From: Flavobacterium soyangense
GTDB taxonomy: Bacteria > Bacteroidota > Bacteroidia > Flavobacteriales > Flavobacteriaceae
DNA length: 64,000 nucleotides
Assembly: GCF_015277675.1 (NCBI RefSeq)
Contig: NZ_JADHEC010000018.1
Location: 1 to 64,000, forward strand
Reading direction: 5' to 3'
Shown: positions 1-64,000 of the stretch, in pieces
How the letters are laid out: every line of letters begins with the position of its first letter
How positions within the stretch are numbered: position 1 is the first letter of the stretch
Program-made: the position numbers and the translations under genes
The notes under the pieces: generated by a model
Told to the model about the DNA's origin: nothing
Databases searched by the model: none
What the model saw: only the letters and a program-made list of their open reading frames with translations

Positions 1-26
1 TGTAAATCATAAAGGTTGTGCATTGA

Positions 27-176
27 AAGCTGTGGTTTCTTGTTCGGTCTCCCTCTTCGGGCTGGTCGTTGAACAATGTCGATAACTGGAACACGAATAC
101 GAACTGCAGCTCCCACCATGTAAAAATATTATTTCGATGCAAACCGTGCCACCCCGGCAAAAAAACACAATTTTAA
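27..176 (+). other. Possible DGR template-like segment
   Basis: An open frame without a usable start runs from 27 to the stop at 174-176. At 63-104 it reads as an asparagine- and tryptophan-rich stretch (GWSLNNVDNWNTNTN), with most Asn written AAC. Template repeats of diversity-generating retroelements typically encode such adenine-rich Asn codons just upstream of the reverse transcriptase, and a reverse-transcriptase N-terminus follows here at 225. The resemblance is by eye only: no matching variable repeat was recognised in the window, and the segment could instead be the tail of a gene that starts left of it. Confidence 0.35.
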
Positions 177-224
177 TAGGTTCGTTAGTAGAGCAATCGA
201 AAGCGAGCCAATCAAAGCAAAGAA

Positions 225-515
225 ATGAAACGACTTAATAATATTTACAGTCAAATTACATCCATTGATAATCTAAGGATTGCTGAGGCTAAAGCTAGAA
301 AAGGCAAAGCCAATCAATACGGTGTCAAGATTTATGAGTTTTTTGCAGCTGCAGAAATAATGTTCCCAATTATTAAAAAGGCATTTTATCCCAATGCTAC
401 TTATGCTGATTTCACCAATACTTTTAACTACACAGCATTTATAGATAAAGACAAGAATTATAATTTTCATTTCTATAAAGGCGAAACAAAATATAGATTT
501 TTATCCAGTAGATAA
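225..515 (+). pseudogene. Truncated DGR-type reverse transcriptase N-terminus, fused to unknown sequence
   Basis: The first ~39 codons (MKRLNNIYSQITSIDN..., ...KARKGKANQYGVKIYE) look like the N-terminus of retron/DGR-type reverse transcriptases, which start with an MKR-x-N-x-Y-x-x-I segment and an ARKGK motif. The match stops near nucleotide 340. The remaining ~57 residues (aromatic-rich, ending KYRFLSSR) are not reverse transcriptase: there are no finger or palm motifs and no catalytic YxDD box. The whole frame is 96 aa, against 300 or more for the family. It sits 50 bp after the possible template-like segment and just before a terminator. Best reading: a deletion relic. A small chimeric protein might still be expressed. 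Confidence 0.5.
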
Positions 516-521
516 TTCCAA

Positions 522-549
522 AACCCGACCTAAAAAATCGGGTTTTTTA
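522..549 (+). terminator. Rho-independent terminator
   Basis: A 7-bp stem AACCCGA / TCGGGTT is followed by a run of T. It closes the truncated reverse-transcriptase frame. Confidence 0.7.
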
Positions 550-578
550 TTACAATAAAGTTATTTACATTTGCCTAT

Positions 579-824
579 ATGTCAGTATCTATCAATCGTA
601 GTCTTGGAATTCAAAGGAATAAGCTGTTACGATATAGGCTTATTAAAGAACTATACCAAAAGCACAAGACCGAAGATATTCCCACAACCGTGGTTTGGCG
701 AAAATACATTTGTCCTGTTTACCCCATTTCACGCACAACGCTTTACGAAGTGCTTTGTACTCCGGTAACTTCTGAACTCAAAAAAATTGAGGACTTAATA
801 TCCACTCAAACGAGATTGTTTTAA
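579..824 (+). CDS. Small basic prophage protein, function unknown
   Basis: 81 aa and basic, with no recognised domain. The first half (RNKLLRYRLIKELYQKHK) is helical and positively charged. A second helical segment after a proline (ISRTTLYEVL) could form a helix-turn-helix with it, so DNA binding is possible but unproven. A TACATTTG box at 566-573, matching the Bacteroidota -7 consensus, lies 5 bp before the ATG; no TTG at the right distance is seen. The gene converges on the minus-strand tail-completion gene, overlapping its stop by 4 bp. Confidence 0.5.
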   Translation: MSVSINRSLGIQRNKLLRYRLIKELYQKHKTEDIPTTVVWRKYICPVYPISRTTLYEVLCTPVTSELKKIEDLISTQTRLF

Positions 825-1273
825 ACGTTGCTCACGCCAATAGTATAAGTCACTTCATACTCCTGAATACCATCGTCACGCTTCACTTTTCGCATCGCTG
901 TACGCATCATAGCGCCAGCGGAACCTCCAACAACTATACCGTGTAATTCTGCGTGTACACTCTCTACAATATCCCAAATAGCCCAAGCCTGATTCTTTTG
1001 TGTTTGTGGCGCTCTGGCACTAGTATTGGTTAGTTTCAAGTTGGCAATACTGATTACTATTGTACCAGTAGCCATTTGTCGGTTTTGGGGTGTGGCGGTT
1101 CTATCACGACCAATGTCACTATATTGCAAACTTCCAATGTCAATCAATGCCAATGGGAATTGAGTGGGTGGATGCGGCGAATAATCGTCTAATTGTCCCC
1201 AATCTTCGTCCACATATTTCAAGGCTGGAATTGTGGCTAATTTGTCCTGAATGCTTTTTAAAACTACCTTCAT
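821..1273 (-). CDS. Phage tail completion/terminator-like protein (gp37-like)
   Basis: 150 aa. Composition and position fit the small neck or tail-completion proteins of Mu-like phages: it is next to the virion-morphogenesis protein, has no signal peptide, and has a mixed alpha/beta pattern. The segment around residues 25-45 (DWGQLDDYSPHPPTQFPLA) followed by a beta-rich middle and a C-terminal strand (EYEVTYTIGV) resembles Bacteroidota phage proteins in this slot. Its start overlaps the stop of the upstream morphogenesis gene by 4 bp, so the two are probably translationally coupled. The specific role is inferred from gene order. Confidence 0.5.
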   Translation of the reverse strand: MKVVLKSIQDKLATIPALKYVDEDWGQLDDYSPHPPTQFPLALIDIGSLQYSDIGRDRTATPQNRQMATGTIVISIANLKLTNTSARAPQTQKNQAWAIWDIVESVHAELHGIVVGGSAGAMMRTAMRKVKRDDGIQEYEVTYTIGVSNV

Positions 1274-1794
1274 CGTTTGAGTTTATTAAAAATTGTTTTT
1301 TCTAGTTCCTTCATATTCAAATTAACAACGTGCTCAATTCGTTGTCTCACTTGTGGATGATCACCTATGAACTGGCGTTGTTTTACCTTCATTTTGGCAC
1401 CTACTTTTTGCAGGGCTAAAGCTTTCCAAGTTACAGCTTCCGCAGTTAGCTTTTTATTTCTTTCACCCTTACCAGATGTAACGGCACCGTTTGCCTTGTA
1501 GAACATCGCCCAAAAGAAACGTTTCATTTTTTCGGTTACAATGATTTCGCCACCTTCGTTTTGCAAACTGGCATAAGGCAAACTACTGGACCAGGTTATT
1601 TCATTATTCGTTTGCTTTGACCTAACAGATCGGCGGAGCTTACCGGTTCTCATCATTAAGCTGCCTCTTCGGTTGGGAATTTTGGTGTTTTCCCAAGGCT
1701 TGTCAAAGAAGGCTTTGCGCTCAAAGTTCCTGTCAAACTCATCGGTTAAGTCTACTCGAATGTCCGAAAGAATATTTTTTATAAAGTCAACCAT
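1270..1794 (-). CDS. Phage virion morphogenesis protein (Mu gpG / P2 gpS-like)
   Basis: 174 aa from the ATG at 1794; an in-frame start at 1827 would add 11 residues that do not fit the family. The central pattern of a conserved glycine/basic block (MMRTGKLRRSVRSK) followed by LPYASLQNEGG is characteristic of the virion-morphogenesis / tail-completion family that joins heads to contractile tails. It is part of the minus-strand head operon, with the MuF protein upstream and the gp37-like gene downstream (4-bp overlap). Confidence 0.75.
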   Translation of the reverse strand: MVDFIKNILSDIRVDLTDEFDRNFERKAFFDKPWENTKIPNRRGSLMMRTGKLRRSVRSKQTNNEITWSSSLPYASLQNEGGEIIVTEKMKRFFWAMFYKANGAVTSGKGERNKKLTAEAVTWKALALQKVGAKMKVKQRQFIGDHPQVRQRIEHVVNLNMKELEKTIFNKLKR

Positions 1795-1816
1795 AATTAT
1801 TTTATTGCTTAAAACG

Positions 1817-1846
1817 TTGTTATTCAAATAACATTTACTAATTTTG
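1817..1846 (+). promoter_or_regulatory. Bacteroidota consensus promoter for the 85-aa gene
   Basis: TTG at 1817-1819, a 19-nt spacer, then TAATTTTG at 1839-1846. This matches the TTG / TAnnTTTG consensus of Bacteroidota housekeeping sigma factors exactly. It ends 5 bp before the ATG at 1852 and points against the minus-strand head operon, so it would drive only the 85-aa gene. The very short leader implies an almost leaderless mRNA. Confidence 0.6.
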
Positions 1847-1851
1847 TTGCT

Positions 1852-2109
1852 ATGAAATGGAAATCACTGGACTTACGCAAAGCATCAATCTTTGACCTTA
1901 CTGATGATCCCGAAATTATTAAACAATTTTGGGAGCCTGATTTTTTGTTTCCTACTAAAGAGGATTATTTGAAATATACCTCAAACAGCGACGAACGTGG
2001 TATTGTTCTTTTTTTATTAGAGTTTGCCGATGTTACAAAAGATAAGGAGCTTAAAAAATTTATAGAAAATGAATTTCAAGAGGAATTATCCACCTTTGGC
2101 CTTGAATAA
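1852..2109 (+). CDS. Small acidic protein, candidate immunity protein or prophage moron
   Basis: 85 aa, strongly acidic (about 20 Asp/Glu against 12 Lys/Arg) and soluble, with no signal or membrane segment and no recognised family. It lies on the strand opposite the surrounding head genes, has its own consensus promoter at 1817-1846, and its last 24 bp overlap the 3' end of the MuF-zincin gene tail to tail. A small acidic protein next to the variable C-terminal domain of a MuF protein suggests an immunity or inhibitor protein, though immunity genes more usually follow the toxin on the same strand. The alternative is an unrelated lysogenic cargo gene. Confidence 0.5.
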   Translation: MKWKSLDLRKASIFDLTDDPEIIKQFWEPDFLFPTKEDYLKYTSNSDERGIVLFLLEFADVTKDKELKKFIENEFQEELSTFGLE

Positions 2110-3672
2110 TTTTTTATTGTATTCCAATAAGTTGTTATAGTCCGTTTCTTTTATTTTGTCTTTTAAAGTTGCTGCAATAAACCCCCTCGCTGTTTTTTCT
2201 TCAATATCATAATAACTATGTTTTTTTATTGCATTAGCAAGTACATCCATTTGTTCAACATACTTTTTATCAATCAATCCTTTTTTTACATCTTCTAAAA
2301 CCTTCGTTTTGTCTGCTTTAGCAAATGCAATTAATTGGTCGTAATTACGAACCATTGTATTATAACTCGTATTGGTTCGATTGGTCGTTAATTCAGAATG
2401 CTCTAAATTGCCCCCGAGCTTTTTCATAAAATCGCCTAGTGTATTTCTAGCTACAAATTCATTAGCAAGTTCCATTACTTTAGTGCCATCTTTGCTTAAG
2501 CCTACGTTGCCTGGTTTGTTTGCATTGTGCCACATTTCGTGATGTAATGTAGAGAATGCTTCTTCTTGCTTAAAAGTTGTTTTTTCGCCTCGTTTGATGG
2601 TATTTAATCCGTCTTTAATTGAGTTTAAAACATCCTTTTTTAGCGCAATAGTTCCATTCATATCTGTAAACCCGTTGACACCCTTTTGACTGGTCAGTTT
2701 TATTTCTTTAAATCCGCGCTCGAAATATTCGGGATTGTTTTTTGCAAACTCTGAAAAATAATTACTTACATCTGCTGTTGTTTCTAAAGGTTTTGGATTC
2801 TCTATTTTCTTCTTTAAAGCTTCCTCTGCCGCTTTCGCACCCGCCACTTTCCCATAAGGATACGCTGGAGGAAAAAGCACTTTATCCGCACCAGGATTAA
2901 ATCTAAATATTTCTAAACGGTTCTTACCGTCCTTGCCTATTTGAGAGGTCGCAGCTTCACCTTTCTTAATGGCTTTTTCGCTGTCTTTCAAATAACCATC
3001 ACCTTCGTATTTATCTTTCAAAACTTCAACGGTTGTACATCTACAATTCCATCCGTTTGGTGGCGTATAAGAACTCCAGAACGGGTCAGACTTTGGTAAC
3101 GTGATATTATTTAGTGCAGCGTGTTCGTCACGTACTCTGTTGTCTCCTGCGGTTCTATACTGCAACTCATAACGGTCGTTATCGCTAAACTCATTCCACT
3201 TGGCTGCCATTTGTGAGGAACCCACGGCAAACTCATATTCAGCATTCAAATAGTTGCGGTTGTAGGTTGAATTTAGTTTGTCAAATTCATTCGATAATTG
3301 AGCAAAGGGTTTCAAATTTCCTTTATCGTCTAACAATAGTTTTGAAGCTTCGAATAATTGTGCGTGGGTTTTGAGTCCGCCAAAAAGGAAAGCATCACTT
3401 TGCAATGCTGTGCGCATTGTTTCAGGCATACCGTTATCGGTAATCGCAAAATTGAAAACATCATAGGTTTGGTTAATTAGATCCTGATACGCTTTCTCCG
3501 TTTGCAAGTCTTTTGGGTTGTAACTCCCTTTTTCGTGCAGGCGTTTAAAGGCATTTTCACCAGTGTTTAAAAGTCCTTTAAATTGGTCTTTAATTGCTAA
3601 ATTCAATTGCCCGGCTTTTGCGTTGCAGTCTTCACAACCGCAATTGTACAAATTGGAAATTCGTAAATGCAA
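2086..3672 (-). CDS. MuF-type head morphogenesis protein with C-terminal zincin-like domain
   Basis: 528 aa. Residues ~150-215 hold the MuF/SPP1 gp7 minor-head signature: an RVRDEH core at 179-184 and PPNGWNCRC at 204-212. A linker (~240-300) leads into a second domain with the metallopeptidase motif HEMWH at 378-382, followed by an acidic/helical region (MELANEF, 400-406) that could provide a third metal ligand. Plain MuF proteins lack this tail. MuF proteins of temperate phages are known carriers of polymorphic toxin domains at their C-terminus; a zinc-peptidase effector or a head-maturation protease are both possible. The N-terminus is cysteine-rich (CGCEDC, 11-16). It follows the portal gene, separated only by a 30-bp palindrome. 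Confidence 0.75.
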   Translation of the reverse strand: MHLRISNLYNCGCEDCNAKAGQLNLAIKDQFKGLLNTGENAFKRLHEKGSYNPKDLQTEKAYQDLINQTYDVFNFAITDNGMPETMRTALQSDAFLFGGLKTHAQLFEASKLLLDDKGNLKPFAQLSNEFDKLNSTYNRNYLNAEYEFAVGSSQMAAKWNEFSDNDRYELQYRTAGDNRVRDEHAALNNITLPKSDPFWSSYTPPNGWNCRCTTVEVLKDKYEGDGYLKDSEKAIKKGEAATSQIGKDGKNRLEIFRFNPGADKVLFPPAYPYGKVAGAKAAEEALKKKIENPKPLETTADVSNYFSEFAKNNPEYFERGFKEIKLTSQKGVNGFTDMNGTIALKKDVLNSIKDGLNTIKRGEKTTFKQEEAFSTLHHEMWHNANKPGNVGLSKDGTKVMELANEFVARNTLGDFMKKLGGNLEHSELTTNRTNTSYNTMVRNYDQLIAFAKADKTKVLEDVKKGLIDKKYVEQMDVLANAIKKHSYYDIEEKTARGFIAATLKDKIKETDYNNLLEYNKKLFKAKGG

Positions 3673-3694
3673 TGCGTTAAAGTAAGGTTCCGTT

Positions 3695-3724
3695 TGTAGG
3701 GACAGGTCGCGACCTGTCCCTACA
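3695..3724. repeat. 30-bp perfect palindrome (REP-like)
   Basis: The half-site TGTAGGGACAGGTCG is followed immediately by its exact reverse complement. It covers the last codons and stop of the portal gene (stop at 3720-3722) and the gap before the MuF gene. Palindromes of this AGGGACAGGT type occur dispersed in environmental bacterial genomes. Within an operon the hairpin could protect or attenuate the transcript. Confidence 0.8.
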
Positions 3725-4967
3725 CGAAAAAACCCTCTCCTAGATTAAGTGATAAATTGGCAGGTTGTGCCGTTGTTTTTGTTCCAATAACTTTGATGCC
3801 AAATTTAGTTTCAACCCATTTAGGGTCAATTTCTAAAAAGGCTGCAGCTTCCACAACCATTTTCCAAAGCACTTCTATATCTTCGGTTGCATCGTATTTG
3901 TACAACACACCTGCAGGGAGGATTCCCAAGACTTGTAAAGCAGGAATTACGGTGTCACGCCAACATTGTTCTATCAATGAAAGATCACTATCTACTAAAT
4001 CGTCAAGAATGCCAATCGAGGTTTTTTCTTTTCCGTTCGAGCCGTTTTTGGTGTCCTGACCTACTACGGTTCCAGATACTCCCATTGATAACTCATTGTT
4101 GCAATAGCTCAATAAATTAGAATAGACATCGCCGTTAGTACTTACTCCTTTGGCAAACTCGAAGCTTTCAGAATCATCAATGATGAAATAGGCAGCCGAA
4201 CCCATATCGGCCATCATTTGTTTGGCACGATTGACCATTACTTTGTCTTGGGTGTTGGTTTTCATCACACGAGGCGGAATACCATAAATCTCACACAACT
4301 CACTCCAGCAACTGCCTCCAAAACGTTTGAACAATACCATCGGTACACAACCATCCAATAAGCCTAAAGTGGTGTTCTTTTCGCCAAATTCAATCAACCA
4401 GGAACCGTATTCTTTTTGCTCCCGGTACTTAATTTTTTTGTCATCGGTATAGTCATAATAAAGATAACCCGTTACAGGATCAACATTCTGACGTGGAATA
4501 CTATCAAAGGTTAGAACAGGCTCATTGTTTACCAATTTATACGAGAATTCCCCTAATGAATGGCGACGATAAACCGTTTCTAAAATGGCTTTGTTTACCT
4601 GAAAAACAAAACCTTTGTCCTGAAGTAAAGTGGTCAAAACATCGTTGGTTTTTCCATCGGCATTTTTGATACTGAAAGGTCGGCTCAATGATTTAAGCAT
4701 TCTATTATTAACCTGTGATTGCAAGTGTAAATCTTTCAGGATATTGTCATACAAGTTTTGAATAGGAAAGAATTTTGGGTTCTCTTCTACCATTGCCATA
4801 TTTTGAGCATTAGTCCAGGTCTTTATATCTTGCCTTGTTTGGCTAATGGTTTTAGGAACTATATTCTGAATATAGCTGTTTCCTGCTTTAGTCGATTTGA
4901 GCCCAAGGTCTACCGTTTCGGTCTTTTGGCCAAAAGGATTTTTTAAAAAATTTGAAATACTTCCCAT
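3720..4967 (-). CDS. Phage portal protein (DUF935, Mu gp29-like)
   Basis: 415 aa from the ATG at 4967, which lies 1 bp after the stop of the gp36-like gene; a longer frame to 5042 exists but would overlap that gene. The DUF935 pattern is clear: an N-terminal INTKxW-like region (ISQTRQDIKTWTNA), a middle segment FKRFGGSCWSELCEIYGIPP that matches the conserved portal wing, and a GKEKTS segment further on. The portal forms the dodecameric DNA gate at the capsid vertex and binds terminase and MuF protein. Its C-terminus is written by the palindrome at 3695-3724. Confidence 0.8.
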   Translation of the reverse strand: MGSISNFLKNPFGQKTETVDLGLKSTKAGNSYIQNIVPKTISQTRQDIKTWTNAQNMAMVEENPKFFPIQNLYDNILKDLHLQSQVNNRMLKSLSRPFSIKNADGKTNDVLTTLLQDKGFVFQVNKAILETVYRRHSLGEFSYKLVNNEPVLTFDSIPRQNVDPVTGYLYYDYTDDKKIKYREQKEYGSWLIEFGEKNTTLGLLDGCVPMVLFKRFGGSCWSELCEIYGIPPRVMKTNTQDKVMVNRAKQMMADMGSAAYFIIDDSESFEFAKGVSTNGDVYSNLLSYCNNELSMGVSGTVVGQDTKNGSNGKEKTSIGILDDLVDSDLSLIEQCWRDTVIPALQVLGILPAGVLYKYDATEDIEVLWKMVVEAAAFLEIDPKWVETKFGIKVIGTKTTAQPANLSLNLGEGFFV

Positions 4968-4968
4968 C

Positions 4969-5430
4969 TTAATAATCGTGATTAAATTTTGCTCTTGAAC
5001 CAAATTCAAAAGGGTTTTTGTCTCCTGCTGTGGTTTCGTCACGCACTAATTGTGGCAATGAGGAAACGTTTATTGTGCCTGTGGCTACTTTGGTAAACCA
5101 ACTCGTAGCACGGTCGTAACGGTCTTTTGCTTTTTCATAGATAAAGTCGGCATTGCACAATTCGGCTACATACCATTTTGCCAGTGTACAGCAGTGTTGC
5201 ACCACCAGAGAATGACGGTCGTTTCCTGTTTTGTTGAAGATGTTTTCTACATCATACAATAATCTACCGTCTAACCACTTTTTATTATCGGTATTTGGAG
5301 TCAAATAGCTTCTTGCCTCTTCGATGGCAGCGTTGCAAGCCTGAGCAACTAGATCATCGTTACCCTCGGTAATTTGGTCTAGTTGATAGTCATAAATGAC
5401 ACTGCCTAAATCTTCTTTGGTGATAAACAT
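4969..5430 (-). CDS. Phage gp36-like head-tail protein (DUF1320)
   Basis: 153 aa. It starts with the family pattern MFITKEDL...Y..QLDQIT followed by A..AAIEEARSYL and a helical middle (SLVVQHCCTLAKWYVAELCN), as in Mu gp36 / DUF1320 proteins encoded next to portals. Residues 100-125 (DRYDRATSWFTKVATGTI) match the conserved C-terminal helix and loop. It probably takes part in head completion or head-tail joining. It sits in the minus-strand head operon between a 46-aa gene and the portal. Confidence 0.7.
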   Translation of the reverse strand: MFITKEDLGSVIYDYQLDQITEGNDDLVAQACNAAIEEARSYLTPNTDNKKWLDGRLLYDVENIFNKTGNDRHSLVVQHCCTLAKWYVAELCNADFIYEKAKDRYDRATSWFTKVATGTINVSSLPQLVRDETTAGDKNPFEFGSRAKFNHDY

Positions 5431-5431
5431 A

Positions 5432-5572
5432 TTAATGCTGTTTTATGATTTTGTTCGAGGCGTGAACTCGTTCTTTTTTATCTTGAAGTCCCTTGTGTTG
5501 CCAAACATAATGCTCCACATAAATGGGAAAGCCCAAACAATCAACACCTACTTGATACGTTACTATTCTCAT
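5432..5572 (-). CDS. Small prophage protein, 46 aa, function unknown
   Basis: The ATG at 5572 and stop at 5432-5434 give 46 aa beginning MRIVTYQVGVDCLGFPIYV and ending in a Lys/His-rich tail. It exactly fills the gap between the terminase large subunit (4 bp away) and the gp36-like gene (1 bp away), on the same strand, which is the main support that it is translated. No domain is recognised. Confidence 0.5.
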   Translation of the reverse strand: MRIVTYQVGVDCLGFPIYVEHYVWQHKGLQDKKERVHASNKIIKQH

Positions 5573-5576
5573 AATT

Positions 5577-7103
5577 TTAATATTTACGATTGTTAATGTG
5601 ACCTACGTGGTACTCTGAATTTTCTTTACTTGCAATATTTTGAATGATCCAAATACCGCCTTCTAATCCATCAGGACCGTCCATCATTTTTGAGTTTGGA
5701 GCTACTCCTAAAAATTCCTCTTCCATAGTTTGCATATATGGATTGTCTTTTTCGTCAATGTTGAAATACAAACATCCTTCTTTGTGCAAAGGCTCTAAAG
5801 TTCCCTCAATACGGGTGTATTTTTCGCCTTTTGACCTTTTGTCTAATGACATAAATAGCGGTATTCTGCGAAGTATTTTCGCCACTGCTTTAACCAGCGG
5901 TTTTAAAACTTGCTCCCAAAAAGGATCTTGGAGCGAGTTGTTTTCTATCCAGTTTTTAAAAGTGTCTACTTTTCTTTCCTTCACCCAATCGTGGGCGTGA
6001 TAGAGGTTGTTTACAAAGGTTCTCTGGGTCATATTATCCAACCAAACCTTGTATAAATAAAAGTTTCCTTGACGGTAGCCAATCACTCCTGTAAATTTTC
6101 TGGAACTGCTTTTATTGTCTTTATTACTGGTGGCTGGATCGGAATACACCAACACGTGTTCACAAGCTCGAAGTGGTGGACATTTAGCCCAATGCACTTT
6201 TTTGAATAGTTTACCAACACGGATAGGATTATTGAAGTACTCCTTTTGAATGGCACTGGTAGTCATTGTTCTAAAGGCTAAATCAATAAGCTCTTCAGTA
6301 TTTCGCTCTGGCCAAGTAGAAACTCCGTTTTTGTCTCGAATGTTTACGATGTCGTGAACGTTGGCTTTCTTGGCCATTTCGGTAATACAGCAATATTTGG
6401 CAATGATGTTGCCACAGGCAATAATCAATAACGGCACCGATATAGAACGGGTTGGAATTAATGCCGTTTCAATCCATTGGTATTTTTTTTCTATGGTATC
6501 AGGATTGTTACAATCTACATCCGTGTCAATATCATCAATCAAAATCAAGTCAGGACGTGCTGCATCGTTACGGGTTCCACGAGGTGACTGACCCGCTCCG
6601 ACGGCTCTAAATGAAACGCCTTTCTTGGTGGTAAAATCGCCCTCTTCCCATCCACTTAACGCTTTTTGGTCTCCATAATCATTCTTTAAACGATCATTAA
6701 TTTCAAGAATGGTTTTGTATGGTTTCAACAGCCTTTCCGCATCATCATACGTGGCAGAAACCAGTATAATGGTTTTCTTTTTGCCTGTCATTGCGAGCAA
6801 TAAGACATCCATCATCGTTCTACCGGACTTGGACAAATCCCTCGCCCAGGAACGCACTTCATACCATTCTGGATTCGCAAGAACCCGCTTGGTAGCTTTG
6901 GTGTGAAATGGAGCTGGCTCGGAAGTGTAAAAGTTTGGAAAATAGTATTTATACCATTTTTCTGGATTCGCTTCTAAATCGGCTATTCTTTTTAGCTTTT
7001 CGGTTGCGTTTTCGTTCAAATCAACAGGCGTTGCCCTGTACTGATTCGTGACAAAATCATCCCAACCCAAAAGTTGTTCCCTGTCTTTTCTACTTAGTGC
7101 CAT
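5577..7103 (-). CDS. Phage terminase large subunit
   Basis: 508 aa. N-terminal ATPase: a deviant Walker A SKSGRT at 91-96 preceded by SWARDL, Walker B DLILIDDID at 185-193, and a motif III-like IIACGN at 227-232. C-terminal RNase H-fold nuclease: YSDPATS at 320-326 supplies the first metal-binding Asp. This protein packages and cuts DNA at the portal; in Mu-like phages it is the headful-packaging motor (gp28 role). It overlaps the upstream small-subunit gene by 14 bp. Length is normal for the family. Confidence 0.85.
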   Translation of the reverse strand: MALSRKDREQLLGWDDFVTNQYRATPVDLNENATEKLKRIADLEANPEKWYKYYFPNFYTSEPAPFHTKATKRVLANPEWYEVRSWARDLSKSGRTMMDVLLLAMTGKKKTIILVSATYDDAERLLKPYKTILEINDRLKNDYGDQKALSGWEEGDFTTKKGVSFRAVGAGQSPRGTRNDAARPDLILIDDIDTDVDCNNPDTIEKKYQWIETALIPTRSISVPLLIIACGNIIAKYCCITEMAKKANVHDIVNIRDKNGVSTWPERNTEELIDLAFRTMTTSAIQKEYFNNPIRVGKLFKKVHWAKCPPLRACEHVLVYSDPATSNKDNKSSSRKFTGVIGYRQGNFYLYKVWLDNMTQRTFVNNLYHAHDWVKERKVDTFKNWIENNSLQDPFWEQVLKPLVKAVAKILRRIPLFMSLDKRSKGEKYTRIEGTLEPLHKEGCLYFNIDEKDNPYMQTMEEEFLGVAPNSKMMDGPDGLEGGIWIIQNIASKENSEYHVGHINNRKY

Positions 7104-7653
7104 CCGTCATTTTTTGTTTAATGAAAGCATCGCAATAGATGGTTAATTGATTGGCAAATTGCGGATCAATACTTCTAACAAATAGGATGATGTTTTTGGC
7201 AACTGATATGGTTTCGCCAATATTGGTCTCGGTCTCCAATCGCTTGATGGCGGTTGTGAGCTTCGAAATGATGTCCGTGTCTTTTGAATTTGGAAAGTTC
7301 CCCACGATGATAGGATAATCCTCTGGGGTGTATTTTGGGTATTCTAGTTTTTCGTCACCAAAGCTGTCTTTTAATTTTATAGGCTTTAGCATAAAATTGG
7401 GAATGTCACGAACGACTGGACGTGTTTTTATCTCGTCATTAGCGGCTTGTAATTGACCATATAATGCCGTGATTTGATTGTCCTTGGTTACCAATAAAGA
7501 TGTTTTTTCCTTATCCCAATGCCCATTTTTTACCCAAGTACCAACTGTCTTTTCAGTCAATTTCAAACGGTCGGCAATTTCCTTTTGGGTAAGTCCGTCA
7601 TTTATGTAATACCGTTTTGCCAAGTCATGTTCAACCTGTTTTTTAACTCCCAT
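7090..7653 (-). CDS. Terminase small subunit-like DNA-binding protein
   Basis: 187 aa. Residues ~8-45 form a helix-turn-helix (LAKRYYINDGLTQKEIADRL, then KTVGTWVKNGHW) of the kind found in terminase small subunits and phage-associated WXW-HTH proteins. The rest is helical and may oligomerise. It is the first gene of the minus-strand head operon and overlaps the large subunit by 14 bp, so it presumably recognises the packaging site. Confidence 0.7.
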   Translation of the reverse strand: MGVKKQVEHDLAKRYYINDGLTQKEIADRLKLTEKTVGTWVKNGHWDKEKTSLLVTKDNQITALYGQLQAANDEIKTRPVVRDIPNFMLKPIKLKDSFGDEKLEYPKYTPEDYPIIVGNFPNSKDTDIISKLTTAIKRLETETNIGETISVAKNIILFVRSIDPQFANQLTIYCDAFIKQKMTDGTK

Positions 7654-7849
7654 CTTATACTATTTACTAGCAAAATTGACGTATTGACCCCCTTTAAAAA
7701 AATTTCTGTTTACTTGCTTTACAACTGTGTTAAGTCTTGGTAAACAAGTGTTCAACTGCCGTGCAACTATTTTTTTAGCCGTTGGGTTTGGCTAATCTTT
7801 GTCATCTCAAAAGCGAGCAAATCGCATTATTAAACTGAAAAAATAAGCA
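7654..7849. promoter_or_regulatory. Divergent intergenic region between the two late operons
   Basis: 196 bp separate the minus-strand packaging/head operon from the plus-strand protease-capsid-tail operon, so promoters for both must start here or be reached by read-through. AATCTTTG at 7794-7801 is one base off the Bacteroidota -7 consensus, with no well-placed TTG. AAGTCTTGGTAAACAAGTGT-type sequence around 7733-7752 has AT-rich flanks that could hold an activator site. No clear operator was identified. Confidence 0.3.
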
Positions 7850-8839
7850 ATGCCAAAACCAAAAATTTTTATCCTGAATGACGATGCTGTTCAAAACAGT
7901 TACGGGTTTTTTATTTTGACATCTGGCGGAAAGCTAGACCGTTTTAAGAGCAATCCGGTAATGCTGTCCGACCACATTAACAAGAATGAAAATGTAATTG
8001 GGAATTGGTTGAATCTTCAAGTTGAAAACGGCCTGATAAAAGCCGAACCAAACTTTGATGTTGCCAGACCGATTGGTCTTGAAATCTCGGGTCAAGTAGA
8101 TCGTGATTTTATCAAAGGCGCATCGATGGGGATTTTGCCTAATTGGGATTCGATGGAACGTGTAGGCGACAAACTTATTCTAAAAGAATGGGAATTGGTC
8201 GAAGCTTCGATAGTTCCGGTACCATCCAATAGAAATTCGATTGCTATTTATGGCATCGATGGAAATTTGATGGAAGAGTCCGAAATACAAAACTTATGCC
8301 TTTCAGTTCAAGGTGCCAACACTCCAAACTTAAATCCAAAAAATTCGAATATGAAAAAAATCCTATTAAGCGTAGCCACGCTTATGGCGTTGGGCTTTGA
8401 TGACCAACCAACGGACGGCCTAGATGTAGCCGCTGTTGAGGCTAAAGTATTGGGGCTTTCCTCCCAAGTAACCAAACTAACGTCTGAAAACGAAGGTTTG
8501 AAATTGGCAGCACAAACCGCTAAAGAAGCACAAGAAGCTGCTTTGTTATTGTCGACTACCAATAAAGTTGATTTGGCCATTATCCAGGGCAAAATCCCTG
8601 CAGACAAAAAAGAAGCTTTTGTAAAGTTGGGTATTGCTTCGCCAGAAGTATTGGAAACGACTTTAGACTCTATTCCGGGTAAACAAAACTTTGGCGCAGG
8701 TGTTAAAACTGCGACAGGAAACGGAGCTGCTACAGTTGCGACTATTGAAGATTTCCAAGCGTTGAGCACTGAATTGCAATTGTCATTCAAAAATGACAAC
8801 CCAGAGGAGTACAAAAAACTTGTAGAATCAATTAAATAA
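7850..8839 (+). CDS. Prohead protease with C-terminal scaffold (Mu gpI-like)
   Basis: 329 aa. Residues 1-140 match HK97-type (U35) prohead proteases: SDH with His42, KGASMGI with Ser92, and the conserved EWELVEASIVPVPSNRNS block at 113-130. Residues 168-329 are a helical, Ala/Lys/Glu-rich scaffold with a coiled coil around 195-235. The layout equals Mu gene I, where the protease processes the scaffold during head maturation. An internal ATG at 8351 can produce the scaffold alone. The capsid gene follows 6 bp downstream. Confidence 0.75.
   Translation: MPKPKIFILNDDAVQNSYGFFILTSGGKLDRFKSNPVMLSDHINKNENVIGNWLNLQVENGLIKAEPNFDVARPIGLEISGQVDRDFIKGASMGILPNWDSMERVGDKLILKEWELVEASIVPVPSNRNSIAIYGIDGNLMEESEIQNLCLSVQGANTPNLNPKNSNMKKILLSVATLMALGFDDQPTDGLDVAAVEAKVLGLSSQVTKLTSENEGLKLAAQTAKEAQEAALLLSTTNKVDLAIIQGKIPADKKEAFVKLGIASPEVLETTLDSIPGKQNFGAGVKTATGNGAATVATIEDFQALSTELQLSFKNDNPEEYKKLVESIK
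8351..8839 (+). CDS. Nested scaffold protein from internal start (Mu gpZ-like)
   Basis: In-frame ATG at 8351 (codon 168 of the protease gene) opens a 162-aa product starting MKKILLSVATLMALGF. It falls exactly at the boundary between the protease domain and the coiled-coil scaffold. In Mu and lambda the separate scaffold (gpZ, Nu3) is made from such a nested start. The A-rich upstream context (AATTCGAAT before ATG) suits Bacteroidota initiation. Independent translation is inferred. Confidence 0.45.
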   Translation: MKKILLSVATLMALGFDDQPTDGLDVAAVEAKVLGLSSQVTKLTSENEGLKLAAQTAKEAQEAALLLSTTNKVDLAIIQGKIPADKKEAFVKLGIASPEVLETTLDSIPGKQNFGAGVKTATGNGAATVATIEDFQALSTELQLSFKNDNPEEYKKLVESIK

Positions 8840-8845
8840 GAAAAT

Positions 8846-9742
8846 ATGAATTTTCCAGAAATTTGGGTTAAAAGGGTTATTCAAAACATAACCAACCAAG
8901 CGGTTGCCACTTGGTTAGACGGTATTCCAGAACTAGACGCGGACTTTACGGTTCTTGAAGAGGGTTCTGCATCAGAGCTAACCGTGATTAATATTCCAAG
9001 AGCGAATTTTAATCCTGATGTATTGGTAAACAACAATGTTTATCCTATTCCAATTCAAGCCTATTCTGACGATGGTGTAGTCTTGTCAATTGACAAGTAC
9101 CAAACCAAAGCCACGTCAGTATCAGACGATCAGATTATCGGTTCTGCGTACGATAAAATCGATGCAACAACCCTTAGTCATACAAGAGCCATCTTGACTA
9201 AAAAGTTTAAAAAAGCAATCCACTCTATTGCGCCAACTTCTACAACCGCAGCTACGCCAGTAATTGCAGCCACAGGTACGGCAGTTGGAGGAATAGCGAC
9301 TTTACAGTATGATGATTTGGTAGCGCTTAAAGACCAATTTGACGCTGACGAAGTTGATCCATCAGGTAGAAGGATTGTGCTTTCAACTAAGCATTGGAAT
9401 GACTTATTGATTGACCGTAAAAACTTTGGGGATCAACTTGTAAATTATAGAACTGGAATGCCAGCTCCAATGATTGCAGGATTTGAATTGTTCCAATACA
9501 ACGGAAATCCATTATACACTAGTGCCGGTGTTAAAAAAGCATTTGGAGCTGTTAAAGAAGCTGGAGATCGTGAGGGGTCTGTTGCTTTTTGGACGGGTGG
9601 TATTGCTAAAAAAACAGGATTGACTAAGCAGTATTTTACTCCAGCATCTTCCGATACAGGAAACCAAGCGAACCTTTTAAACTACCGTCATTACTTTATG
9701 GCGTTGCCGTTTGAAAGCAGATTCATTGGAGCAATTTACTAG
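8846..9742 (+). CDS. Major capsid protein (HK97 fold)
   Basis: 298 aa, directly after protease/scaffold and before the lysis genes. The N-terminal half has the capsid-like pattern VLEEGSASELTVINIPRANF and a YQTKATSVSDDQI segment; the C-terminal half has the conserved GFELFQYNGNPLYTSAG and AFGAVKE blocks seen in phage major head proteins. No N-terminal scaffold is present because that is carried by the upstream gene. It corresponds to Mu gpT by position and length. Confidence 0.75.
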   Translation: MNFPEIWVKRVIQNITNQAVATWLDGIPELDADFTVLEEGSASELTVINIPRANFNPDVLVNNNVYPIPIQAYSDDGVVLSIDKYQTKATSVSDDQIIGSAYDKIDATTLSHTRAILTKKFKKAIHSIAPTSTTAATPVIAATGTAVGGIATLQYDDLVALKDQFDADEVDPSGRRIVLSTKHWNDLLIDRKNFGDQLVNYRTGMPAPMIAGFELFQYNGNPLYTSAGVKKAFGAVKEAGDREGSVAFWTGGIAKKTGLTKQYFTPASSDTGNQANLLNYRHYFMALPFESRFIGAIY

Positions 9743-9744
9743 TC

Positions 9745-9780
9745 CTCACCCCCAGCCCCTCTCCAAAGGAGAGGGGAGTG
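9745..9780. repeat. Dispersed flavobacterial palindromic repeat
   Basis: CTCACCCCCAG precedes the stem CCCCTCTCC (9756-9764), loop AAA, GGAGAGGGG (9768-9776). This compact hairpin resembles short repeats scattered through Flavobacterium genomes. It lies 2 bp after the capsid stop, just before a separate terminator. Confidence 0.6.
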
Positions 9781-9796
9781 AAAAAAGATTATAACC

Positions 9797-9831
9797 AAAA
9801 AGGCTACTGCAAAACGTAGTAGCCTTTTTTT
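9797..9831 (+). terminator. Rho-independent terminator after capsid gene
   Basis: Stem AGGCTACT (9801-9808) / AGTAGCCT (9818-9825), flanked by A-run and T-run, so it could work in both directions. It separates the head genes from the lysis cassette. Confidence 0.8.
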
Positions 9832-9842
9832 ATAAAAACCAA

Positions 9843-10109
9843 ATGGAGCAATTTTTATATCCCACACTTACCGCATTTTTTGCCGCTTTAATCACTTGGT
9901 TTTTCAGTCGTAAAAGCACTGAAATAGACAACGAAATTAAGTCGGCTGATTTTTACAGGAATTTGTTGGACGATGCCACCAGAAGGTTAAATGAGGCAAT
10001 TGATACTATTACTGCGCAAGATGTAAAGATTAAGTCATTGATGGCAGAAATTGAATCATTAACCGTTGAAATCAGGAAGTACAAACAACTAAACGGAAAA
10101 TCGGAATGA
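9843..10109 (+). CDS. Single-span membrane protein, candidate holin
   Basis: 88 aa. A short N-terminus is followed by one hydrophobic helix at ~4-22 (LYPTLTAFFAALITWFF) and a long charged coiled coil (~28-85, heptads through TITAQDVKIKSLMAEIESL). It is the first gene of a three-gene unit with lysozyme and spanin, overlapping the lysozyme start by 4 bp. The lysozyme has no signal sequence, so a holin is needed and this is the only nearby membrane candidate. One membrane span with a cytoplasmic coiled coil is unusual but known for small holins and holin partners. Confidence 0.5.
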   Translation: MEQFLYPTLTAFFAALITWFFSRKSTEIDNEIKSADFYRNLLDDATRRLNEAIDTITAQDVKIKSLMAEIESLTVEIRKYKQLNGKSE

Positions 10110-10585
10110 AACTAAATCAAGCGGGTTATCAATTAATTCAAGAATTTGAGGGTTTGAAACTAAAACCTTATTTGTGCAGCGCAGGAGTGCCAACTATTGG
10201 TTATGGTAACACGGTATATCCTAACGGTAGAAAAGTAACGATGAAAGATGCGCCAATAAATAAAGCGTTTGCCGATCAGATGTTTCGAAGCACTGCAGAC
10301 TTGTTTGCAAAAGATGTTGCAAGTCTTATTAAATCTAAAGTGAATCAAAATCAGTTTAACACGCTGGTGAGTTTGGCGTACAACGTAGGTACCGATATTG
10401 ATGCCGATGATATTCCAGAAGGATTAGGCGACAGCACATTACTAAAAAAAGTAAATGTAAATCCCAACGACAAAACCATTGAAAATGAGTTCCTAAAATG
10501 GAATAAAGCCAATGGAAAAATCAACACGGGACTAACAAACCGTAGAAAAAAAGAAAGTATAATTTATTCAACACCCATAAAATGA
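10106..10585 (+). CDS. Phage endolysin, GH24 lysozyme
   Basis: 159 aa, a muramidase that cuts the glycan backbone of peptidoglycan at lysis. The catalytic Glu15 (EFEGLKLKPY) and Thr30 (GVPTIGYGNT) are in place; the residue equivalent to T4 lysozyme Asp20 is Cys24, a substitution known to keep activity in T4 and found naturally in many phage lysozymes. C-terminal helix pattern LTNRRKKE is typical. There is no signal peptide or signal-anchor, so export needs the holin. Overlaps both neighbours by 4 bp (ATGA). Confidence 0.85.
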   Translation: MKLNQAGYQLIQEFEGLKLKPYLCSAGVPTIGYGNTVYPNGRKVTMKDAPINKAFADQMFRSTADLFAKDVASLIKSKVNQNQFNTLVSLAYNVGTDIDADDIPEGLGDSTLLKKVNVNPNDKTIENEFLKWNKANGKINTGLTNRRKKESIIYSTPIK

Positions 10586-11064
10586 AAAATTTAAAACACA
10601 TTGTGTTGTTGTTTTTTTCGCTCGTGGTACTGGTTTCCTGCGGAAGTTCGAAGCCCGCCACGACTGAAAACAAAACACAAACCATCACGGTAAAGGAAAC
10701 GGTACACGATACTATTTTCAAGATTGAAAAAGATAGCTCTTCACTAAAAGCATTGTTAGAGTGCGAAAACGGAAAAGTAGTCATTAAAAACATTGTCCAA
10801 TCTGAACCAGGACGCAATTTAAAAAGTCCGAAGGTTCAGATTGTAGATAATGCACTTCGAGTCGATTGTGAGGCAAGAGCTCAGGAATTGTTAGCCCATT
10901 ATAAAGATACTGAAAAGGCAACATTTCAAACTATTACCAAGACTATTACTATTGAAGTAAACAAATTGACTTTTTGGCAACAAATACAAATATGGGGATT
11001 CAGGATATATACCGGACTCTTATTGTTATTAGCTATTTGGGTCTATGTAAAATCTAAAATTTAA
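10582..11064 (+). CDS. Lipoprotein with C-terminal membrane span, candidate unimolecular spanin
   Basis: 160 aa. N-terminal lipoprotein signal with lipobox LVSC (Cys20) predicts outer-membrane anchoring. The periplasmic middle is polar (Thr/Lys/Glu-rich), and the C-terminus holds one hydrophobic helix (~140-156, IYTGLLLLLAIWVYV) followed by KSKI. Outer-membrane lipid plus inner-membrane helix in one chain is the architecture of u-spanins such as T1 gp11, which fuse the two membranes at the end of lysis. Position directly after the endolysin agrees. The family was not recognised by sequence, so the role rests on topology and context. Confidence 0.6.
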   Translation: MKNLKHIVLLFFSLVVLVSCGSSKPATTENKTQTITVKETVHDTIFKIEKDSSSLKALLECENGKVVIKNIVQSEPGRNLKSPKVQIVDNALRVDCEARAQELLAHYKDTEKATFQTITKTITIEVNKLTFWQQIQIWGFRIYTGLLLLLAIWVYVKSKI

Positions 11065-11068
11065 AATT

Positions 11069-11473
11069 ATGAGTAAAGAAATTTTTGAACAAAACCCAAG
11101 TTTAGAAAAGGTATTTGTAACCTCAGATGGGCAAGCCTTTTATAATGAAAATGATGCTAATAACTACGCTAAAAATTTGGAGCTTAAAACGGTAGAAACG
11201 GTTTATAACGAAAATTTATTGGAAGTTATTGGCGAAGAAGATTTGTCCGATTCTGATAAAGAAATGGCTGAATTTGAGGCTGCTGAAAAAGCAAAAGCAG
11301 AATTGGCTCAATCATTAGCCGATTTTGATCCTGAAACCACCAAATATCCAGAAGCTTTGAAATTATTCAAAGCCTTAGGACTAGAAGCGGAAAACGAGAA
11401 AAAAGACACAATCTATCCTTTGTTGGCAGCTGCTAAAGCAAGCGCACAAGAAGGTGTTAATACTACAGCGTAA
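11069..11473 (+). CDS. Prophage structural-region protein, function unknown
   Basis: 134 aa, acidic and helical. The start (KVFVTSDGQAFYNENDANNYAKNLE) resembles short phage proteins that precede the sheath gene in Bacteroidota contractile-tail prophages; the rest is Ala/Glu/Lys-rich. It starts 4 bp after the spanin stop and ends 1 bp before the sheath ATG. The compact arrangement supports a virion or assembly role, but nothing more specific can be said. Confidence 0.5.
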   Translation: MSKEIFEQNPSLEKVFVTSDGQAFYNENDANNYAKNLELKTVETVYNENLLEVIGEEDLSDSDKEMAEFEAAEKAKAELAQSLADFDPETTKYPEALKLFKALGLEAENEKKDTIYPLLAAAKASAQEGVNTTA

Positions 11474-11474
11474 T

Positions 11475-12656
11475 ATGAATACAGTTTCATTTAATAGACA
11501 GGGTGGTGGTTTAGGCAGACAATTGCCTGGCGAAGATCACATAAGCGGTTTGGTATTTTACGGATTACCAGAGCTTGCTAAAGTAGAAATTATAGAAGTT
11601 GAGCAATTGGCTACTATGGGCATCACTGCCGTCTCTCATCCGGTGATTCATTACCACGTGTCGGAATATTTCAGGGTTAATCCTGGATCTAAATTGTACA
11701 TTGTTTCTAAATTGCTGAACGATGGACAGTTTAACGATGTAAAACAGCTTCAACAATTTGCGGAAGGTAAAATAAGACAAATAGGCGTTGTGGATTTATT
11801 GACCGTTTTTGCTACTATAGTAACGGCTTCCGAAGCACTAAACAGCCGATTAAACGAATTAGCAATCGCGAATATGCCTTGCAGTGGTGTTATATCGTTT
11901 CACAATATCACTAATGCTAATCTTTTAGCCTTGCCTAATCTTCGGGTTTTAAGCTGCGAAAGATTGAGTGTTTGTATTGGTCAGGACGGTTCAGGTCGTG
12001 GCAACTATGTTTCTGGCATTTTTGGAAAAAAAGTCGGAATAGTTGGTGCCACAATGGGTGCCATTTCTAAAGCCAAAGTTCACGAAAGCATTGGTTGGGT
12101 TGAGAAGCAAAACCTAGTTACAGGAACTTACGCAAAGTCATTGACAGATGATTTAGTTGTAGCTCGAGAGTTGGACGTTGTCAAGTTTATTGACGGAACC
12201 TTAGTTAGCGACTTTACCCCTGCGCAAATTCAAGCTATTAACGATAAAGGTTATTTGTTTCCAATGAAACACATTGGTTATACAGGCACTTTCTTCAATG
12301 ATAGTTATACTGCAACGGCTGTAGATAGCGATTTTATGACTATCGAAAACAACCGTGCCATCGATAAAGCACAGCGTGGTGTTTACGTTAAGTTGTTGCC
12401 TAAAATTTCGGGTCCAATCTATATTGATCCTGCAACGGGTTTAATTAGTGAAGACAGTATTGCCTCTTTAGAAGCGATTGCATCAATTGCTTTAGAGCAA
12501 ATGGAACGTGATGGAGAGGTTTCAGGATTTAAAGTATTTATTAACCCCGATCAAGATGTTTTGGCTAGCTCAAAAATCACAGTAACACTAAAAGTAGTTC
12601 CTGTAGGTGTATTGCGTGAGATAGTTGTAAACATTGGTTTCGCAAAACAAGTTTAA
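11475..12656 (+). CDS. Contractile tail sheath-like protein (DUF2586)
   Basis: 393 aa from ATG 11475 (MNTVSFNRQGGGLGRQLPGEDH); an earlier in-frame ATG at 11454 would overlap the previous gene. The start and the GLVFYGLP segment match DUF2586 proteins of Bacteroidota phages. Late residues (VDSDFMTIENNRAIDKAQRGVYV, then AIASIALEQMERDGEVSGFKVFI) follow the sheath pattern of a conserved catenating C-terminal domain. It precedes the tube gene by 3 bp, the normal sheath-tube order of myoviruses. Confidence 0.7.
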   Translation: MNTVSFNRQGGGLGRQLPGEDHISGLVFYGLPELAKVEIIEVEQLATMGITAVSHPVIHYHVSEYFRVNPGSKLYIVSKLLNDGQFNDVKQLQQFAEGKIRQIGVVDLLTVFATIVTASEALNSRLNELAIANMPCSGVISFHNITNANLLALPNLRVLSCERLSVCIGQDGSGRGNYVSGIFGKKVGIVGATMGAISKAKVHESIGWVEKQNLVTGTYAKSLTDDLVVARELDVVKFIDGTLVSDFTPAQIQAINDKGYLFPMKHIGYTGTFFNDSYTATAVDSDFMTIENNRAIDKAQRGVYVKLLPKISGPIYIDPATGLISEDSIASLEAIASIALEQMERDGEVSGFKVFINPDQDVLASSKITVTLKVVPVGVLREIVVNIGFAKQV

Positions 12657-12659
12657 GTT

Positions 12660-13085
12660 ATGCCAATAGTAAATTTAACCCCATTAATCAATGGTCGTGA
12701 ATACGGCTGGGCAGATATTATTGTAAATATATCAGCCACTCCAATAGTAGGCATTAGAGCCGTGAAATATGAGGAGGAGCAAGAAAAAGAAAACATTTAC
12801 GGAGCTGGTCGTAACCCAGTATCTCGTGGCTATGGTCGTGTAAAAACCACTGGTTCCATCACGTTGCTTTCGGCTACTGTATTTGCAATGCAGGCGGCTG
12901 CGCCAGGTGGCAAGTTGCATAATATAGCTCCATTTCCTATCGTGGTACTTTACCAGCCAGAAGCGGGAGCCATTGTAACACATACTTTGAAAAATTGTGA
13001 GTTCAAGAAAACTACTTTCGACTGGAAAGAAGGTGATTTGAGTAAAGAGATTGAACTGGAATTAGTGATTAGTCACGTAGTATAA
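12660..13085 (+). CDS. Phage tail tube protein
   Basis: 141 aa, all-beta by pattern, with the tube-like series GYGRVKTTGSITLL and a C-terminal KEIELELVISHVV strand. It sits between sheath and tail chaperone genes, the slot of Mu gpM / P2 FII tube proteins. The gene is followed by a strong hairpin, which may raise its level relative to downstream genes, as needed for a protein used in many copies. Confidence 0.7.
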   Translation: MPIVNLTPLINGREYGWADIIVNISATPIVGIRAVKYEEEQEKENIYGAGRNPVSRGYGRVKTTGSITLLSATVFAMQAAAPGGKLHNIAPFPIVVLYQPEAGAIVTHTLKNCEFKKTTFDWKEGDLSKEIELELVISHVV

Positions 13086-13093
13086 AAAAACCT

Positions 13094-13125
13094 AACCCTC
13101 TCAAGATTTATAACTTGAGAGGGTT
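13094..13125 (+). terminator. Strong hairpin after tail tube gene
   Basis: 12-bp perfect stem AACCCTCTCAAG (13094-13105) / CTTGAGAGGGTT (13114-13125) with an 8-nt loop. It is followed by T then A-run, so the T tract is short; partial termination or 3'-end protection are both possible. Confidence 0.55.
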
Positions 13126-13151
13126 TAAAAAAAACAAACAACAAAAACAAA

Positions 13152-13481
13152 ATGGAAACAACACCAGAAAAATTAGTTTGTGGACTCACAGAACCACAAG
13201 TAGAAGGATTAAAAAGAAAGCACGGATTTCTTGTAATCGTGGCAATCACTCAAGGCGAAAATACTTTCAACGCCATTTTTAAAGAACCCACTTTTGAGGT
13301 TCTTGAAGCCACTGGAGCTATTGGTAAAAACAGCGAAATAAAAGGCACAATTGCCCTTTATGAAAACTGCATTGTCAAAGCCGATGAAGAAATAAACAAC
13401 CGTGATTTTGCTAAACTTAAAGCATTAGAAGGATTGGCACAGCACATGAATTCCTTTTCGGTTAGCGTAAAAAACTTGTAG
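13152..13481 (+). CDS. Tail assembly chaperone, unshifted form (gpG-like)
   Basis: 109 aa in zero frame, between tail tube and tape measure, the position of tail assembly chaperones. It contains helical segments (LTEPQVEGLKRKHGFL, FAKLKALEGLAQHM) and ends at a TAG two codons after a slippery heptamer at 13469-13475. The short form would be the main product and would coat the tape measure during tail polymerisation. Confidence 0.65.
   Translation: METTPEKLVCGLTEPQVEGLKRKHGFLVIVAITQGENTFNAIFKEPTFEVLEATGAIGKNSEIKGTIALYENCIVKADEEINNRDFAKLKALEGLAQHMNSFSVSVKNL
13469..13475 (+). promoter_or_regulatory. Programmed -1 frameshift slippery site A AAA AAC
   Basis: In the zero frame the codons are GTA AAA AAC TTG TAG, so the heptamer reads A AAA AAC, a classic -1 slippery sequence. 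Slipping back one base continues as CTT GTA GCC into an open frame that runs to 13681. The G-rich segment from 13481 (GCCCGTCTGCAAAACGGCGG) can form a small hairpin just downstream that might stimulate slipping. Confidence 0.7.
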
Positions 13482-13681
13482 CCCGTCTGCAAAACGGCGG
13501 GGACGATGTGGGAACAATGCAGGGTGATGCTATAATAATGGCCAACTTTAGAATTAATCCCAAAAAATTACAAGTTACCCAGTGGGGAGAGTATTACGCA
13601 AAAGCGATATGGCTTGAGGAATGGCGGTTGAAAAACCAAGCCGAAATGTTTAAAAATTTGTTTGGGGAAGTGAATAATTAA
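13475..13681 (+). CDS. Tail assembly chaperone frameshift extension (gpGT-like T domain)
   Basis: This -1 frame has no convenient start of its own in the overlap and is open to TAA at 13679-13681. Added to the 108 codons before the slip it gives a ~176-aa product. The extension (ARLQNGGDDVGTM..., LQVTQWGEYYAKAIWLEEWR) has a Trp-rich helical end, as in T domains that bind tape measure and tail tube. The same arrangement is known as lambda G/GT and Mu gp41/42. Confidence 0.65.
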   Translation, partial: LVARLQNGGDDVGTMQGDAIIMANFRINPKKLQVTQWGEYYAKAIWLEEWRLKNQAEMFKNLFGEVNN

Positions 13682-13839
13682 CAACCGTTATCCTTATTGA
13701 TGCGTTTGCCAAAGTTCATCAGAGCAAGAAATACAAGAACTCCAATAACTAGTGGTGCTGCAATTGGAAATATGGCAGACAATCCAATAAAGATTGAAAA
13801 ACCAATTATCCAATACAATAATTTCTTTAGAAAATTCAT
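13678..13839 (-). CDS. Antisense two-span small membrane protein
   Basis: 53 aa from the ATG at 13839 (MNFLKKLLYWIIGFSIFIGL...). Two hydrophobic helices (~8-24 and ~27-42) with a basic C-terminus (NFGKRINKDNGC). The minus strand carries TATATTTG at 13866-13859, an exact Bacteroidota -7 box, although no TTG is found at the right distance. It overlaps the frameshifted chaperone stop by 4 bp and starts 34 bp from the tape-measure start on the other strand. No family was recognised. A lysogen-expressed membrane protein such as a superinfection-exclusion factor is one idea. Confidence 0.5.
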   Translation of the reverse strand: MNFLKKLLYWIIGFSIFIGLSAIFPIAAPLVIGVLVFLALMNFGKRINKDNGC

Positions 13840-13872
13840 AGTTAAAAGTTTTACTGCACAAATATATAAATA

Positions 13873-16257
13873 ATGGCTGAAAATATTTCTCTTAATATAC
13901 AATTTAACACAAACGGCACTGCAGTTTTTCAAAAACTGAATGAGGGTCTAAATACAGTTAATGAGGGTACAAAGAAAATAACAAAGTCTTTTGGGGATTG
14001 TTATAAGTCATTATTGGCAGTAGGATTAGCAGTTGATGGATTAAACACTTTGAAAGAAACATTAGACGGTGTTATTGCTCCGGGTATTGCTTTGAATTCT
14101 CAAATGGCGGATTTAAGTGCTATTACCGGATTAACAGGTCAAGGCTTGAAAGATATAGAAATAGCCGCTAGACAAAGCGCGAAAACCTTTGGAACGGATG
14201 CCAGTCAAAACGTAAACTCGTATAAACTCATCCTTTCGCAATTATCACCAGAGATTGCCAAAAGTAGTGAGGCAATGAAATTGATGGGCAATAATGTAAA
14301 TATTTTGTCTAAAACAATGGGTGGCGACACAGTGGCAGCAACCGAGGTTCTGACTACGGCGATGAACCAATACGGAGTTTCTACAGCCGATCCTATTGCG
14401 GCTAGTAAAGCAATGGCCGATATGATGAATGTTATGGCGGCAGGTGCCAAAGAAGGTTCTGCCGAACTACCACAAATCAAACAAGCGTTAGAACAGGTCG
14501 GAATGGTAGCAAAAACCACAGGATTAAGTTTTGTTGAAACCAACGCCGCTATTCAAATGCTGGATAAGGCAGGAAAAAAAGGAGCTGAAGGCGGTGTGGC
14601 ATTGCGAAATGTTTTAACCACACTTTCCGAAGGTCGATTTGCTAGTAAAGATGCCGCAGTTGGTTTAAGCCAAATGGGCGTTAGTACTACTACGCTTGCC
14701 GATGCGAGTATTCCATTGACCGATCGTTTGCGAATGCTAAAACCCGTTATGGGCGATACAGCATTGATGACAAAGGTTTTTGGTAAAGAAAATATGGCTG
14801 CATCCATCGCATTGATACAAAGTGCGGATGGTCAGGATGCTTTAGCAAAAAAGATTACAGGAACTAATACTGCAATTGATCAGGCCAATGTGGTTATGGG
14901 CAGTTATCAGGAACGGATGAACCGTTTTAAAGCAGGTTTAAACGACGTTAAAATTAGCTTTTTTGAATTTGCACAGCCAATATTACCTGCGACTCAAGGA
15001 ATGTTTGAATTTATAAATATGGCTGGTAAACTTGCCATTTCTGGTAACGCCATTAGCTCCGTTTATGGAGCGGTTAAAGATAGCTTGAGTAAATATGAAG
15101 GTAGTTTAAAAAAGTTGAAACTCAGTTTGCAATTAAGCAAAGCAATGATTCTTGACAGCACTTTTGTAACATCGATATCTGCTTTTGTAAATAAAATATA
15201 TGCAAAGTCAATGGACAGTGTTCGAACTGCTACAAATAGAACTACAGCTTCGGTTATGGGTTTGAATTTGGCAATGTTAATGAGCCCTGTTGGACTGGTA
15301 GTTATCGGGGTTCTTGCTCTGGTGACAGTTTTTAAATATTTGTGGGATCACTCGAAACGGTTTAGAGAAATTCTATTCGGCGTTTGGGAAGCGGCCAAAG
15401 CCGTGTTTCATAATATTGGGGTCGTTGTAAAACGAGTTTGGGATATGGTCGTAAAACCAATCATAATGGCCTACTATACTTTTTACAAATTTGTATTTAC
15501 TAAAATTTGGGATTTTATAAAATGGGTTTTCAACGGTATTGCCGCCGTATTTGTTTGGCTTTACGAGCAAGCTGTGGCAGTTTTTACAACCGTTGCCGAT
15601 TTTGTGGTTGGGGTTTTCAATTGGATAGTAGAGCAAGTTAGCGGGGCATTAGTCTCAATAGGCTCTTTCTTTAGCGGATTGTGGGATTGGTTTAGTGGTG
15701 TTTTCACGGGGTTTGCAAAATTTATAGATGAATGGCTTATTCAACCAATAAAAAATGCCTTTGGTGGCATTTGGGATTGGATTGTAGGATTATTTGAAAA
15801 AATTATGGACAAACTAACAGGGGTTTTTGCACCTATAAAAAAATTCTTTAAAACCCTGTTTTCTAGCGAAGGGATGACCGATGTGAAAGCGGCATACAAA
15901 CAGGGAGAGAAAAAAGGAGCGGCAAGTTTTGAAGCTGATCAAGCTAAGAATGGCAAAACACAAAAGGTTGAAGTGGTTGGAAAACCCGAAGCCAAAAAAG
16001 ACAAAAACGCATTTGATGTTACCAAAGGTGCGGTAATGCCAGCAACAAAGCCCATTGTGGGAGTTGGCGCAAAAGATAAAAAAGACAGTAGCGGTTCTGG
16101 TGGTAGTTCGGGTTCAAGAAGCCTAACGATTGGCAAATTGATTGAGAATATGCACATACACGTTGGCGGAACTATTAGAGAGAGCAAAGAAAGTATCAAA
16201 CAATCTATTACCGAAGTTTTATTGACGGCAGTAAATGATGTAAACCTAGCCAACTAA
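13873..16257 (+). CDS. Tail tape measure protein
   Basis: 794 aa, the longest gene of the tail core. Residues ~90-340 match the TP901-type tape-measure core: LNSQMADLSAITGLTG, EVLTTAMNQYG, MANVMAAGAKEGSA-like and GGVALRNVLTTLSEGRF segments. A membrane helix lies at ~467-490 and a long aromatic amphipathic region at ~510-640 (repeated WDFIKWVF / VFNWIVEQV pattern), which is usual for proteins that insert into the host membrane. The C-terminus after ~660 is Gly/Ser/Lys-rich. Tail length scales with this gene, suggesting a contractile tail of roughly 120 nm. It overlaps the next gene by 1 bp. Confidence 0.85.
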   Translation: MAENISLNIQFNTNGTAVFQKLNEGLNTVNEGTKKITKSFGDCYKSLLAVGLAVDGLNTLKETLDGVIAPGIALNSQMADLSAITGLTGQGLKDIEIAARQSAKTFGTDASQNVNSYKLILSQLSPEIAKSSEAMKLMGNNVNILSKTMGGDTVAATEVLTTAMNQYGVSTADPIAASKAMADMMNVMAAGAKEGSAELPQIKQALEQVGMVAKTTGLSFVETNAAIQMLDKAGKKGAEGGVALRNVLTTLSEGRFASKDAAVGLSQMGVSTTTLADASIPLTDRLRMLKPVMGDTALMTKVFGKENMAASIALIQSADGQDALAKKITGTNTAIDQANVVMGSYQERMNRFKAGLNDVKISFFEFAQPILPATQGMFEFINMAGKLAISGNAISSVYGAVKDSLSKYEGSLKKLKLSLQLSKAMILDSTFVTSISAFVNKIYAKSMDSVRTATNRTTASVMGLNLAMLMSPVGLVVIGVLALVTVFKYLWDHSKRFREILFGVWEAAKAVFHNIGVVVKRVWDMVVKPIIMAYYTFYKFVFTKIWDFIKWVFNGIAAVFVWLYEQAVAVFTTVADFVVGVFNWIVEQVSGALVSIGSFFSGLWDWFSGVFTGFAKFIDEWLIQPIKNAFGGIWDWIVGLFEKIMDKLTGVFAPIKKFFKTLFSSEGMTDVKAAYKQGEKKGAASFEADQAKNGKTQKVEVVGKPEAKKDKNAFDVTKGAVMPATKPIVGVGAKDKKDSSGSGGSSGSRSLTIGKLIENMHIHVGGTIRESKESIKQSITEVLLTAVNDVNLAN

Positions 16258-16862
16258 TGCAAATTAATTTTCCAAGTCCAGAACAGGCAGCGATAACATT
16301 AGCGAGTCAGGGTGTAGTTGCAGCTGCGTTTTCTTATGGAAAATTTACACCGCTAAAGGTTACATCTGAAGATATAAAGTTGCAGGGTTCAAACTATATC
16401 GGAGTGCCAACATTAACGAGTTTGGCTTTTCAGTATAATAATGTTAGAGTGGAGCTGTTGGAGTGCATTATTACAGTCAATCAAGAAAAGAATATTGTAA
16501 CCACTCCAATGCAAGGTCGTGACGGAACGGTAAAGGAATATATAAGTGATGGCGATTTTACAATTTCTGTCGATGCGGCAGTGAGCAGTTATGCTATTGA
16601 TCAAAAAACACAAAGTGATTTTAATGATAGTCAGGCTTATCCATTATCCCAATTAGAGGATGTGATTGCGACATTAAAAATCAAAGATACTTTAGAAGTA
16701 CACAGTGATTTTTTAACCCTATTCGGCATCACTAATGTAGTTGTCAAAACTTATGGAATGGTTCAGGAAACGCATAGTAATAGGCAATCGTTCAATATTC
16801 AAATTTTAAGCGATACACCGTATGAAATAAAAATACAAGACGATGCTGGTATTAACAAGTGA
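16257..16862 (+). CDS. Conserved Bacteroidota phage baseplate-region protein
   Basis: 201 aa between tape measure and hub protein. The beta-rich central region (LECIITVNQEKNIVTTPMQGRDGTVKEYISDGDF) with SYAIDQKTQ and QLEDVIATLKIKDTLEV resembles a DUF6046-like family seen only in phage tails of this phylum. In Mu-like phages this slot holds a DNA-circulation or LysM-type tail protein. Overlaps the hub gene by 20 bp. Confidence 0.5.
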   Translation: MQINFPSPEQAAITLASQGVVAAAFSYGKFTPLKVTSEDIKLQGSNYIGVPTLTSLAFQYNNVRVELLECIITVNQEKNIVTTPMQGRDGTVKEYISDGDFTISVDAAVSSYAIDQKTQSDFNDSQAYPLSQLEDVIATLKIKDTLEVHSDFLTLFGITNVVVKTYGMVQETHSNRQSFNIQILSDTPYEIKIQDDAGINK

Positions 16863-17808
16863 AATAATTATTGAGTGTGCGCAAACGTGGAAGTTTGACG
16901 CACTAAACAATTGTACCATTGTTGAAGATATGGCAACATTGACAGACACCTGCGAATTATTGCTACCTAATAAAATAAGTTGGGAAGGTTTTGAAAATTT
17001 TAAACTGCCCATAAAAAGAGGCGATAAAATAACGGTTAAACTGGGTTACAACGGCGTTTTGAAAACTCGATTTGTGGGATACATTAGGACCATAGATGCA
17101 AAGAAGCCTATTAAGATACTATGCGAAGACGGGATGTTCTTACTAAAAACTGTTGAAACAAAAAAGAAAGGTTACAAGAAAGTTACGTTGCAACAATTAA
17201 TCGCAGACTTGCTAGACGGAACTGGAATACCATTTGAATTAGTAGACGGCGATATTCCTTTAGGCTCTTACCGAATGTTAAAGGATACCGTCGCCGAGGA
17301 GTTGAACGAAATGAAAAGTAAGTACGGTTTGCGGGCTTACTTTAGAATTATAAACGGGGTTTCAAAACTGTATGTCGGACTTGGTTATCCTTTTGATAAC
17401 AGGCGGAAAGAAAGTTTTATTTATGGCAAAAATCTAATAAGTGAAGACTTTGTGTATCGCATTGCTGAGGATGTTAAAATAAAAGTAAAAGCCATATCGA
17501 TTGATGACAAAAACAAAAGAACCGAAGTTGAAGTGGGTGATAAAGACGGCGAACTCTACACGGTGTATCACGACAACATAGGGATGGATGAGTTGAGAAT
17601 ATTTGCAGAAAGCGAATTGAAACGATTTAAAACTACTGGATTTAAAGGCAGTTTTGAAACCTTTGGAGAGCCATTTGTAAACAAATGCGACATCGCTCAC
17701 ATCGAAGCTTCGGACAATAACAAAGGCGATTTTCTAATAAAAAAAGTAGAAATAAACTTTGGAATGAATGGTTATAGACAAAAAATTGAAATAGGGCAAC
17801 CGGTTTGA
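16843..17808 (+). CDS. Baseplate hub protein (Mu gp44 / P2 gpD-like)
   Basis: 321 aa. It has the domain order of T4 gp27-like hub proteins: an N-terminal barrel with KRGDKITVKLGYNG and FVGYIRTIDAKKPIKILCEDG, a helical insert (TLQQLIADLLDGTGIPFEL) and a C-terminal barrel ending FGMNGYRQKIEIGQPV. The hub connects tube to spike; the next gene is the spike-like protein. The ATG at 16843 lies inside the previous gene. Confidence 0.7.
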   Translation: MLVLTSEIIIECAQTWKFDALNNCTIVEDMATLTDTCELLLPNKISWEGFENFKLPIKRGDKITVKLGYNGVLKTRFVGYIRTIDAKKPIKILCEDGMFLLKTVETKKKGYKKVTLQQLIADLLDGTGIPFELVDGDIPLGSYRMLKDTVAEELNEMKSKYGLRAYFRIINGVSKLYVGLGYPFDNRRKESFIYGKNLISEDFVYRIAEDVKIKVKAISIDDKNKRTEVEVGDKDGELYTVYHDNIGMDELRIFAESELKRFKTTGFKGSFETFGEPFVNKCDIAHIEASDNNKGDFLIKKVEINFGMNGYRQKIEIGQPV

Positions 17809-17813
17809 TTTTA

Positions 17814-17834
17814 GATTGCAGATTGCAGATTGCA
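17814..17834. repeat. Short tandem repeat, three GATTGCA units
   Basis: Three exact copies of the heptamer GATTGCA, with partial units on both sides, lie between the hub stop and the spike-protein start. Heptamer runs of this kind are common between genes in Flavobacterium. They also create an in-frame TTG at 17830 that could be mistaken for the start of the next gene. Confidence 0.7.
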
Positions 17835-17859
17835 GATTTTAGAAATTGAATTTAGATTT

Positions 17860-18375
17860 ATGGACGATGGAAAAGAAATAGGATCGATTGTAAAACATTT
17901 GTCGAAAACAAGCGATGAAGTTTATGCCAAAGTTTGTGAAGTTCTTGAGGTTGATGAAAGTGAAAAAACAGTAGATGTAAAACCCATTGATGGTACTTCA
18001 GAAATATTTAATGTTCGATTGCAGGCAGAAAGTGAAGCTGGCGGGTTGGTATTAATTCCAAAAGTGGGTAGTGTGGTCCTGGTTGTTTTTTTGAACAAAA
18101 ACAATGCGGCAGTTGTCAATACGAGTGCCATTACAGGTTGTAAATTGAAGATTGGGAATTGCGAATTGTTGATGGATGCCGATGGGTTTTTGCTGAGAAA
18201 AGAAAATGAAACTTTAAAGAAGTTGATGGGCGATTTGATTCAAGCCATAAAAGCAATGAGTTTCTTGGTTAGCACGACCGGAACAGCAGCGGCTCAAACC
18301 GGAGCTACAAACACATTAAATAATTCGGCTCAATTCACAGCTATTGAAACACGGATTAATCAGTTTTTAAAATAG
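17860..18375 (+). CDS. Baseplate spike protein (gpV / Mu gp45-like)
   Basis: 171 aa from ATG 17860 (MDDGKEIGSIVKHL). An OB-fold-like N-terminal domain (VYAKVCEVLEVDESEKTVDVKPIDGTSEIFNV) with the VLIPKVGSVVLVVFLNKNNAAVV segment is followed by a short beta/helical C-terminus. This matches phage baseplate assembly protein V, the membrane-piercing spike. The spike tip is short, with no metal-binding HxH apex seen. Confidence 0.7.
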   Translation: MDDGKEIGSIVKHLSKTSDEVYAKVCEVLEVDESEKTVDVKPIDGTSEIFNVRLQAESEAGGLVLIPKVGSVVLVVFLNKNNAAVVNTSAITGCKLKIGNCELLMDADGFLLRKENETLKKLMGDLIQAIKAMSFLVSTTGTAAAQTGATNTLNNSAQFTAIETRINQFLK

Positions 18376-18384
18376 GTTTAAACG

Positions 18385-18669
18385 ATGACAGATATATTGC
18401 TTACTACAGATTTTGATTTAAAAATAGCCAACGGCGATTTTGTGACTGGCGATAGCTCAGACCAAAATGTGGAGCAATTATTTATGAGCACACCAGGTGA
18501 CTGGAAAGAACATTTAGAAATAGGTATAGCTATTACTAGAGCGAGTAAAGGAAACATAGACCGATTTTTAGACCGAACCATTCATGTACAAATGGCAGCG
18601 GACGGATATAATATAAAAAAATTAGCAATAACAGAGACTGGTGTTTCTATAGACGGAAGATATGATTGA
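18385..18669 (+). CDS. Baseplate wedge protein (gpW / gp25-like)
   Basis: 94 aa, the normal size of gp25-like wedge proteins. Family features: LLTTDFDLKIANGDFVTGD at the start, NVEQLFMSTPGDWKEHLEIGI in the middle (usual L..PGE.....GYG position) and a C-terminal LAITETGVSIDGRYD. It triggers sheath contraction in known contractile systems. Overlaps the LysM gene by 8 bp. Confidence 0.7.
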   Translation: MTDILLTTDFDLKIANGDFVTGDSSDQNVEQLFMSTPGDWKEHLEIGIAITRASKGNIDRFLDRTIHVQMAADGYNIKKLAITETGVSIDGRYD

Positions 18670-18958
18670 TTATAAAGTATATGAAAATCAAACGCTACTA
18701 GATGTATCGGCTCACGTTTACGGAAGTGCAGCTGTGGCAATGGAATTATCAAGAATTAATTCTATTTCGATAAGTGAAAAACTGCAAGCTGGTCAACTGA
18801 TACAATTAGCCGATGCGACCATAACGCTACTGGTAAAAAAAGCATTAGACGGTCGGGGAATTATTCCAGCAACAGGATTTAATGGAACAATCGACGACTT
18901 AATACCCGATTTAGGCATAGGATCAACGGCAATAGGCTCAACATTTATAGTACGATAA
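18662..18958 (+). CDS. LysM-like tail protein X
   Basis: 98 aa. The N-terminal ~50 residues are LysM-like (YKVYENQTLLDVSAHVYGSA, MELSRIN, LQAGQLIQL), the fold of P2 gpX / T4 gp53 in baseplates. The C-terminal part (LVKKALDGRGIIPATGFNG) is a short extension. The order W, X, J equals the P2-like baseplate operon. Overlaps the J-like gene by 1 bp. Confidence 0.75.
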   Translation: MIDYKVYENQTLLDVSAHVYGSAAVAMELSRINSISISEKLQAGQLIQLADATITLLVKKALDGRGIIPATGFNGTIDDLIPDLGIGSTAIGSTFIVR

Positions 18959-19854
18959 TGGCAAGAACAATAAACGTTATACAACAGGAAATGCTCACTA
19001 GAATTACCGCAGATGAAAATCTAGCGGGTTTGAATACAACGAGCAAAACAGCGATTTGGCGGCTTATGGTGTTTGTGGTGGCATTTTCTATTTGGGTATT
19101 GGAAAATCTTTTCGACACTCATAAAAAAGAAGTGAACGACATTATCGAGGCAAAAATGCCACATCGCCCGAGTTGGTATAGAACAAAGGCATTGGCTTTT
19201 CAATATGGGTTTGATTTATTGACCGCAAGAAACGAATTTGGGTTGCTGGAGGATACGGACAAATTTGATAATACTGGTTATACTCCGGAACAAATCGAAG
19301 CCTCTAAAGTTATAAAATACGCAGCCGTTACAAAATCAGGCGGGCAATTGTTTATTAAAATAGCTACAGAAACTGCGGGAGTTCTTGCTCCGATTGCACC
19401 TGAAGTAAAAACGGCTTTTGTGGCTTATATGGATGATGTTGCCGATTGTGGTGTGAAATATTTGGTGGTGAACCATCTTCCAGATCGTTTGATTCTAGGA
19501 ATGCAAATTTATAGAAACCCTTTGGTGTTAAAAGAATTCGGGATGGACATACGAACCGCTAAATATCCTGTTGAAGATGCTATAAAAGCCTATATGAAAC
19601 AATTGCCCTTTAATGGTGAGTTGGTTCTAGCGCATTTAGTCGATAAGCTACAGCAGGTTGAGGGCGTTGTGATTACGCATATTTATAATGCCACTTTTCA
19701 GGCTATTGACATTAGCACAGGATTGTATAATGCACCCGAATTGATTGATGTGAAAACCGTTCCCGTAGCTGGTTATTTTGATGTGGGAAGTATAAACGAA
19801 AGCACTGGAGAGTTTGAGAGTGGGAATTTTAGCAGCGTGAGTTATGTGGTATAA
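18958..19854 (+). CDS. Baseplate J-like protein (Mu gp47-like)
   Basis: 298 aa. The start is typical: INVIQQEMLTRITADENLAG, then LNTTSKTAIWRLMVFVVAF and WYRTKALAFQYGFDL. The middle has a beta-rich insert and the C-terminus the AYMKQLPFNGELVLAHLVDKLQQVEGV segment of J proteins. J forms the baseplate wedge and binds W and I. Overlaps the next gene by 11 bp. Confidence 0.75.
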   Translation: MARTINVIQQEMLTRITADENLAGLNTTSKTAIWRLMVFVVAFSIWVLENLFDTHKKEVNDIIEAKMPHRPSWYRTKALAFQYGFDLLTARNEFGLLEDTDKFDNTGYTPEQIEASKVIKYAAVTKSGGQLFIKIATETAGVLAPIAPEVKTAFVAYMDDVADCGVKYLVVNHLPDRLILGMQIYRNPLVLKEFGMDIRTAKYPVEDAIKAYMKQLPFNGELVLAHLVDKLQQVEGVVITHIYNATFQAIDISTGLYNAPELIDVKTVPVAGYFDVGSINESTGEFESGNFSSVSYVV

Positions 19855-20311
19855 AATCGACTTTGATAAGCTCATTCTTTTGCTTTTGCCTACTTTTTTG
19901 CGAAAGCCAGTATTGTTTGGTTATCTCAAATCGTTGGTTGCGCCTATTACAAGTTTGTACCATCGTTGGTCTCTACTCCGGGATGATAATTTAGAGATTT
20001 TAAAATACAACTCGCAGCGCTGTTATTTAAGAGGTGCTTTGAATGACAGATATGACCCTGACGAAAGGCGAATAACGATAAGCAACACGAGTAATAAGGT
20101 GCAAGATTATATTTATACGTTTGGCGAAAACACACCCGTTTCTTTGGGAACGATGTTTATAGAATCAGCCTTTAATTATGCCGGAACGACGGTAGATTTT
20201 ATTGTAAATGTACCTCAGCAGATAATAGCTATGAAAAAACAACCCGCAATAGAGGCTACTATAGAGTTCTATGCATTGGCGGGAAAATCATATAAAATTG
20301 TAGCGGTTTAA
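19844..20311 (+). CDS. Baseplate/tail-end protein (Mu gp48 or P2 gpI slot)
   Basis: 155 aa, in the place of the tail-end protein that links wedge to fibres. It begins WYKIDFDKLILLLLPTFLRKP and has LKYNSQRCYLRGALNDRYD followed by a beta-rich part, a pattern seen in Bacteroidota prophages after J. No firm domain assignment. Confidence 0.55.
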   Translation: MWYKIDFDKLILLLLPTFLRKPVLFGYLKSLVAPITSLYHRWSLLRDDNLEILKYNSQRCYLRGALNDRYDPDERRITISNTSNKVQDYIYTFGENTPVSLGTMFIESAFNYAGTTVDFIVNVPQQIIAMKKQPAIEATIEFYALAGKSYKIVAV

Positions 20312-20352
20312 GAGTTTAAAAGTTTAATAATTATTAATTAAATACGGAATGG

Positions 20353-20376
20353 GATTGCTTCGTTCCTCGCAATGAC
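20353..20376. repeat. Dispersed GATTGCTTCGTTCCTCGCAATGAC-type repeat
   Basis: A 24-bp element with inverted ends (ATTGC ... GCAAT) lies directly before the ATG of the collar-like fibre gene. Elements of this kind are spread through many Bacteroidota genomes. Inside a prophage it indicates host-repeat invasion of the phage genome. Confidence 0.6.
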
Positions 20377-21159
20377 ATGAATACAATGAATTTTGGCAAT
20401 ACAGGCGGTTTCCCGATGAGTACTCGCATTCTGGACGAGTTGCAAACTGCGTTCTCTATTTTTAATGCTCTAGGAGCAATTGCGGGCGATAAGACTATTA
20501 TTTCGGGCTGTGTTACCACTGGCTCAATAGTTAGTCCTGGTGTTGTATGTATTAACGGTGAAGTATTAGAATTTAGAGGCGGAACTGCTCAGACTAAAGT
20601 TAAAATTGTGGAGGTTGTTGAAAATTTGCTTTTTGAGGACAATATATCGAAACCTGTTATCAAAACCCGATACGTGACATTTGGAACAGGTGTTGGGGCG
20701 ATGGATTGGGTTGATTTTAAAGCGGGTTTCCCGACTAAAAACATAGATACCTTAGTGGCTAGAATTACGGCATTAGAAGCTCGCCCATTGGTTGGCAATA
20801 TTCCAATAGATTTGATTGCACTTTGGGGACGACCAGCTAATGAAATTCCTCCTTTATGGGTCGAATACATAGGTCTAGCGGGTAGAACTCCAGTAGGTTT
20901 TTCTGCAACAGATGCCGATTTTGATGTGGTTGGAAAAGTTGGTGGTGCAAAAAGCAAAACCTTATCTATTGGCAATTTGCCAAAGCATAAATTCACGTAT
21001 AAAAAAGCAGTCCCCGGGCGTGGTTATAAACCAGAGAACACTGATTTTCCACTTGGCAGTTTGCAAGATGCCGATACAAATGAATTGGGTAATGATGAAT
21101 CATTCTCACTACTAAATCCATATCGAGTAGTTCATTTCATTCAATATAAAGGAGTATAA
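20377..21159 (+). CDS. Tail collar-like fibre protein
   Basis: 260 aa. Beta-rich N-terminal half (TIISGCVTTGSIVSPGVVCINGEVLEF), then a short helical linker and a collar-like segment WGRPANEIPPLWVEYIGLAGRTPVGF with LSIGNLPKHKFTYKKAVPGRGY, as in phage tail-collar and microcystin-dependent-like proteins. The C-terminus ends NPYRVVHFIQYKGV, the usual collar end. ATG at 20386 is an alternative start. It ends 2 bp before a large fibre gene. Confidence 0.65.
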   Translation: MNTMNFGNTGGFPMSTRILDELQTAFSIFNALGAIAGDKTIISGCVTTGSIVSPGVVCINGEVLEFRGGTAQTKVKIVEVVENLLFEDNISKPVIKTRYVTFGTGVGAMDWVDFKAGFPTKNIDTLVARITALEARPLVGNIPIDLIALWGRPANEIPPLWVEYIGLAGRTPVGFSATDADFDVVGKVGGAKSKTLSIGNLPKHKFTYKKAVPGRGYKPENTDFPLGSLQDADTNELGNDESFSLLNPYRVVHFIQYKGV

Positions 21160-21161
21160 CT

Positions 21162-23699
21162 ATGGCAGATAAAAACACATTAAAAAACTGGTTTAAAACT
21201 GGTTTAAAACCAACTCAAGAGCAATTTTGGGCGTGGATAGATTCGTTTTACCACAAAGATGAAAAGATACCTATCACGGCTATTGATGGGATTGAAAATA
21301 TTTTGCAGCCCAATGCGAAAACTATTCTTATCTCAGATACTTATTCTAAAAGTAATTATGAATGGAATGTAGTTCCTGGAGATAACTTAGAAGAAGGAAT
21401 TGGTAAACTAGCACACGCATTAGATTTATTGCTACTAAAAAACTCAGGATTTTTAAACGTGTTTGTGAAGTCAAATAATCTACCTGTACACGGAGAAATA
21501 GAAGTAAGAAATGCGGGTACAAATACCATTGTATTTTCTGGAGGTACTTCTTTCGGAACATTAAGCAACGAGTTACCTATTGGAAAGTATGATGTTACTA
21601 TAATTGCTCCTGGTTATGATCTAATTTCAACCACAGTTGTCGATGGTAGTTTGGTAGATAATATTACACAAGGCACTACTTGCAAAAACATTGATATTAA
21701 TGCTTTTGACTCCAACGTGACTTTCAACATTAAGCCTAGTTTTGCTCCAACAATAAATACATTCACTATTAACGAAGGAGCTGTATCTACAAGTAATAGC
21801 GCATTACGTTTAAATATAGGCACTGTTGGAGTTGTTAGCGAAATTAGTGTTTCTAGGCTTGAGTCTATGGTAGGAACTACTTGGCTACCATACACTGGCG
21901 GCGATTACAGTTATAATTTTCCTTACGTTGATAACATTCAATTAATTTTATTTATAAAAGTTCGAAACATTACTGGTCAAAGTAATACAATGACTGCCTC
22001 TATTAATGTAGTCAACGGACTTGTAAGAAGTGACAGTGCTAAAACTTATAATTCTATAGCAAATTGTATAGATGACATTCTTGCTGAATACCCTACAGGA
22101 CTGACGAATGACGTTACCATTACAGCTACAGATGAAGTTGTGAATGTGAATACAGCTAGTCTTACAGGAATGATACGCTATATAGAAAGTTGGAATGCTG
22201 GATCAAATTATTATTTACACATCAAAGGCCAGAAAAAGTTTACCATAGATTGTCAAACTGGAGGAGCGTTTAGGATGTTGAAAGTTGATAATATTATCTT
22301 TTCTGGTATTAATTTTATAAACGTTTGTAATTATCACGAGTATTCTAAGCCAGAAGTTCTATCGGCATTATATATCCAAAGTTGCAATAATATAGCAATA
22401 GACAATTGTACTTTTGACGGCGTTTATCCTAAAAATCCAGCACTAGAGCACGGAAGATACGGCATAGTAGCTATAGATTGCAACTCGATAAATGTAACAG
22501 ATTGTGCTTTTAGTAAGTTTGGATTGAGAGCATTAGACATTCAGTTTGTCAAAGTGTTTTCTCTTCTTAAGACAACAATTTCTAATTGTACAATTATTCG
22601 TGACAGGATCGGTCAACCCGCTATTATAGAACTAAAAGAAGTTGATATTATCAAGATCGAAGATTGTGTACTCGACGGTGCATTGGCCGATACGATTATT
22701 TCTGGACTTAATATAAAACGAGTGTTTATTAATAGAACGAAATTAATAAATTGCCCTGGAGAAATTATATCGCTTTTTAACACAAAAAAGTCTGAAATTC
22801 TATCCATTAAAAATTGCCTCATAAAAAATAATCTCTATCAAGTTTATTATCCTTGGACAAAACAGAACGTCGAAATAGACAACATTGAAGTTGTAGAGGT
22901 AATTAATTGCAACGTGAAGTTGTCTCCGGTAAACGGCAATAATATGTATGCTAAATTTATAAGAGCGAATCAAAGAATAGGAACGTTGAATTCTTTTAAC
23001 AATGTATTTGAAATTAGCATGCCTGGCTTTACTAATAATGTGGCTGACGCTGGTTTGTTCGAAATGCCCGTGTTAGATGTTTTAAATTCAAACTATAATA
23101 TTTACAAAGACTATAGCCTGAATGCAGATGCTATATCAAATAATATCTTGAACGTAACTAGTACAAGTTCAATTGTTAAATTATCCAGAAGTAATTCATT
23201 GACTAAACTAAGAGCAGCCCCATATCTTCAAGATATAAATTCTATAGTTGTGTCAACTACTATTCCGTTATATACTAATGATGATGAAAGTTTGCCGCTT
23301 CCTGTTATAACTAATGCTGGGATAAATTCATTGATACTTCCAAAGTTTGATATAAAAAGATTTGTTAAAACTGGAAACGGAAATCCGGGAGCATATTATT
23401 TTAATGGAGTTGTAGGAACCAATCAAGTTGCGATAGAATATGCAGGAATATATACTCCTACGAACTCCAATTTTCAGGAAACTGATTTGAACTACATTGT
23501 AAACTCAGCAGCTCTTACGCTATTGTCTGTAGATAAGTATGATGATTACGGACTATACAAGTGGACATTTTCTTCAGCTGGAAGCCCTGATATAGTAGCA
23601 ATTGGGCATGATGTTTCGGTTGCTTTATTTTCGAATAACAATTCAAATGGAACTTACATAGCTAACAGATCTTATGCTCTTAACATAGAAAAAATTTAA
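21162..23699 (+). CDS. Large tail fibre with beta-helix region
   Basis: 845 aa. The first ~60 residues are the baseplate-attachment module of Bacteroidota tail fibres (LKNWFKTGLKPTQEQFWAWI, DSFYHKDEKIP). Then come Ig-like strands (~105-290) and, from ~320 to 640, repeated short N/I/D-rich turns (FSGINFINVCNYH, CNNIAIDNCTFDGVYP, CNSINVTDCAFSKF) typical of a right-handed parallel beta-helix. The C-terminal ~150 residues are beta-sandwich-like. It probably binds or degrades a cell-surface glycan; no catalytic residues can be named. Confidence 0.65.
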   Translation: MADKNTLKNWFKTGLKPTQEQFWAWIDSFYHKDEKIPITAIDGIENILQPNAKTILISDTYSKSNYEWNVVPGDNLEEGIGKLAHALDLLLLKNSGFLNVFVKSNNLPVHGEIEVRNAGTNTIVFSGGTSFGTLSNELPIGKYDVTIIAPGYDLISTTVVDGSLVDNITQGTTCKNIDINAFDSNVTFNIKPSFAPTINTFTINEGAVSTSNSALRLNIGTVGVVSEISVSRLESMVGTTWLPYTGGDYSYNFPYVDNIQLILFIKVRNITGQSNTMTASINVVNGLVRSDSAKTYNSIANCIDDILAEYPTGLTNDVTITATDEVVNVNTASLTGMIRYIESWNAGSNYYLHIKGQKKFTIDCQTGGAFRMLKVDNIIFSGINFINVCNYHEYSKPEVLSALYIQSCNNIAIDNCTFDGVYPKNPALEHGRYGIVAIDCNSINVTDCAFSKFGLRALDIQFVKVFSLLKTTISNCTIIRDRIGQPAIIELKEVDIIKIEDCVLDGALADTIISGLNIKRVFINRTKLINCPGEIISLFNTKKSEILSIKNCLIKNNLYQVYYPWTKQNVEIDNIEVVEVINCNVKLSPVNGNNMYAKFIRANQRIGTLNSFNNVFEISMPGFTNNVADAGLFEMPVLDVLNSNYNIYKDYSLNADAISNNILNVTSTSSIVKLSRSNSLTKLRAAPYLQDINSIVVSTTIPLYTNDDESLPLPVITNAGINSLILPKFDIKRFVKTGNGNPGAYYFNGVVGTNQVAIEYAGIYTPTNSNFQETDLNYIVNSAALTLLSVDKYDDYGLYKWTFSSAGSPDIVAIGHDVSVALFSNNNSNGTYIANRSYALNIEKI

Positions 23700-23703
23700 T
23701 TAA

Positions 23704-26550
23704 ATGACACTATATTCTCAAGCTTTTTTAGTAAAACAAGCACTACCAGTGCCGGGTTTTGATGTATCAAATTATTTCCCTGTTGTAGGCGACACAGTTT
23801 CATTGACAAATAAATCGATAGATAATGACGTGAATTTATGGTCGATAAAAGACGGAGTGAATGCTAATAGAACCAGCGCAACATTGAATGAAACCGTTAC
23901 AATTTTAGCCCCTGGAGGTAATATTCAATCATTAAAAATCAGTAACACGGTAAAAAGTCTGGTTGAATCTACTGAAACTGTGTACGGACTTTTATCGCCA
24001 ACCGAGCCTTATTATACCATATCGGTTTCGAATAAGGTATGTAGAGTTGGAGATTCTGTTACTATAACCCCGACTAGAATTTATCCACAAGTTATCGCTA
24101 ATGCGCACACTGTTAAGTTAGAGTTGTATGACGCTAATACAGGCGCATTGTATCAGACAATAAACAATGTTGTCGCTCCGGTAAGCGTTAATTTTACTTA
24201 TAGAGGGGCCTTTAACATAGTATTGACGGCGACTGAAACAAGTAACTCAAGAACGACAGTGAATAAGCAGTTTCGAATAATAACTGTTACTCCAGCATTA
24301 GCCCTTAGAACATTAGCTATTGAGTTTACGCTAAAAAGTATTGAAACTCTTGCTATAGAAGATCCGTTAGGAACTACTATAAATACAATTTCAGGAACAA
24401 ATGTTCCAGCAGGTTCTACAGTTGTATTAAAATTTCCTTCAACTCACGACCCTAATCATAGGTATAGGATACAAGGCTTGAATTTAAAAGGCACAATCAC
24501 AAATCCCATTATAATTACAATTGACTCTCCTACGCAAATGCTGATAAAATACTCGTCTTATTGGGGTATAATTTTACAAGGGTGTGAGCATATTGTAATT
24601 GATGGTAAAGGGTATCAGAACATAGATTTAGGAATTCACGTTACAAAGCATGATGATTATGAGCAAGGCAACACAGCAATTCAGATTACAAGTTTAAGTA
24701 ATTATATTGAGTTACATAATCTTGAAGTTAGCAAACCAAGCTTTGCTGGTATTTTTTGCAAAACAGATCCTGACGTGAATAATACAGCTACTTTACGAGG
24801 AAATTTCACTATGCAAGACACTAGGCTTCACAATAGCTATGTTCACGATACCGCAGGCGAGGGTATGTATTGGGGCTATTTTGATAATTCTGAACACACA
24901 AAGAAAAACTCAGCTGGAGTTGATGTGACGTATAGACCGCATAATTTGAACGATACGAAAGTTTATCGAAACCGTTTTGAAAGAACGGGTTGGGACGGCT
25001 TACAATTAAACAATGCTACAGGAACTACTGAGATACACGACAATGTTTTATTAGATTGCGGAAAAGCTAGTGAGCCAGACCAAAACACAGGAATGTCTTT
25101 AGGAATTGAAGGTAAAGTTTTTAACAATTACATCAATAAAGTTGGAGGAGCTGGAATTCAGTTTGGAGCTTTAGGCCCAGTAGACATTTATAATAATGTC
25201 ATTGTAAACATTCCGGAAGGTTCAGCAGCTTTGTACTTGCTGAATAGTAAAGACGTGCCTGAACAAAATGTTGGTATAAATTCTAATGGAAATTTTTACA
25301 ATAACATACCTATTAATGTATATAATAATAATCTAATTACAACTGGGAATAAAGCAACAGTTGGAGCTTACAATGTTTGTCAGCATCAAGGATTTGTTTT
25401 TAGAAACAATGTAGTATCCTGCGCTAATGTTTCAAGTAAATTTGCAGGGCAAGAGGCTACAACTTTAGCTGTGTGGGAATCTAACGCATTGAATAACGTA
25501 GTCTTGAATTTGTTAGATACAACCGCACAGAAGTTTGGCTCAATATCTAAAGGAAATTTTAACATTTATTCAGATTCCGCTATTGCATCTGGAGGTTCTG
25601 TTTTAGGTGAAACTTATGATTTTAGAGGATTTAAAAATTGGACAGACAACGATAAGTTTATAGGGGCTTATGCTGGAATAGTTAGAGTTTCTAGTTTTTT
25701 CTTGCAGCTATCATCTATAGCTATTAATTCAGGTGCTTTGCTTACAGATGCAACAGCCGTGAATGTAGTTATGACTTTTTTAGGAAACCCTACTCATTAT
25801 ATGATCTCTGAGAGTTCTACGTTTGTTGGAGCTTCCTGGGTAGCTTACACAAGCAGTACAGTACCATTCACGTTGTCGTCTACTCAAGGGTTGAAAACAG
25901 TTTATGTTAAAATTGAAAATAATAATGTAACAACAGATGGAGTAAGCGATACAATTACTTATCAGGCCGGAAGACAATTTTTAATAGACTTTGCTTCCAT
26001 TGCGGTTTATTCAAAAGCAACTACTTACTTAGGTGCTGCAGCAACTTGGAATACTTTCAACTCACCCGTGAATTTAATATCAGCAAGCTCAATTCCTGTT
26101 GGTCAATCACTTTCAAATTTGAAGGACACGAAAAATGTAGCGTCAACTTACGGATTAATTATTACTGACGCATTTGACGGGGTCGATAGTAACATTACCT
26201 TACCTGGTACGCAATTTCCGTATGAATATAACGCTGTTAGGTTCAACTGGCTTGTCTCTGAAACTCTTGGTAATAAAGGCAGTTTTAACATTACAGGGCT
26301 TGACGATACTAAAAACTACGACATTATACTTTATGCACATCGTAATATACTTACTTCAACTTATAATTTTGTAGTAAAAGGTGTAGCGCAAGCATTTTCA
26401 TCTAGGCATACCGATGGTACTGGCGTAGTTGATAATCAAGCTATTTACAACAATGTCAAGTCAGTAGGTGGAATAATAGGTATTGATGTAATTACTACAG
26501 CTGCTACCAGAGGCTTCCTTGGAATTTTAGATATAAGAGAGAAGGTGTGA
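23704..26550 (+). CDS. Giant tailspike-like beta-helix protein
   Basis: 948 aa, the largest prophage gene seen here. Residues ~15-200 are PKD/Ig-like (SNYFPVVGDTVSLTNKS, ISVSNKVCRVGDSVTI). Residues ~270-560 look like a pectate-lyase-type beta-helix: GCEHIVIDGKGYQNID, SNYIELHNLEVSKPSFAGI, NNATGTTEIHDNVLLDCGKA, GPVDIYNNVIVNI. From ~670 there is a second Ig-like part and a C-terminal domain with TRGFLGILDIREKV. Putative depolymerase or receptor-binding spike. It is the last gene before the prophage end and is followed by a terminator. Confidence 0.65.
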   Translation: MTLYSQAFLVKQALPVPGFDVSNYFPVVGDTVSLTNKSIDNDVNLWSIKDGVNANRTSATLNETVTILAPGGNIQSLKISNTVKSLVESTETVYGLLSPTEPYYTISVSNKVCRVGDSVTITPTRIYPQVIANAHTVKLELYDANTGALYQTINNVVAPVSVNFTYRGAFNIVLTATETSNSRTTVNKQFRIITVTPALALRTLAIEFTLKSIETLAIEDPLGTTINTISGTNVPAGSTVVLKFPSTHDPNHRYRIQGLNLKGTITNPIIITIDSPTQMLIKYSSYWGIILQGCEHIVIDGKGYQNIDLGIHVTKHDDYEQGNTAIQITSLSNYIELHNLEVSKPSFAGIFCKTDPDVNNTATLRGNFTMQDTRLHNSYVHDTAGEGMYWGYFDNSEHTKKNSAGVDVTYRPHNLNDTKVYRNRFERTGWDGLQLNNATGTTEIHDNVLLDCGKASEPDQNTGMSLGIEGKVFNNYINKVGGAGIQFGALGPVDIYNNVIVNIPEGSAALYLLNSKDVPEQNVGINSNGNFYNNIPINVYNNNLITTGNKATVGAYNVCQHQGFVFRNNVVSCANVSSKFAGQEATTLAVWESNALNNVVLNLLDTTAQKFGSISKGNFNIYSDSAIASGGSVLGETYDFRGFKNWTDNDKFIGAYAGIVRVSSFFLQLSSIAINSGALLTDATAVNVVMTFLGNPTHYMISESSTFVGASWVAYTSSTVPFTLSSTQGLKTVYVKIENNNVTTDGVSDTITYQAGRQFLIDFASIAVYSKATTYLGAAATWNTFNSPVNLISASSIPVGQSLSNLKDTKNVASTYGLIITDAFDGVDSNITLPGTQFPYEYNAVRFNWLVSETLGNKGSFNITGLDDTKNYDIILYAHRNILTSTYNFVVKGVAQAFSSRHTDGTGVVDNQAIYNNVKSVGGIIGIDVITTAATRGFLGILDIREKV

Positions 26551-26580
26551 ATAATTTAAACGTGGTTTAAAGTGTGATTA

Positions 26581-26609
26581 AAAAGGCTTCGCGATATGTG
26601 AAGCCTTTT
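26581..26609 (+). terminator. Rho-independent terminator ending the tail operon
   Basis: Stem AAAAGGCTTC (26581-26590) / GAAGCCTTTT (26600-26609) with a 9-nt loop, followed by GTTATATTT. It ends the prophage late operon and faces host DNA. Confidence 0.75.
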
Positions 26610-26623
26610 GTTATATTTGTCAA

Positions 26624-26665
26624 AAAAATGGAAATTTTGATTTACAAAAATGGAAATTTTGATTT
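26624..26665. repeat. Two direct repeats with 22-bp period near the prophage right end
   Basis: The 20-bp core AAAAATGGAAATTTTGATTT occurs at 26624-26643 and again at 26646-26665, a period of 22 bp. Mu-type right ends carry adjacent 22-bp transposase-binding sites (R1, R2), and this pair lies just after the last phage gene and before the first host gene, so it may mark the right terminus. The true last base of the prophage cannot be fixed from the window; a CA dinucleotide lies a little further right at about 26683-26690. Confidence 0.45.
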
Positions 26666-26776
26666 TTCGATTATAAAATATACAACAGAAATAAATTTCT
26701 ATAAATAATTTAAGAAAAAAATATGATTTAAGGTTTATTTTAGGAATGCTATAAGATGTAAAAAATTTCATTTTGT

Positions 26777-26806
26777 TTGTTTTTTGTGGTATTTGTATTA
26801 TATTTG
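26777..26806 (+). promoter_or_regulatory. Bacteroidota consensus promoter for the first DUF5916 gene
   Basis: TTG at 26777-26779, a 19-nt spacer, then TATATTTG at 26799-26806, an exact -33/-7 match. The gene starts 18 bp further on. Confidence 0.6.
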
Positions 26807-26824
26807 TTAAATTAAAAGCACCAT

Positions 26825-29212
26825 ATGCCGAAACTTTCAATTATTTTAATACTCATTTTGTTTTCTTTAAGCAAAAACATTTACAGCCAAAAAAAGATAC
26901 TTCAGGCAAAATCTACTTTAGAAAACATTGTTATAGACGGAAAAATTAATGAAGAAGCCTGGAAAACCGCTCCAATTGCTACTGATTTCATTATGTATGA
27001 GCCTGATAATGGAAAACCTATCAGTAAAAACAAGAAAACAGAAGTAAAAATTCTTTACGACAATACGGCCATCTATGTCTCTGCTTTATTATATGATGAT
27101 GAGCCCAATAAAATTTCACAAGAATTAACTAATCGTGATGTTTTTGGAGTTTCTGACCATTTTTCGGTTTCTATCAATGGATACAATGACGGGCAACAAG
27201 ATTTTAGATTTTATGTAAGTGCCGCTGGGGTACAGATGGATTGTTTGGCAACGGAAGACCTTGAAGATTATAAATGGGATGCCATTTGGGATAGTAAAGT
27301 CTCATTAACCGATTTTGGTTGGGTTGTGGAAATGAAAATTCCTTATGCAGCACTTCGATTTTCTAAAGCCCCGAAACAAACTTTGGGTTTAAATTTTATG
27401 CGCGAAATAAAGCGTGATGCCCAAAAATATACCTGGAATTTTGTTGACACAAAAATAGGTTCCATAATAACGCAAGAAGGAGTTTTAGAAGGAATTGAAA
27501 ATATAAAAACGCCTACCAGGCTTTTCTTAATCCCTTATACATCAGCATATTATCAACAAAATGATTATGGATCTGATAGAACCCTAAAAGCGGGTTTAGA
27601 CATTAAATATGGAATAAGTGATGCATTTACACTTGATGCGATATTAGTTCCTGATTTTGGACAAACAAAATTTGATAATGCGATTCTTAATCTCGAACCC
27701 TTCGAACAGCAATTAAACGAAAACAGACCTTTTTTTACGGAAGCGACTGATTTGTTCTCAAAAGGAGGCTTATTTTATTCCAGAAGAATTGGTGGCACAC
27801 CAACTACTGAACCTACAACTGTGGTCAATGAAAAAGTTACTGAATATCCAAGCTCTGTTAATTTAATAAATGCAGTAAAAGTTTCCGGTCGAACCGAAAA
27901 AGGACTCGGAATTGGGTTTTTAAATGCCGTTACCGAGAAAACTTTTGCCACAATTTCAAATACAATTACAGGAACAACCCGAAAAGAAGTCATAGAGCCA
28001 TTAACTAATTATAATGTTTTGGTATTTGACCAGCGTTTCAATCAAAACTCATCAGTTTCTTTTGTTAACACAAATACCACTAGAAATGGAAATTTTCGTG
28101 ATGCCAATGTTTCCGCTATATTATTCGATTTGAATACAAAAGCAAACACTTATAATTTATATGGGGATTTTAAATACAGTTCCATTACTGGTTTAGAAAA
28201 TTATGATGGATACAAAACAGCGTTAAACTTTGCTAAAACGAGCGGAAAATACAGATATTTGTTTTCTGGGAAATATATTTCCAAAAATTACGATATAAAT
28301 GATTTAGGAATTATTTTTGTAACTAACTATCACGCAGCTTATGCTGAAATGAGTTATAGAATTATAAATCCAACAAAAACTTTTAATTCTTTTAAAGCTT
28401 CTCAAAATATAAATACTGATATACAAAATACCACTGGAAAATTCCAAGAAGCTTGGTATCAAATTAATGCTTCTGCAACTACATTAAAAAACCATTATCT
28501 TGAATTTCGTTTTACACTTAATCCATTAGAACGATTTGATTTTTATGAACCCCGAGAATATGGAAGATATGTTTTTAAACCCAAAAGTGTCGTCGGTTAT
28601 ATCCAGTTTTATTCGAACGAAAACAAGCCTTTCCATTATGAAGTAGAGGCTGCAGCTGAAAAATTTGACGAAGAAGGAAGAAATGCTTATATTTTAAATG
28701 GTGGAATAAAATACAGATTCAGTGATAAATTTTCATTATCCTATAATTTGCTTTACACTCGCAAGGTAAATGACAGAGGATGGGTTGGTTTTGATAATAC
28801 CGACATTATTTTTGCCGAACGCAATCGAGAAATAGCAGAACATTATTTTACCGGTAAATATTCCATAACCAATAAGATGACCTTTAATCTTATAGCCCGT
28901 TATTATTGGTCCTATGCTGAAAATCATGAATTTTTCACCCTGCAAGATAACGGTCATTTAACTCCTAATTCAAGTTATTCGGAAAATAAAAATAGAAATT
29001 TCAACTCTTGGAATTTAGATTTTTCTTATTCTTGGTGGTTTGCCCCAGGAAGTGAAATCTCTGTTTTATATAGAAATTATGCATTAGTAAGTTCAAATAT
29101 TGTCGAAAAAAATGTACATACAAACATCTCTAATGTTTTTGACAGCAATTTGACAAATATTTTATCGGTTAGTATTCGCTATTATATTGACTATAATTCC
29201 TTAAAAAAATAA
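26825..29212 (+). CDS. DUF5916 protein with CBM9-like domain (first copy)
   Basis: 795 aa. Signal peptide (~1-21, ending NIYSQ), a CBM9-like carbohydrate-binding domain (~35-220: IVIDGKINEEAWKTAPIATDF, INGYNDGQQDFRFYVSAAG, WVVEMKIPYAALRF) and a C-terminal region of alternating strands consistent with an outer-membrane beta-barrel (DUF5916), ending SISIRYYIDYNSLKK-like. Such proteins are frequent in Bacteroidota next to peptidases and glycan genes; the substrate is unknown. A second copy lies 133 bp downstream. Confidence 0.8.
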   Translation: MPKLSIILILILFSLSKNIYSQKKILQAKSTLENIVIDGKINEEAWKTAPIATDFIMYEPDNGKPISKNKKTEVKILYDNTAIYVSALLYDDEPNKISQELTNRDVFGVSDHFSVSINGYNDGQQDFRFYVSAAGVQMDCLATEDLEDYKWDAIWDSKVSLTDFGWVVEMKIPYAALRFSKAPKQTLGLNFMREIKRDAQKYTWNFVDTKIGSIITQEGVLEGIENIKTPTRLFLIPYTSAYYQQNDYGSDRTLKAGLDIKYGISDAFTLDAILVPDFGQTKFDNAILNLEPFEQQLNENRPFFTEATDLFSKGGLFYSRRIGGTPTTEPTTVVNEKVTEYPSSVNLINAVKVSGRTEKGLGIGFLNAVTEKTFATISNTITGTTRKEVIEPLTNYNVLVFDQRFNQNSSVSFVNTNTTRNGNFRDANVSAILFDLNTKANTYNLYGDFKYSSITGLENYDGYKTALNFAKTSGKYRYLFSGKYISKNYDINDLGIIFVTNYHAAYAEMSYRIINPTKTFNSFKASQNINTDIQNTTGKFQEAWYQINASATTLKNHYLEFRFTLNPLERFDFYEPREYGRYVFKPKSVVGYIQFYSNENKPFHYEVEAAAEKFDEEGRNAYILNGGIKYRFSDKFSLSYNLLYTRKVNDRGWVGFDNTDIIFAERNREIAEHYFTGKYSITNKMTFNLIARYYWSYAENHEFFTLQDNGHLTPNSSYSENKNRNFNSWNLDFSYSWWFAPGSEISVLYRNYALVSSNIVEKNVHTNISNVFDSNLTNILSVSIRYYIDYNSLKK

Positions 29213-29345
29213 GTTTTAACTTTTCTATAATTAAACTGTAACATTATACCAATTATATAGTCTATTCATCTGAAAAACTTTTTAAATCTTGTTTTCACTA
29301 AAGAAAATAGATTTTTAAAACTTTGAATATACGAATTATTTTTTA

Positions 29346-31766
29346 ATGAAAAAGTGTTACTACTTCTATTTTCTTTTATTTTTTGTTTTTGGGTTCGGCC
29401 AGAAGAAATCATTACAAACAAAATTCACATCCGAAATGATTACTTTAGACGGTAAACTTGAGGAAGACATTTGGCAATCAGTTCCTATTGCAACAGATTT
29501 TATAATGTTTCAACCCGATAATGGCAAAGCTGTTGCCAAAAACAAAAGAACTGAGGTTCGTGTACTATATGACAACGAAGCCATTTATATAGGTGCCTTA
29601 CTCTACGACAATGAACCGAACAAAATCTTAAAAGAAATCAACAAAAGAGACAATTTTGGTGCAGCCGATTTTTTTGGTGTTTTTATCAATGGGTATAATG
29701 ATGGTCAACAAAATTTTCAATTTTTTGTCAATGCTGCAGACGGTCAAGCAGATTGTTTAGAAACAGATACCAATGGCGAAGATTATTCGTGGGATGCTGT
29801 TTGGGACAGTAAAGCTGTCATAACAGATTTTGGCTGGGCAGTAGAAATGCGAATTCCTTATGCAGCTCTGCGCTTCTCGAGTGAAAAAGCTCAAACTTGG
29901 GGAGTTAATTTTTTTAGAGAAATACGCAGAGATAGAGAAAAATATTCCTGGAATTTTATTGATTCGAAAATTGGAACATTTACCCAGCAAAATGGAACTT
30001 TAGAAGGTATTGAGAACATCAAAACCCCAGCTAGACTTTTCCTTTTACCTTATGCTTCGTTTTATACATATGCCAATGCAGATCAAAAAACCAATAGTGA
30101 ATTAAAACGTGGTCTGGACATCAAATACGGAATAAATGATGCTTTTACACTAGATGCAATGCTGATTCCTGATTTTGGACAAACCAAATACGATGATCGA
30201 ATTTTAAATTTAAGTCCCTTTGAACAACAATTCAATGAAAATAGAGCTTTTTTTACAGAAGGAACCGATTTGTTCAGCAAAGGAAATCTTTTTTATTCCA
30301 GAAGAATTGGCGGACCACCATCCTATTCTCCGGAACTGAAGTCAAATGAAGAAATAATCGAAAACCCTAACAGCGTAGAATTATACAATGCAACCAAAAT
30401 TTCGGGTAGAACAAAAGGAGGTTTAGGTATTGGATATCTTAATGCCGTAACGAAAAAAACGTATGCCACTATTAAAAATACCGATACTCAAGAAACAACT
30501 GCAGTTTTAGTTGAACCATTAACCAATTATAACATCATTGTTTTTGACCAACGTTTTCACAAAAACTCATCAGTTTCATTTATAAATACTAATGTCACAC
30601 GAAATGGTTCCTTTAGAGACGGAAATGTATCAGCCTTAGTTTGGGATTTAAATACTACAAAAAACACTTACAATTTAGCAGGAAATTTTGAATACAGTTA
30701 TGTAAATGATATTAAAAACAAAAAAGGCGGAATAAATACAACCTTGGACTTTTCTGAAACAACTGGAAAATACCGTTATAGTGTAGGCGCCAATATGGTC
30801 ACAAAGGATTTTGACAGCAACGATTTAGGGATAAATTTTGAAACTAATTATTATAATTTTTACGGTAATTCTAGCTATCGCATTCTCAATCCAACAAAAT
30901 TTTTTAACTCTTTTAATACCAACATCAATGCCTTTACTCAGTTTCAAAAAGAAACAGGCAAAGTGCAGGGTAACCAGATTAATTTAAATGTAAATTCAAC
31001 TACAAAAAAGAATCACTACGTTGGTTTTGGACTACAATATCGTTCCTTGGAGAATTATAATTATTACGAACCTAGAGCAAATGGTCGTTATAGCATTGAT
31101 CCTAAGAGATTTGGAGGCTGGCTCACTATTTCATCTAATTACAATAATAAATTTGCTTTCGACATCAATCCCTATTTTGCCATTTTAAATGAATCTGGAA
31201 GAAAATCAATTGGAATAGATTTCAGTCCAAGGTATCGCTTCGACGATCATTTTGCATTGAATTATGCTTTTAATTTTTTTAAACAAAACAATAATAAAGG
31301 CTTTACTGATAGTATAAATGAGGACAACAATAGTGTAACACCAAACATTATTATTTATGCCAATAGAAATGTAGTCACATACATCAATACACTAAATGGA
31401 AAATATTCCTTGAATAGTAAAATGAATTTTGACATTTCTGCACGTTATTATTGGTCATATACCGAAAACAAAAACTTTCTTAAACTAGGAGATAATGGAA
31501 GGCTTATTCCTTATAATGATTATACCGAAAACCAAAACCAAAACCTGATTACTTGGAATTTAGATGTGTCATACAATTGGTGGTTTGCACCCGGAAGTCA
31601 ATTGACCCTATTGTATCGGAGCAATGCCGCTAAATATGACAATTTAATCAACAAGGATTTTGCAAATAATTACATCAGCCTACTTAATAACAAAGATTTG
31701 AATCACGTAATATCCATCAGTATAAAATATTTCATAGACTACAATCAAGTCAAAAATGTATTTTAA
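29346..31766 (+). CDS. DUF5916 protein with CBM9-like domain (second copy)
   Basis: 806 aa, collinear with the preceding gene and roughly 60-65% identical by eye in the CBM9-like part (IATDFIMFQPDNGKAVAKNK against IATDFIMYEPDNGKPISKNK). Signal peptide ~1-18, the same domain order and a C-terminal strand ending in aromatic residues. It is a tandem duplication. No distinct promoter was seen in the 133-bp gap, so co-transcription is likely. Function is probably in the outer membrane, with substrate unknown. Confidence 0.8.
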   Translation: MKKCYYFYFLLFFVFGFGQKKSLQTKFTSEMITLDGKLEEDIWQSVPIATDFIMFQPDNGKAVAKNKRTEVRVLYDNEAIYIGALLYDNEPNKILKEINKRDNFGAADFFGVFINGYNDGQQNFQFFVNAADGQADCLETDTNGEDYSWDAVWDSKAVITDFGWAVEMRIPYAALRFSSEKAQTWGVNFFREIRRDREKYSWNFIDSKIGTFTQQNGTLEGIENIKTPARLFLLPYASFYTYANADQKTNSELKRGLDIKYGINDAFTLDAMLIPDFGQTKYDDRILNLSPFEQQFNENRAFFTEGTDLFSKGNLFYSRRIGGPPSYSPELKSNEEIIENPNSVELYNATKISGRTKGGLGIGYLNAVTKKTYATIKNTDTQETTAVLVEPLTNYNIIVFDQRFHKNSSVSFINTNVTRNGSFRDGNVSALVWDLNTTKNTYNLAGNFEYSYVNDIKNKKGGINTTLDFSETTGKYRYSVGANMVTKDFDSNDLGINFETNYYNFYGNSSYRILNPTKFFNSFNTNINAFTQFQKETGKVQGNQINLNVNSTTKKNHYVGFGLQYRSLENYNYYEPRANGRYSIDPKRFGGWLTISSNYNNKFAFDINPYFAILNESGRKSIGIDFSPRYRFDDHFALNYAFNFFKQNNNKGFTDSINEDNNSVTPNIIIYANRNVVTYINTLNGKYSLNSKMNFDISARYYWSYTENKNFLKLGDNGRLIPYNDYTENQNQNLITWNLDVSYNWWFAPGSQLTLLYRSNAAKYDNLINKDFANNYISLLNNKDLNHVISISIKYFIDYNQVKNVF

Positions 31767-32009
31767 AAAAGTAGAAAATCCAAAATAAGCTTCTAATCAT
31801 TTAAATCTCTTATACTTTACAAAATATTCCTCAAAAACCATGGTTTTATAAATGGTTTTAGGGGATTTTTTATTGCATTTATTGTACAAAAAAACACATT
31901 TTACAACACATTTTAAGGTATTTGTTGTACTTCTCTTTTTTATATATAATAGTAGTTTTGACGTACTTATATCTTTTTGGAAAACTTTATCTTTGCAAAA
32001 AAAATCACA

Positions 32010-33527
32010 ATGAACAAAAAAGTAATCCTTATGATCCTAGACGGTTGGGGAAATTCACCCGACCCTAAAGTCTCCGCAATTGACAATGCCAATATTCCTT
32101 TTATCAAAAGTTTATATACAAAATATCCCGTTGCTCAACTACGAACCGATGGTCTAAATGTGGGCTTACCTGAAGGCCAAATGGGAAATTCAGAAGTAGG
32201 ACATATGAATCTTGGTGCCGGAAGAATTATTTACCAAGATTTGGCCAAAATAAATCTTGCCGTAGAAAACAAAACATTAAATACGGAACCCGTTCTAGTT
32301 GAAGCGTTCCAATATGCCAGAGATAAAAACGTAAATATTCATTTCTTAGGATTGGTTTCCGATGGCGGTGTGCATTCTCACACTTCGCATTTGCGCGGTT
32401 TGATAGACGCAACCCAGGATTTTGGATTGCAAAAAGTCTTCGTACATGCTTTCACGGACGGACGTGATGTGGATCCAAAATCAGGAGCTACTTACATCCA
32501 AAACTTAGAAAATTATATCGCAAAAACTTCGGTTAAAATTGCTTCAGTTGTTGGCAGATATTATGCAATGGATCGTGATAAACGCTGGGAAAGAGTGAAA
32601 ATAGCTTATGATTTATTGGTAAACGGAACAGGAACACATTCTAAAAATGCAGCGAAAAGCATTGAAGAAAGTTACGAAAATAACGTGACCGACGAATTTA
32701 TAAACCCAATTATAATGGTTGATGAAAACGACAAACCATTGGCTACAATTAAAGAAAATGATGTCGTTATTTTCTTTAATTTCAGAACGGATAGAGGTCG
32801 CGAACTTACAGAAGTCTTATCACAACAAGATTTCCACGAGCAAAACATGCACAAATTGAATTTGTATTATGTTACGCTTACCAATTATGACGAAACTTAT
32901 AAGAACGTTAAAGTTGTTTACAACAAAGACAACGTTACGGAAACCCTTGGCGAAGTTTTAGAAAAACACAACAAAAAACAAATTAGAATTGCCGAAACAG
33001 AGAAATATCCTCACGTGACATTCTTCTTTTCGGGTGGAAGAGAAACACCTTTTATTGGCGAAAGCCGCATCCTGAAAAACTCTCCAAAAGTAGCCACCTA
33101 CGATTTAAAACCGGAGATGAGTGCATATGAACTGGCGGACGCATTGGTTCCTGAACTTGAAAAAGGTGAGGTTGATTTTGTATGTCTAAATTTTGCAAAT
33201 GGTGATATGGTAGGACATACCGGCGTTATGAGTGCAGCAATAAAAGCTTGTGAAGCCGTTGATAAATGTGTCGAAAAAGTGATTACTGCGGCTTTGTCCA
33301 ATGATTATACAACATTAATTATTGCCGATCACGGAAACTGCGAAACGATGATTAATCCTGATGGAAGTCCAAACACAGCGCATACCACAAATCCAGTTCC
33401 AATCATTTTAGTTGATGGAGAATTAAAAGAAATTCATGATGGCGTTTTGGGAGATTTAGCTCCAACCATTTTAGAGTTAATGGGAATTGAAAAACCCAAA
33501 GTTATGACCAGACATTCACTTTTGTAA
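32010..33527 (+). CDS. gpmI: 2,3-bisphosphoglycerate-independent phosphoglycerate mutase
   Basis: 505 aa from ATG 32010; a longer frame from 31977 is less likely because TATCTTTG (31988-31995), a -7 promoter box, lies inside it. It interconverts 3- and 2-phosphoglycerate in glycolysis. Alkaline-phosphatase fold: metal ligand Asp11 in LMILDGWG and catalytic Ser61 in GQMGNSEVGHMNLGAGR, then TDGRDVDP and the late metal site IADHGNCE with the closing HTTNPVPIILV. Length is normal. It ends at a terminator shared with the convergent CoA-transferase gene. Confidence 0.95.
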   Translation: MNKKVILMILDGWGNSPDPKVSAIDNANIPFIKSLYTKYPVAQLRTDGLNVGLPEGQMGNSEVGHMNLGAGRIIYQDLAKINLAVENKTLNTEPVLVEAFQYARDKNVNIHFLGLVSDGGVHSHTSHLRGLIDATQDFGLQKVFVHAFTDGRDVDPKSGATYIQNLENYIAKTSVKIASVVGRYYAMDRDKRWERVKIAYDLLVNGTGTHSKNAAKSIEESYENNVTDEFINPIIMVDENDKPLATIKENDVVIFFNFRTDRGRELTEVLSQQDFHEQNMHKLNLYYVTLTNYDETYKNVKVVYNKDNVTETLGEVLEKHNKKQIRIAETEKYPHVTFFFSGGRETPFIGESRILKNSPKVATYDLKPEMSAYELADALVPELEKGEVDFVCLNFANGDMVGHTGVMSAAIKACEAVDKCVEKVITAALSNDYTTLIIADHGNCETMINPDGSPNTAHTTNPVPIILVDGELKEIHDGVLGDLAPTILELMGIEKPKVMTRHSLL

Positions 33528-33550
33528 TAGTTAAAACTGAGTTTATATAA

Positions 33551-33585
33551 AGAGAGTCCTGCAAATTTGCTGGACTCTCTTTTTA
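33551..33585. terminator. Bidirectional terminator between gpmI and the CoA-transferase gene
   Basis: Stem AGAGAGTCC (33551-33559) / GGACTCTCT (33572-33580) followed by a T run. The loop contains GCAAATTTGC, itself palindromic. It ends both convergent genes and overlaps the stop of the minus-strand gene. Confidence 0.8.
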
Positions 33586-34857
33586 TCTGGGGTTTATCAA
33601 ATTATAATATTCTCTTTCAATCCATTCCTGATGATTTGGATGTGCAATTTTAACCAATTCTGTTGCCCGTTGTCGCAATGTTTTTCCGTACAAATCGGCT
33701 ATTCCGTTTTCAGTAATAATGTATTGAATATGAGAACGCGTGGTGACAACCCCTGCTCCTTGTTTCAAATAAGGAACAATTCTGCTCTCGCCATTTTTAG
33801 TCACCGAAGGTAGCGCAATAATAGCTTTTCCTCCATCACTTAATGAGGCACCACGGATAAAATCCATTTGACCTCCAACACCTGAATACATTCTTGCCCC
33901 AATTGAATCCGCACAAACCTGACCTGTCACATCAACTTCTATTGCTGAATTAATGGCAACCATTTTTGGATTTTTCCGAATTCTGGCGGTATCATTTACA
34001 TATGATGATTCTCTCATTTCAACAAACGGATTGTCATTTACAAAATCATATAATCGTTGGGAACCAATTAAAAAAGTAGCCAATGCTCTACCTCTTGAAA
34101 CCCCTTTAAAATTACCATTAATAACATTACTTTCAATTAAATCAATCACACCATCCGAAAACATTTCGGTGTGTAAACCCAGATTTTTATGGTTGGACAA
34201 TTTTGATAAAGCAGCATTTGGAATAGAGCCAATTCCCATTTGTAAAGTGCTTTCATCTTCTATTAATGACGCAATGTAATTCCCTATTTTATCTTCCAAT
34301 GGTGAAGAATTCCCCATTTCATGAGTGTATATTGGCACATCAACTTCGACTAAATAATCAATTTCGGAAATGTGAAGAAATCCATCTCCAAAAGTTCTTG
34401 GCATTTGCGGATTAACCTGTGCGATTACTGTTTTTGCACTTTCAATTGCTGCCAATGTTGCTTCTACTGAAACTCCAAGCGAACAATATCCGTGACTATC
34501 CGGTGGTGAAACATGAATAAATGCCACATTTAAAGGCAGTACTTTTTTTCTAAACAAATAGGGCAATTCACTCAAAAAAACAGGCGTATAAGAACCATTT
34601 CCCGCTGCCAAAGTATGCCTAATGTTTGGACCAATAAAAAAAGAATTCACGTGAAAGCTTTCAGCTAATTCCGGATTCGCATAACGCGCTTCTCCTTCAA
34701 TGTGCAAGTGACACATTTCTACGTTTCTTAATTCAGAAGCTCTTTCCGTTAATGCATTTACTAGTATTGTAGGGGCAGCAGCTGCAGCCTGAAGATACAC
34801 CCTATCACCAGATTTTACCGCTTTTACGGCTTCTTCAGCAGTTATATATATACTCAT
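33583..34857 (-). CDS. Acetyl-CoA hydrolase / CoA-transferase (cat1/4-hydroxybutyrate type)
   Basis: 424 aa from the ATG at 34857 (MSIYITAEEAVKAV). It matches the acetyl-CoA hydrolase/transferase family, which moves CoA between acyl-CoA and acetate or 4-hydroxybutyrate through a glutamyl-CoA intermediate. The catalytic Glu is in LHTEMFSDGVIDL (about residue 240). Other conserved blocks are QMGIGSIPNAALSKL, the GGQMDFIRGASLSDGG glycine loop and VTTRSHIQYIITENGIADLYGK. Substrate within the family cannot be fixed. It is divergent from map. Confidence 0.85.
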   Translation of the reverse strand: MSIYITAEEAVKAVKSGDRVYLQAAAAAPTILVNALTERASELRNVEMCHLHIEGEARYANPELAESFHVNSFFIGPNIRHTLAAGNGSYTPVFLSELPYLFRKKVLPLNVAFIHVSPPDSHGYCSLGVSVEATLAAIESAKTVIAQVNPQMPRTFGDGFLHISEIDYLVEVDVPIYTHEMGNSSPLEDKIGNYIASLIEDESTLQMGIGSIPNAALSKLSNHKNLGLHTEMFSDGVIDLIESNVINGNFKGVSRGRALATFLIGSQRLYDFVNDNPFVEMRESSYVNDTARIRKNPKMVAINSAIEVDVTGQVCADSIGARMYSGVGGQMDFIRGASLSDGGKAIIALPSVTKNGESRIVPYLKQGAGVVTTRSHIQYIITENGIADLYGKTLRQRATELVKIAHPNHQEWIEREYYNLINPR

Positions 34858-34979
34858 AACCAATAATTTTCTATAAAATTACATGCAATTGTTTAAAAAA
34901 AATATGATAAAACTCATACATAATCAAATTTTTAAATAATCAGTTTTTAATTGTATTTTTGCAGTCAGAAAAAAGTTTT

Positions 34980-35798
34980 ATGATTATCCAAAAAACCCGT
35001 GAAGAAATTGAATTGATGCGCGAAAGTGCCTTAATCGTTTCGAAAACATTAGGGATGATTGCTTCCGAAATAAAAGAAGGAGTCACCACTTTATATTTAG
35101 ACAAATTAGCTGAAGAATTCATTCGGGATCATGGAGCTGTTCCAAGTTTCCTTGGATTATATGGTTTTCCAAACTCGCTTTGTATGAGCCCAAATGCTCA
35201 GGTTGTGCACGGAATCCCTAACAACATCCCTTTAAAAAGTGGTGATGTAATTTCGGTAGATTGTGGCGCCTATAAAAACGGATATCACGGCGATCACGCC
35301 TATTCTTTCGAAATTGGCGAAGTTGCACCGGAAACCAAAAAATTATTGCAGGTAACCAAAGAATCTTTATACGTTGGAATCCGGGAATTTAAAGCCGGAA
35401 ATCGTGTGGAAGATGTTGGAAATGCTATTCAAAAATATACAGAAAGCCACGGATATGGCGTAGTTCGGGAATTAGTGGGTCACGGAGTTGGTCAAAAAAT
35501 GCACGAAGACCCAGAAATGCCCAACTACGGAAAACGCGGTCGTGGAAAACTTTTTGTAGAAGGAATGGTAGTTGCCATTGAACCGATGATTAATTTGGGG
35601 ACTAAAAACATAAAACAACTTAAAGACGGTTGGACAATCCTGACAGCTGATGGAAAACCAAGTGCTCATTTTGAACACGACGTGGCACTCATTGACGGAA
35701 AACCAGAATTGCTTTCGACTTTCGATTATGTTTATCAGGCATTGGGAATTGTAAGTAATGAGGAAGACGAGTTTAGAAAATTGCCATTAGTGATTTAG
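34980..35798 (+). CDS. map: Methionine aminopeptidase type I
   Basis: 272 aa from ATG 34980. It removes the initiator Met from new proteins. Metal ligands are visible: Asp94 (SVDCGAYKNG), Asp105 (GYHGDHA), the His in ELVGHGVGQ, and the Glu residues of VAIEPMI and FEHDVAL. His77 (VVHGIP) is the substrate-site histidine. A -7 box TATTTTTG at 34954-34961 lies 18 bp before the start. It is slightly longer at the C-terminus than E. coli Map (264 aa). Confidence 0.95.
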   Translation: MIIQKTREEIELMRESALIVSKTLGMIASEIKEGVTTLYLDKLAEEFIRDHGAVPSFLGLYGFPNSLCMSPNAQVVHGIPNNIPLKSGDVISVDCGAYKNGYHGDHAYSFEIGEVAPETKKLLQVTKESLYVGIREFKAGNRVEDVGNAIQKYTESHGYGVVRELVGHGVGQKMHEDPEMPNYGKRGRGKLFVEGMVVAIEPMINLGTKNIKQLKDGWTILTADGKPSAHFEHDVALIDGKPELLSTFDYVYQALGIVSNEEDEFRKLPLVI

Positions 35799-35870
35799 AT
35801 ACGAATTTCACAAAGAATAAACTTGTCACTAAGTCTAAAAAAATAACTACTTTTATAAAAAAATACCACA

Positions 35871-37178
35871 ATGAGACTAAAACTTCAAAATATTGGAATT
35901 ATTGAAGAAGCCTATATTAATGTTGATGGAATTACACTTATTGCTGGTCAAAATGACTCTGGGAAAAGTACTGTTGGGAAGGTTTTGTATGCTTTAATTA
36001 GAGGTGTAAACATAGATGAAGATAGATTTAATGCTTCGAAAATTGAATTTGTGAGAAACAGAATTCGTGATATTAGAAATCTTTTATTACGAACTAAACT
36101 TTCTAACGGCGAAGACGAAAAGATTCAGGAGAAATTTATTTCTTTATTTTTAGAAAATCGAGATTCTTTTTTTGGAATGCGTAATATAAAATTGAATTTC
36201 GAAAATTCAAAAAAAACAGACATCCAAATATCTGAACTCGATGAATTAAATAAATTATATGCTGATTTTTCAATCGAATCGGTCAAAAATCAACTTAAAA
36301 CATTTTTGACTGACATTGAAAATCGTCTTTCTATAACAATTGACTCGAAAGAGGTATTACAATATGAATTAGAATCTTTTTTTGAAAATGAATTTGGAAG
36401 TCAAATAAAAAATAAGTTCAAGGAAGGGAGTTCGTTTATTAAAATTGAAGGAGTAAAAGAAAAAACAATATCGTTTGACAGCCAAATCATCTTTGATGGT
36501 TTTGATTCTGTTTCAAATTTTTATTATGATGATGTCTTTTTTGTTGAATCACCAATAAAATTACATGATAGAGATTTCTTTTCTTTTGATAAAATACTCC
36601 GAGACAAAAATCAACATCTGAATAGTAAGATTTTTCAACCAAAAAAAGAACAGGACATATTTTCGGACAATAGTGAAATTATAGAAAAATTAAACTCAAT
36701 AATTACAGAAGTAATAGGCGGTGAGTTTGATTTTAATTCAAAAAGCGAATTAGTTTTTAAAAAAAATAAAGTTGAATTTGACTTAAATAATGTGGCAACT
36801 GGAATAAAAAGTTTTGGCATTTTGCAATTGCTCTTACAAAAAGGCATTTTAAACTCCAATTCTTTATTAATCATTGATGAACCCGAAGTACATTTACACC
36901 CAACTTGGCAAGTTAAATATGCTGAAATTTTAGTTAGACTTTCAAAAGAATTTGCAATTCCAATAGTTCTAACTTCACATAGTCCTTATTTTATTGAGGC
37001 TTTAGAAGCATATTCCAAAAAATACCAATATCAAGATTTAACAAATTTTTATTTTGCCGAGAAAAATGAAGATGGATTGTCCTCTAAAATTATAGATGTA
37101 ACAAAAGACATCACTCCAATTTTAAGTACTATTTCTGAAGCTTTTTATACAATTCAAGACCTAAATGATGAGAATTAA
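35871..37178 (+). CDS. AAA/ABC-type ATPase, candidate defence-system component
   Basis: 435 aa. Walker A GQNDSGKST at 26-34, a signature-like segment ATGIKSFGILQLLL at 309-322, Walker B LLIIDEPEVHLHP at 332-344 and switch His in LTSHSPYFIEAL at 367-378. The insert between is a coiled, charged arm. This is the SMC/OLD/RecF-like AAA type common in phage-defence and toxin-antitoxin-like systems. No Toprim or nuclease domain follows in this protein. The next gene starts 11 bp before its stop and encodes a likely nuclease partner. Confidence 0.7.
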   Translation: MRLKLQNIGIIEEAYINVDGITLIAGQNDSGKSTVGKVLYALIRGVNIDEDRFNASKIEFVRNRIRDIRNLLLRTKLSNGEDEKIQEKFISLFLENRDSFFGMRNIKLNFENSKKTDIQISELDELNKLYADFSIESVKNQLKTFLTDIENRLSITIDSKEVLQYELESFFENEFGSQIKNKFKEGSSFIKIEGVKEKTISFDSQIIFDGFDSVSNFYYDDVFFVESPIKLHDRDFFSFDKILRDKNQHLNSKIFQPKKEQDIFSDNSEIIEKLNSIITEVIGGEFDFNSKSELVFKKNKVEFDLNNVATGIKSFGILQLLLQKGILNSNSLLIIDEPEVHLHPTWQVKYAEILVRLSKEFAIPIVLTSHSPYFIEALEAYSKKYQYQDLTNFYFAEKNEDGLSSKIIDVTKDITPILSTISEAFYTIQDLNDEN

Positions 37179-37683
37179 TGAAATCGAGCAGTTTTTTAAA
37201 GACAATGTTGTTAAGAAATCTTTGACCGAACTTTCGTTAGATAGCAGTAATGGTATTTCGCTATTGAACTCAGAAAAAAAAAGTTTCGATTTCGACACCT
37301 TAGATAAACCAGTAATTTATAAGGATAAAATAAAAACATCGGATACCATTTATTTTAAAGATGATAAAATTATTTTTGTTGAGTTCAAAAGAGGACATAA
37401 AATTCCTGAAACACAGTTTAGATTAAAAGCAACAGAGTCTATAATAACTTTTTACAATTATATTTTTACTCAAAACTTCCAAGAAAGCTTGTGTTTTCCG
37501 AATACATTGTTCCAAATTTATTTTGTCTATAATAAAGCTAATATTTCTGCAACTGCATTACCTTTTTTTGCAAATATTGAAAGAAAACTCAGAATACAGT
37601 ACAAACACCTCCTTTCAGAATATCACATAATAGAAAGCGAAAAATTTGAAAGAATATTTACTCTTAATGAAAAAACTTTTTAA
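37168..37683 (+). CDS. ExK-motif nuclease-like partner of the AAA ATPase
   Basis: 171 aa from ATG 37168. A PD-(D/E)xK-like core is visible: Asp59 in SDTIYF and the E72-F-K74 pair in IIFVEFKRG, spaced 12 residues apart, with hydrophobic strands between as expected. A helix follows (RLKATESIITFYNYI). The C-terminus is basic. Overlapping the ATPase gene by 11 bp marks a two-gene unit. A nuclease effector gated by an ATPase is the best reading; the family itself was not recognised. Confidence 0.55.
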   Translation: MRINEIEQFFKDNVVKKSLTELSLDSSNGISLLNSEKKSFDFDTLDKPVIYKDKIKTSDTIYFKDDKIIFVEFKRGHKIPETQFRLKATESIITFYNYIFTQNFQESLCFPNTLFQIYFVYNKANISATALPFFANIERKLRIQYKHLLSEYHIIESEKFERIFTLNEKTF

Positions 37684-38437
37684 ATTAATACTCAATACCA
37701 TTCCTCGTCCAATTTTAATTAGACTGAGTTATGCTGCACGTCCTGTTCTTGCTTTAGCTTTGAAAGGAACTCAATTCACTGACCCAATCGATGGCAAAAG
37801 TTTCAGAATGTTTTTGCCTTATGGGTACGGAAAACAGAGAAACAATGCACTTTCGCCAAGTACGCTTTCGCTCGAAAGACATCGTTTGTTGTGGTTGTAT
37901 TTAAAAAATGAAACTGATTTTTTCACTTCTAATAAAAGAAAAAAAGTCCTTCATTTTGCGCCGGAGCAAGCGTTTTATAAATTGTTCCGCAACCAAAAAA
38001 ATATTGATTACAGTACAACCGATTTATTTTCGCCTCTTGCCGATGTAAAAGCTGATATTTGTAATTTGCCTTTTGAGGACAATTCTTATGATATTATTTT
38101 TTGCAATCACGTATTAGAACACATTCCTGACGATACCAAAGCGATGCAGGAATTATTCCGAGTTTTGAAAAAAGGCGGAATGGCAATTCTGCAAATACCA
38201 CAAGAATTAGCCAGAGAAACAACTTTCGCCGACGATTCTATCACTGATCAAAAAGAACGTGCCGAAATCTTTGGCCAATACGATCATGTTCGCATTTACG
38301 GTCGCGATTATTTTGATAAATTAAGAAGCATTGGTTTTACAGTAGTCGAAGAAGATTACACCAATAAAATCAGTCCGGAATTAGTTGAAAAATATTGTTT
38401 AGCCAAAGGAGAAATTATCCCAGTTTGTTTTAAATAA
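37667..38437 (+). CDS. Class I SAM-dependent methyltransferase
   Basis: 256 aa from the ATG at 37667 (MKKLFKLILNTIPRP), overlapping the preceding gene by 17 bp. Motif I is the degenerate VLHFAPEQAFYKLF with the acidic end DYSTTDLFSPLADVKADI; motif post-I is LPFEDNSYDIIFCNHVLEHIPDDTKAMQELFRVLKKGG, typical of methyltransferase type 11. Substrate unknown. It reads like the gene originally following map, with the ATPase/nuclease pair inserted between. Confidence 0.75.
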   Translation: MKKLFKLILNTIPRPILIRLSYAARPVLALALKGTQFTDPIDGKSFRMFLPYGYGKQRNNALSPSTLSLERHRLLWLYLKNETDFFTSNKRKKVLHFAPEQAFYKLFRNQKNIDYSTTDLFSPLADVKADICNLPFEDNSYDIIFCNHVLEHIPDDTKAMQELFRVLKKGGMAILQIPQELARETTFADDSITDQKERAEIFGQYDHVRIYGRDYFDKLRSIGFTVVEEDYTNKISPELVEKYCLAKGEIIPVCFK

Positions 38438-38486
38438 TTCAATAATTGAATTTAGATTCTTTTGCATTTTTGTATCTAAAACAAAA

Positions 38487-38515
38487 TTGTTTTTTCCTTT
38501 TTTTTCGTACCTTTA
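38487..38515 (+). promoter_or_regulatory. Probable promoter for the ATP-cone nuclease gene
   Basis: TTG at 38487-38489, an 18-nt spacer, then TACCTTTA at 38508-38515, one base off TAnnTTTG. It lies 40 bp before the start. Confidence 0.4.
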
Positions 38516-38555
38516 GTAGTCTAAATCGTTTTATCAATTGTTAAATTCCTAACAG

Positions 38556-39386
38556 ATGAAGATTGTAAAACATTCTGGCGATATTGTTGATTTTAATCCA
38601 CTAAAACTCAAACAATCGCTCTTGAAATCAGGAGCAAGTCAATTAGTTGTTGAAACTATTTTAAAAACTATTAAAAAGGAAATCTACGAAGGAATTTCAA
38701 CCAAGCAAATCTACAAGATGGCTTTTAGTCTGTTAAAAAAAGCGTCTCATTCGCATGCCGCCAGATATAATTTAAAAGAAGCCATACGATTATTGGGTCC
38801 GGCTGGCTTCTTCTTCGAAAAATACATTGCTCGTCTTTTTGCCGCAGAGAATTATAAAACCCAAACGAATTTGATTTTACAAGGCAAGTGCGTGTCTCAT
38901 GAAATTGATGTAGTGATAAAAAAAGAAAACATTATTTCGATGATTGAATGCAAATTTCACCTTGGCAAAGATGCCAATTCTGACGTAAAAGTGCCAATGT
39001 ACATTCTCTCACGATTTAATGATATTAAAGACAGACGACATGTCATTTTCTCTGAAAAAGATTCTATATCAAAATGCTGGATTGTTACAAATAATCGGTT
39101 TACGTCAGAAGCAATTGCCTTTGCAAAATGTTCTGGATTGAGTTTACTAAGTTGGAATTATCCTGAGAACAACAATTTAAAAACCAAAAACGACGATAAT
39201 TTTCTTTATCCGGTAACCTGTATGACCTCTTTATCTCTCGCCGAAAAAGACAGATTGTTAATATTAGACGTGATTTTGGTAAAAGAAATTATAAACAATT
39301 CAGATTGCCTGGAAAGAATTGGATTGAGTTCAAATCGCATAAAAAACGTATTGAAAGAAGCTTCAGAATTGTGTGAATATATATAG
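38556..39386 (+). CDS. ATP-cone protein with Mrr-like restriction endonuclease domain
   Basis: 276 aa. Residues ~1-85 form an ATP-cone (IVKHSGDIVDFNPLKLKQSL, GISTKQIYKMAFSLLKK), the nucleotide-sensing module known from ribonucleotide reductases and NrdR. Residues ~86-205 fit an Mrr-type PD-(D/E)xK nuclease: FEKYIARLF (Glu88), Asp118 in HEIDVVI, and E131-C-K133 in MIECKFH. A C-terminal helical part follows (LAEKDRLLILDVIL). ATP-cone fused to a nuclease suggests control by nucleotide level. It is followed 35 bp later by a beta-CASP protein, a pairing that may be conserved. Confidence 0.75.
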   Translation: MKIVKHSGDIVDFNPLKLKQSLLKSGASQLVVETILKTIKKEIYEGISTKQIYKMAFSLLKKASHSHAARYNLKEAIRLLGPAGFFFEKYIARLFAAENYKTQTNLILQGKCVSHEIDVVIKKENIISMIECKFHLGKDANSDVKVPMYILSRFNDIKDRRHVIFSEKDSISKCWIVTNNRFTSEAIAFAKCSGLSLLSWNYPENNNLKTKNDDNFLYPVTCMTSLSLAEKDRLLILDVILVKEIINNSDCLERIGLSSNRIKNVLKEASELCEYI

Positions 39387-39421
39387 AACTACGATTTTTT
39401 TTAATTTAAAATAAGAAGATT

Positions 39422-40777
39422 ATGAAAATCAAATTCATTGGTGGAGCAGGAACCGTAACAGGTTCAAAAACATTAATTGAGAGCAATGGCTTAAAGATTT
39501 TGATAGATTGCGGACAATTTCAAGGCCTCAAACCTTTGAGAGAACTCAACTGGCAACCCTTACCTATTTTGCCTTCGGCAATAGACTTTGTATTGCTTAC
39601 ACACGGCCATTTAGATCATTGCGGTTGGTTACCAAGATTGGTAAACCAGGGTTTTGAAGGAAAAATTTATTGCACGAGCCCAACGAAGGACGTTGCAAAA
39701 TTGATACTTCTGGACAGTGCCAAAATTCAGGAAGAAGAAGCAATTAAGGCCAATCAGGAACATTATTCCAAACACGAAATTGCGGAACCGCTTTATACTG
39801 TAAAACAAGCCGAAGCCGTTTTTCCGTTTTTTAGAGTGGTTAAACCAAAAGAGGAAATTCTTTTGGATGCCGAAATTGCCGCTGTTTTTTCAAACGCCGG
39901 ACATATTATTGGCGCTTGCAGCATTGAATTGACTTTGGAAAACAAAACCTTAGTTTTTTCAGGCGATATAGGTCGTGACAATGATATATTAATGTATCCT
40001 CCAACGAAACCTAAGAAAGCTGATTACATTTTCTTGGAAAGCACCTACGGAAATCGCCTTCATCCCAACACTAATGCAAAGGCAGAACTGGAAATGTATA
40101 TCAACAATACGGTTCAAAAAGGAGGAACAATCATCATTCCGAGTTTTGCTGTAGAACGCGCACAAACTGTAATGTATTTGTTGTGGCAACTCAAAGAAGA
40201 GGGAAGAATTCCCAATATTCCATATATAATTGATACGCCAATGGGAATTAACACCTTGGATATTTTTGTCAACAACAGAAAATGGCATAAACTACCCGAA
40301 CATCATTATTTAGGGATGTGTAAAATGTTTTCGATGATTTCTGATTATCAGGAAACCATCGACACCATTTATGACAAACATCCCAAAGTAGTTATTGCTG
40401 CGAGTGGAATGATTACTGGCGGAAGGGTTTTGAGTTATTTAGAACGTTATATCGGGTTACCGGAAACGACAGTAATCATCATTGGTTATCAAGCCGAAGG
40501 AACACGTGGCAGAAAATTATTGGAAGGTGCCAAAGAAATAAAAATATACGGAAAATATTATCAGGTATTGGCAAATATCCTCGAAATAGAAGCATTATCC
40601 GCTCATGGTGACCAAAAAGATTTGCTTAATTGGCTTTCCGCATTGGAAAATAAACCCAAAAAAGTATTCTTGGTTCATGGAGAAAATGAGGCATTGGATG
40701 AACTTCGCATAAAAATTACTGAAAGATACCACTTTGACTGCTCGGTTCCTTTGATGGGGCAGGAATTTGACTTGTAA
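39422..40777 (+). CDS. MBL-fold beta-CASP ribonuclease-like protein
   Basis: 451 aa. Metallo-beta-lactamase motif HGHLDH at 61-66, later ligands in FSNAGHIIGA and VFSGDIGRDND, and a beta-CASP part with STYGNRLH, AASGMITGGRVLSYL, SAHGDQKDLLNWL and the final VHGEN. This is the CPSF-73-like group of RNA-processing nucleases (EC 3.1.-). Cytoplasmic. Its neighbour is a nuclease with ATP-cone, so the two may act in one RNA/DNA pathway; that link is inference. Confidence 0.85.
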   Translation: MKIKFIGGAGTVTGSKTLIESNGLKILIDCGQFQGLKPLRELNWQPLPILPSAIDFVLLTHGHLDHCGWLPRLVNQGFEGKIYCTSPTKDVAKLILLDSAKIQEEEAIKANQEHYSKHEIAEPLYTVKQAEAVFPFFRVVKPKEEILLDAEIAAVFSNAGHIIGACSIELTLENKTLVFSGDIGRDNDILMYPPTKPKKADYIFLESTYGNRLHPNTNAKAELEMYINNTVQKGGTIIIPSFAVERAQTVMYLLWQLKEEGRIPNIPYIIDTPMGINTLDIFVNNRKWHKLPEHHYLGMCKMFSMISDYQETIDTIYDKHPKVVIAASGMITGGRVLSYLERYIGLPETTVIIIGYQAEGTRGRKLLEGAKEIKIYGKYYQVLANILEIEALSAHGDQKDLLNWLSALENKPKKVFLVHGENEALDELRIKITERYHFDCSVPLMGQEFDL

Positions 40778-40813
40778 CGGCTTGATTTTTTTTTACTTTT
40801 AACATAAGTTTAG

Positions 40814-40843
40814 TTGAATGAGTTGTATAAAAACATAATTTTG
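40814..40843 (+). promoter_or_regulatory. Bacteroidota consensus promoter, almost leaderless
   Basis: TTG at 40814-40816, a 19-nt spacer, TAATTTTG at 40836-40843, an exact match. The ATG at 40848 lies 4 bp after the -7 box, so transcription should start at or next to the start codon. Confidence 0.6.
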
Positions 40844-40847
40844 CAGT

Positions 40848-41273
40848 ATGAGATTTAAAAAGCATATCAGTCTTTCTCTTGCATTTTTCCTTTTGGTTTC
40901 CAATGTGGGATTTGCTTTAGATGTGCATTACTGTAGAGGGAAAGTTGCTTCCGTCAGACCCGTTTATTGGAAAAATATTGAATCACCAGAAGCAGTTAAA
41001 GATAATTGCTGCGGATCGAATGCAGCTGTACTTGTTGAAAAAAAAGATAGCTGTTGCAAGGATAAAATGGTTCATTTTCAGAAAAAATCAGAAAATGTAA
41101 CTCTAAATTCATCCTTCTTTCAGCCTGATTTCAATTTCCTGTTTGAAGAGTGGAGTCCTATCGTTTATTCTGAAATTTCAAATATAGAATTTAACCGCAT
41201 CACTTCCTATTATTGTGATGCAAATGCACCGCCGCTTTTCAAATTATACCATCAATATATTTTCTACGCCTGA
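40848..41273 (+). CDS. HYC_CC_PP family secreted protein
   Basis: 141 aa. Signal peptide ~1-24 (LSLAFFLLVSNVGFA), then HYC at 27-29, a CC pair at 54-55, another at 69-70 and a PP near the C-terminus (NAPPLF). These give the family its name. It is found in Bacteroidota next to TonB-dependent receptors and heavy-metal-associated proteins, as here, and the cysteine/histidine content suggests metal (probably copper) handling in the periplasm or at the surface. Confidence 0.75.
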   Translation: MRFKKHISLSLAFFLLVSNVGFALDVHYCRGKVASVRPVYWKNIESPEAVKDNCCGSNAAVLVEKKDSCCKDKMVHFQKKSENVTLNSSFFQPDFNFLFEEWSPIVYSEISNIEFNRITSYYCDANAPPLFKLYHQYIFYA

Positions 41274-41341
41274 TTTTAATGTTAGTATTAAATTCAACCA
41301 TTTTGGTTTGATAATTTTTTAAAAACATTAAAATTCATCTT

Positions 41342-43369
41342 ATGAAAAAAAAAATTTCAATATCCCTATTGATCTTGCTGGGCGTATTTAATTCCTATTC
41401 TCAGGACACTTTGCGCGTGGTAAAAATCACTTCAAAAAGTAAAGGACTACAAAAATCCTATAAGGTTACGGCAAACACAACACTATTGACCAGTAAGGAA
41501 TTGCTCAAGGCAGCTTGTTGTAATCTTGCCGAAAGCTTTGAGACAAATCCCACTATCGACGTCAATTTTTCGGATGCGTTAACGGGGACAAAACAAATTA
41601 AAATATTGGGTTTGACCAGCCCGTATTTGCTGATTACCGAAGAGAATATTCCTTCTGTCCGCGGCGCATCCCAAGCCTATGGGCTATCATTTACCCCAGG
41701 AACTTGGATAGAAAGCATCCAAATTACCAAAGGAGCCGGAAGCGTTGTCAATGGATACGAAAGTATTTCGGGACAAATTAACACCGAATTAATTAAGCCG
41801 GTTAAAAACATTCCTTTTTTCTTGAATGTGTATGGCTCAAGTGACAGCCGTTTTGAATTGAATACCCATTTCAACAAAAGAATTTCAGACAAATGGCTGA
41901 CCAGTTTATTCATCCACGGCAATACAAGAGTTTCAAAAGAGGACACGAATAATGATGGGTTCCTTGATAATCCATTGACAAAACAAGTCAATGTTTTAAA
42001 TCGTTGGCAATATACAGATGCCAAAAAAGGCTGGGTAAGTTTTATCAATTTACAATATTTAAATGATAAAAAACAGACGGGAGAAACTAACTTTAACCCA
42101 AATAAAGACCGAGGAACCACTAATTTTTGGGGTTCCGAAATCAATACGGAACGGTTCAATGTTTCTACGAAATTAGGGTATGTTTTTCCGGATATGCCTT
42201 ATCAAAGTTTTGGTTTTCAAAACGCTTATAATAGTCATAATCAGAATTCCTATTTTGGATTAAGCCGTTATGACATCAAACAAAGCAGCTATTATTCAAA
42301 TTTGATTTTCAATTCGATTATTGACAACACGATGCATAAATTTGCGACAGGTTTGAATTTTACGTATGACAAATATCAGGAATTTGTTAATGTGAATGAT
42401 TATAGTAGAATTGATAATTCTGTGGGTGCTTTTTTTGAATATACGTTCGATAATGCAAATAATTTTAGTTTTATTGCGGGGGGTAGAGTTGATAACCATA
42501 ACAGGTTGGGAACCTTTTTTACGCCAAGACTCCATATTCGTTACAATCTTTGGGATAAAGGTGTTTTACGCGCTTCGGCGGGAAGAGGAAAACGAAGCGC
42601 AAATATTTTTGCCGAGAACCAGCCTCTTTTTGCAAGTTCAAGGACATTCGATATTTTAGGTGCTAACGGAAAAATATATGGCTTAAATCCTGAGATTGCA
42701 TGGAATTACGGATTAAGTTTCTCGCAAGGTTTTTTGTTTTTAGGTAAAAAATCCGACATTGGGTTTGATTTTTACAAAACTGATTTCAAGAGTCAGGTAG
42801 TAGTCGATTTGTATACAACTCCAATTGTTCCTGGAAATCAGCAGGTTTTGTTTTATAACCTGAAGGGGAAATCGTACGCCAATAGCGCGCAACTGGACTT
42901 CAATATTGAATTGGCAAAACATCTCGATTTGCGCACGGCTTACAAGTATTACGACATTCAAACGGATTATTTAAGCGGAAAAAGTGAAAGACCCATGCAG
43001 TCCAAAAATCGTTTTTTTGGAAATTTATCTTATGAGACCCATAAAGACGAAAAAGGAAAGCAATGGAAATTTGATTTCACATATAATTGGTCGGGTAAAC
43101 AAAAATTACCCAACACATCCTCAAATCCTGAGCGGGACAGACTCCCCAATTATTCGCCTTCTTATTCTTTAATGAACACACAAATTACTCGAATTTTTTC
43201 CGATACTTTTGAAATCTATTTAGGTGGTGAAAACATTGGAAATTACACGCAAAAAAAAGCAATACTTGGTAGCGAAAATCCTTTTGGCTCTACTTTTGAC
43301 GCCTCCATTGTGTATGCTCCAGTTTTTGGACAAATGTATTATGCTGGACTTCGATTTAAAATTAAATAA
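41342..43369 (+). CDS. TonB-dependent outer-membrane receptor, probable metal uptake
   Basis: 675 aa. Signal peptide ~1-20; no carboxypeptidase-like N-terminal extension, so it is a plain receptor. The plug starts after ~40 (LLTSKELLKAACCNLAESFE, IKILGLTSPYLLITEENIPS, QITKGAGSVVNGYESISGQIN) with the barrel to the end (final aromatic strand MYYAGLRFKIK). It stands between the HYC_CC_PP and HMA genes, pointing to metal import. The Cys pair CC in the plug (about residue 59) may bind metal. A very close paralog of this arrangement is known in other Flavobacteria by context. Confidence 0.85.
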   Translation: MKKKISISLLILLGVFNSYSQDTLRVVKITSKSKGLQKSYKVTANTTLLTSKELLKAACCNLAESFETNPTIDVNFSDALTGTKQIKILGLTSPYLLITEENIPSVRGASQAYGLSFTPGTWIESIQITKGAGSVVNGYESISGQINTELIKPVKNIPFFLNVYGSSDSRFELNTHFNKRISDKWLTSLFIHGNTRVSKEDTNNDGFLDNPLTKQVNVLNRWQYTDAKKGWVSFINLQYLNDKKQTGETNFNPNKDRGTTNFWGSEINTERFNVSTKLGYVFPDMPYQSFGFQNAYNSHNQNSYFGLSRYDIKQSSYYSNLIFNSIIDNTMHKFATGLNFTYDKYQEFVNVNDYSRIDNSVGAFFEYTFDNANNFSFIAGGRVDNHNRLGTFFTPRLHIRYNLWDKGVLRASAGRGKRSANIFAENQPLFASSRTFDILGANGKIYGLNPEIAWNYGLSFSQGFLFLGKKSDIGFDFYKTDFKSQVVVDLYTTPIVPGNQQVLFYNLKGKSYANSAQLDFNIELAKHLDLRTAYKYYDIQTDYLSGKSERPMQSKNRFFGNLSYETHKDEKGKQWKFDFTYNWSGKQKLPNTSSNPERDRLPNYSPSYSLMNTQITRIFSDTFEIYLGGENIGNYTQKKAILGSENPFGSTFDASIVYAPVFGQMYYAGLRFKIK

Positions 43370-43421
43370 AAAAATAACAATCAGATTTGCACTAAGCAAA
43401 TCACAAATAAAAATAAAAAAA

Positions 43422-43775
43422 ATGAAAAATATAATTTTAATATTACTGGTAACTTTCGTTGGATTTTCGGTTCAAGCACAAGAAAAGAAAAACAAAAATG
43501 CAAAATATTCCATTACGGTTAATGGAAATTGTGAACAATGCCAAAGGCGAATTCAAAAAGCGGCCTTTTCGGTTGATGGGGTAAAAACGGCAAATTGGAG
43601 CATAGAAACCCATAAATTAGATTTGATTATTAACACTGAAAAGACATCAATTGATGATGTAAAAAAAGCTATAGCCAAAGTCGGTCACGATACTGATGAG
43701 GTAAAAACTACTGATGGGATTTATAGCAGTCTTCCTTCTTGTTGCAAATACGACAGGGAAAAGACAACTAAATAA
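43422..43775 (+). CDS. Secreted heavy-metal-associated (HMA) domain protein
   Basis: 117 aa from ATG 43422. Signal peptide ~1-20 (ends VQAQ), then a ferredoxin-like HMA fold with metal motif GNCEQC (Cys37, Cys40) in place of GMTCxxC, and a C-terminal Cys pair in SSLPSCCKYD. A periplasmic metal chaperone, probably for copper, serving the receptor upstream. The longer frame reaching back into the receptor gene has no usable start. Confidence 0.8.
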   Translation: MKNIILILLVTFVGFSVQAQEKKNKNAKYSITVNGNCEQCQRRIQKAAFSVDGVKTANWSIETHKLDLIINTEKTSIDDVKKAIAKVGHDTDEVKTTDGIYSSLPSCCKYDREKTTK

Positions 43776-43899
43776 AAGCCTCTGAAAAAAGCAAGGTTGT
43801 ATTAAATTTTTATTAAAAAAACGGAAATCCAGCGCCTTGATAGTGCTGTTTTGCTAAATTATAATTACTTTCACAACCAAAAATTTTTAAAATATTTTT

Positions 43900-44571
43900 A
43901 TGAGTAATTTCGATTGGACAAAGCTAATTAATCCTGAATTTTATATTTTAATGGAATTTGGCGGAATAAAAATGGGGTTGCTCGTTATTCTTTTTATAAT
44001 TTTTGCTGAAACTGGATTGTTTGCAGGATTTTTTTTACCTGGAGACAGCCTCTTATTTTTAGCCGGAATTTACAGTGAGTTATTGACTCGACAAATATCT
44101 GTAGGCAACGATTTTGTAAATGTAGTTTTGTTGTCCTCATTGGTTTCTTTATCAGGTGTTTTTGGGAATATGGTTGGATATTGGTTTGGCGTTAAAGGCG
44201 GCACTTATCTTTATAATAAGGAAGATACTTTTTGGTTTAAGGAAAAATACCTTTTGCAATCCAGAGATTTTTTCGAAAAATATGGAGGGAAGGCAATTGT
44301 TTTTGCGCGATTTTTACCCATTTTCAGAACTTTTGCACCCATAGTTGCCGGGATTGCCGGAATGGATAAAAAGAAGTTTATGTTTAATAATATACTTGGT
44401 TCCGTACTTTGGTCTTTCAGTATGATTTTTGCAGGACACTATTTGTCGGATTTATTTAAAACTCAATTTGGCATTGATTTAAAAAGTCATATAGAGTATA
44501 TTGTAATAGGAATTGTTCTTGTGACAACACTTCCGGTTTTATGGAAATTATTCAAAAAAAGAGTTCATTAA
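43900..44571 (+). CDS. DedA-family (VTT domain) membrane protein
   Basis: 223 aa with about five membrane segments. DedA features: the entrant loop FAETGLFAGFFLPGDSLLFLAG, the GYWFGVKGG segment, FFEKYGGKAIVFARFLPIFRTFAPIVAG and a C-terminal GHYLSDLF. Members take part in lipid carrier (undecaprenyl phosphate) recycling and membrane homeostasis. It stands alone and is followed by a terminator. Confidence 0.85.
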   Translation: MSNFDWTKLINPEFYILMEFGGIKMGLLVILFIIFAETGLFAGFFLPGDSLLFLAGIYSELLTRQISVGNDFVNVVLLSSLVSLSGVFGNMVGYWFGVKGGTYLYNKEDTFWFKEKYLLQSRDFFEKYGGKAIVFARFLPIFRTFAPIVAGIAGMDKKKFMFNNILGSVLWSFSMIFAGHYLSDLFKTQFGIDLKSHIEYIVIGIVLVTTLPVLWKLFKKRVH

Positions 44572-44589
44572 CATTATATTCTAAGTATA

Positions 44590-44627
44590 AAAGAATCCCG
44601 TTTTGCCTATAGCAAACGGGATTCTTT
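44590..44627 (+). terminator. Rho-independent terminator after dedA-like gene
   Basis: 14-bp stem AAAGAATCCCGTTT (44590-44603) / AAACGGGATTCTTT (44614-44627), extended by an inner TTGC/GCAA. Confidence 0.8.
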
Positions 44628-44646
44628 AATTTATGTAAAAATCAAT

Positions 44647-44798
44647 TTACGATGCGATTTTCAAGCGCTTCAATAAGTTTCTATTCATTGTTTCTTTTGC
44701 ATAATCAACATCGATTTTTAATATTTTATCATCAGAACTTGGCAATTCATTCATTGCCTCAGTTAGGATGACTTCACATAAAGAATGCAATCCACGAG
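44647..44798 (-). pseudogene. clpX: Detached 3'-end fragment of clpX
   Basis: These 152 bp align without gaps to the end of the intact clpX at 49039-49190, with about 15 mismatches (90% identity by hand). The minus-strand frame remains open for 50 codons, ending KRLKIAS and a TAA stop, against KRLEIAS in the real gene. Most differences change few residues (Glu to Lys, Leu to Met, Tyr to Asn). It breaks off after the codons for RGL. The fragment and clpX flank the LRR adhesin gene as direct repeats in the same orientation. Confidence 0.85.
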
Positions 44799-45092
44799 TT
44801 TACTTACTATTTAACCTAATATTAAATATTTATTTTAACATTATATTAACATGCTCATTATTAGCTTTTTACATATATTTTAAGTACATTTATTATTGTT
44901 TTTTTACTTAATTTTAACTGTTTTAACAACAATAAGAACAGTTTAAAAATCACCTATAAGTTAATGAAAAGAAGAAAATACATCTATTTTAAAAATATTT
45001 TAAGTATTCAAGAAGTGGAAACCAGAACCCACTTTAATAAACGGGGCGGGACCGAAAAGCCTTACGAGTAGGAGATTTAAATATCAGAAATC
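44799..45092 (+). promoter_or_regulatory. Leader region of the LRR adhesin gene
   Basis: 294 bp, very AT-rich up to ~45000. The last 90 bp are different: AAGTGG/CCACTT hairpin at ~45013-45034, then a G-rich segment (GGGGCGGGACCGAAAAGCC, ~45043-45061) and GAGTAGGAG before the ATG. Such an ordered leader could be a cis-regulatory RNA or a structured 5' UTR. The GAAACC and GCC elements resemble GEMM-type riboswitch parts only loosely. No confident promoter box was identified. Confidence 0.3.
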
Positions 45093-48000
45093 ATGAAGAA
45101 CTTTAAATTATTATTTTATAGTGCTTTATTTATTTTATTTTCTAGTTTTATAAAAGCGCAAGTAGTGACCATTCCGGACGTTAATTTTAAAGCAGCATTA
45201 ATTACTCTAGGAGTAGACACTAATAGTGATGGTCAAATACAGGTTAGCGAGGCATTAGTTCCTACCTATTTTAATTTACAATCTAAATCGATAGCGGATT
45301 TAACAGGAATTAAAAGTTTTACCAACCTTACAACATTATATGTTGATTCAAATCAATTAACAACACTTGATGTTTCAGGATTAACAAAACTAACTACTCT
45401 AGGCTGCACGAATAACACTCTAACCACATTGACATTAACCGGGTTAGTGAATTTATCCACCCTGGATTTTTCTAAAAATGAAATGGCCTCTTTTGATGCA
45501 ACAGCATTAACTAAATTAACCTCATTATCCTGCAATTTAAATAAACTCATATCTTTAGACACAACGGGATTAACTTTATTAAGCACATTAAACTGTTATG
45601 ATAATCTATTGACTTCTCTTGATGTTTCGGGGTTGACCAAATTAGTTAATTTGTATTGTTATAACAATTTTAGTTTGACAAATATTGACGCTTCTGGTTG
45701 CCTTATATTATCAAATATAAACTACAGTTATGGTGGGGGTGCTCCCATAAAAGTTTTAAATTTATCAGATTGTAAAGCCTTGACTTATTATGACAGTAGC
45801 GGTATAAAAACTACACTTACTACTTTGAATTTATCAAATTGTACAGGATTAACATCGGTAGCTTTAAATAACAATGATTTATTGACCACATTAGACATCA
45901 GCGGTTGCACGCAATTAACTTCATTAAGCGTAACCAATAATCCGCTTTTTAACTCCTTGGATGCATCGGGATTGGCAAAATTAACCAATTTAACCTGTAG
46001 CAATAATGCACTAACCACAGCTACATTAAAAACTACTGGCTTAACAAGTTTAGCCACTTTGGATTTCTCAAATAATCTACTGGTCACTTTTGACGCGACT
46101 GCTCTAACAAAACTAACCACATTGTCCTGTAATGCCAATCAATTGACCTCTTTAAATGTTACAGGATTAACTTTGTTAAGCACCTTAAATTGCTATGATA
46201 ACCTCCTAACTACTCTTGATGTTTCCGGTTTAACCAAATTAGTTAATCTGTATTGTTACAGCAACTTAAGTTTAACCGATATAAACGCTATCGGTTGTAT
46301 TGCATTAACTAATATAAACTACAGCTACAGTAGTAACGACCCTATAAAGAATTTAAATTTATCAGGCTGCAAAGCCCTAACTTATTTTGACAGCAATAGT
46401 ATAAAAACTACACTTACTTCAATGAATTTGTCTAATTGTACAGGGTTAACATCTGTAGCTTTAAACAACAATGATCTATTAACCACATTAGACATAAGCG
46501 GTTGTACCCAATTAACTTCGTTAGGCGTGTCCAATAATCTGCTTCTTACTTCCCTAGATGTCTCGGGATTGGCAAAATTAACCAGTTTGGTCTGTAGCAA
46601 TAATGCGCTAACCACAGCTACATTAAAAACTACTGGTTTAACAAGTTTAGCCACTTTGGATTTTTCAAATAATCAACTGATCTCTTTTGATGCAACAGCT
46701 TTAACAAAACTAACCACGTTGTCTTGTAATGCCAATCAATTGACCTCTTTAAATGTAACTGGATTAATTTTATTAACCACCTTGAATTGTTATGATAACC
46801 TGCTGACTTCTCTTGATGTTTCAGGCTTAAGTAAATTAGTTTATCTGTATTGTTACAACAACTTTAGTTTAACTGACATAAACGCTTCCGGCTGTCTTGC
46901 GCTAACAACTCTTTACTATAACTACACTAGTAGCGACCCTATAAAAAATTTAAATTTATCGGGCTGTAAAGCACTAACTAGTTTTGATAGCAGTGGTATG
47001 AAAACAACACTTGCGTCTTTGAATTTGTCAAATTGTACAGGACTAACTTACGTGACCTTAAATAACAATGATTTATTGACAACATTGGACATCAGCGGTT
47101 GTACCCAGTTAACTTCATTAAGCGCAACCAATAATCCGCTTCTTACCTCTTTGGATTTATCGGGATTGGCGAAGTTAACCAATTTAGTCTGCAACAACAA
47201 TGCACTCACAACATTAAAAACGATTGGATTAACCTTATTATCAACGTTAGATTTCTCAAATAATCAAATGGCCGCTTTTGATCCGACTGCGTTAACAAAA
47301 CTAACTATATTCTCTTGTAATTTCAATAAATTGACCACTTTAAATGTAGCAAGTTTGACCTTGTTAACCAGTTTGAGTTGTAACAATAACCTGTTGACTT
47401 CTCTTGATGTTTCGGGCTTAACTAAATTAGTTTATTTATATTGTTATAATAACGACAGCCTGATTGACATCAACGCATCTGGTTGTCTTGTGTTGACAAC
47501 ACTTTATTACTATGACTATTATAACTACAACAACAGTGATCCGATAAAAAATCTAAATTTATCTAACTGTAAAGCATTGACTAATTATGACAGTAACGTT
47601 ATAAAAAACACGCTAACTTCCTTAAATTTGTCTAATTGTATAGGGCTAACCTCGGTAACTTTAAACAACAATGACCTATTGACCACGTTTGACATAAGCG
47701 GCTGTACCCAATTAACTTCGTTAAGTTGTACTTATAATCCGCTTCTCACATCCTTGGACGTATCTGGATTGGCAAAATTATCCAGTTTAAACTGTACCAA
47801 TAATGCGTTAACCACAGCTACATTAAAAACGACAGGTTTAACTAATTTGACCTCTTTGGATTTTTCAAATAATCAACTTGCCACTTTTGACGCAACTGCT
47901 TTAACGAAATTAGCCACATTGTCCTGTAATTTCAATCGGTTAACAGCATTAAATGTTACGGGTTTGACTTTATTAACTAGTTTGAGTTGTACCGATAATA

Positions 48001-48923
48001 AATTATCACAATTAGATTTTACAACTAATTCTAAACTTAATTATATCAATTGTAATTACAATTCTATTGTTAGTATAGATTTGAGGAATAGTCTAACCAA
48101 TTCTGTAGCCCTTTATGCTTCCTATAATACTCCACTAACGAGCATTTGTACCGATTCAGGAGACAATGTTTATGGAAGTTGGGACAATAATGTTATACCT
48201 ACATTTTCGCCAGCTCCTACAGGTGCAGCTACGCAGACATTTTGTAATTTTGCAAAAGTTTCTAATCTTGTTGCAACCGGATCTGCCATAAAATGGTATG
48301 CCACTGCAACTTTAGGAATTGCTCTAGCCACCGATACTGATTTGGTAAACAATACAACATATTATGCGAGCCAATCTTTAAATTCCTGTGAAGGCACATC
48401 ACGTTTACCTGTAAAAGCGGTAATCAATGTAACTCCTGCACCATCTGGTTTAGCGGCGCAAACACTTGAAATTGGTAAAACTGTTGCCGATATTGTAGTT
48501 ACTGGAACAAATGTTATTTGGTATGCTTCGGCCGCTGATGCTGGATTAGGCATAAACCCATTAGCAACAACAACTCAAGTAGTAAACTCAACAATATATT
48601 ATGCGACTCAAACTTTAGCAGGTTGTTCTAGTGCGACTAGCTTAGCTATAACAATAACTACTACATTAGGTATTGATAATTTTGATTCCAGCACTTTCCA
48701 TTACTATCCTAATCCAGTTCATGATAATTTGAATTTATCATATGGCTTTAAATTGACAAGCATAAAAATATTCAACACAATTGGACAAGAAGTGTATTTT
48801 AAAAACATAGATGCTTCTTCGTTCAATATTGATATGTCAAATTTTAAAGATGGAATTTATTTTGTCGAAGTGAAATCAGACAATGGTTCGAAAACTATCA
48901 AAGTAATAAAAAGCACACTTTAG
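45093..48923 (+). CDS. Giant leucine-rich-repeat adhesin with T9SS sorting domain
   Basis: 1276 aa. Signal peptide ~1-23, an EF-hand-like/LRR cap (IPDVNFKAALITLGVDTNSD), then about 45 LRRs of ~21 residues (L-x-x-L-x-C-x-x-N-x-L-T-x-L-D-V-S-G) up to ~1000, two Ig-like modules (~1040-1190, each with WYA and TYYA-type strands) and the T9SS type A C-terminal sorting domain (YYPNPVHDNLNL ... GIYFVEVKSDNG). The LRRs are organised in super-repeats of ~197-203 residues. Secreted to the surface by the type IX system. Possible roles are adhesion or binding of host or prey glycans. It is flanked by clpX and a copy of the clpX end. Confidence 0.85.
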   Translation: MKNFKLLFYSALFILFSSFIKAQVVTIPDVNFKAALITLGVDTNSDGQIQVSEALVPTYFNLQSKSIADLTGIKSFTNLTTLYVDSNQLTTLDVSGLTKLTTLGCTNNTLTTLTLTGLVNLSTLDFSKNEMASFDATALTKLTSLSCNLNKLISLDTTGLTLLSTLNCYDNLLTSLDVSGLTKLVNLYCYNNFSLTNIDASGCLILSNINYSYGGGAPIKVLNLSDCKALTYYDSSGIKTTLTTLNLSNCTGLTSVALNNNDLLTTLDISGCTQLTSLSVTNNPLFNSLDASGLAKLTNLTCSNNALTTATLKTTGLTSLATLDFSNNLLVTFDATALTKLTTLSCNANQLTSLNVTGLTLLSTLNCYDNLLTTLDVSGLTKLVNLYCYSNLSLTDINAIGCIALTNINYSYSSNDPIKNLNLSGCKALTYFDSNSIKTTLTSMNLSNCTGLTSVALNNNDLLTTLDISGCTQLTSLGVSNNLLLTSLDVSGLAKLTSLVCSNNALTTATLKTTGLTSLATLDFSNNQLISFDATALTKLTTLSCNANQLTSLNVTGLILLTTLNCYDNLLTSLDVSGLSKLVYLYCYNNFSLTDINASGCLALTTLYYNYTSSDPIKNLNLSGCKALTSFDSSGMKTTLASLNLSNCTGLTYVTLNNNDLLTTLDISGCTQLTSLSATNNPLLTSLDLSGLAKLTNLVCNNNALTTLKTIGLTLLSTLDFSNNQMAAFDPTALTKLTIFSCNFNKLTTLNVASLTLLTSLSCNNNLLTSLDVSGLTKLVYLYCYNNDSLIDINASGCLVLTTLYYYDYYNYNNSDPIKNLNLSNCKALTNYDSNVIKNTLTSLNLSNCIGLTSVTLNNNDLLTTFDISGCTQLTSLSCTYNPLLTSLDVSGLAKLSSLNCTNNALTTATLKTTGLTNLTSLDFSNNQLATFDATALTKLATLSCNFNRLTALNVTGLTLLTSLSCTDNKLSQLDFTTNSKLNYINCNYNSIVSIDLRNSLTNSVALYASYNTPLTSICTDSGDNVYGSWDNNVIPTFSPAPTGAATQTFCNFAKVSNLVATGSAIKWYATATLGIALATDTDLVNNTTYYASQSLNSCEGTSRLPVKAVINVTPAPSGLAAQTLEIGKTVADIVVTGTNVIWYASAADAGLGINPLATTTQVVNSTIYYATQTLAGCSSATSLAITITTTLGIDNFDSSTFHYYPNPVHDNLNLSYGFKLTSIKIFNTIGQEVYFKNIDASSFNIDMSNFKDGIYFVEVKSDNGSKTIKVIKSTL
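45594..47987 (+). repeat. Four LRR super-repeats of about 600 bp
   Basis: Corresponding points (the TGT of the NCYDNLL-type motif) recur at 45594, 46191, 46788, 47379 and 47988, giving spacings of 597, 597, 591 and 609 bp (199, 199, 197, 203 codons). Each block runs through the same series of LRRs, including DISGCTQLTSL and LDFSNN units, and is highly similar, so the gene grew by recent duplication of ~600-bp units and may vary between strains. Confidence 0.8.
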
Positions 48924-48981
48924 TTTTATAAAAAGAACCAAGGAAAAAAGGTGCTTTTAATGAGTCTATTAAAATAAAAAA

Positions 48982-49014
48982 AAATTCCGTAAGATTCAAA
49001 ATCTTACGGAATTT
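48982..49014. terminator. Bidirectional terminator between LRR gene and clpX
   Basis: 14-bp stem AAATTCCGTAAGAT (48982-48995) / ATCTTACGGAATTT (49001-49014), with A-run before and T-run after, suited to the convergent genes on both sides. Confidence 0.8.
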
Positions 49015-49038
49015 TTATAATTTTTTCATTTGCTTGTC

Positions 49039-50271
49039 TTATGATGCGATTTCCAAGCGCTTCAATAAGTTTCTATTAAGTGTTTCTTTTGCATAATCCA
49101 CGTCGATTTCTAATATTTTATCATCAGAACTTGGCAATTCATACATTGCATCGGTTAGGATAGCTTCGCATAAAGAACGTAATCCACGAGCTCCGAGTTT
49201 GTACTCCAATGCTTTTTCGACAATAAAATCCAAAGCCTCGTCAGTGATGCTGAATTCAACTTCATCCATCAAAAATAACTTTTGATATTGCTTGATTAAG
49301 GCATTTTTAGGCTCGGTCAAAATCGCTCTCAAAGTTTCTTTGTCCAAAGGATCCATATGCGTCAACACCGGCAGACGCCCGATAATTTCCGGGATTAATC
49401 CAAAATCCTTGATGTCTTTTGGGATAATGTATTGCAACAAATTGTCCTTGTCTATATTATCCACATTTTTTGATGTGCTATAACCAACTGCTTGACGATT
49501 CAATCTTTTTGAAATAATTTTTTCAACTCCATCGAAAGCGCCTCCTGCAATAAACAAAATATTTTGAGTGTTTACCTCAACAAATTTCTGGTCTGGGTGT
49601 TTTCTTCCCCCTTTTGGTGGAACATTTACCACAGTTCCTTCCAATAATTTCAACAAAGCTTGTTGAACTCCTTCACCAGAAACATCACGAGTGATGGATG
49701 GATTATCGCTTTTGCGTGCAATTTTATCAATCTCGTCAATAAAAACGATGCCTCTCTCGGCTTTGGCAACATCATAATCCGCAGCTTGCAATAAACGTGT
49801 CAAAATACTTTCGACATCTTCACCCACATAACCTGCTTCTGTCAAAACTGTCGCATCAACAATTGCCAAAGGAACATCCAACATTCTGGCGATGGTTTTT
49901 GCAACCAAAGTTTTTCCCGTTCCTGTTTGTCCAACCATAATGATATTGCTTTTTTCAATCTCAACATCATCATGCAATTCTTGTTGCATTAAACGTTTAT
50001 AATGATTGTAAACCGCAACGGACATCACTTTTTTGGTTTGGTCTTGACCAATAACATATTGATCTAGAAAAGCCCTGATTTCTTTTGGTTTCTTTAAAAT
50101 CAAGTCTGCCGGCAAGCTTGTCTTACCACTTGATTTTATTTCTTCTAATACAATTCCGTGGGCTTGTTCGATACATTTATCACAAATGTGTGCATCAATT
50201 CCGGCTATCAATAAATTGGTCTCCGGTTTTTTCCTTCCACAGAATGAACATTCTAATTTTGGTTTTGCCAT
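49039..50271 (-). CDS. clpX: ATP-dependent Clp protease ATP-binding subunit ClpX
   Basis: 410 aa from ATG 50271 ([11 protein letters not shown]). Zinc-binding domain with Cys8, Cys11, Cys30, Cys33; AAA+ module with Walker A GQTGTGKT, Walker [11 protein letters not shown], and the ClpP-contact / sensor region further on. It unfolds tagged proteins for ClpP. The longer frame from 50322 would include repeat DNA. Downstream of clpP in the tig-clpP-clpX order. Confidence 0.95.
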
Positions 50272-50281
50272 CTTTTCTTGG

Positions 50282-50339
50282 TTGGTAGTTGATAGTTGAT
50301 AGTTGACGGTTTGACCCAACAACTATCAACTATCAACCA
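50282..50339. repeat. Inverted-repeat cluster of TTGATAG-type heptamers
   Basis: The left arm carries GTTGATAGTTGATAGTTG and the right arm the complement (CAACTATCAACTATCAAC) around a TTTGACCCAAC centre, together able to fold into a long hairpin between clpP and clpX. GATAGTT heptamer repeats of this kind are dispersed in Flavobacterium. Could lower read-through from clpP to clpX. Confidence 0.65.
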
Positions 50340-50347
50340 ATAACTAT

Positions 50348-51022
50348 TTATCCTCTTCTCAACACTTCATCAATCATTCCGTATTCTTTCGCTTCATCAG
50401 CAATCATCCAATAATCACGTTCACTGTCTTTATGAACCTTATCGAATGTTTGTCCTGTATGCTGAGAAATGATTTGATATAATTCGTCTTTTAATTTCAA
50501 CATTTCACGTAAGTTGATTTCCATATCGGTTGCAACACCTTGTGCTCCGCCTGATGGTTGGTGAATCATCACTCTTGAATGTGGCAATGCCGAACGTTTT
50601 CCTGCTGCTCCGGCACATAACAAAACAGCTCCCATTGAAGCGGCCATTCCGGTGCAAATTGTTGCCACATCTGGCTTGATATATTGCATTGTGTCATAAA
50701 TTCCCAATCCTGCGTAAACGCTTCCGCCTGGAGAATTCAAGTAAATTTGAATGTCTTTTGAAGCATCTGCGCTTTCAAGAAAAAGCAATTGAGCTTGAAC
50801 AATATTGGCAATTTGATCATCGATTCCCGTTCCCAAGAAAATAATCCTGTCCATCATTAATCTCGAAAAAACGTCTAATTGAGAAATATTCAACTGGCGT
50901 TCTTCAATAATATAAGGAGTCATATTTGTTGGATTCATTGCCGCTACGATTTTGTCGTAGTACATTGCATTTACACCTTGGTGTTTTGTAGCAAATTTTT
51001 TAAATTCTTTACCGTAGTTCAT
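50348..51022 (-). CDS. clpP: ATP-dependent Clp protease proteolytic subunit ClpP
   Basis: 224 aa. Serine protease with Ser129 in GMAASMGA, His154 in VMIHQPSGG and the Asp in the SERDYWM block. LNSPGG oxyanion loop at 96-100. Forms the 14-mer chamber that works with ClpX. Normal length with a slightly long N-terminus. Confidence 0.95.
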   Translation of the reverse strand: MNYGKEFKKFATKHQGVNAMYYDKIVAAMNPTNMTPYIIEERQLNISQLDVFSRLMMDRIIFLGTGIDDQIANIVQAQLLFLESADASKDIQIYLNSPGGSVYAGLGIYDTMQYIKPDVATICTGMAASMGAVLLCAGAAGKRSALPHSRVMIHQPSGGAQGVATDMEINLREMLKLKDELYQIISQHTGQTFDKVHKDSERDYWMIADEAKEYGMIDEVLRRG

Positions 51023-51138
51023 ATTTATTTGTTCTAAGTTTTACGTAATATACTGAATATTTATTTTATCAAAGGTCATACCTCTTTACAAATGATGCCA
51101 ATATGTCTTAATTTTAAATCATAAGAACTTTGAAAAAA

Positions 51139-51169
51139 GAGCGTCAAAAAAATATTTTTTTTGACGCTC
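51139..51169 (-). terminator. Terminator after tig
   Basis: Stem GAGCGTCAAAAAA / TTTTTTGACGCTC, rich in A:T next to the loop, between tig and clpP on the minus strand. It may only partly separate tig from clpP. Confidence 0.6.
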
Positions 51170-51193
51170 AAAGATACTGATTTTTTCTAAAAT

Positions 51194-52519
51194 TTATTCT
51201 CCGTAAAATGCGGCAATAAATTCGTCATAGTTTACTTCTTTAGTTGTAGGATTCGCTTTTTCTTTAAACAATTCCAATAATTTCTCTGCTACAACTTGGT
51301 CAGAAAGTCTTTTTACTTCTTCTTGGTTTGCCAAAACTCTTGCCACAATTCCCTGAACTTCTTCGTCAGTAGGATTTGTTTGTCCGAATTGCGCCATTTG
51401 CTGACGGATTGATTTTGTGGTAAATGATTTCAAATCTTCGAAAGTGATTTTGATATCATTTTGTGCCATTGCTTTTCCTTCAATTAATTGAAAACGCAAT
51501 CCTTTTTCTGATCTATTATATTCTACTTCAGCTTCTGCCGGAGTAAGTTGTTTTTCGCCAACAGTTTGCAGCCATTTTTTTAGAAATTCAGCTGGTAAAT
51601 CGAATTTTGTGTTTTCGATTAAAAATTCAGTTACATCATTTAATAATTTTTCGTCTGCTTGATGAGCAAATTGGCTTTCAGCACCTTCTTTGATATTGGC
51701 TTTCAAATCTTCAAGAGAAGATACTTTTCCAGGACCAAAAAGCTTGTCAAATAATTCTTGGTTTAACTCGGCTAATTCTGTTGAATTGATACTCTCGATA
51801 GTAAAATCAACATCAACTTCAAGTCCATGAACATCATCGTGAGCCACTTTCATCGTGTCCATCAATTTGTGATCGTCGTCAAACAATCCTTTTGTATTAA
51901 CCGTTACAACGTCTCCTACTTTTTTTCCAATGAATTTATCAGAAGTGGTTTTGTCTTTGAAAATATCTAAAGAGAAAGTTGTTGGATTGCTAATTCCTTT
52001 TTCAATATTAAAAAATGTTCCGGAAACATCAAATCCAGCTTCAACAGTTTCTTGAGGAATTGCAGTTCCAAATTGTTTCTGGATTCTGGCAATTTGATCT
52101 TCAATCATTTTATCATCAGCAGTAACCACATATTTTATAATGTTATTTTTTGCATCTAAATCTAATTCGAAACTTGGAACTAAACCTATTTCATATTCAA
52201 AAACCAATTCTTCGTTGTCCCAAGAAAAGTTTTCGTTTACTTTAGCAAGTGGAGTCCCAAGAAGATTTAATCTTTCGGATTGTACAAAACGCTCTAATGC
52301 CAAATCAACAACTTTTTTAACTTCTTCTTGTTTTATGGCGCGCCCGTATTGTTTTTCAACAAGGTCTTTTGGCACTGCGCCTTTTCTAAAACCCTTAACG
52401 GTTGCCAAAGGCATTTTTTCGTTTATTCTTTTTGCTACTTGACCTTTGTAATCCATAGGAACAACTGTCATTACAATTGTTTCGTTTACTGCGTCTAATG
52501 CTACTCTTTTGATATCCAT
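51194..52519 (-). CDS. tig: Trigger factor
   Basis: 441 aa ribosome-bound chaperone and prolyl isomerase. The ribosome-binding signature GFRKGAVPKDLVEKQYG lies at ~42-58; an FKBP-like part follows (~150-240) and the C-terminal chaperone arms (SSLEDLKANIKEGAE, AEAEVEYNRSEKGLRFQLIEG). Its neighbour clpP/clpX matches the usual tig-clpP-clpX cluster. A 9-bp intergenic region with an inverted repeat lies upstream. Confidence 0.93.
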   Translation of the reverse strand: MDIKRVALDAVNETIVMTVVPMDYKGQVAKRINEKMPLATVKGFRKGAVPKDLVEKQYGRAIKQEEVKKVVDLALERFVQSERLNLLGTPLAKVNENFSWDNEELVFEYEIGLVPSFELDLDAKNNIIKYVVTADDKMIEDQIARIQKQFGTAIPQETVEAGFDVSGTFFNIEKGISNPTTFSLDIFKDKTTSDKFIGKKVGDVVTVNTKGLFDDDHKLMDTMKVAHDDVHGLEVDVDFTIESINSTELAELNQELFDKLFGPGKVSSLEDLKANIKEGAESQFAHQADEKLLNDVTEFLIENTKFDLPAEFLKKWLQTVGEKQLTPAEAEVEYNRSEKGLRFQLIEGKAMAQNDIKITFEDLKSFTTKSIRQQMAQFGQTNPTDEEVQGIVARVLANQEEVKRLSDQVVAEKLLELFKEKANPTTKEVNYDEFIAAFYGE

Positions 52520-52547
52520 CTTCTTCTTTAATTTACATAATAAAATT

Positions 52548-52578
52548 GGGTTGCAAAATTATAAAATTTTTGCAACCC
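52548..52578 (-). promoter_or_regulatory. 11-bp inverted repeat overlapping the tig promoter
   Basis: GGGTTGCAAAA (52548-52558) and TTTTGCAACCC (52568-52578) are perfect inverted arms. On the minus strand TAATTTTG (52561-52554) matches the -7 box, with TTG at 52584-52582 (20-nt spacing). So the hairpin covers the promoter: it may be the terminator of the gene upstream, or an operator. Confidence 0.5.
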
Positions 52579-52638
52579 AAACAAGTTTTTAAGTTATTGT
52601 ATTTTAGTCAATTATTTGACTCTAACCTCAATGCTTTC

Positions 52639-52983
52639 TTATTTATCGTCTCCAATAATTTTATATGCAATTGACTGGCAAACAGAAAGAATTATGCTAA
52701 AAATCAAGGCCGTCCAAAACGAATTTATCCTAAATCCATCAACAAGTCTTGAACATAATAAAATAATCACTGCATTGATAACAAATAAAAATAACCCTAA
52801 AGTTAAAATAGTTGCAGGCAATGTCAATATAACTAAAATTGGCTTAACGAATAAATTAAGCAACCCTAAAACAACTGCAACAATTAAAGCAGTCGTAAAA
52901 TCAGCAACATCGACACTTGTCATAAAGTGCGCAATAAGCAAAACCAAACCTGATGTAATTAGAATTCTGATTAATAGTTTCAT
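52639..52983 (-). CDS. Small membrane protein of the phage-holin-4 superfamily
   Basis: 114 aa with four hydrophobic helices (ILITSGLVLLIAHF, ALIVAVVLGLLNLFV, LPATILTLGLFLFVINAV, FWTALIFSIILSVCQ). The KPILVILTLPATILTLG motif is typical of the phage_holin_4_2 family, which is widespread in chromosomes and not a phage gene despite the name. Function in cells is unknown, possibly membrane stress. It is upstream of tig on the same strand. Confidence 0.75.
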   Translation of the reverse strand: MKLLIRILITSGLVLLIAHFMTSVDVADFTTALIVAVVLGLLNLFVKPILVILTLPATILTLGLFLFVINAVIILLCSRLVDGFRINSFWTALIFSIILSVCQSIAYKIIGDDK

Positions 52984-53070
52984 ACGTTTTTATTTCAAAA
53001 GTAAAATAATTATTCTAATTACTTGCATTTTTTCTTTACCTTCGTGAGATAAATCTTAAACCTGCAAGTT

Positions 53071-54399
53071 ATGAAAAAAATTTTACTCTCAATTTTATTA
53101 GTAAGTTCATTTGTTGTAAATGCCCAGTTATGGACTGAAAAAGCCACTGGTTTTACAAATCCCAACAGAACTTTATACAGTATATCTATAGTAGACGCAA
53201 ATGTGATTTGGGCGCAGGAGTTTGATAATATTAATTTCGATTCTACAATAAAAGGATTTACGCTCAGCACTGATGGAGGTAAAACCTGGACAGCTGGCCC
53301 AATAGATTTGAATGTTCTTAAACCTGATGATTTAGGCATTTCTTCAATTACAGCAGTTTCAGCAACAACTGCATGGATATCCGTATATCCTATTATAGCT
53401 GATACTTCTGAAGGAGGTATTTGGAAAACTACAGACAGCGGAGCAACATGGACAAAACAAACAACTACTCAATTTAGCAACTTAATAGATTCCTATGCTA
53501 ACTTCGTTCATTTTTGGGATGCTAATAATGGAATTGCAGGTGGTGATCCAGAAGGTGGTGAATTTGAAATTTACACAACAACTGATGGCGGTACAAATTG
53601 GACTAGAGTTGATGGTGCCAATATTCCAGACCCAGATGCTGGAGGCGAATATGGTTATGAAAATATTTATACAGTTTCAGGAAACACAATTTGGTTTGGA
53701 ACTGATACAGGCAGGCTTTTTAAATCTGATGATAAAGGATTGACTTGGACTGTTAACACTGTCCCTACACCCAGTATAGATTTCGCACTCGACAGGTTCA
53801 CTTTTTCTGATGCAAACAAAGGCCTTTTGATGACTTATGATCCTGTTGAACTTTTCAATACAACTGATGGCGGAGCAACTTGGAGTCCAGTGACAAAAAC
53901 AGGCAATCTTTTTAATACAAATATTTCTTATATCCCAGGCACATCAACAGTTTTTTCAGCAGCATCAGCAAATCCTTTAGGCTCATCATATAGCCTAGAC
54001 AATGGATTTACATGGATTACCATTGATGGAGTTTCACATGGAGAACTAGCATTTTTGAATGATTCTTTTGGATTTTCAGCCGGAAAGAATACTGATGCAA
54101 CAACAGGAGGTATTTTCAAATTTACTGGAATCCCATTAAAAACCCCTAGCTTTGATTTAAAAAACCAAATTTCTGCATACCCAAATCCAACAAATGGGAT
54201 TTTACATCTTGATTCTGAAATATCTTTGATTAAAGGAGCGACAGTTTTTGACTTATTAGGAAGACAAGTATATTCTTCTAAATTTTCAAATTTAAATAAA
54301 GCTGATTTAGATTTAAAATCGCTTCAAACTGGAAATTATGTATTGAAAGTAACTTATGATTCTGGAAAAACAGAGAGTATGAAGGTTATGAAAAACTAA
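53071..54399 (+). CDS. Secreted BNR/Ycf48-like beta-propeller protein with T9SS domain
   Basis: 442 aa. Signal peptide ~1-18, repeated Asp-box-like units (STDGGKTWTAG, TTDSGATWTKQ, TTDGGTNWTRV, KSDDKGLTWTV, TTDGGATWSPV), which build a beta-propeller of the sialidase/photosystem-assembly type, and a T9SS sorting domain from ~365 (ISAYPNPTNGILHL ... LQTGNYVLKVTY). Exported by the type IX system. The substrate is unknown; the propeller may only be a binding scaffold. Confidence 0.8.
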   Translation: MKKILLSILLVSSFVVNAQLWTEKATGFTNPNRTLYSISIVDANVIWAQEFDNINFDSTIKGFTLSTDGGKTWTAGPIDLNVLKPDDLGISSITAVSATTAWISVYPIIADTSEGGIWKTTDSGATWTKQTTTQFSNLIDSYANFVHFWDANNGIAGGDPEGGEFEIYTTTDGGTNWTRVDGANIPDPDAGGEYGYENIYTVSGNTIWFGTDTGRLFKSDDKGLTWTVNTVPTPSIDFALDRFTFSDANKGLLMTYDPVELFNTTDGGATWSPVTKTGNLFNTNISYIPGTSTVFSAASANPLGSSYSLDNGFTWITIDGVSHGELAFLNDSFGFSAGKNTDATTGGIFKFTGIPLKTPSFDLKNQISAYPNPTNGILHLDSEISLIKGATVFDLLGRQVYSSKFSNLNKADLDLKSLQTGNYVLKVTYDSGKTESMKVMKN

Positions 54400-54420
54400 A
54401 TTCTGATTAAATAAAATCAA

Positions 54421-54455
54421 AGTCCTTTTCAAATTTATTGGAAAGGACTTTTTTA
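54421..54455. terminator. Terminator between T9SS protein and hydrolase gene
   Basis: AGTCCTTT / AAAGGACT stem (54421-54428 and 54442-54449) followed by six T; serves the convergent genes. Confidence 0.7.
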
Positions 54456-54460
54456 TCTTT

Positions 54461-55222
54461 TTATTTTAAAAATGAACTCGTAATCTCATAAAATAGCTTT
54501 GGATTTTCGGCGTGGAGCCAATGCCCTACATTAGGAATGGTTTCGATTCTTGAATTGGGAAAATGCTGCTGTATGTTTTGAAAATCTTCATCCAGAATAT
54601 AATGGGAGTTTCCACCACGAATGAAAAGTGTTGGTTTCGTGAAAATAGAATTCTCGGGAAGAGGCCTCCCAATTTCTTCCATTTCTTTATTAAAAACAGC
54701 CAAATTAAATCGAAAAGCTAATTGTCCCGGTTCTATCCAATAAAGGTTTTTCAACAAGAATTGTCTGGTTCCAAAATCATTTATATATTTCTCCAAGATT
54801 TCTTCGACCTCTTTTCGGCTTGGTTTTTTTGAAAAATCGACTGCATTCAATCCTTCAAGAATACTTTGATGATGTTGCGGATAAAATTTTGGGCCAATAT
54901 CAGCAACTATCAATTTTTCGACCATATCTGGATGGATTGAAGCAAAAAGCATAGCCGTTTTTCCGCCCATTGAATGCCCTAGAATGTTGACTTTTTCCAG
55001 ATTATTGGCTTTGCAATAGTCATAAACATCCTGAGCCATTATTTCGTAACTGAACTCTTCGGAATGAAAACTCTTGCCGTGGTTGCGCAGATCCAATAAA
55101 TGAACCTGAAATCCATCGGCAGCAAATTGCGTCCCCATAGTTTTCCAATTGTCAGACATTCCCAGAAATCCGTGAAGAATTAGGAGCGGTTTACCCTCGC
55201 CTTCTGTTTTTGAATGAAGCAT
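54461..55222 (-). CDS. Alpha/beta hydrolase (YbfF-like esterase)
   Basis: 253 aa. Oxyanion region LLILHGFLGMSDNW, nucleophile elbow GHSMGGKTA (Ser about residue 88), catalytic Asp region FIRGGNSHYI and His in IPNVGHWLHAENP near the C-terminus. The whole sequence matches YbfF-like soluble esterases that cut short acyl esters. It is followed, on the same strand, by pdxJ upstream. Confidence 0.8.
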   Translation of the reverse strand: MLHSKTEGEGKPLLILHGFLGMSDNWKTMGTQFAADGFQVHLLDLRNHGKSFHSEEFSYEIMAQDVYDYCKANNLEKVNILGHSMGGKTAMLFASIHPDMVEKLIVADIGPKFYPQHHQSILEGLNAVDFSKKPSRKEVEEILEKYINDFGTRQFLLKNLYWIEPGQLAFRFNLAVFNKEMEEIGRPLPENSIFTKPTLFIRGGNSHYILDEDFQNIQQHFPNSRIETIPNVGHWLHAENPKLFYEITSSFLK

Positions 55223-55240
55223 AAATGATTGTTATTTTTT

Positions 55241-55320
55241 GCGTGAAGGATGGAAGTGGAAATCCCACGCTTTTGGGCGTGGATTGCAACGAACAGCCTG
55301 ACCCTTGTGGTCACGCCCAA
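55241..55320. repeat. Dispersed Flavobacterium repeat (MITE-like)
   Basis: 80 bp between pdxJ and the hydrolase gene with GTGGAAATCCCAC-type stem and the longer inverted pair GGGCGTG (55275-55281) / CACGCCC (55312-55318). The GATTGCAACGAACAGCCTGACCC core matches the kind of repeat scattered in Flavobacterium chromosomes. Confidence 0.55.
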
Positions 55321-55326
55321 ATTATT

Positions 55327-56040
55327 TTATTTTAGTTTCTGTAAATACATATTAACCACATTATCCAATCCGAGATAAATAGCTTCTGAAATGAGTGCGT
55401 GCCCAATGGAAACTTCTAGCAATCCGGGAATATTTTGGCTGAAAAACTGAATATTGTCAAGACTCAAATCGTGTCCGGCATTAATTCCCAAACCAAGTTC
55501 ATTTGCCAATATGGCCGATTTTACATAAGGGTCAATTCCGTTTTTGTTTCCCAAGCTATATTCGTGAGCAAAAGCTTCGGTGTACAATTCGATTCTTTCG
55601 GTTCCAATGATTTTTGCACCTTCAATCATTTCGAGAGCCGGATCTACAAAAATCGAAGTTCTTATGCCGTTTCGCTGAAATTCCTGAACAATTTCGGTTA
55701 GAAAATCCTTGTGTTTTATAGTGTCCCAACCTGCATTAGAAGTTATGGCATCGATAGCATCCGGAACTAATGTGACTTGTGTTGGTTTTATTTCTAATAC
55801 TAAATCGATAAAAGTTTTTTCGGGATTTCCTTCAATATTATATTCAGTGCAAACTATTGATTTTAGGTCACGAGCATCTTGATATCGAATGTGACGTTCG
55901 TCTGGACGCGGATGAATTGTAATTCCTTGACCACCAAATTTCTGAATATCAGTGGCAACTTTTAATAAATCAGGGACATTTCCTCCACGAGCATTACGCA
56001 AAGTTGCTATTTTGTTAATATTTACACTTAACTTTGTCAT
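55327..56040 (-). CDS. pdxJ: Pyridoxine 5'-phosphate synthase
   Basis: 237 aa. It joins 3-amino-2-oxopropyl phosphate and 1-deoxyxylulose 5-phosphate to form pyridoxine 5'-phosphate in vitamin B6 synthesis. TIM-barrel with the PdxJ signature: VNINKIATLRNARGG, TIHPRPDERHI, VTLVPD, and C-terminal GHDLSLDN and IGHALISEAIYLG. Length is normal for the family. Confidence 0.93.
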   Translation of the reverse strand: MTKLSVNINKIATLRNARGGNVPDLLKVATDIQKFGGQGITIHPRPDERHIRYQDARDLKSIVCTEYNIEGNPEKTFIDLVLEIKPTQVTLVPDAIDAITSNAGWDTIKHKDFLTEIVQEFQRNGIRTSIFVDPALEMIEGAKIIGTERIELYTEAFAHEYSLGNKNGIDPYVKSAILANELGLGINAGHDLSLDNIQFFSQNIPGLLEVSIGHALISEAIYLGLDNVVNMYLQKLK

Positions 56041-56152
56041 TGGAATAATTTTTGAGAATAATTTTCAGGATTTGAAGTGCAAAAATACAAAGTAAAACTA
56101 GCCATTATTGCATAATTTTGATTATTTTGCATCAAATATTTTAAATTTATTT

Positions 56153-56812
56153 ATGACAGAAATTACAAACTATATTACTAATGATTTTAAAGCGATTGAC
56201 AGCCAAGAAAGTATTGCGGTGGTTCAGGAATTTTTTGATGAGTTGACTTTTTCGCATTTTCCGGTGGTTGAAGAAGAAATTTATATTGGCAGTATAGCTT
56301 CTGATGACATTGAAACTTTTGATGGCTCAAAAAAAGTAATCGATTATAGATATTCTCTTGAAAGATTTTTTGCCAGGACAACTATGGTTTGGCTTGACGT
56401 TTTGGAGGTTTTTGCAAAAAACAACACTAATTTAATTCCAGTTTTGGACGAAAAAAATAAATATGTTGGCTATTATGAAATCGCTGACATTATGAAATTT
56501 TTTAACGAAACACCCTTTTTACATGATACAGGAAGGATTATCGTAATCAAAAAAAGAGTATTAGATTATTCAATGAGTGAAATTACTCAAATCGTAGAAA
56601 GTAATAATGGGAAAATATTAGGTTTATTTGTATCAGAAATAGATACTGAAAACATACAAGTAACCATTAAAATAAGTCTAGGAGCCATAAACGAAATAAT
56701 TCAGTCCTTCAGAAGATATAATTATGAAATTATATCTGAACATTTTGAAGATAATTATATCAACACCTTAAAGGATCGCTCAGATTATTTGGACAAATAT
56801 CTTAATATCTAA
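56153..56812 (+). CDS. CBS-domain protein
   Basis: 219 aa from ATG 56153. Two tandem CBS motifs (~1-125) with VVQEFFDELTFSHFPVVEEE and VFAKNNTNLIPVLDEKNKYVGYYEIADI, then an ACT-like segment ~135-200 (IIVIKKRVLDYSMSEITQIVES). A cytoplasmic sensor that binds adenosine nucleotides. -7-like TAATTTTG at 56113-56120 may be its promoter. It is co-transcribed with nadK (8 bp gap). Confidence 0.75.
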   Translation: MTEITNYITNDFKAIDSQESIAVVQEFFDELTFSHFPVVEEEIYIGSIASDDIETFDGSKKVIDYRYSLERFFARTTMVWLDVLEVFAKNNTNLIPVLDEKNKYVGYYEIADIMKFFNETPFLHDTGRIIVIKKRVLDYSMSEITQIVESNNGKILGLFVSEIDTENIQVTIKISLGAINEIIQSFRRYNYEIISEHFEDNYINTLKDRSDYLDKYLNI

Positions 56813-56819
56813 AACAGAA

Positions 56820-57704
56820 ATGAAAGTAGCCATTTACGGTCAATACTATCAAAACAGTACCGAGCCCATTATAAAAGACATTTTCATTTTTCTTATCAAG
56901 AATAATGTTGAGATAATTATTGAGTCTAATTTTTTGAAAATATTGTTCGAAAAAAAAATAATAGATACAAAATACCCCACTTTTGAGTCTTACAAGGAGT
57001 TAAACAGCAGTTTTGATATGCTAATTAGCATTGGTGGGGACGGCACAATATTGAGAGCTACAACTTTAGTTCGGGATTCGGGAGTGCCTATTTTAGGAAT
57101 AAATGCAGGACGTTTGGGCTTTTTAGCCACGGTTCAAAAAGAGAATATTCCAGAATTTATGCAATTTATTATCGATAAAAAATACTCTATTTCTAAAAGA
57201 ACTTTGCTAAGCTTAACGTGTTCTCCTGATAATGAAGCGATTCAGGATATTAATTTTGCGCTAAATGAAATTTCGGTTAGCCGTAAGGATACCACTTCGA
57301 TGATAACGATTGAGACTTATTTGAACAACGAATATTTGAATTCCTATTGGGCTGATGGTTTAATTATTGCAACTCCTACAGGTTCAACCGGATACTCTAT
57401 GAGCTGCGGAGGTCCAATATTAACTCCAAATGCGAGAAGTGTCGTTATCACTCCAATTGCACCACACAATCTGAACGCACGACCACTTGTGGTTACAGAC
57501 GAAACAGAAATTAGACTAAAAGTTTCTGGCAGAGACGATCATTACTTAGTTTCACTTGATTCCAGAATTATATCTGTTAAAAATGAAACCATTTTATTTA
57601 TTAAAAAATCTCCTTTTGAAATAAATATGGTCGAAATTCCCAATGAAACCTTTTTGAAAACACTTCGCACCAAATTGTTTTGGGGTGAAGACCGAAGAAA
57701 TTAA
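56820..57704 (+). CDS. nadK: NAD kinase
   Basis: 294 aa; makes NADP from NAD. GGDGT motif at 72-76 (ISIGGDGTILRA), FALNEISVSRKDT and the NAD-site glycine loop TPTGSTGYSMSCGGPI. It follows the CBS-domain gene, which may sense the adenylate level for the same pathway. Confidence 0.95.
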   Translation: MKVAIYGQYYQNSTEPIIKDIFIFLIKNNVEIIIESNFLKILFEKKIIDTKYPTFESYKELNSSFDMLISIGGDGTILRATTLVRDSGVPILGINAGRLGFLATVQKENIPEFMQFIIDKKYSISKRTLLSLTCSPDNEAIQDINFALNEISVSRKDTTSMITIETYLNNEYLNSYWADGLIIATPTGSTGYSMSCGGPILTPNARSVVITPIAPHNLNARPLVVTDETEIRLKVSGRDDHYLVSLDSRIISVKNETILFIKKSPFEINMVEIPNETFLKTLRTKLFWGEDRRN

Positions 57705-57828
57705 ATCATTTTTAGCTACTCAATATACGAATATCCTGATTTTTCCCGTTTTGTAATATCGAATCAAAAATTGACATTATTTTTTGAGTCAATTTTCCAT
57801 ATTAAGGACACATTTAATCTAATGAGTA

Positions 57829-57857
57829 TTGATTCGTGTTGATAATTATTATATTTG
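57829..57857 (+). promoter_or_regulatory. Bacteroidota consensus promoter for the porG-uppS-bamA operon
   Basis: TTG at 57829-57831, an 18-nt spacer, TATATTTG at 57850-57857. The start codon of porG is 18 bp downstream. Drives the envelope assembly operon. Confidence 0.65.
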
Positions 57858-57875
57858 CACGCAATTTTTAATTAA

Positions 57876-58550
57876 ATGTATAAACTTTTCAATCTAATAT
57901 TCTTGTTCTTCTTTTTTACAATGAATGCACAAATTCATGAGATAGGTGTTTTTGTAGGCGGAAGCAACTATATTGGCGATGTTGGACTAACGACTTACAT
58001 TTCGCCAAATGAACCTGCGATTGGTATTTTATATAAATGGAATAAAAGCCCAAGACATTCCTACCGTTTTTCTTACACCCAATCAAAAATTTCCGCAAAA
58101 GATCTTGATTCAAAAGAGCCAAGTAGAAATCAAAGAGGTTATCGTTTTGAAAATAGCATAAAAGAAGTATCTTTAGGCCTTGAATTTAATTTTTTTGATT
58201 TTAATTTACACGAAATTAAAAGAAAATACACCCCATATGTATATTCGGGAATAAGCTATTTCAGATATGACGAATTGTATGTTGAATCAGGAGAAACTTT
58301 AAAGGACTCAGGTGCTGGGTCATTTGCAATTCCAATGACTTTAGGCGTGAAATCGAATGTTTCGCCACATATAGTTTTGGCTTTGGAAGTTGGAGCAAGA
58401 TATACATTAACGGATAATTTAGACGGAAGCAATCCAAAAAACGAAAGTTACGCTAAATTTGGAAATATAAATAATAATGATTGGTATGTTTTTTCAGGGC
58501 TAACACTAACATATACCTTTGGAAACAAACCTTGCTATTGCGCAGAATAA
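57876..58550 (+). CDS. porG: PorG-like outer-membrane protein of the type IX secretion system (DUF6089)
   Basis: 224 aa. Signal peptide ~1-18 (ends MNAQ), then about eight amphipathic strands (EIGVFVGGSNYIGDVG, YRFSYTQSKIS, KYTPYVYSGISYFRY, WYVFSGLTLTYTFG) as in small outer-membrane barrels; C-terminal KPCYCAE. DUF6089/PorG is required for T9SS function in Porphyromonas and Flavobacterium, and occurs upstream of uppS, bamA and ompH genes, as here. Confidence 0.8.
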   Translation: MYKLFNLIFLFFFFTMNAQIHEIGVFVGGSNYIGDVGLTTYISPNEPAIGILYKWNKSPRHSYRFSYTQSKISAKDLDSKEPSRNQRGYRFENSIKEVSLGLEFNFFDFNLHEIKRKYTPYVYSGISYFRYDELYVESGETLKDSGAGSFAIPMTLGVKSNVSPHIVLALEVGARYTLTDNLDGSNPKNESYAKFGNINNNDWYVFSGLTLTYTFGNKPCYCAE

Positions 58551-58554
58551 GAAA

Positions 58555-59295
58555 ATGAATTTACTAGACACGATAGACTTAACAAATTTACCCAAACACT
58601 TAGCCATTATCATGGATGGCAATGGTCGTTGGGCTAAACAACAAGGACTTTTAAGAGCTTTAGGTCATGAAAGCGGAACAAAATCCGTGAAAGTAAATAT
58701 AAAGGCTTGCGCCAAATTAGGAATAGAAAATCTTACTTTATATGCTTTCTCTACTGAAAATTGGAACAGACCAAAACTGGAAGTAGACACATTAATGAAA
58801 ATATTGATTAGAGCATTAAAAAAAGAGCTTAAAACACTACAAGACAATAATATAAAATTAAATGCTATTGGTTGTTTAGAAAAACTACCAAAATCAGCCC
58901 AAAACGAACTTTTAGATGTTATAAACAAAACAAAAAATAATACCAGAATGACTTTAACTCTGGCATTGAGTTATGGTTCAAGAGAAGAAATTATAAATGC
59001 TGTAAGAAACATTAGCGATAAAGTTAAAAATAATATAATTTCAATCGACTCTATTGACGATTCAATTATAAATGAGCATCTTTACACGCGAAATTTACCG
59101 GAGGTAGATTTATTAATAAGAACAAGCGGTGAACATAGAATAAGTAATTTTTTGTTATGGCAAATTGCCTACGCAGAATTATATTTTACTGATATATTAT
59201 GGCCAGACTTTAAAGAACAAGATTTGTATGAGGCTATTATTAGTTATCAAAAAAGAGAGCGTAGATTTGGAAAAACAAGTGAACAAATTAAATAA
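58555..59295 (+). CDS. uppS: Undecaprenyl diphosphate synthase
   Basis: 246 aa from ATG 58555. Makes the C55 lipid carrier for cell-wall and surface-glycan synthesis. Catalytic Asp21 in LAIIMDGNGRWAKQQG, the basic LITAYAFSTENW-like LTLYAFSTENWNRP block and the C-terminal DLLIRTSGEHRISNFLLWQIAYAEL signature. Overlaps the bamA start, so translation may be coupled. Confidence 0.95.
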   Translation: MNLLDTIDLTNLPKHLAIIMDGNGRWAKQQGLLRALGHESGTKSVKVNIKACAKLGIENLTLYAFSTENWNRPKLEVDTLMKILIRALKKELKTLQDNNIKLNAIGCLEKLPKSAQNELLDVINKTKNNTRMTLTLALSYGSREEIINAVRNISDKVKNNIISIDSIDDSIINEHLYTRNLPEVDLLIRTSGEHRISNFLLWQIAYAELYFTDILWPDFKEQDLYEAIISYQKRERRFGKTSEQIK

Positions 59296-61984
59296 ATTTT
59301 TAGTGTTACAAAAAAGCATAAAGATAGTCATCAGCATATTGATTTTTGGAAGTTTTTCACAAATTATAGCCCAAGATAGAGTCCCATTTGACCAAGGAAA
59401 AACATACAAACTAGCCAAAGTTGATGTTGTTGGCAAAATAACTTTTAATTCTAATACCGTAGTAACCTTTGCTGGCCTTCAAAAAGGACAAGAAATTACT
59501 GTGCCTGGAGAAGAAATAAGCAATGCTATTAAAAAATTAGGTAAATTAGGTCTGTTCGATGAGATTTCATTTTATATAAATAGGATTGAAAATGATAGTA
59601 TTTATCTTGATTTACACGTTGAAGAATTACCTAAATTGAATGATGTAAAACTTGTTGGAGTCAGTAAAAGTAAAATCGAGGGATTGATAAAAGATAATGC
59701 CCTAACAAAAGGCAAAGTAGTTAACGAAAATTTAATTACAACAACAAAGAATTACATCGAAAATAAATACAAAAAAGATGGCTTTTACAATACCAAGGTA
59801 ACTATAAATACCGTTATAGACACGACACAAGTTAACCAAGTTAATATGGTTGTGAAAATTGACAAAGGCTCGAAAGTTAAGATTAATGACATTGTATTTG
59901 TAGGAAACAAGGAAATAAAGTCCAAGACATTGCGTGATGCTATGAAGGACACAAAACGCAAAAAACTAATTAGTTTAAAAGCATCAAAGTTTATCAAGGC
60001 AAAATACGATGCTAATTTAGAAAAAGTAATCGCAGCTTATAAAGAAAAAGGGTATAGAGATGCCAGAATTCTTTCGGACTCTGTTGCCTACAATTCAGAT
60101 TTAAAGGCAATAATGATTAAAATAAAAATCGAAGAGGGCAACAAATACCGTTTTGGAAACATTAAATTTCTAGGAAATACCGTGTATTCTGATGAAGCGC
60201 TTGCCGGTTATTTAGGCGTCAAAAAAGGAGACACTTATAATGGTGTGCTTCTAGAAAAACGAATTGCAGATAAATCAAAACCGGATGGCGAGGATATTAC
60301 TAATCTATATCAAAATAATGGCTATTTGTTTTCCAATATAAATGCAGTAGAAACAAAAACAGCAAACGATTCTATCGACTTTGAAATTCGAATTACCGAA
60401 GGCCCGATCGCTTATTTCAATAAAATCACCGTTACTGGAAATGACAAAACAAACGACCACGTAATTTATAGAGAATTAAGAACTAAACCTGGCGAAAAAT
60501 ACAATAAAGATTTGCTCATTAGAACAATTCGAGAAATTGGGCAATTAGGATTTTTTGATCCAGAATCTATAGAACCAAAGTTTAAAAACGTAGATGCTTC
60601 AGCTGGAACTGTAGATATTGAATATCCTTTAACTGAAAAAGGAGCCAGCCAGATAGAACTTCAAGGAGGTTATGGCGGTGGCGGCTTCATTGGGACTTTA
60701 GGTTTATCGTTCAACAATTTCTCAGCAAAAAACATTTTCAACAAAGATGCCTACAAACCGCTACCTATGGGTGATGGACAAAAAGTTTCTTTAAGATTAC
60801 AAGCAAGTTCTTATTATAGAACTTATAGCGTTTCCTTTGCTGAGCCTTGGTTTGGAAAGAAAAAACCGGTACAGCTTACCACCTCTCTTTCTTATACAAG
60901 TCAATATAATAACAATTTTCAAACCCAAAGAGTTGACAAAAGCAGAAGTTTCAATATATTAACTTTGTCTGTTGGAATAAATAAAAGACTTTCGGTTCCG
61001 GACGATTACTTTGGTTTGTCACAAGCAATTAGTTACCAACATTATGACTTACATAACTACAATACTGGTTTATTTACATTTGGTAATGGCGCATCAAGAA
61101 ACTTAGCTTATACAATAGGATTATCAAGAAGCAATAAAGGAATTAACCCAATATTTCCAATATATGGTTCAGAGTTTAGTATAGTCGGGAAATTTACACT
61201 TCCATACTCCTTATTCAATGGAGTAGATTATGCAACATTAGGTGACCAGAAAGAATATAAATACATTTATTCTGGAAATTCATATACAGGAAGTAACGGA
61301 ATAAGAGTTAATAGCGGAGATTATTTAGAAGCCATTCCAAGTTCAACTAATCAAACACCAAATAGTGTTGCTGATTACCAAGATGCCGCAGCTGACCCAG
61401 CAAAAGTGGATCAGAAAAAATATAATTGGTTAGAATATTACAAAATAAAGTTCAAAGCTGATTGGTATACCAAAGTTTATGGCAAATTAATATTTCGATC
61501 TTTAACTGAATTTGGATTCTTAGGAGCCTACAATAAAGACAGAGGTATTATTCCTTTCGAAAGATACTATGTAGGAGGAGATGGAATGGCAAATTATTCG
61601 ATGGATGGAAGAGAAACAATAGCCTTGAGGGGATATCCAAATGGCTCTTTAACTCCGGTCAATAAAGCAGGGGAATCTATTGGAGCTACAATATATAATA
61701 AGTTTTCGTTAGAATTACGATACCCAATAACGCTAAAAGCATCAGCATCAATATATGCTCTTACATTTTTAGAAGCAGGTTCGTCATTTGATACATTCAA
61801 AAATTACAATCCATTTGCTTTAAGTCGTTCGGCTGGAGCTGGATTAAGGGTCTTTTTGCCTGCATTTGGATTATTAGGAATTGATTTTGGATATGGATTT
61901 GATGGTTTACCTTTGCCAAGTGGTTTACTGGGAACAAAAGCAAATGGTTGGGAAACGCACTTTGTCATTGGACAACAATTTTAA
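59279..61984 (+). CDS. bamA: Outer-membrane protein assembly factor BamA
   Basis: 901 aa from GTG 59279 (upstream TTG at 59267 possible; the frame opens at 59165). Five POTRA domains (~35-420, including LDDVGVSKSK- and GNKEIKSKTLRDAMKDTKRK-like segments) and a C-terminal barrel with the final strand VIGQQF. The signal region IVISILIFGSFSQIIAQ is recognised by the translocon. Forms the core that inserts outer-membrane barrels; follows uppS by overlapping its end. Confidence 0.92.
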   Translation: MNKLNKFLVLQKSIKIVISILIFGSFSQIIAQDRVPFDQGKTYKLAKVDVVGKITFNSNTVVTFAGLQKGQEITVPGEEISNAIKKLGKLGLFDEISFYINRIENDSIYLDLHVEELPKLNDVKLVGVSKSKIEGLIKDNALTKGKVVNENLITTTKNYIENKYKKDGFYNTKVTINTVIDTTQVNQVNMVVKIDKGSKVKINDIVFVGNKEIKSKTLRDAMKDTKRKKLISLKASKFIKAKYDANLEKVIAAYKEKGYRDARILSDSVAYNSDLKAIMIKIKIEEGNKYRFGNIKFLGNTVYSDEALAGYLGVKKGDTYNGVLLEKRIADKSKPDGEDITNLYQNNGYLFSNINAVETKTANDSIDFEIRITEGPIAYFNKITVTGNDKTNDHVIYRELRTKPGEKYNKDLLIRTIREIGQLGFFDPESIEPKFKNVDASAGTVDIEYPLTEKGASQIELQGGYGGGGFIGTLGLSFNNFSAKNIFNKDAYKPLPMGDGQKVSLRLQASSYYRTYSVSFAEPWFGKKKPVQLTTSLSYTSQYNNNFQTQRVDKSRSFNILTLSVGINKRLSVPDDYFGLSQAISYQHYDLHNYNTGLFTFGNGASRNLAYTIGLSRSNKGINPIFPIYGSEFSIVGKFTLPYSLFNGVDYATLGDQKEYKYIYSGNSYTGSNGIRVNSGDYLEAIPSSTNQTPNSVADYQDAAADPAKVDQKKYNWLEYYKIKFKADWYTKVYGKLIFRSLTEFGFLGAYNKDRGIIPFERYYVGGDGMANYSMDGRETIALRGYPNGSLTPVNKAGESIGATIYNKFSLELRYPITLKASASIYALTFLEAGSSFDTFKNYNPFALSRSAGAGLRVFLPAFGLLGIDFGYGFDGLPLPSGLLGTKANGWETHFVIGQQF

Positions 61985-62020
61985 AAAATTTAATATAAAT
62001 TTTTCTAATACAGTGAAGTT

Positions 62021-63526
62021 ATGAGAAAACAATTTTTATTTATATTTTTAGTACTGATTGTAACAAATACATTTCAGGCTCAAACCAGAGGAACCAAGGT
62101 AGGTTATATTGATATGGAATACATTTTACAAAATGTACCAGATTATACAGAAGCTCAAAACCAATTAGAACAAAAAGCCCAAAAGTGGAAGCAAGAAATT
62201 GAAGTCAAAAAAACAGAAATCAATAAACTAAAAGACGCACTAAAAGCAGAAAAAGCGCTGTTAACAAAAGGTCTTATTGAAGAAAGAACTGCCGAAATTG
62301 TTTTTCTTGAAAACGAAACTTTAGACTTACAACAAAAAAGATTTGGACCAAATGGCGATTTGATGACACAAAAAGCCAGTTTAACGAAACCCATACAAGA
62401 CCAAGTATTTACTGCAGTTCAGGATATTGCCGAAGCAAAAAAATATGATTTTATTTTCGATAAAACTTCCGATTTGACAATGCTTTTTGCAGCAAAAAGA
62501 TTTGACATTAGCGATCAGATTATTCGCATCTTGAATCGTACTGAAAAAAGAGAACAGTTGACAAAAAAACAACTTAAAGAGGAAGAGGCTAAAGAAGCAA
62601 AAGAAGAAGCAATAGCAGACAATCCAAATCTGTCTGAAAGACAAAAATCATTAGACGCTAAAAAAGCGGCAAGAGATGCAGTTATTGCAAACCGAATATT
62701 GTTGCTAGAAGAAAGAAAGAAAGCAGCCGAAGATAGAAAATTACAAATTACAGCCGATAGAGAAGCTAAAAAAACTGGAATAAATCCATCTGCTTCGAAA
62801 ACAGAAACAACAACAAGCAATACTTTTAATAAAGAAGCTGCAGCAACGGCCGCAGCAGAAGCAAAACAAGCACAAGCTAATCAAAGAGCAGAAACGCTTA
62901 GAATTCGACAACAAACGGTTGAGGACAAGAAAGCGGCATTAGAAGAAAGAAGACAACAAATTTTAAACGAAAGAGCAGCAAAAAAAACAGGTATAGCTCC
63001 TGCAACTTTAACTACAGCAGTGCCAGCCGCAGAAATTGGTACGGAGAAAGAAGCCACAAAAACTGCTACTGCTACAGCTGCCGCCGAAGCAAAACAAAAA
63101 CAAATAGATGCGAGAGCTAAAACTTTGGAAGATCGTAAAAAAGTTGCCGAGGAAAATAAAAAAGTCCAAGAAGAAAAAAGAAAACAAGCATTAGCCGAAA
63201 AAGAAGCTAAAAAAACTGGCACGGTTTCTGAGAATACAACGAAAGAAGCTGCAAAAACCCAAACTGCAAAAGCACCAGTTGTAACTGAAGCAGCTAAAGC
63301 AGAAACTGATACTACTGTAGTTAAAGAAATAAAAACAGCCACTGAAGAAGCAAAGCAGAAACAGGCTGATGCAAGAGCAAAAACACTAGAAGAACGAAAT
63401 AAAGTAATCGAAGAACGTAAAAAAACCTTGGAAGAAAGAAGAAAAAAAATACTAGAAGTTAGAGAAACTACCAAAAAAGTAAACGAAGAAAAATTAAAAA
63501 CAAAAGAGAAAACAAACAATAATTAA
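62021..63526 (+). CDS. OmpH/Skp-family chaperone with an expanded coiled-coil tail
   Basis: 501 aa against ~160-170 for ordinary Skp. Residues 1-170 are Skp-like: signal peptide to ~21, GYIDMEYILQNVPDYTEAQ, the central coiled coil, and KYDFIFDKTSDLTMLFA. From ~190 the protein becomes repeated Lys/Glu/Ala-rich heptads (AKTLEERKKV-EERKKTLEERRK type), at least four units, probably grown by duplication. Holds unfolded outer-membrane proteins in the periplasm. It is followed by a normal-size Skp paralog. Confidence 0.8.
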   Translation: MRKQFLFIFLVLIVTNTFQAQTRGTKVGYIDMEYILQNVPDYTEAQNQLEQKAQKWKQEIEVKKTEINKLKDALKAEKALLTKGLIEERTAEIVFLENETLDLQQKRFGPNGDLMTQKASLTKPIQDQVFTAVQDIAEAKKYDFIFDKTSDLTMLFAAKRFDISDQIIRILNRTEKREQLTKKQLKEEEAKEAKEEAIADNPNLSERQKSLDAKKAARDAVIANRILLLEERKKAAEDRKLQITADREAKKTGINPSASKTETTTSNTFNKEAAATAAAEAKQAQANQRAETLRIRQQTVEDKKAALEERRQQILNERAAKKTGIAPATLTTAVPAAEIGTEKEATKTATATAAAEAKQKQIDARAKTLEDRKKVAEENKKVQEEKRKQALAEKEAKKTGTVSENTTKEAAKTQTAKAPVVTEAAKAETDTTVVKEIKTATEEAKQKQADARAKTLEERNKVIEERKKTLEERRKKILEVRETTKKVNEEKLKTKEKTNNN

Positions 63527-63546
63527 TAAATAAATATTTTAAAACG

Positions 63547-64000
63547 ATGAAACAAATCAAAACTTTACTAATTGCTGCAATACTAATTTTAGGAGCCAGC
63601 CAAACTATTAACGCACAAGCTAAAACAGCCCACGTAGATGTAAGCGACATTATGACAAAAATGCCAGCAATGATTGATGCTCAAAAACAACTAGAAAAAT
63701 TGAGCGCAACTTATGATACAGATTACAAAAAAATGGCGGATGAATTTCAGGCTAAACTAAAAAAATATGATACTGAAGCTGCAACTGTAACTGAAGCTGT
63801 TAATGCTGACCGTCAAAAAGAAGTACAGGATATGCAAAAAAGAATTCAGGATTTTGGTCAAAATGCACAAAAAGAATTACAAACAAAACAAGAAGAAATC
63901 ACAAAACCAATTTACGAGAAGGTAAGAGCTTCAATCCAAAAAGTGGGAAAAGCAAAAGGTTTTCAATATGTTCTTGATGGCTCAACTCTTTTACTTGCAG
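63547..64000 (+). CDS. OmpH/Skp chaperone, 3' end beyond the window
   Basis: The first 151 codons are present. Signal peptide to ~23 (LGASQTINAQA), then AHVDVSDIMTKMPAMIDAQ, coiled-coil arms and the GFQYVLDGSTLLLA block that precedes the end of Skp proteins. Probably only a few residues are missing. Together with the expanded paralog it follows bamA, as in other Bacteroidota. Confidence 0.88.
   Translation, partial: MKQIKTLLIAAILILGASQTINAQAKTAHVDVSDIMTKMPAMIDAQKQLEKLSATYDTDYKKMADEFQAKLKKYDTEAATVTEAVNADRQKEVQDMQKRIQDFGQNAQKELQTKQEEITKPIYEKVRASIQKVGKAKGFQYVLDGSTLLLA

Follow-up and report, generated by a model that had tools for sequence, protein, structure and literature searches.

The clpX locus and its second 3' end

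The window, as we call the whole 64,000-nucleotide stretch of Flavobacterium soyangense analyzed here, contains a clpX gene whose 3' end occurs twice, as the end of the live gene and as a detached stub, with a gene encoding an LRR protein in between. The locus has the following features:

43900..44571, + strand: dedA/VTT-domain gene (Pfam VTT_dom, 59.8 bits), flanking the stub and convergent with clpX
44590..44628, no strand: hairpin terminator between stub and dedA, identified in the sequence and read as the old clpX terminator
44647..44798, - strand: clpX 3'-end stub, made up of the final 50 codons and 2 further nt, with 90% identity to the live end
44799..45009, + strand: upstream region of the LRR gene, beginning where clpX similarity ceases (44798/44799)
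45010..45078, + strand: DUF805 cis-regulatory RNA (RF03081; 75.9 bits against a gathering threshold of 51.1)
45093..48923, + strand: LRR passenger gene (1276 aa, with Ig-like domains and a T9SS type A sorting domain)
48971..49025, no strand: hairpin terminator (inverted repeat) between the LRR gene and live clpX
49039..49190, - strand: live clpX 3' end, read as a replacement end
49039..50271, - strand: clpX (410 aa from an internal ATG; the listed ORF reaches 50322 from a TTG)

A repeat search bore out the duplicate proposed in the initial annotation: 44647-44798 and 49039-49190 are 152 nt long, 90% identical and in direct orientation, with a start-to-start spacing of 4392 nt. When the clpX end was searched against its own assembly, these two copies were recovered (E 8.7e-75 and 2.6e-54) and there was no third strong one, the next among the matches listed having an E value of 0.46. 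Among the 51 kept ORFs of at least 100 aa in the window, only clpX has a second copy of its 3' end.

Between the copies, the LRR gene, convergent with clpX, is the one long ORF; the remaining ORFs listed there (60-116 aa) overlap it in antisense. In line with the annotation, no integrase gene was found in this segment. The LRR protein has nine LRR_4 stretches (163.4 bits), two Ig_7 stretches and a C-terminal sorting domain (Por_Secre_tail 47.6 bits, TIGR04183 50.3 bits), and so shows both the repeats and the sorting domain of a T9SS-secreted LRR protein. Its LRR architecture suggests a putative adhesin. The DUF805 RNA, which scores above the Rfam gathering threshold, lies directly 5' of the LRR start; a literature search for "DUF805 RNA" returned no papers.

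Which of the two ends is the old one

The untranslated regions behind the two ends have different affinities. Over the 29 nt that follow the stub, 24 positions agree with the sequence behind clpX of G164, the closest relative found; this is the best value among 120 loci (L179 comes second with 22, followed by 16) and was reached by none of 100,000 shuffles. The live untranslated region matches G164 at 10 of 29 positions and has a different terminator, and none of the 120 other clpX loci gave a blastn match (E 1e-3) to the first 100 nt past the live stop. The stub and its flank align to G164 across 180 nt. Since the stub has the G164-like untranslated region and the live end an unrelated terminator, this comparison points to the stub as the most likely old end of clpX, and to the live end as the one that came with the LRR gene.

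The coding sequences are less polarized. The live end is also nearest to G164 (91%), and live clpX resembles its relatives throughout, the closest of these being about 90% identical in DNA; no position in the window stands out as a switch point. Synonymous-site differences are 8 between stub and live end, 9 between stub and G164, and 12 between live end and G164, which makes the three roughly equidistant. The changes separating stub and live end, 8 of them synonymous and 7 nonsynonymous, do not reject local duplication (p=0.24). A simpler null had given P=0.02, which we discarded because allowing for synonymous drift in the live copy raised it to 0.24.

The initial annotation had considered that all relatives might share the fragment at the same place, as expected of an ancient tandem duplication unrelated to the LRR gene. 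This is not what is seen: G164 has clpX and a dedA gene 2.7 kb from it (95% aa identity to that of the window), with neither stub nor LRR gene. In a survey of dedA neighbors, clpX was found within the stretch inspected (up to 8 kb on each side) at 1 of 80 loci (L185). A donor of the LRR segment was sought in 398 genomes, which outside G000 gave only partial, distant matches; the top-scoring DNA match to the LRR gene (66% identity) is in G287, on a separate contig from its clpX. Acquisition from a strain carrying its own clpX end, as initially proposed, fits the switch of untranslated region, but the source strain was not found among these genomes.

Recurrence at clpX and at other gene ends

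Of 121 surveyed clpX loci (a non-random sample that includes the window), 10 have a sense stub that extends to the clpX stop, and none has an antisense copy that does so. At E 0.02 there were 22 sense and 7 antisense matches, of which we counted the 10 loci with a match at most 10 nt from the clpX end. The other 120 loci come from 299 genomes and were chosen mostly because their ClpX is similar to that of the window, some because of similarity to the stub peptide; G278 and G031 were noticed through a second match, and several listed genomes were skipped in the clpX sample. The genes across the 120 loci are largely mutually homologous, which leads statistics on them to overstate independence. 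In G031, a tandem copy with 100% identity adjoins an N gap; it was treated as an artefact, only the 35-nt distal stub being counted, and a second clpX end in G125 was left out because it lies at a contig edge.

The stubs measure from 34 to about 218 nt (84 nt in G028), and decay may have shortened some. Certain starts recur: 152 nt in the window and in G241, and 42-43 nt in G293, G274 and, in decayed form, G199. The passengers behind clpX in relatives include Fic, RelE-like, NHL and VOC/AHSA1 genes. The same scar with different passengers looks like the result of recurrent integrase-free gene gain. Neither blastp nor an HMM based on the 13 integrases in the F. soyangense genome detected an integrase in the 586 ORFs behind clpX. 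Searches for literature on clpX as an insertion hotspot in Flavobacterium found none, and the material returned by related searches, as far as it extends, holds nothing on the locus.

In G278, inspection by eye shows the untranslated region of the stub, but not the live one, to be similar to that of the sister species, whereas the live coding end is the nearer of the two to that species (94.5%, against 90.4% for the stub). The stub of G168 has, from 50 nt before its stop, a 61-nt stretch with 97% identity to the clpX ends of G211 and G220, and the live untranslated region is of a different type. Apparent mosaicism of the coding sequence weakened on closer look, and is weak in G168 and G291.

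Substitution patterns were analyzed in the less decayed loci L059, L063, L078 and L321, each against a local-duplication null. Synonymous changes make up 14 of 18 in L059 (p 0.002), 5 of 5 in L063 (p 0.012), 4 of 4 in L078 (p 0.029) and 6 of 7 in G028 (L321; p 0.02). The 218-nt stub of L059 comprises 186 nt with 7 of 7 changes synonymous and 30 further in-frame nt at its broken edge with 7 synonymous and 4 nonsynonymous changes. Pooling L059, L063 and L078 gives 23 of 27 (p 3e-6, or 7e-7 when L059 is limited to its 186 nt), and this excess of synonymous differences argues against local duplication at the three loci. Local duplication was not rejected for L108 (11 nonsynonymous changes of 17) and L068 (5/10), and L064 and L159 have no stub/live differences. 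The counts leave out L071, where indels shift the frame, and L074.

The same type of scar is found at other gene ends, including two elsewhere in the F. soyangense genome. For 1486 ORFs examined, 15 noncoding copies of 3' ends lay downstream and no copies of 5' starts upstream, a count that omits, as likely paralogs, copies inside other ORFs (28 sense 3', one of them of clpX, and 55 sense 5'). The F. soyangense genome taken by itself is less clean, with six downstream 3' sense copies against four short upstream 5' copies (24-34 nt). Two of the six derive from genes sharing a dispersed repeat, which also give all 14 antisense matches in this genome, and another is just 64 nt away from its gene. 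ComEC- and DprA-family genes are present in this genome.

How the LRR gene may have been gained

We lean towards the view that the LRR gene entered by recombination anchored in the conserved clpX, of the type known as homology-facilitated illegitimate recombination (HFIR), with clpX serving as a hotspot. The LRR gene, its DUF805 leader and its terminator would have reached the cell as foreign DNA that had, at one end, the 3' part of clpX from another strain. This part would have recombined with the resident clpX as a homologous anchor, while the far end would have joined the resident gene 152 nt before its end, presumably with neither extended homology nor an integrase. The resident end and its terminator would then have stayed behind as a stub released from selection, and clpX would have remained intact because the incoming DNA supplied a working end. 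In agreement with this reading, the LRR gene is the one long ORF of the segment, and the search of 586 ORFs behind clpX revealed no integrase. On the other hand, random joining does not predict that stub starts recur at 152 nt and at 42-43 nt. The far junction would lie at 44798/44799, where clpX similarity stops.

Both junctions would be homologous if the passenger came as a unit that includes a copied clpX tail and was inserted tail to tail, from a circle or between two tails, an explanation that we consider rather unlikely. Several observations on Fic genes point to it. Five of nine Fic relatives lie directly behind clpX, four of them with a stub, and a sixth (G220) lies between short clpX tails away from clpX, but in a 75%-complete draft whose contig ends there. 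Two diverged Fic cassettes (92% aa identity) have tails of 42-43 nt, which in G293 and G274 are identical to the end of the host's clpX, and G274 contains a stack of cassettes. The Fic leader motif is present behind clpX at 17 of 120 loci, against 0.12 expected, and only 3 of the 17 have the Fic gene. Yet, stub lengths vary over the range given above, with 84 nt in G028, and although 71 phage and 65 plasmid records in the collections searched gave a match to the clpX end, none reached 80% aa identity. Such cassettes may consist of one or a few passengers (Fic, toxin-antitoxin, LRR or others) and a copied clpX tail whose tail-to-tail insertion keeps clpX whole. We give equally little credence to the broader proposal that the clpX 3' end is the address of unrecognized integrase-free Flavobacterium cassettes, which would stack there and leave stubs and promoter fossils upon loss, other genes being addresses for other cassettes.

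A tandem duplication of the clpX end within the genome, followed by insertion of the LRR gene between the copies, is compatible with the substitution counts of the window (p=0.24), and stub and live end are mutually nearest at synonymous sites, albeit by a small margin (8 vs 9 and 12). We judge it unlikely: it requires two events, the duplication by itself leaves the new untranslated region behind live clpX unaccounted for, and the mostly synonymous differences at L059, L063, L078 and L321 speak against duplication at those loci. Tyrosine-recombinase islands restore the end of the gene in which they integrate and leave direct repeats, and integrase-borne islands at gene 3' ends are known for this repeated end and restored gene. 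The clpX locus shares both with them, the genome has 13 Phage_integrase matches, and the 152-nt and 42-43-nt boundaries are repeated. But an island whose integrase was later lost or acted in trans seems very improbable. None of the 13 matches is on the contig of the window, no integrase was detected in the 586 ORFs behind clpX or at a border of the segment, and stub boundaries in the 10 loci vary (34 to about 218 nt) around no constant attachment core; stub-bearing loci also differ from such islands in having mostly few passengers. Of the integration event initially proposed, the replacement end fits the G164-like region behind the stub, the other type behind the live gene and the recurrence with other passengers; a site-specific crossover is conjectural. 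Finally, the assembly is a draft of 95 contigs, but single-contig genomes (G274 and G291) show the same pattern and the 10% difference between copies makes a collapsed or doubled repeat unlikely, so that an assembly artefact is hardly conceivable.

HFIR has been described in Acinetobacter, Streptococcus pneumoniae and Pseudomonas stutzeri, where one end of the incoming DNA is anchored by homology and the other is joined without it (PMC2884548, PMC5361080). The process we favor at clpX resembles it in that foreign DNA is added through one homologous anchor without an integrase. It differs in that the evidence for HFIR comes from experiments and, by inference, from variable segments, whereas here it would have left a repeated natural scar at the end of one housekeeping gene across a genus (PMC2884548, PMC5361080). 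In the T6SS immunity arrays of Vibrio, for which an HFIR-like event has been proposed, a new module displaces the old effector, whose 3' end or immunity gene moves downstream; there the anchor is within the effector cluster itself, whereas here it is clpX, a gene unrelated to the passenger (PMC5361080).

The gain of single genes without mobile elements has so far mostly been inferred. A directional scar, in which the stub keeps the old terminator and the live end has a new one, makes such gains countable in genomes. If clpX and other conserved genes at the ends of operons are regular docking points, gene flow through such anchors could be charted across whole genomes and put to the test in a competent laboratory strain.

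Layout of the clpX-dedA locus and its probable old clpX end

A repeat search of the window (contig C9 of the F. soyangense assembly G000; 95 contigs, completeness 100, contamination 0.27) bore out the initial annotation, which had described a fragment about 90% identical to the clpX end and oriented like clpX: this 152-nt stub lies at the same place, has 90% identity to the live end and is on the same strand as clpX. A search of the whole assembly gave no third strong copy. The order along the + strand is:

dedA, +
hairpin
44647-44798, -, stub: second copy of the last 152 nt of clpX
about 210 nt
45010-45078, +, DUF805 RNA (RF03081; 75.9 bits, gathering 51.1), before the LRR gene
45093-48923, +, LRR gene, the passenger
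hairpin
49039-49190, -, live end of clpX

The domains of the LRR product (1276 aa) are leucine-rich repeats, two stretches of Ig_7 and a sorting domain for type IX secretion, which make a putative adhesin a reasonable guess. In a DNA search of 398 genomes, most of the other matches listed cover the DUF805 RNA stretch and not the LRR gene. Nine other loci matching this stretch were inspected and the element was recovered by pattern in four, where the following ORF varies (497 aa in L091, the same 270-aa ORF in L093 and L094, 93 aa in L096). The literature searched yielded no paper on "DUF805 RNA". The window also holds a Flavo-1 RNA (RF01705) at 55236-55307 (46.4 bits, gathering 42). Between the metallo-beta-lactamase gene and dedA (41342-43775) there are TonB-receptor-like and HMA genes, found in some relatives and undetected in others, e.g. 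G164 (L185), L184 and L190, making this gene junction another site with a variable insert.

The closest relative by ClpX (G164, 98% of amino acids) has dedA 2.7 kb from clpX with an 813-aa gene in between, and its locus lacks both stub and LRR gene. The sequence past the stub stop, ATTGATTTTTACATAAATTAA..., matches the region behind the live clpX of G164 at 24 of 29 nt, a value reached by none of 100,000 shuffles; among 120 loci G164 is the best match, followed by L179 with 22 and the next with 16. Stub and flank together align to G164 across 180 nt. The region behind the window's live clpX matches G164 at 10 of 29 nt. We thus read the stub as the old clpX end, and its terminator as one that dedA now shares. 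The first 100 nt 3' of the live stop had no match (E 1e-3) in any of the 120 other loci.

The flanks, with the stub keeping a G164-like one and the live end another, fit the earlier suggestion that the insertion brought a replacement clpX end; the window's substitution counts are not decisive as to a foreign origin of the live end. There are 8 synonymous and 7 nonsynonymous changes between the two copies, which is compatible with a local duplication followed by drift in the stub and by synonymous changes only in the live copy (p=0.24); synonymous distances are 8 for stub-live, 9 for stub-G164 and 12 for live-G164.

Stubs behind clpX in other genomes

With the 49-aa stub peptide as query, a second match (E 1e-5) was found in 4 of 299 genomes of the genus: G000, G278, G031 (beside an N gap) and G125 (at a contig edge). 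When the window and 120 further clpX loci, not a random sample, were surveyed with greater sensitivity, sense copies extending to within 10 nt of the clpX end were present at 10 of these 121 loci and antisense copies at none.

Passengers at loci with a stub.
LRR gene: window
Fic gene: L063, L064, L159 (in L159, from G274, stacked before a VOC/AHSA1 group)
RelE-family gene: L068
two small ORFs (one scanned, no Pfam match): L074
NHL-repeat protein: L078
534-aa protein, no Pfam match: L059
VOC/AHSA1 gene group: L071, L108

Of the 120 loci, 99 have serB after clpX in the same orientation; in the other 21 it was not found within the stretch examined. The spacer is at most 171 nt in 25 loci, 200-460 nt in 14, 0.9-2.5 kb in 14 and 2.5-10 kb in 46. 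In L063, L064, L068, L071, L074, L078 and L108 the stub is directly upstream of a hairpin of the short-spacer-site kind, and of serB. At other loci, long spacers show no stub and are mostly occupied by a VOC/AHSA1/regulator gene group that recurs; many of them therefore probably reflect normal gene order instead of recent insertion.

Fic relatives (E 1e-40) occur in 9 of the 299 genomes and lie directly behind clpX in five (G293, G274, G168, G028, G155), all but G155 with a stub of 42-84 nt. In G220, a 75%-complete draft, short clpX tails flank Fic (29 nt matched, 96.6%) in a contig stretch without clpX; the three most distant relatives are elsewhere than behind clpX. A repeated GCTCA pattern precedes Fic, in varied form before these three genes (by eye). 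Where 0.12 loci were expected, 17 of the 120 have the leader core AAGCTCAAAAA, a hairpin, in the first 250 nt behind clpX. Three of these have Fic (L063, L064, L159); we take the 14 others (e.g. L042, L043, L076) to be remnants of Fic cassettes since lost, or leaders reused as clpX terminators. L068 and L074 also have the Fic leader and may have inherited their stubs from a Fic-type cassette, and the ten stubs are therefore not ten independent insertions.

Among less decayed stubs, picked after the fact, most differences from the live end are synonymous (14/18 in L059, 5/5 in L063, 4/4 in L078; pooled p 3e-6 under local duplication), as are 6 of 7 in L321 (G028). The same null was not rejected for L108 (11/17 changes nonsynonymous) and L068 (5/10), whose stubs look decayed, and L064 and L159 show no difference at all. 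Two further loci bear on the direction of the change. G168 has 61 nt, beginning 50 nt before the stub stop, that share 97% identity with clpX ends in G211 and G220, while behind its live clpX the untranslated region belongs to the Fic-leader type. In G278 it is the untranslated region of the stub, and not that of the live end, which looks by eye like the one in its sister species; the coding ends run contrary to the stub being the old end, the live one being nearer to the sisters (94.5% against 90.4% to L132).

Similar copies at other genes

A search for gene-end copies covered 1486 ORFs (100 aa or longer) from the 120 loci and left out copies within other ORFs. A noncoding sense copy of the 3' end lay downstream for clpX in 8 cases and for other genes in 7, and upstream in one. 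Noncoding copies of 5' starts were sense upstream in none, sense downstream in two and antisense in two. Genes are not independent, and clpX is over-represented among 3'-end copies (odds ratio 13.9, Fisher 5.7e-6). In L074 an ORF6N gene is the passenger behind a GH3-like gene (named by eye), whose homolog in L135 has another passenger. In L119, L175 and L049, related small genes form arrays in which the 3' end of the gene upstream is repeated between members; these resemble orphan immunity arrays, and those of L119 and L175 resemble the immunity arrays described in PMC5361080.

Scanning 864 kb of G000 (723 ORFs, window included) revealed two further clear stubs, both on contig C1 (~3382-5120 and 54876-56470) and with an ATPase-like ORF between gene and stub: one is a 119-nt copy (80%) from a gmd-like gene, the other a 70-nt copy (91%) from a polysaccharide-export-permease-like gene, each lying behind its gene (names by eye).

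Proposed mechanism of insertion

In 586 ORFs behind clpX, neither blastp nor an HMM built from the 13 integrases of G000 found an integrase; the HMM recovers all 13, and these are on contigs other than the window's. ComEC- and DprA-family genes are present in G000, which is compatible with DNA uptake without being proof of it. The simplest single account would be homology-facilitated illegitimate recombination (HFIR), where the conserved clpX would serve as homologous anchor on one side and the other side would be a non-homologous joint. A similar event is proposed for displaced effectors in Vibrio in PMC5361080, which describes it as rare in experiments, and HFIR is invoked for variable segments of E. 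coli in PMC2884548. Random joining sits badly with repeated stub starts: the window shares its 152-nt start with G241 (L071), which has a different passenger, and a start at 42-43 nt is common to G293, G274 and G199 (L064, L159, L068), the last being decayed. These starts keep alive a reading in which the passenger moves as a unit with its own copy of the clpX tail. On balance, an HFIR-like mechanism is somewhat more likely than not. The window feature is real, and is probably an insertion scar with the clpX end replaced. This scar is recurrent, directional and testable.
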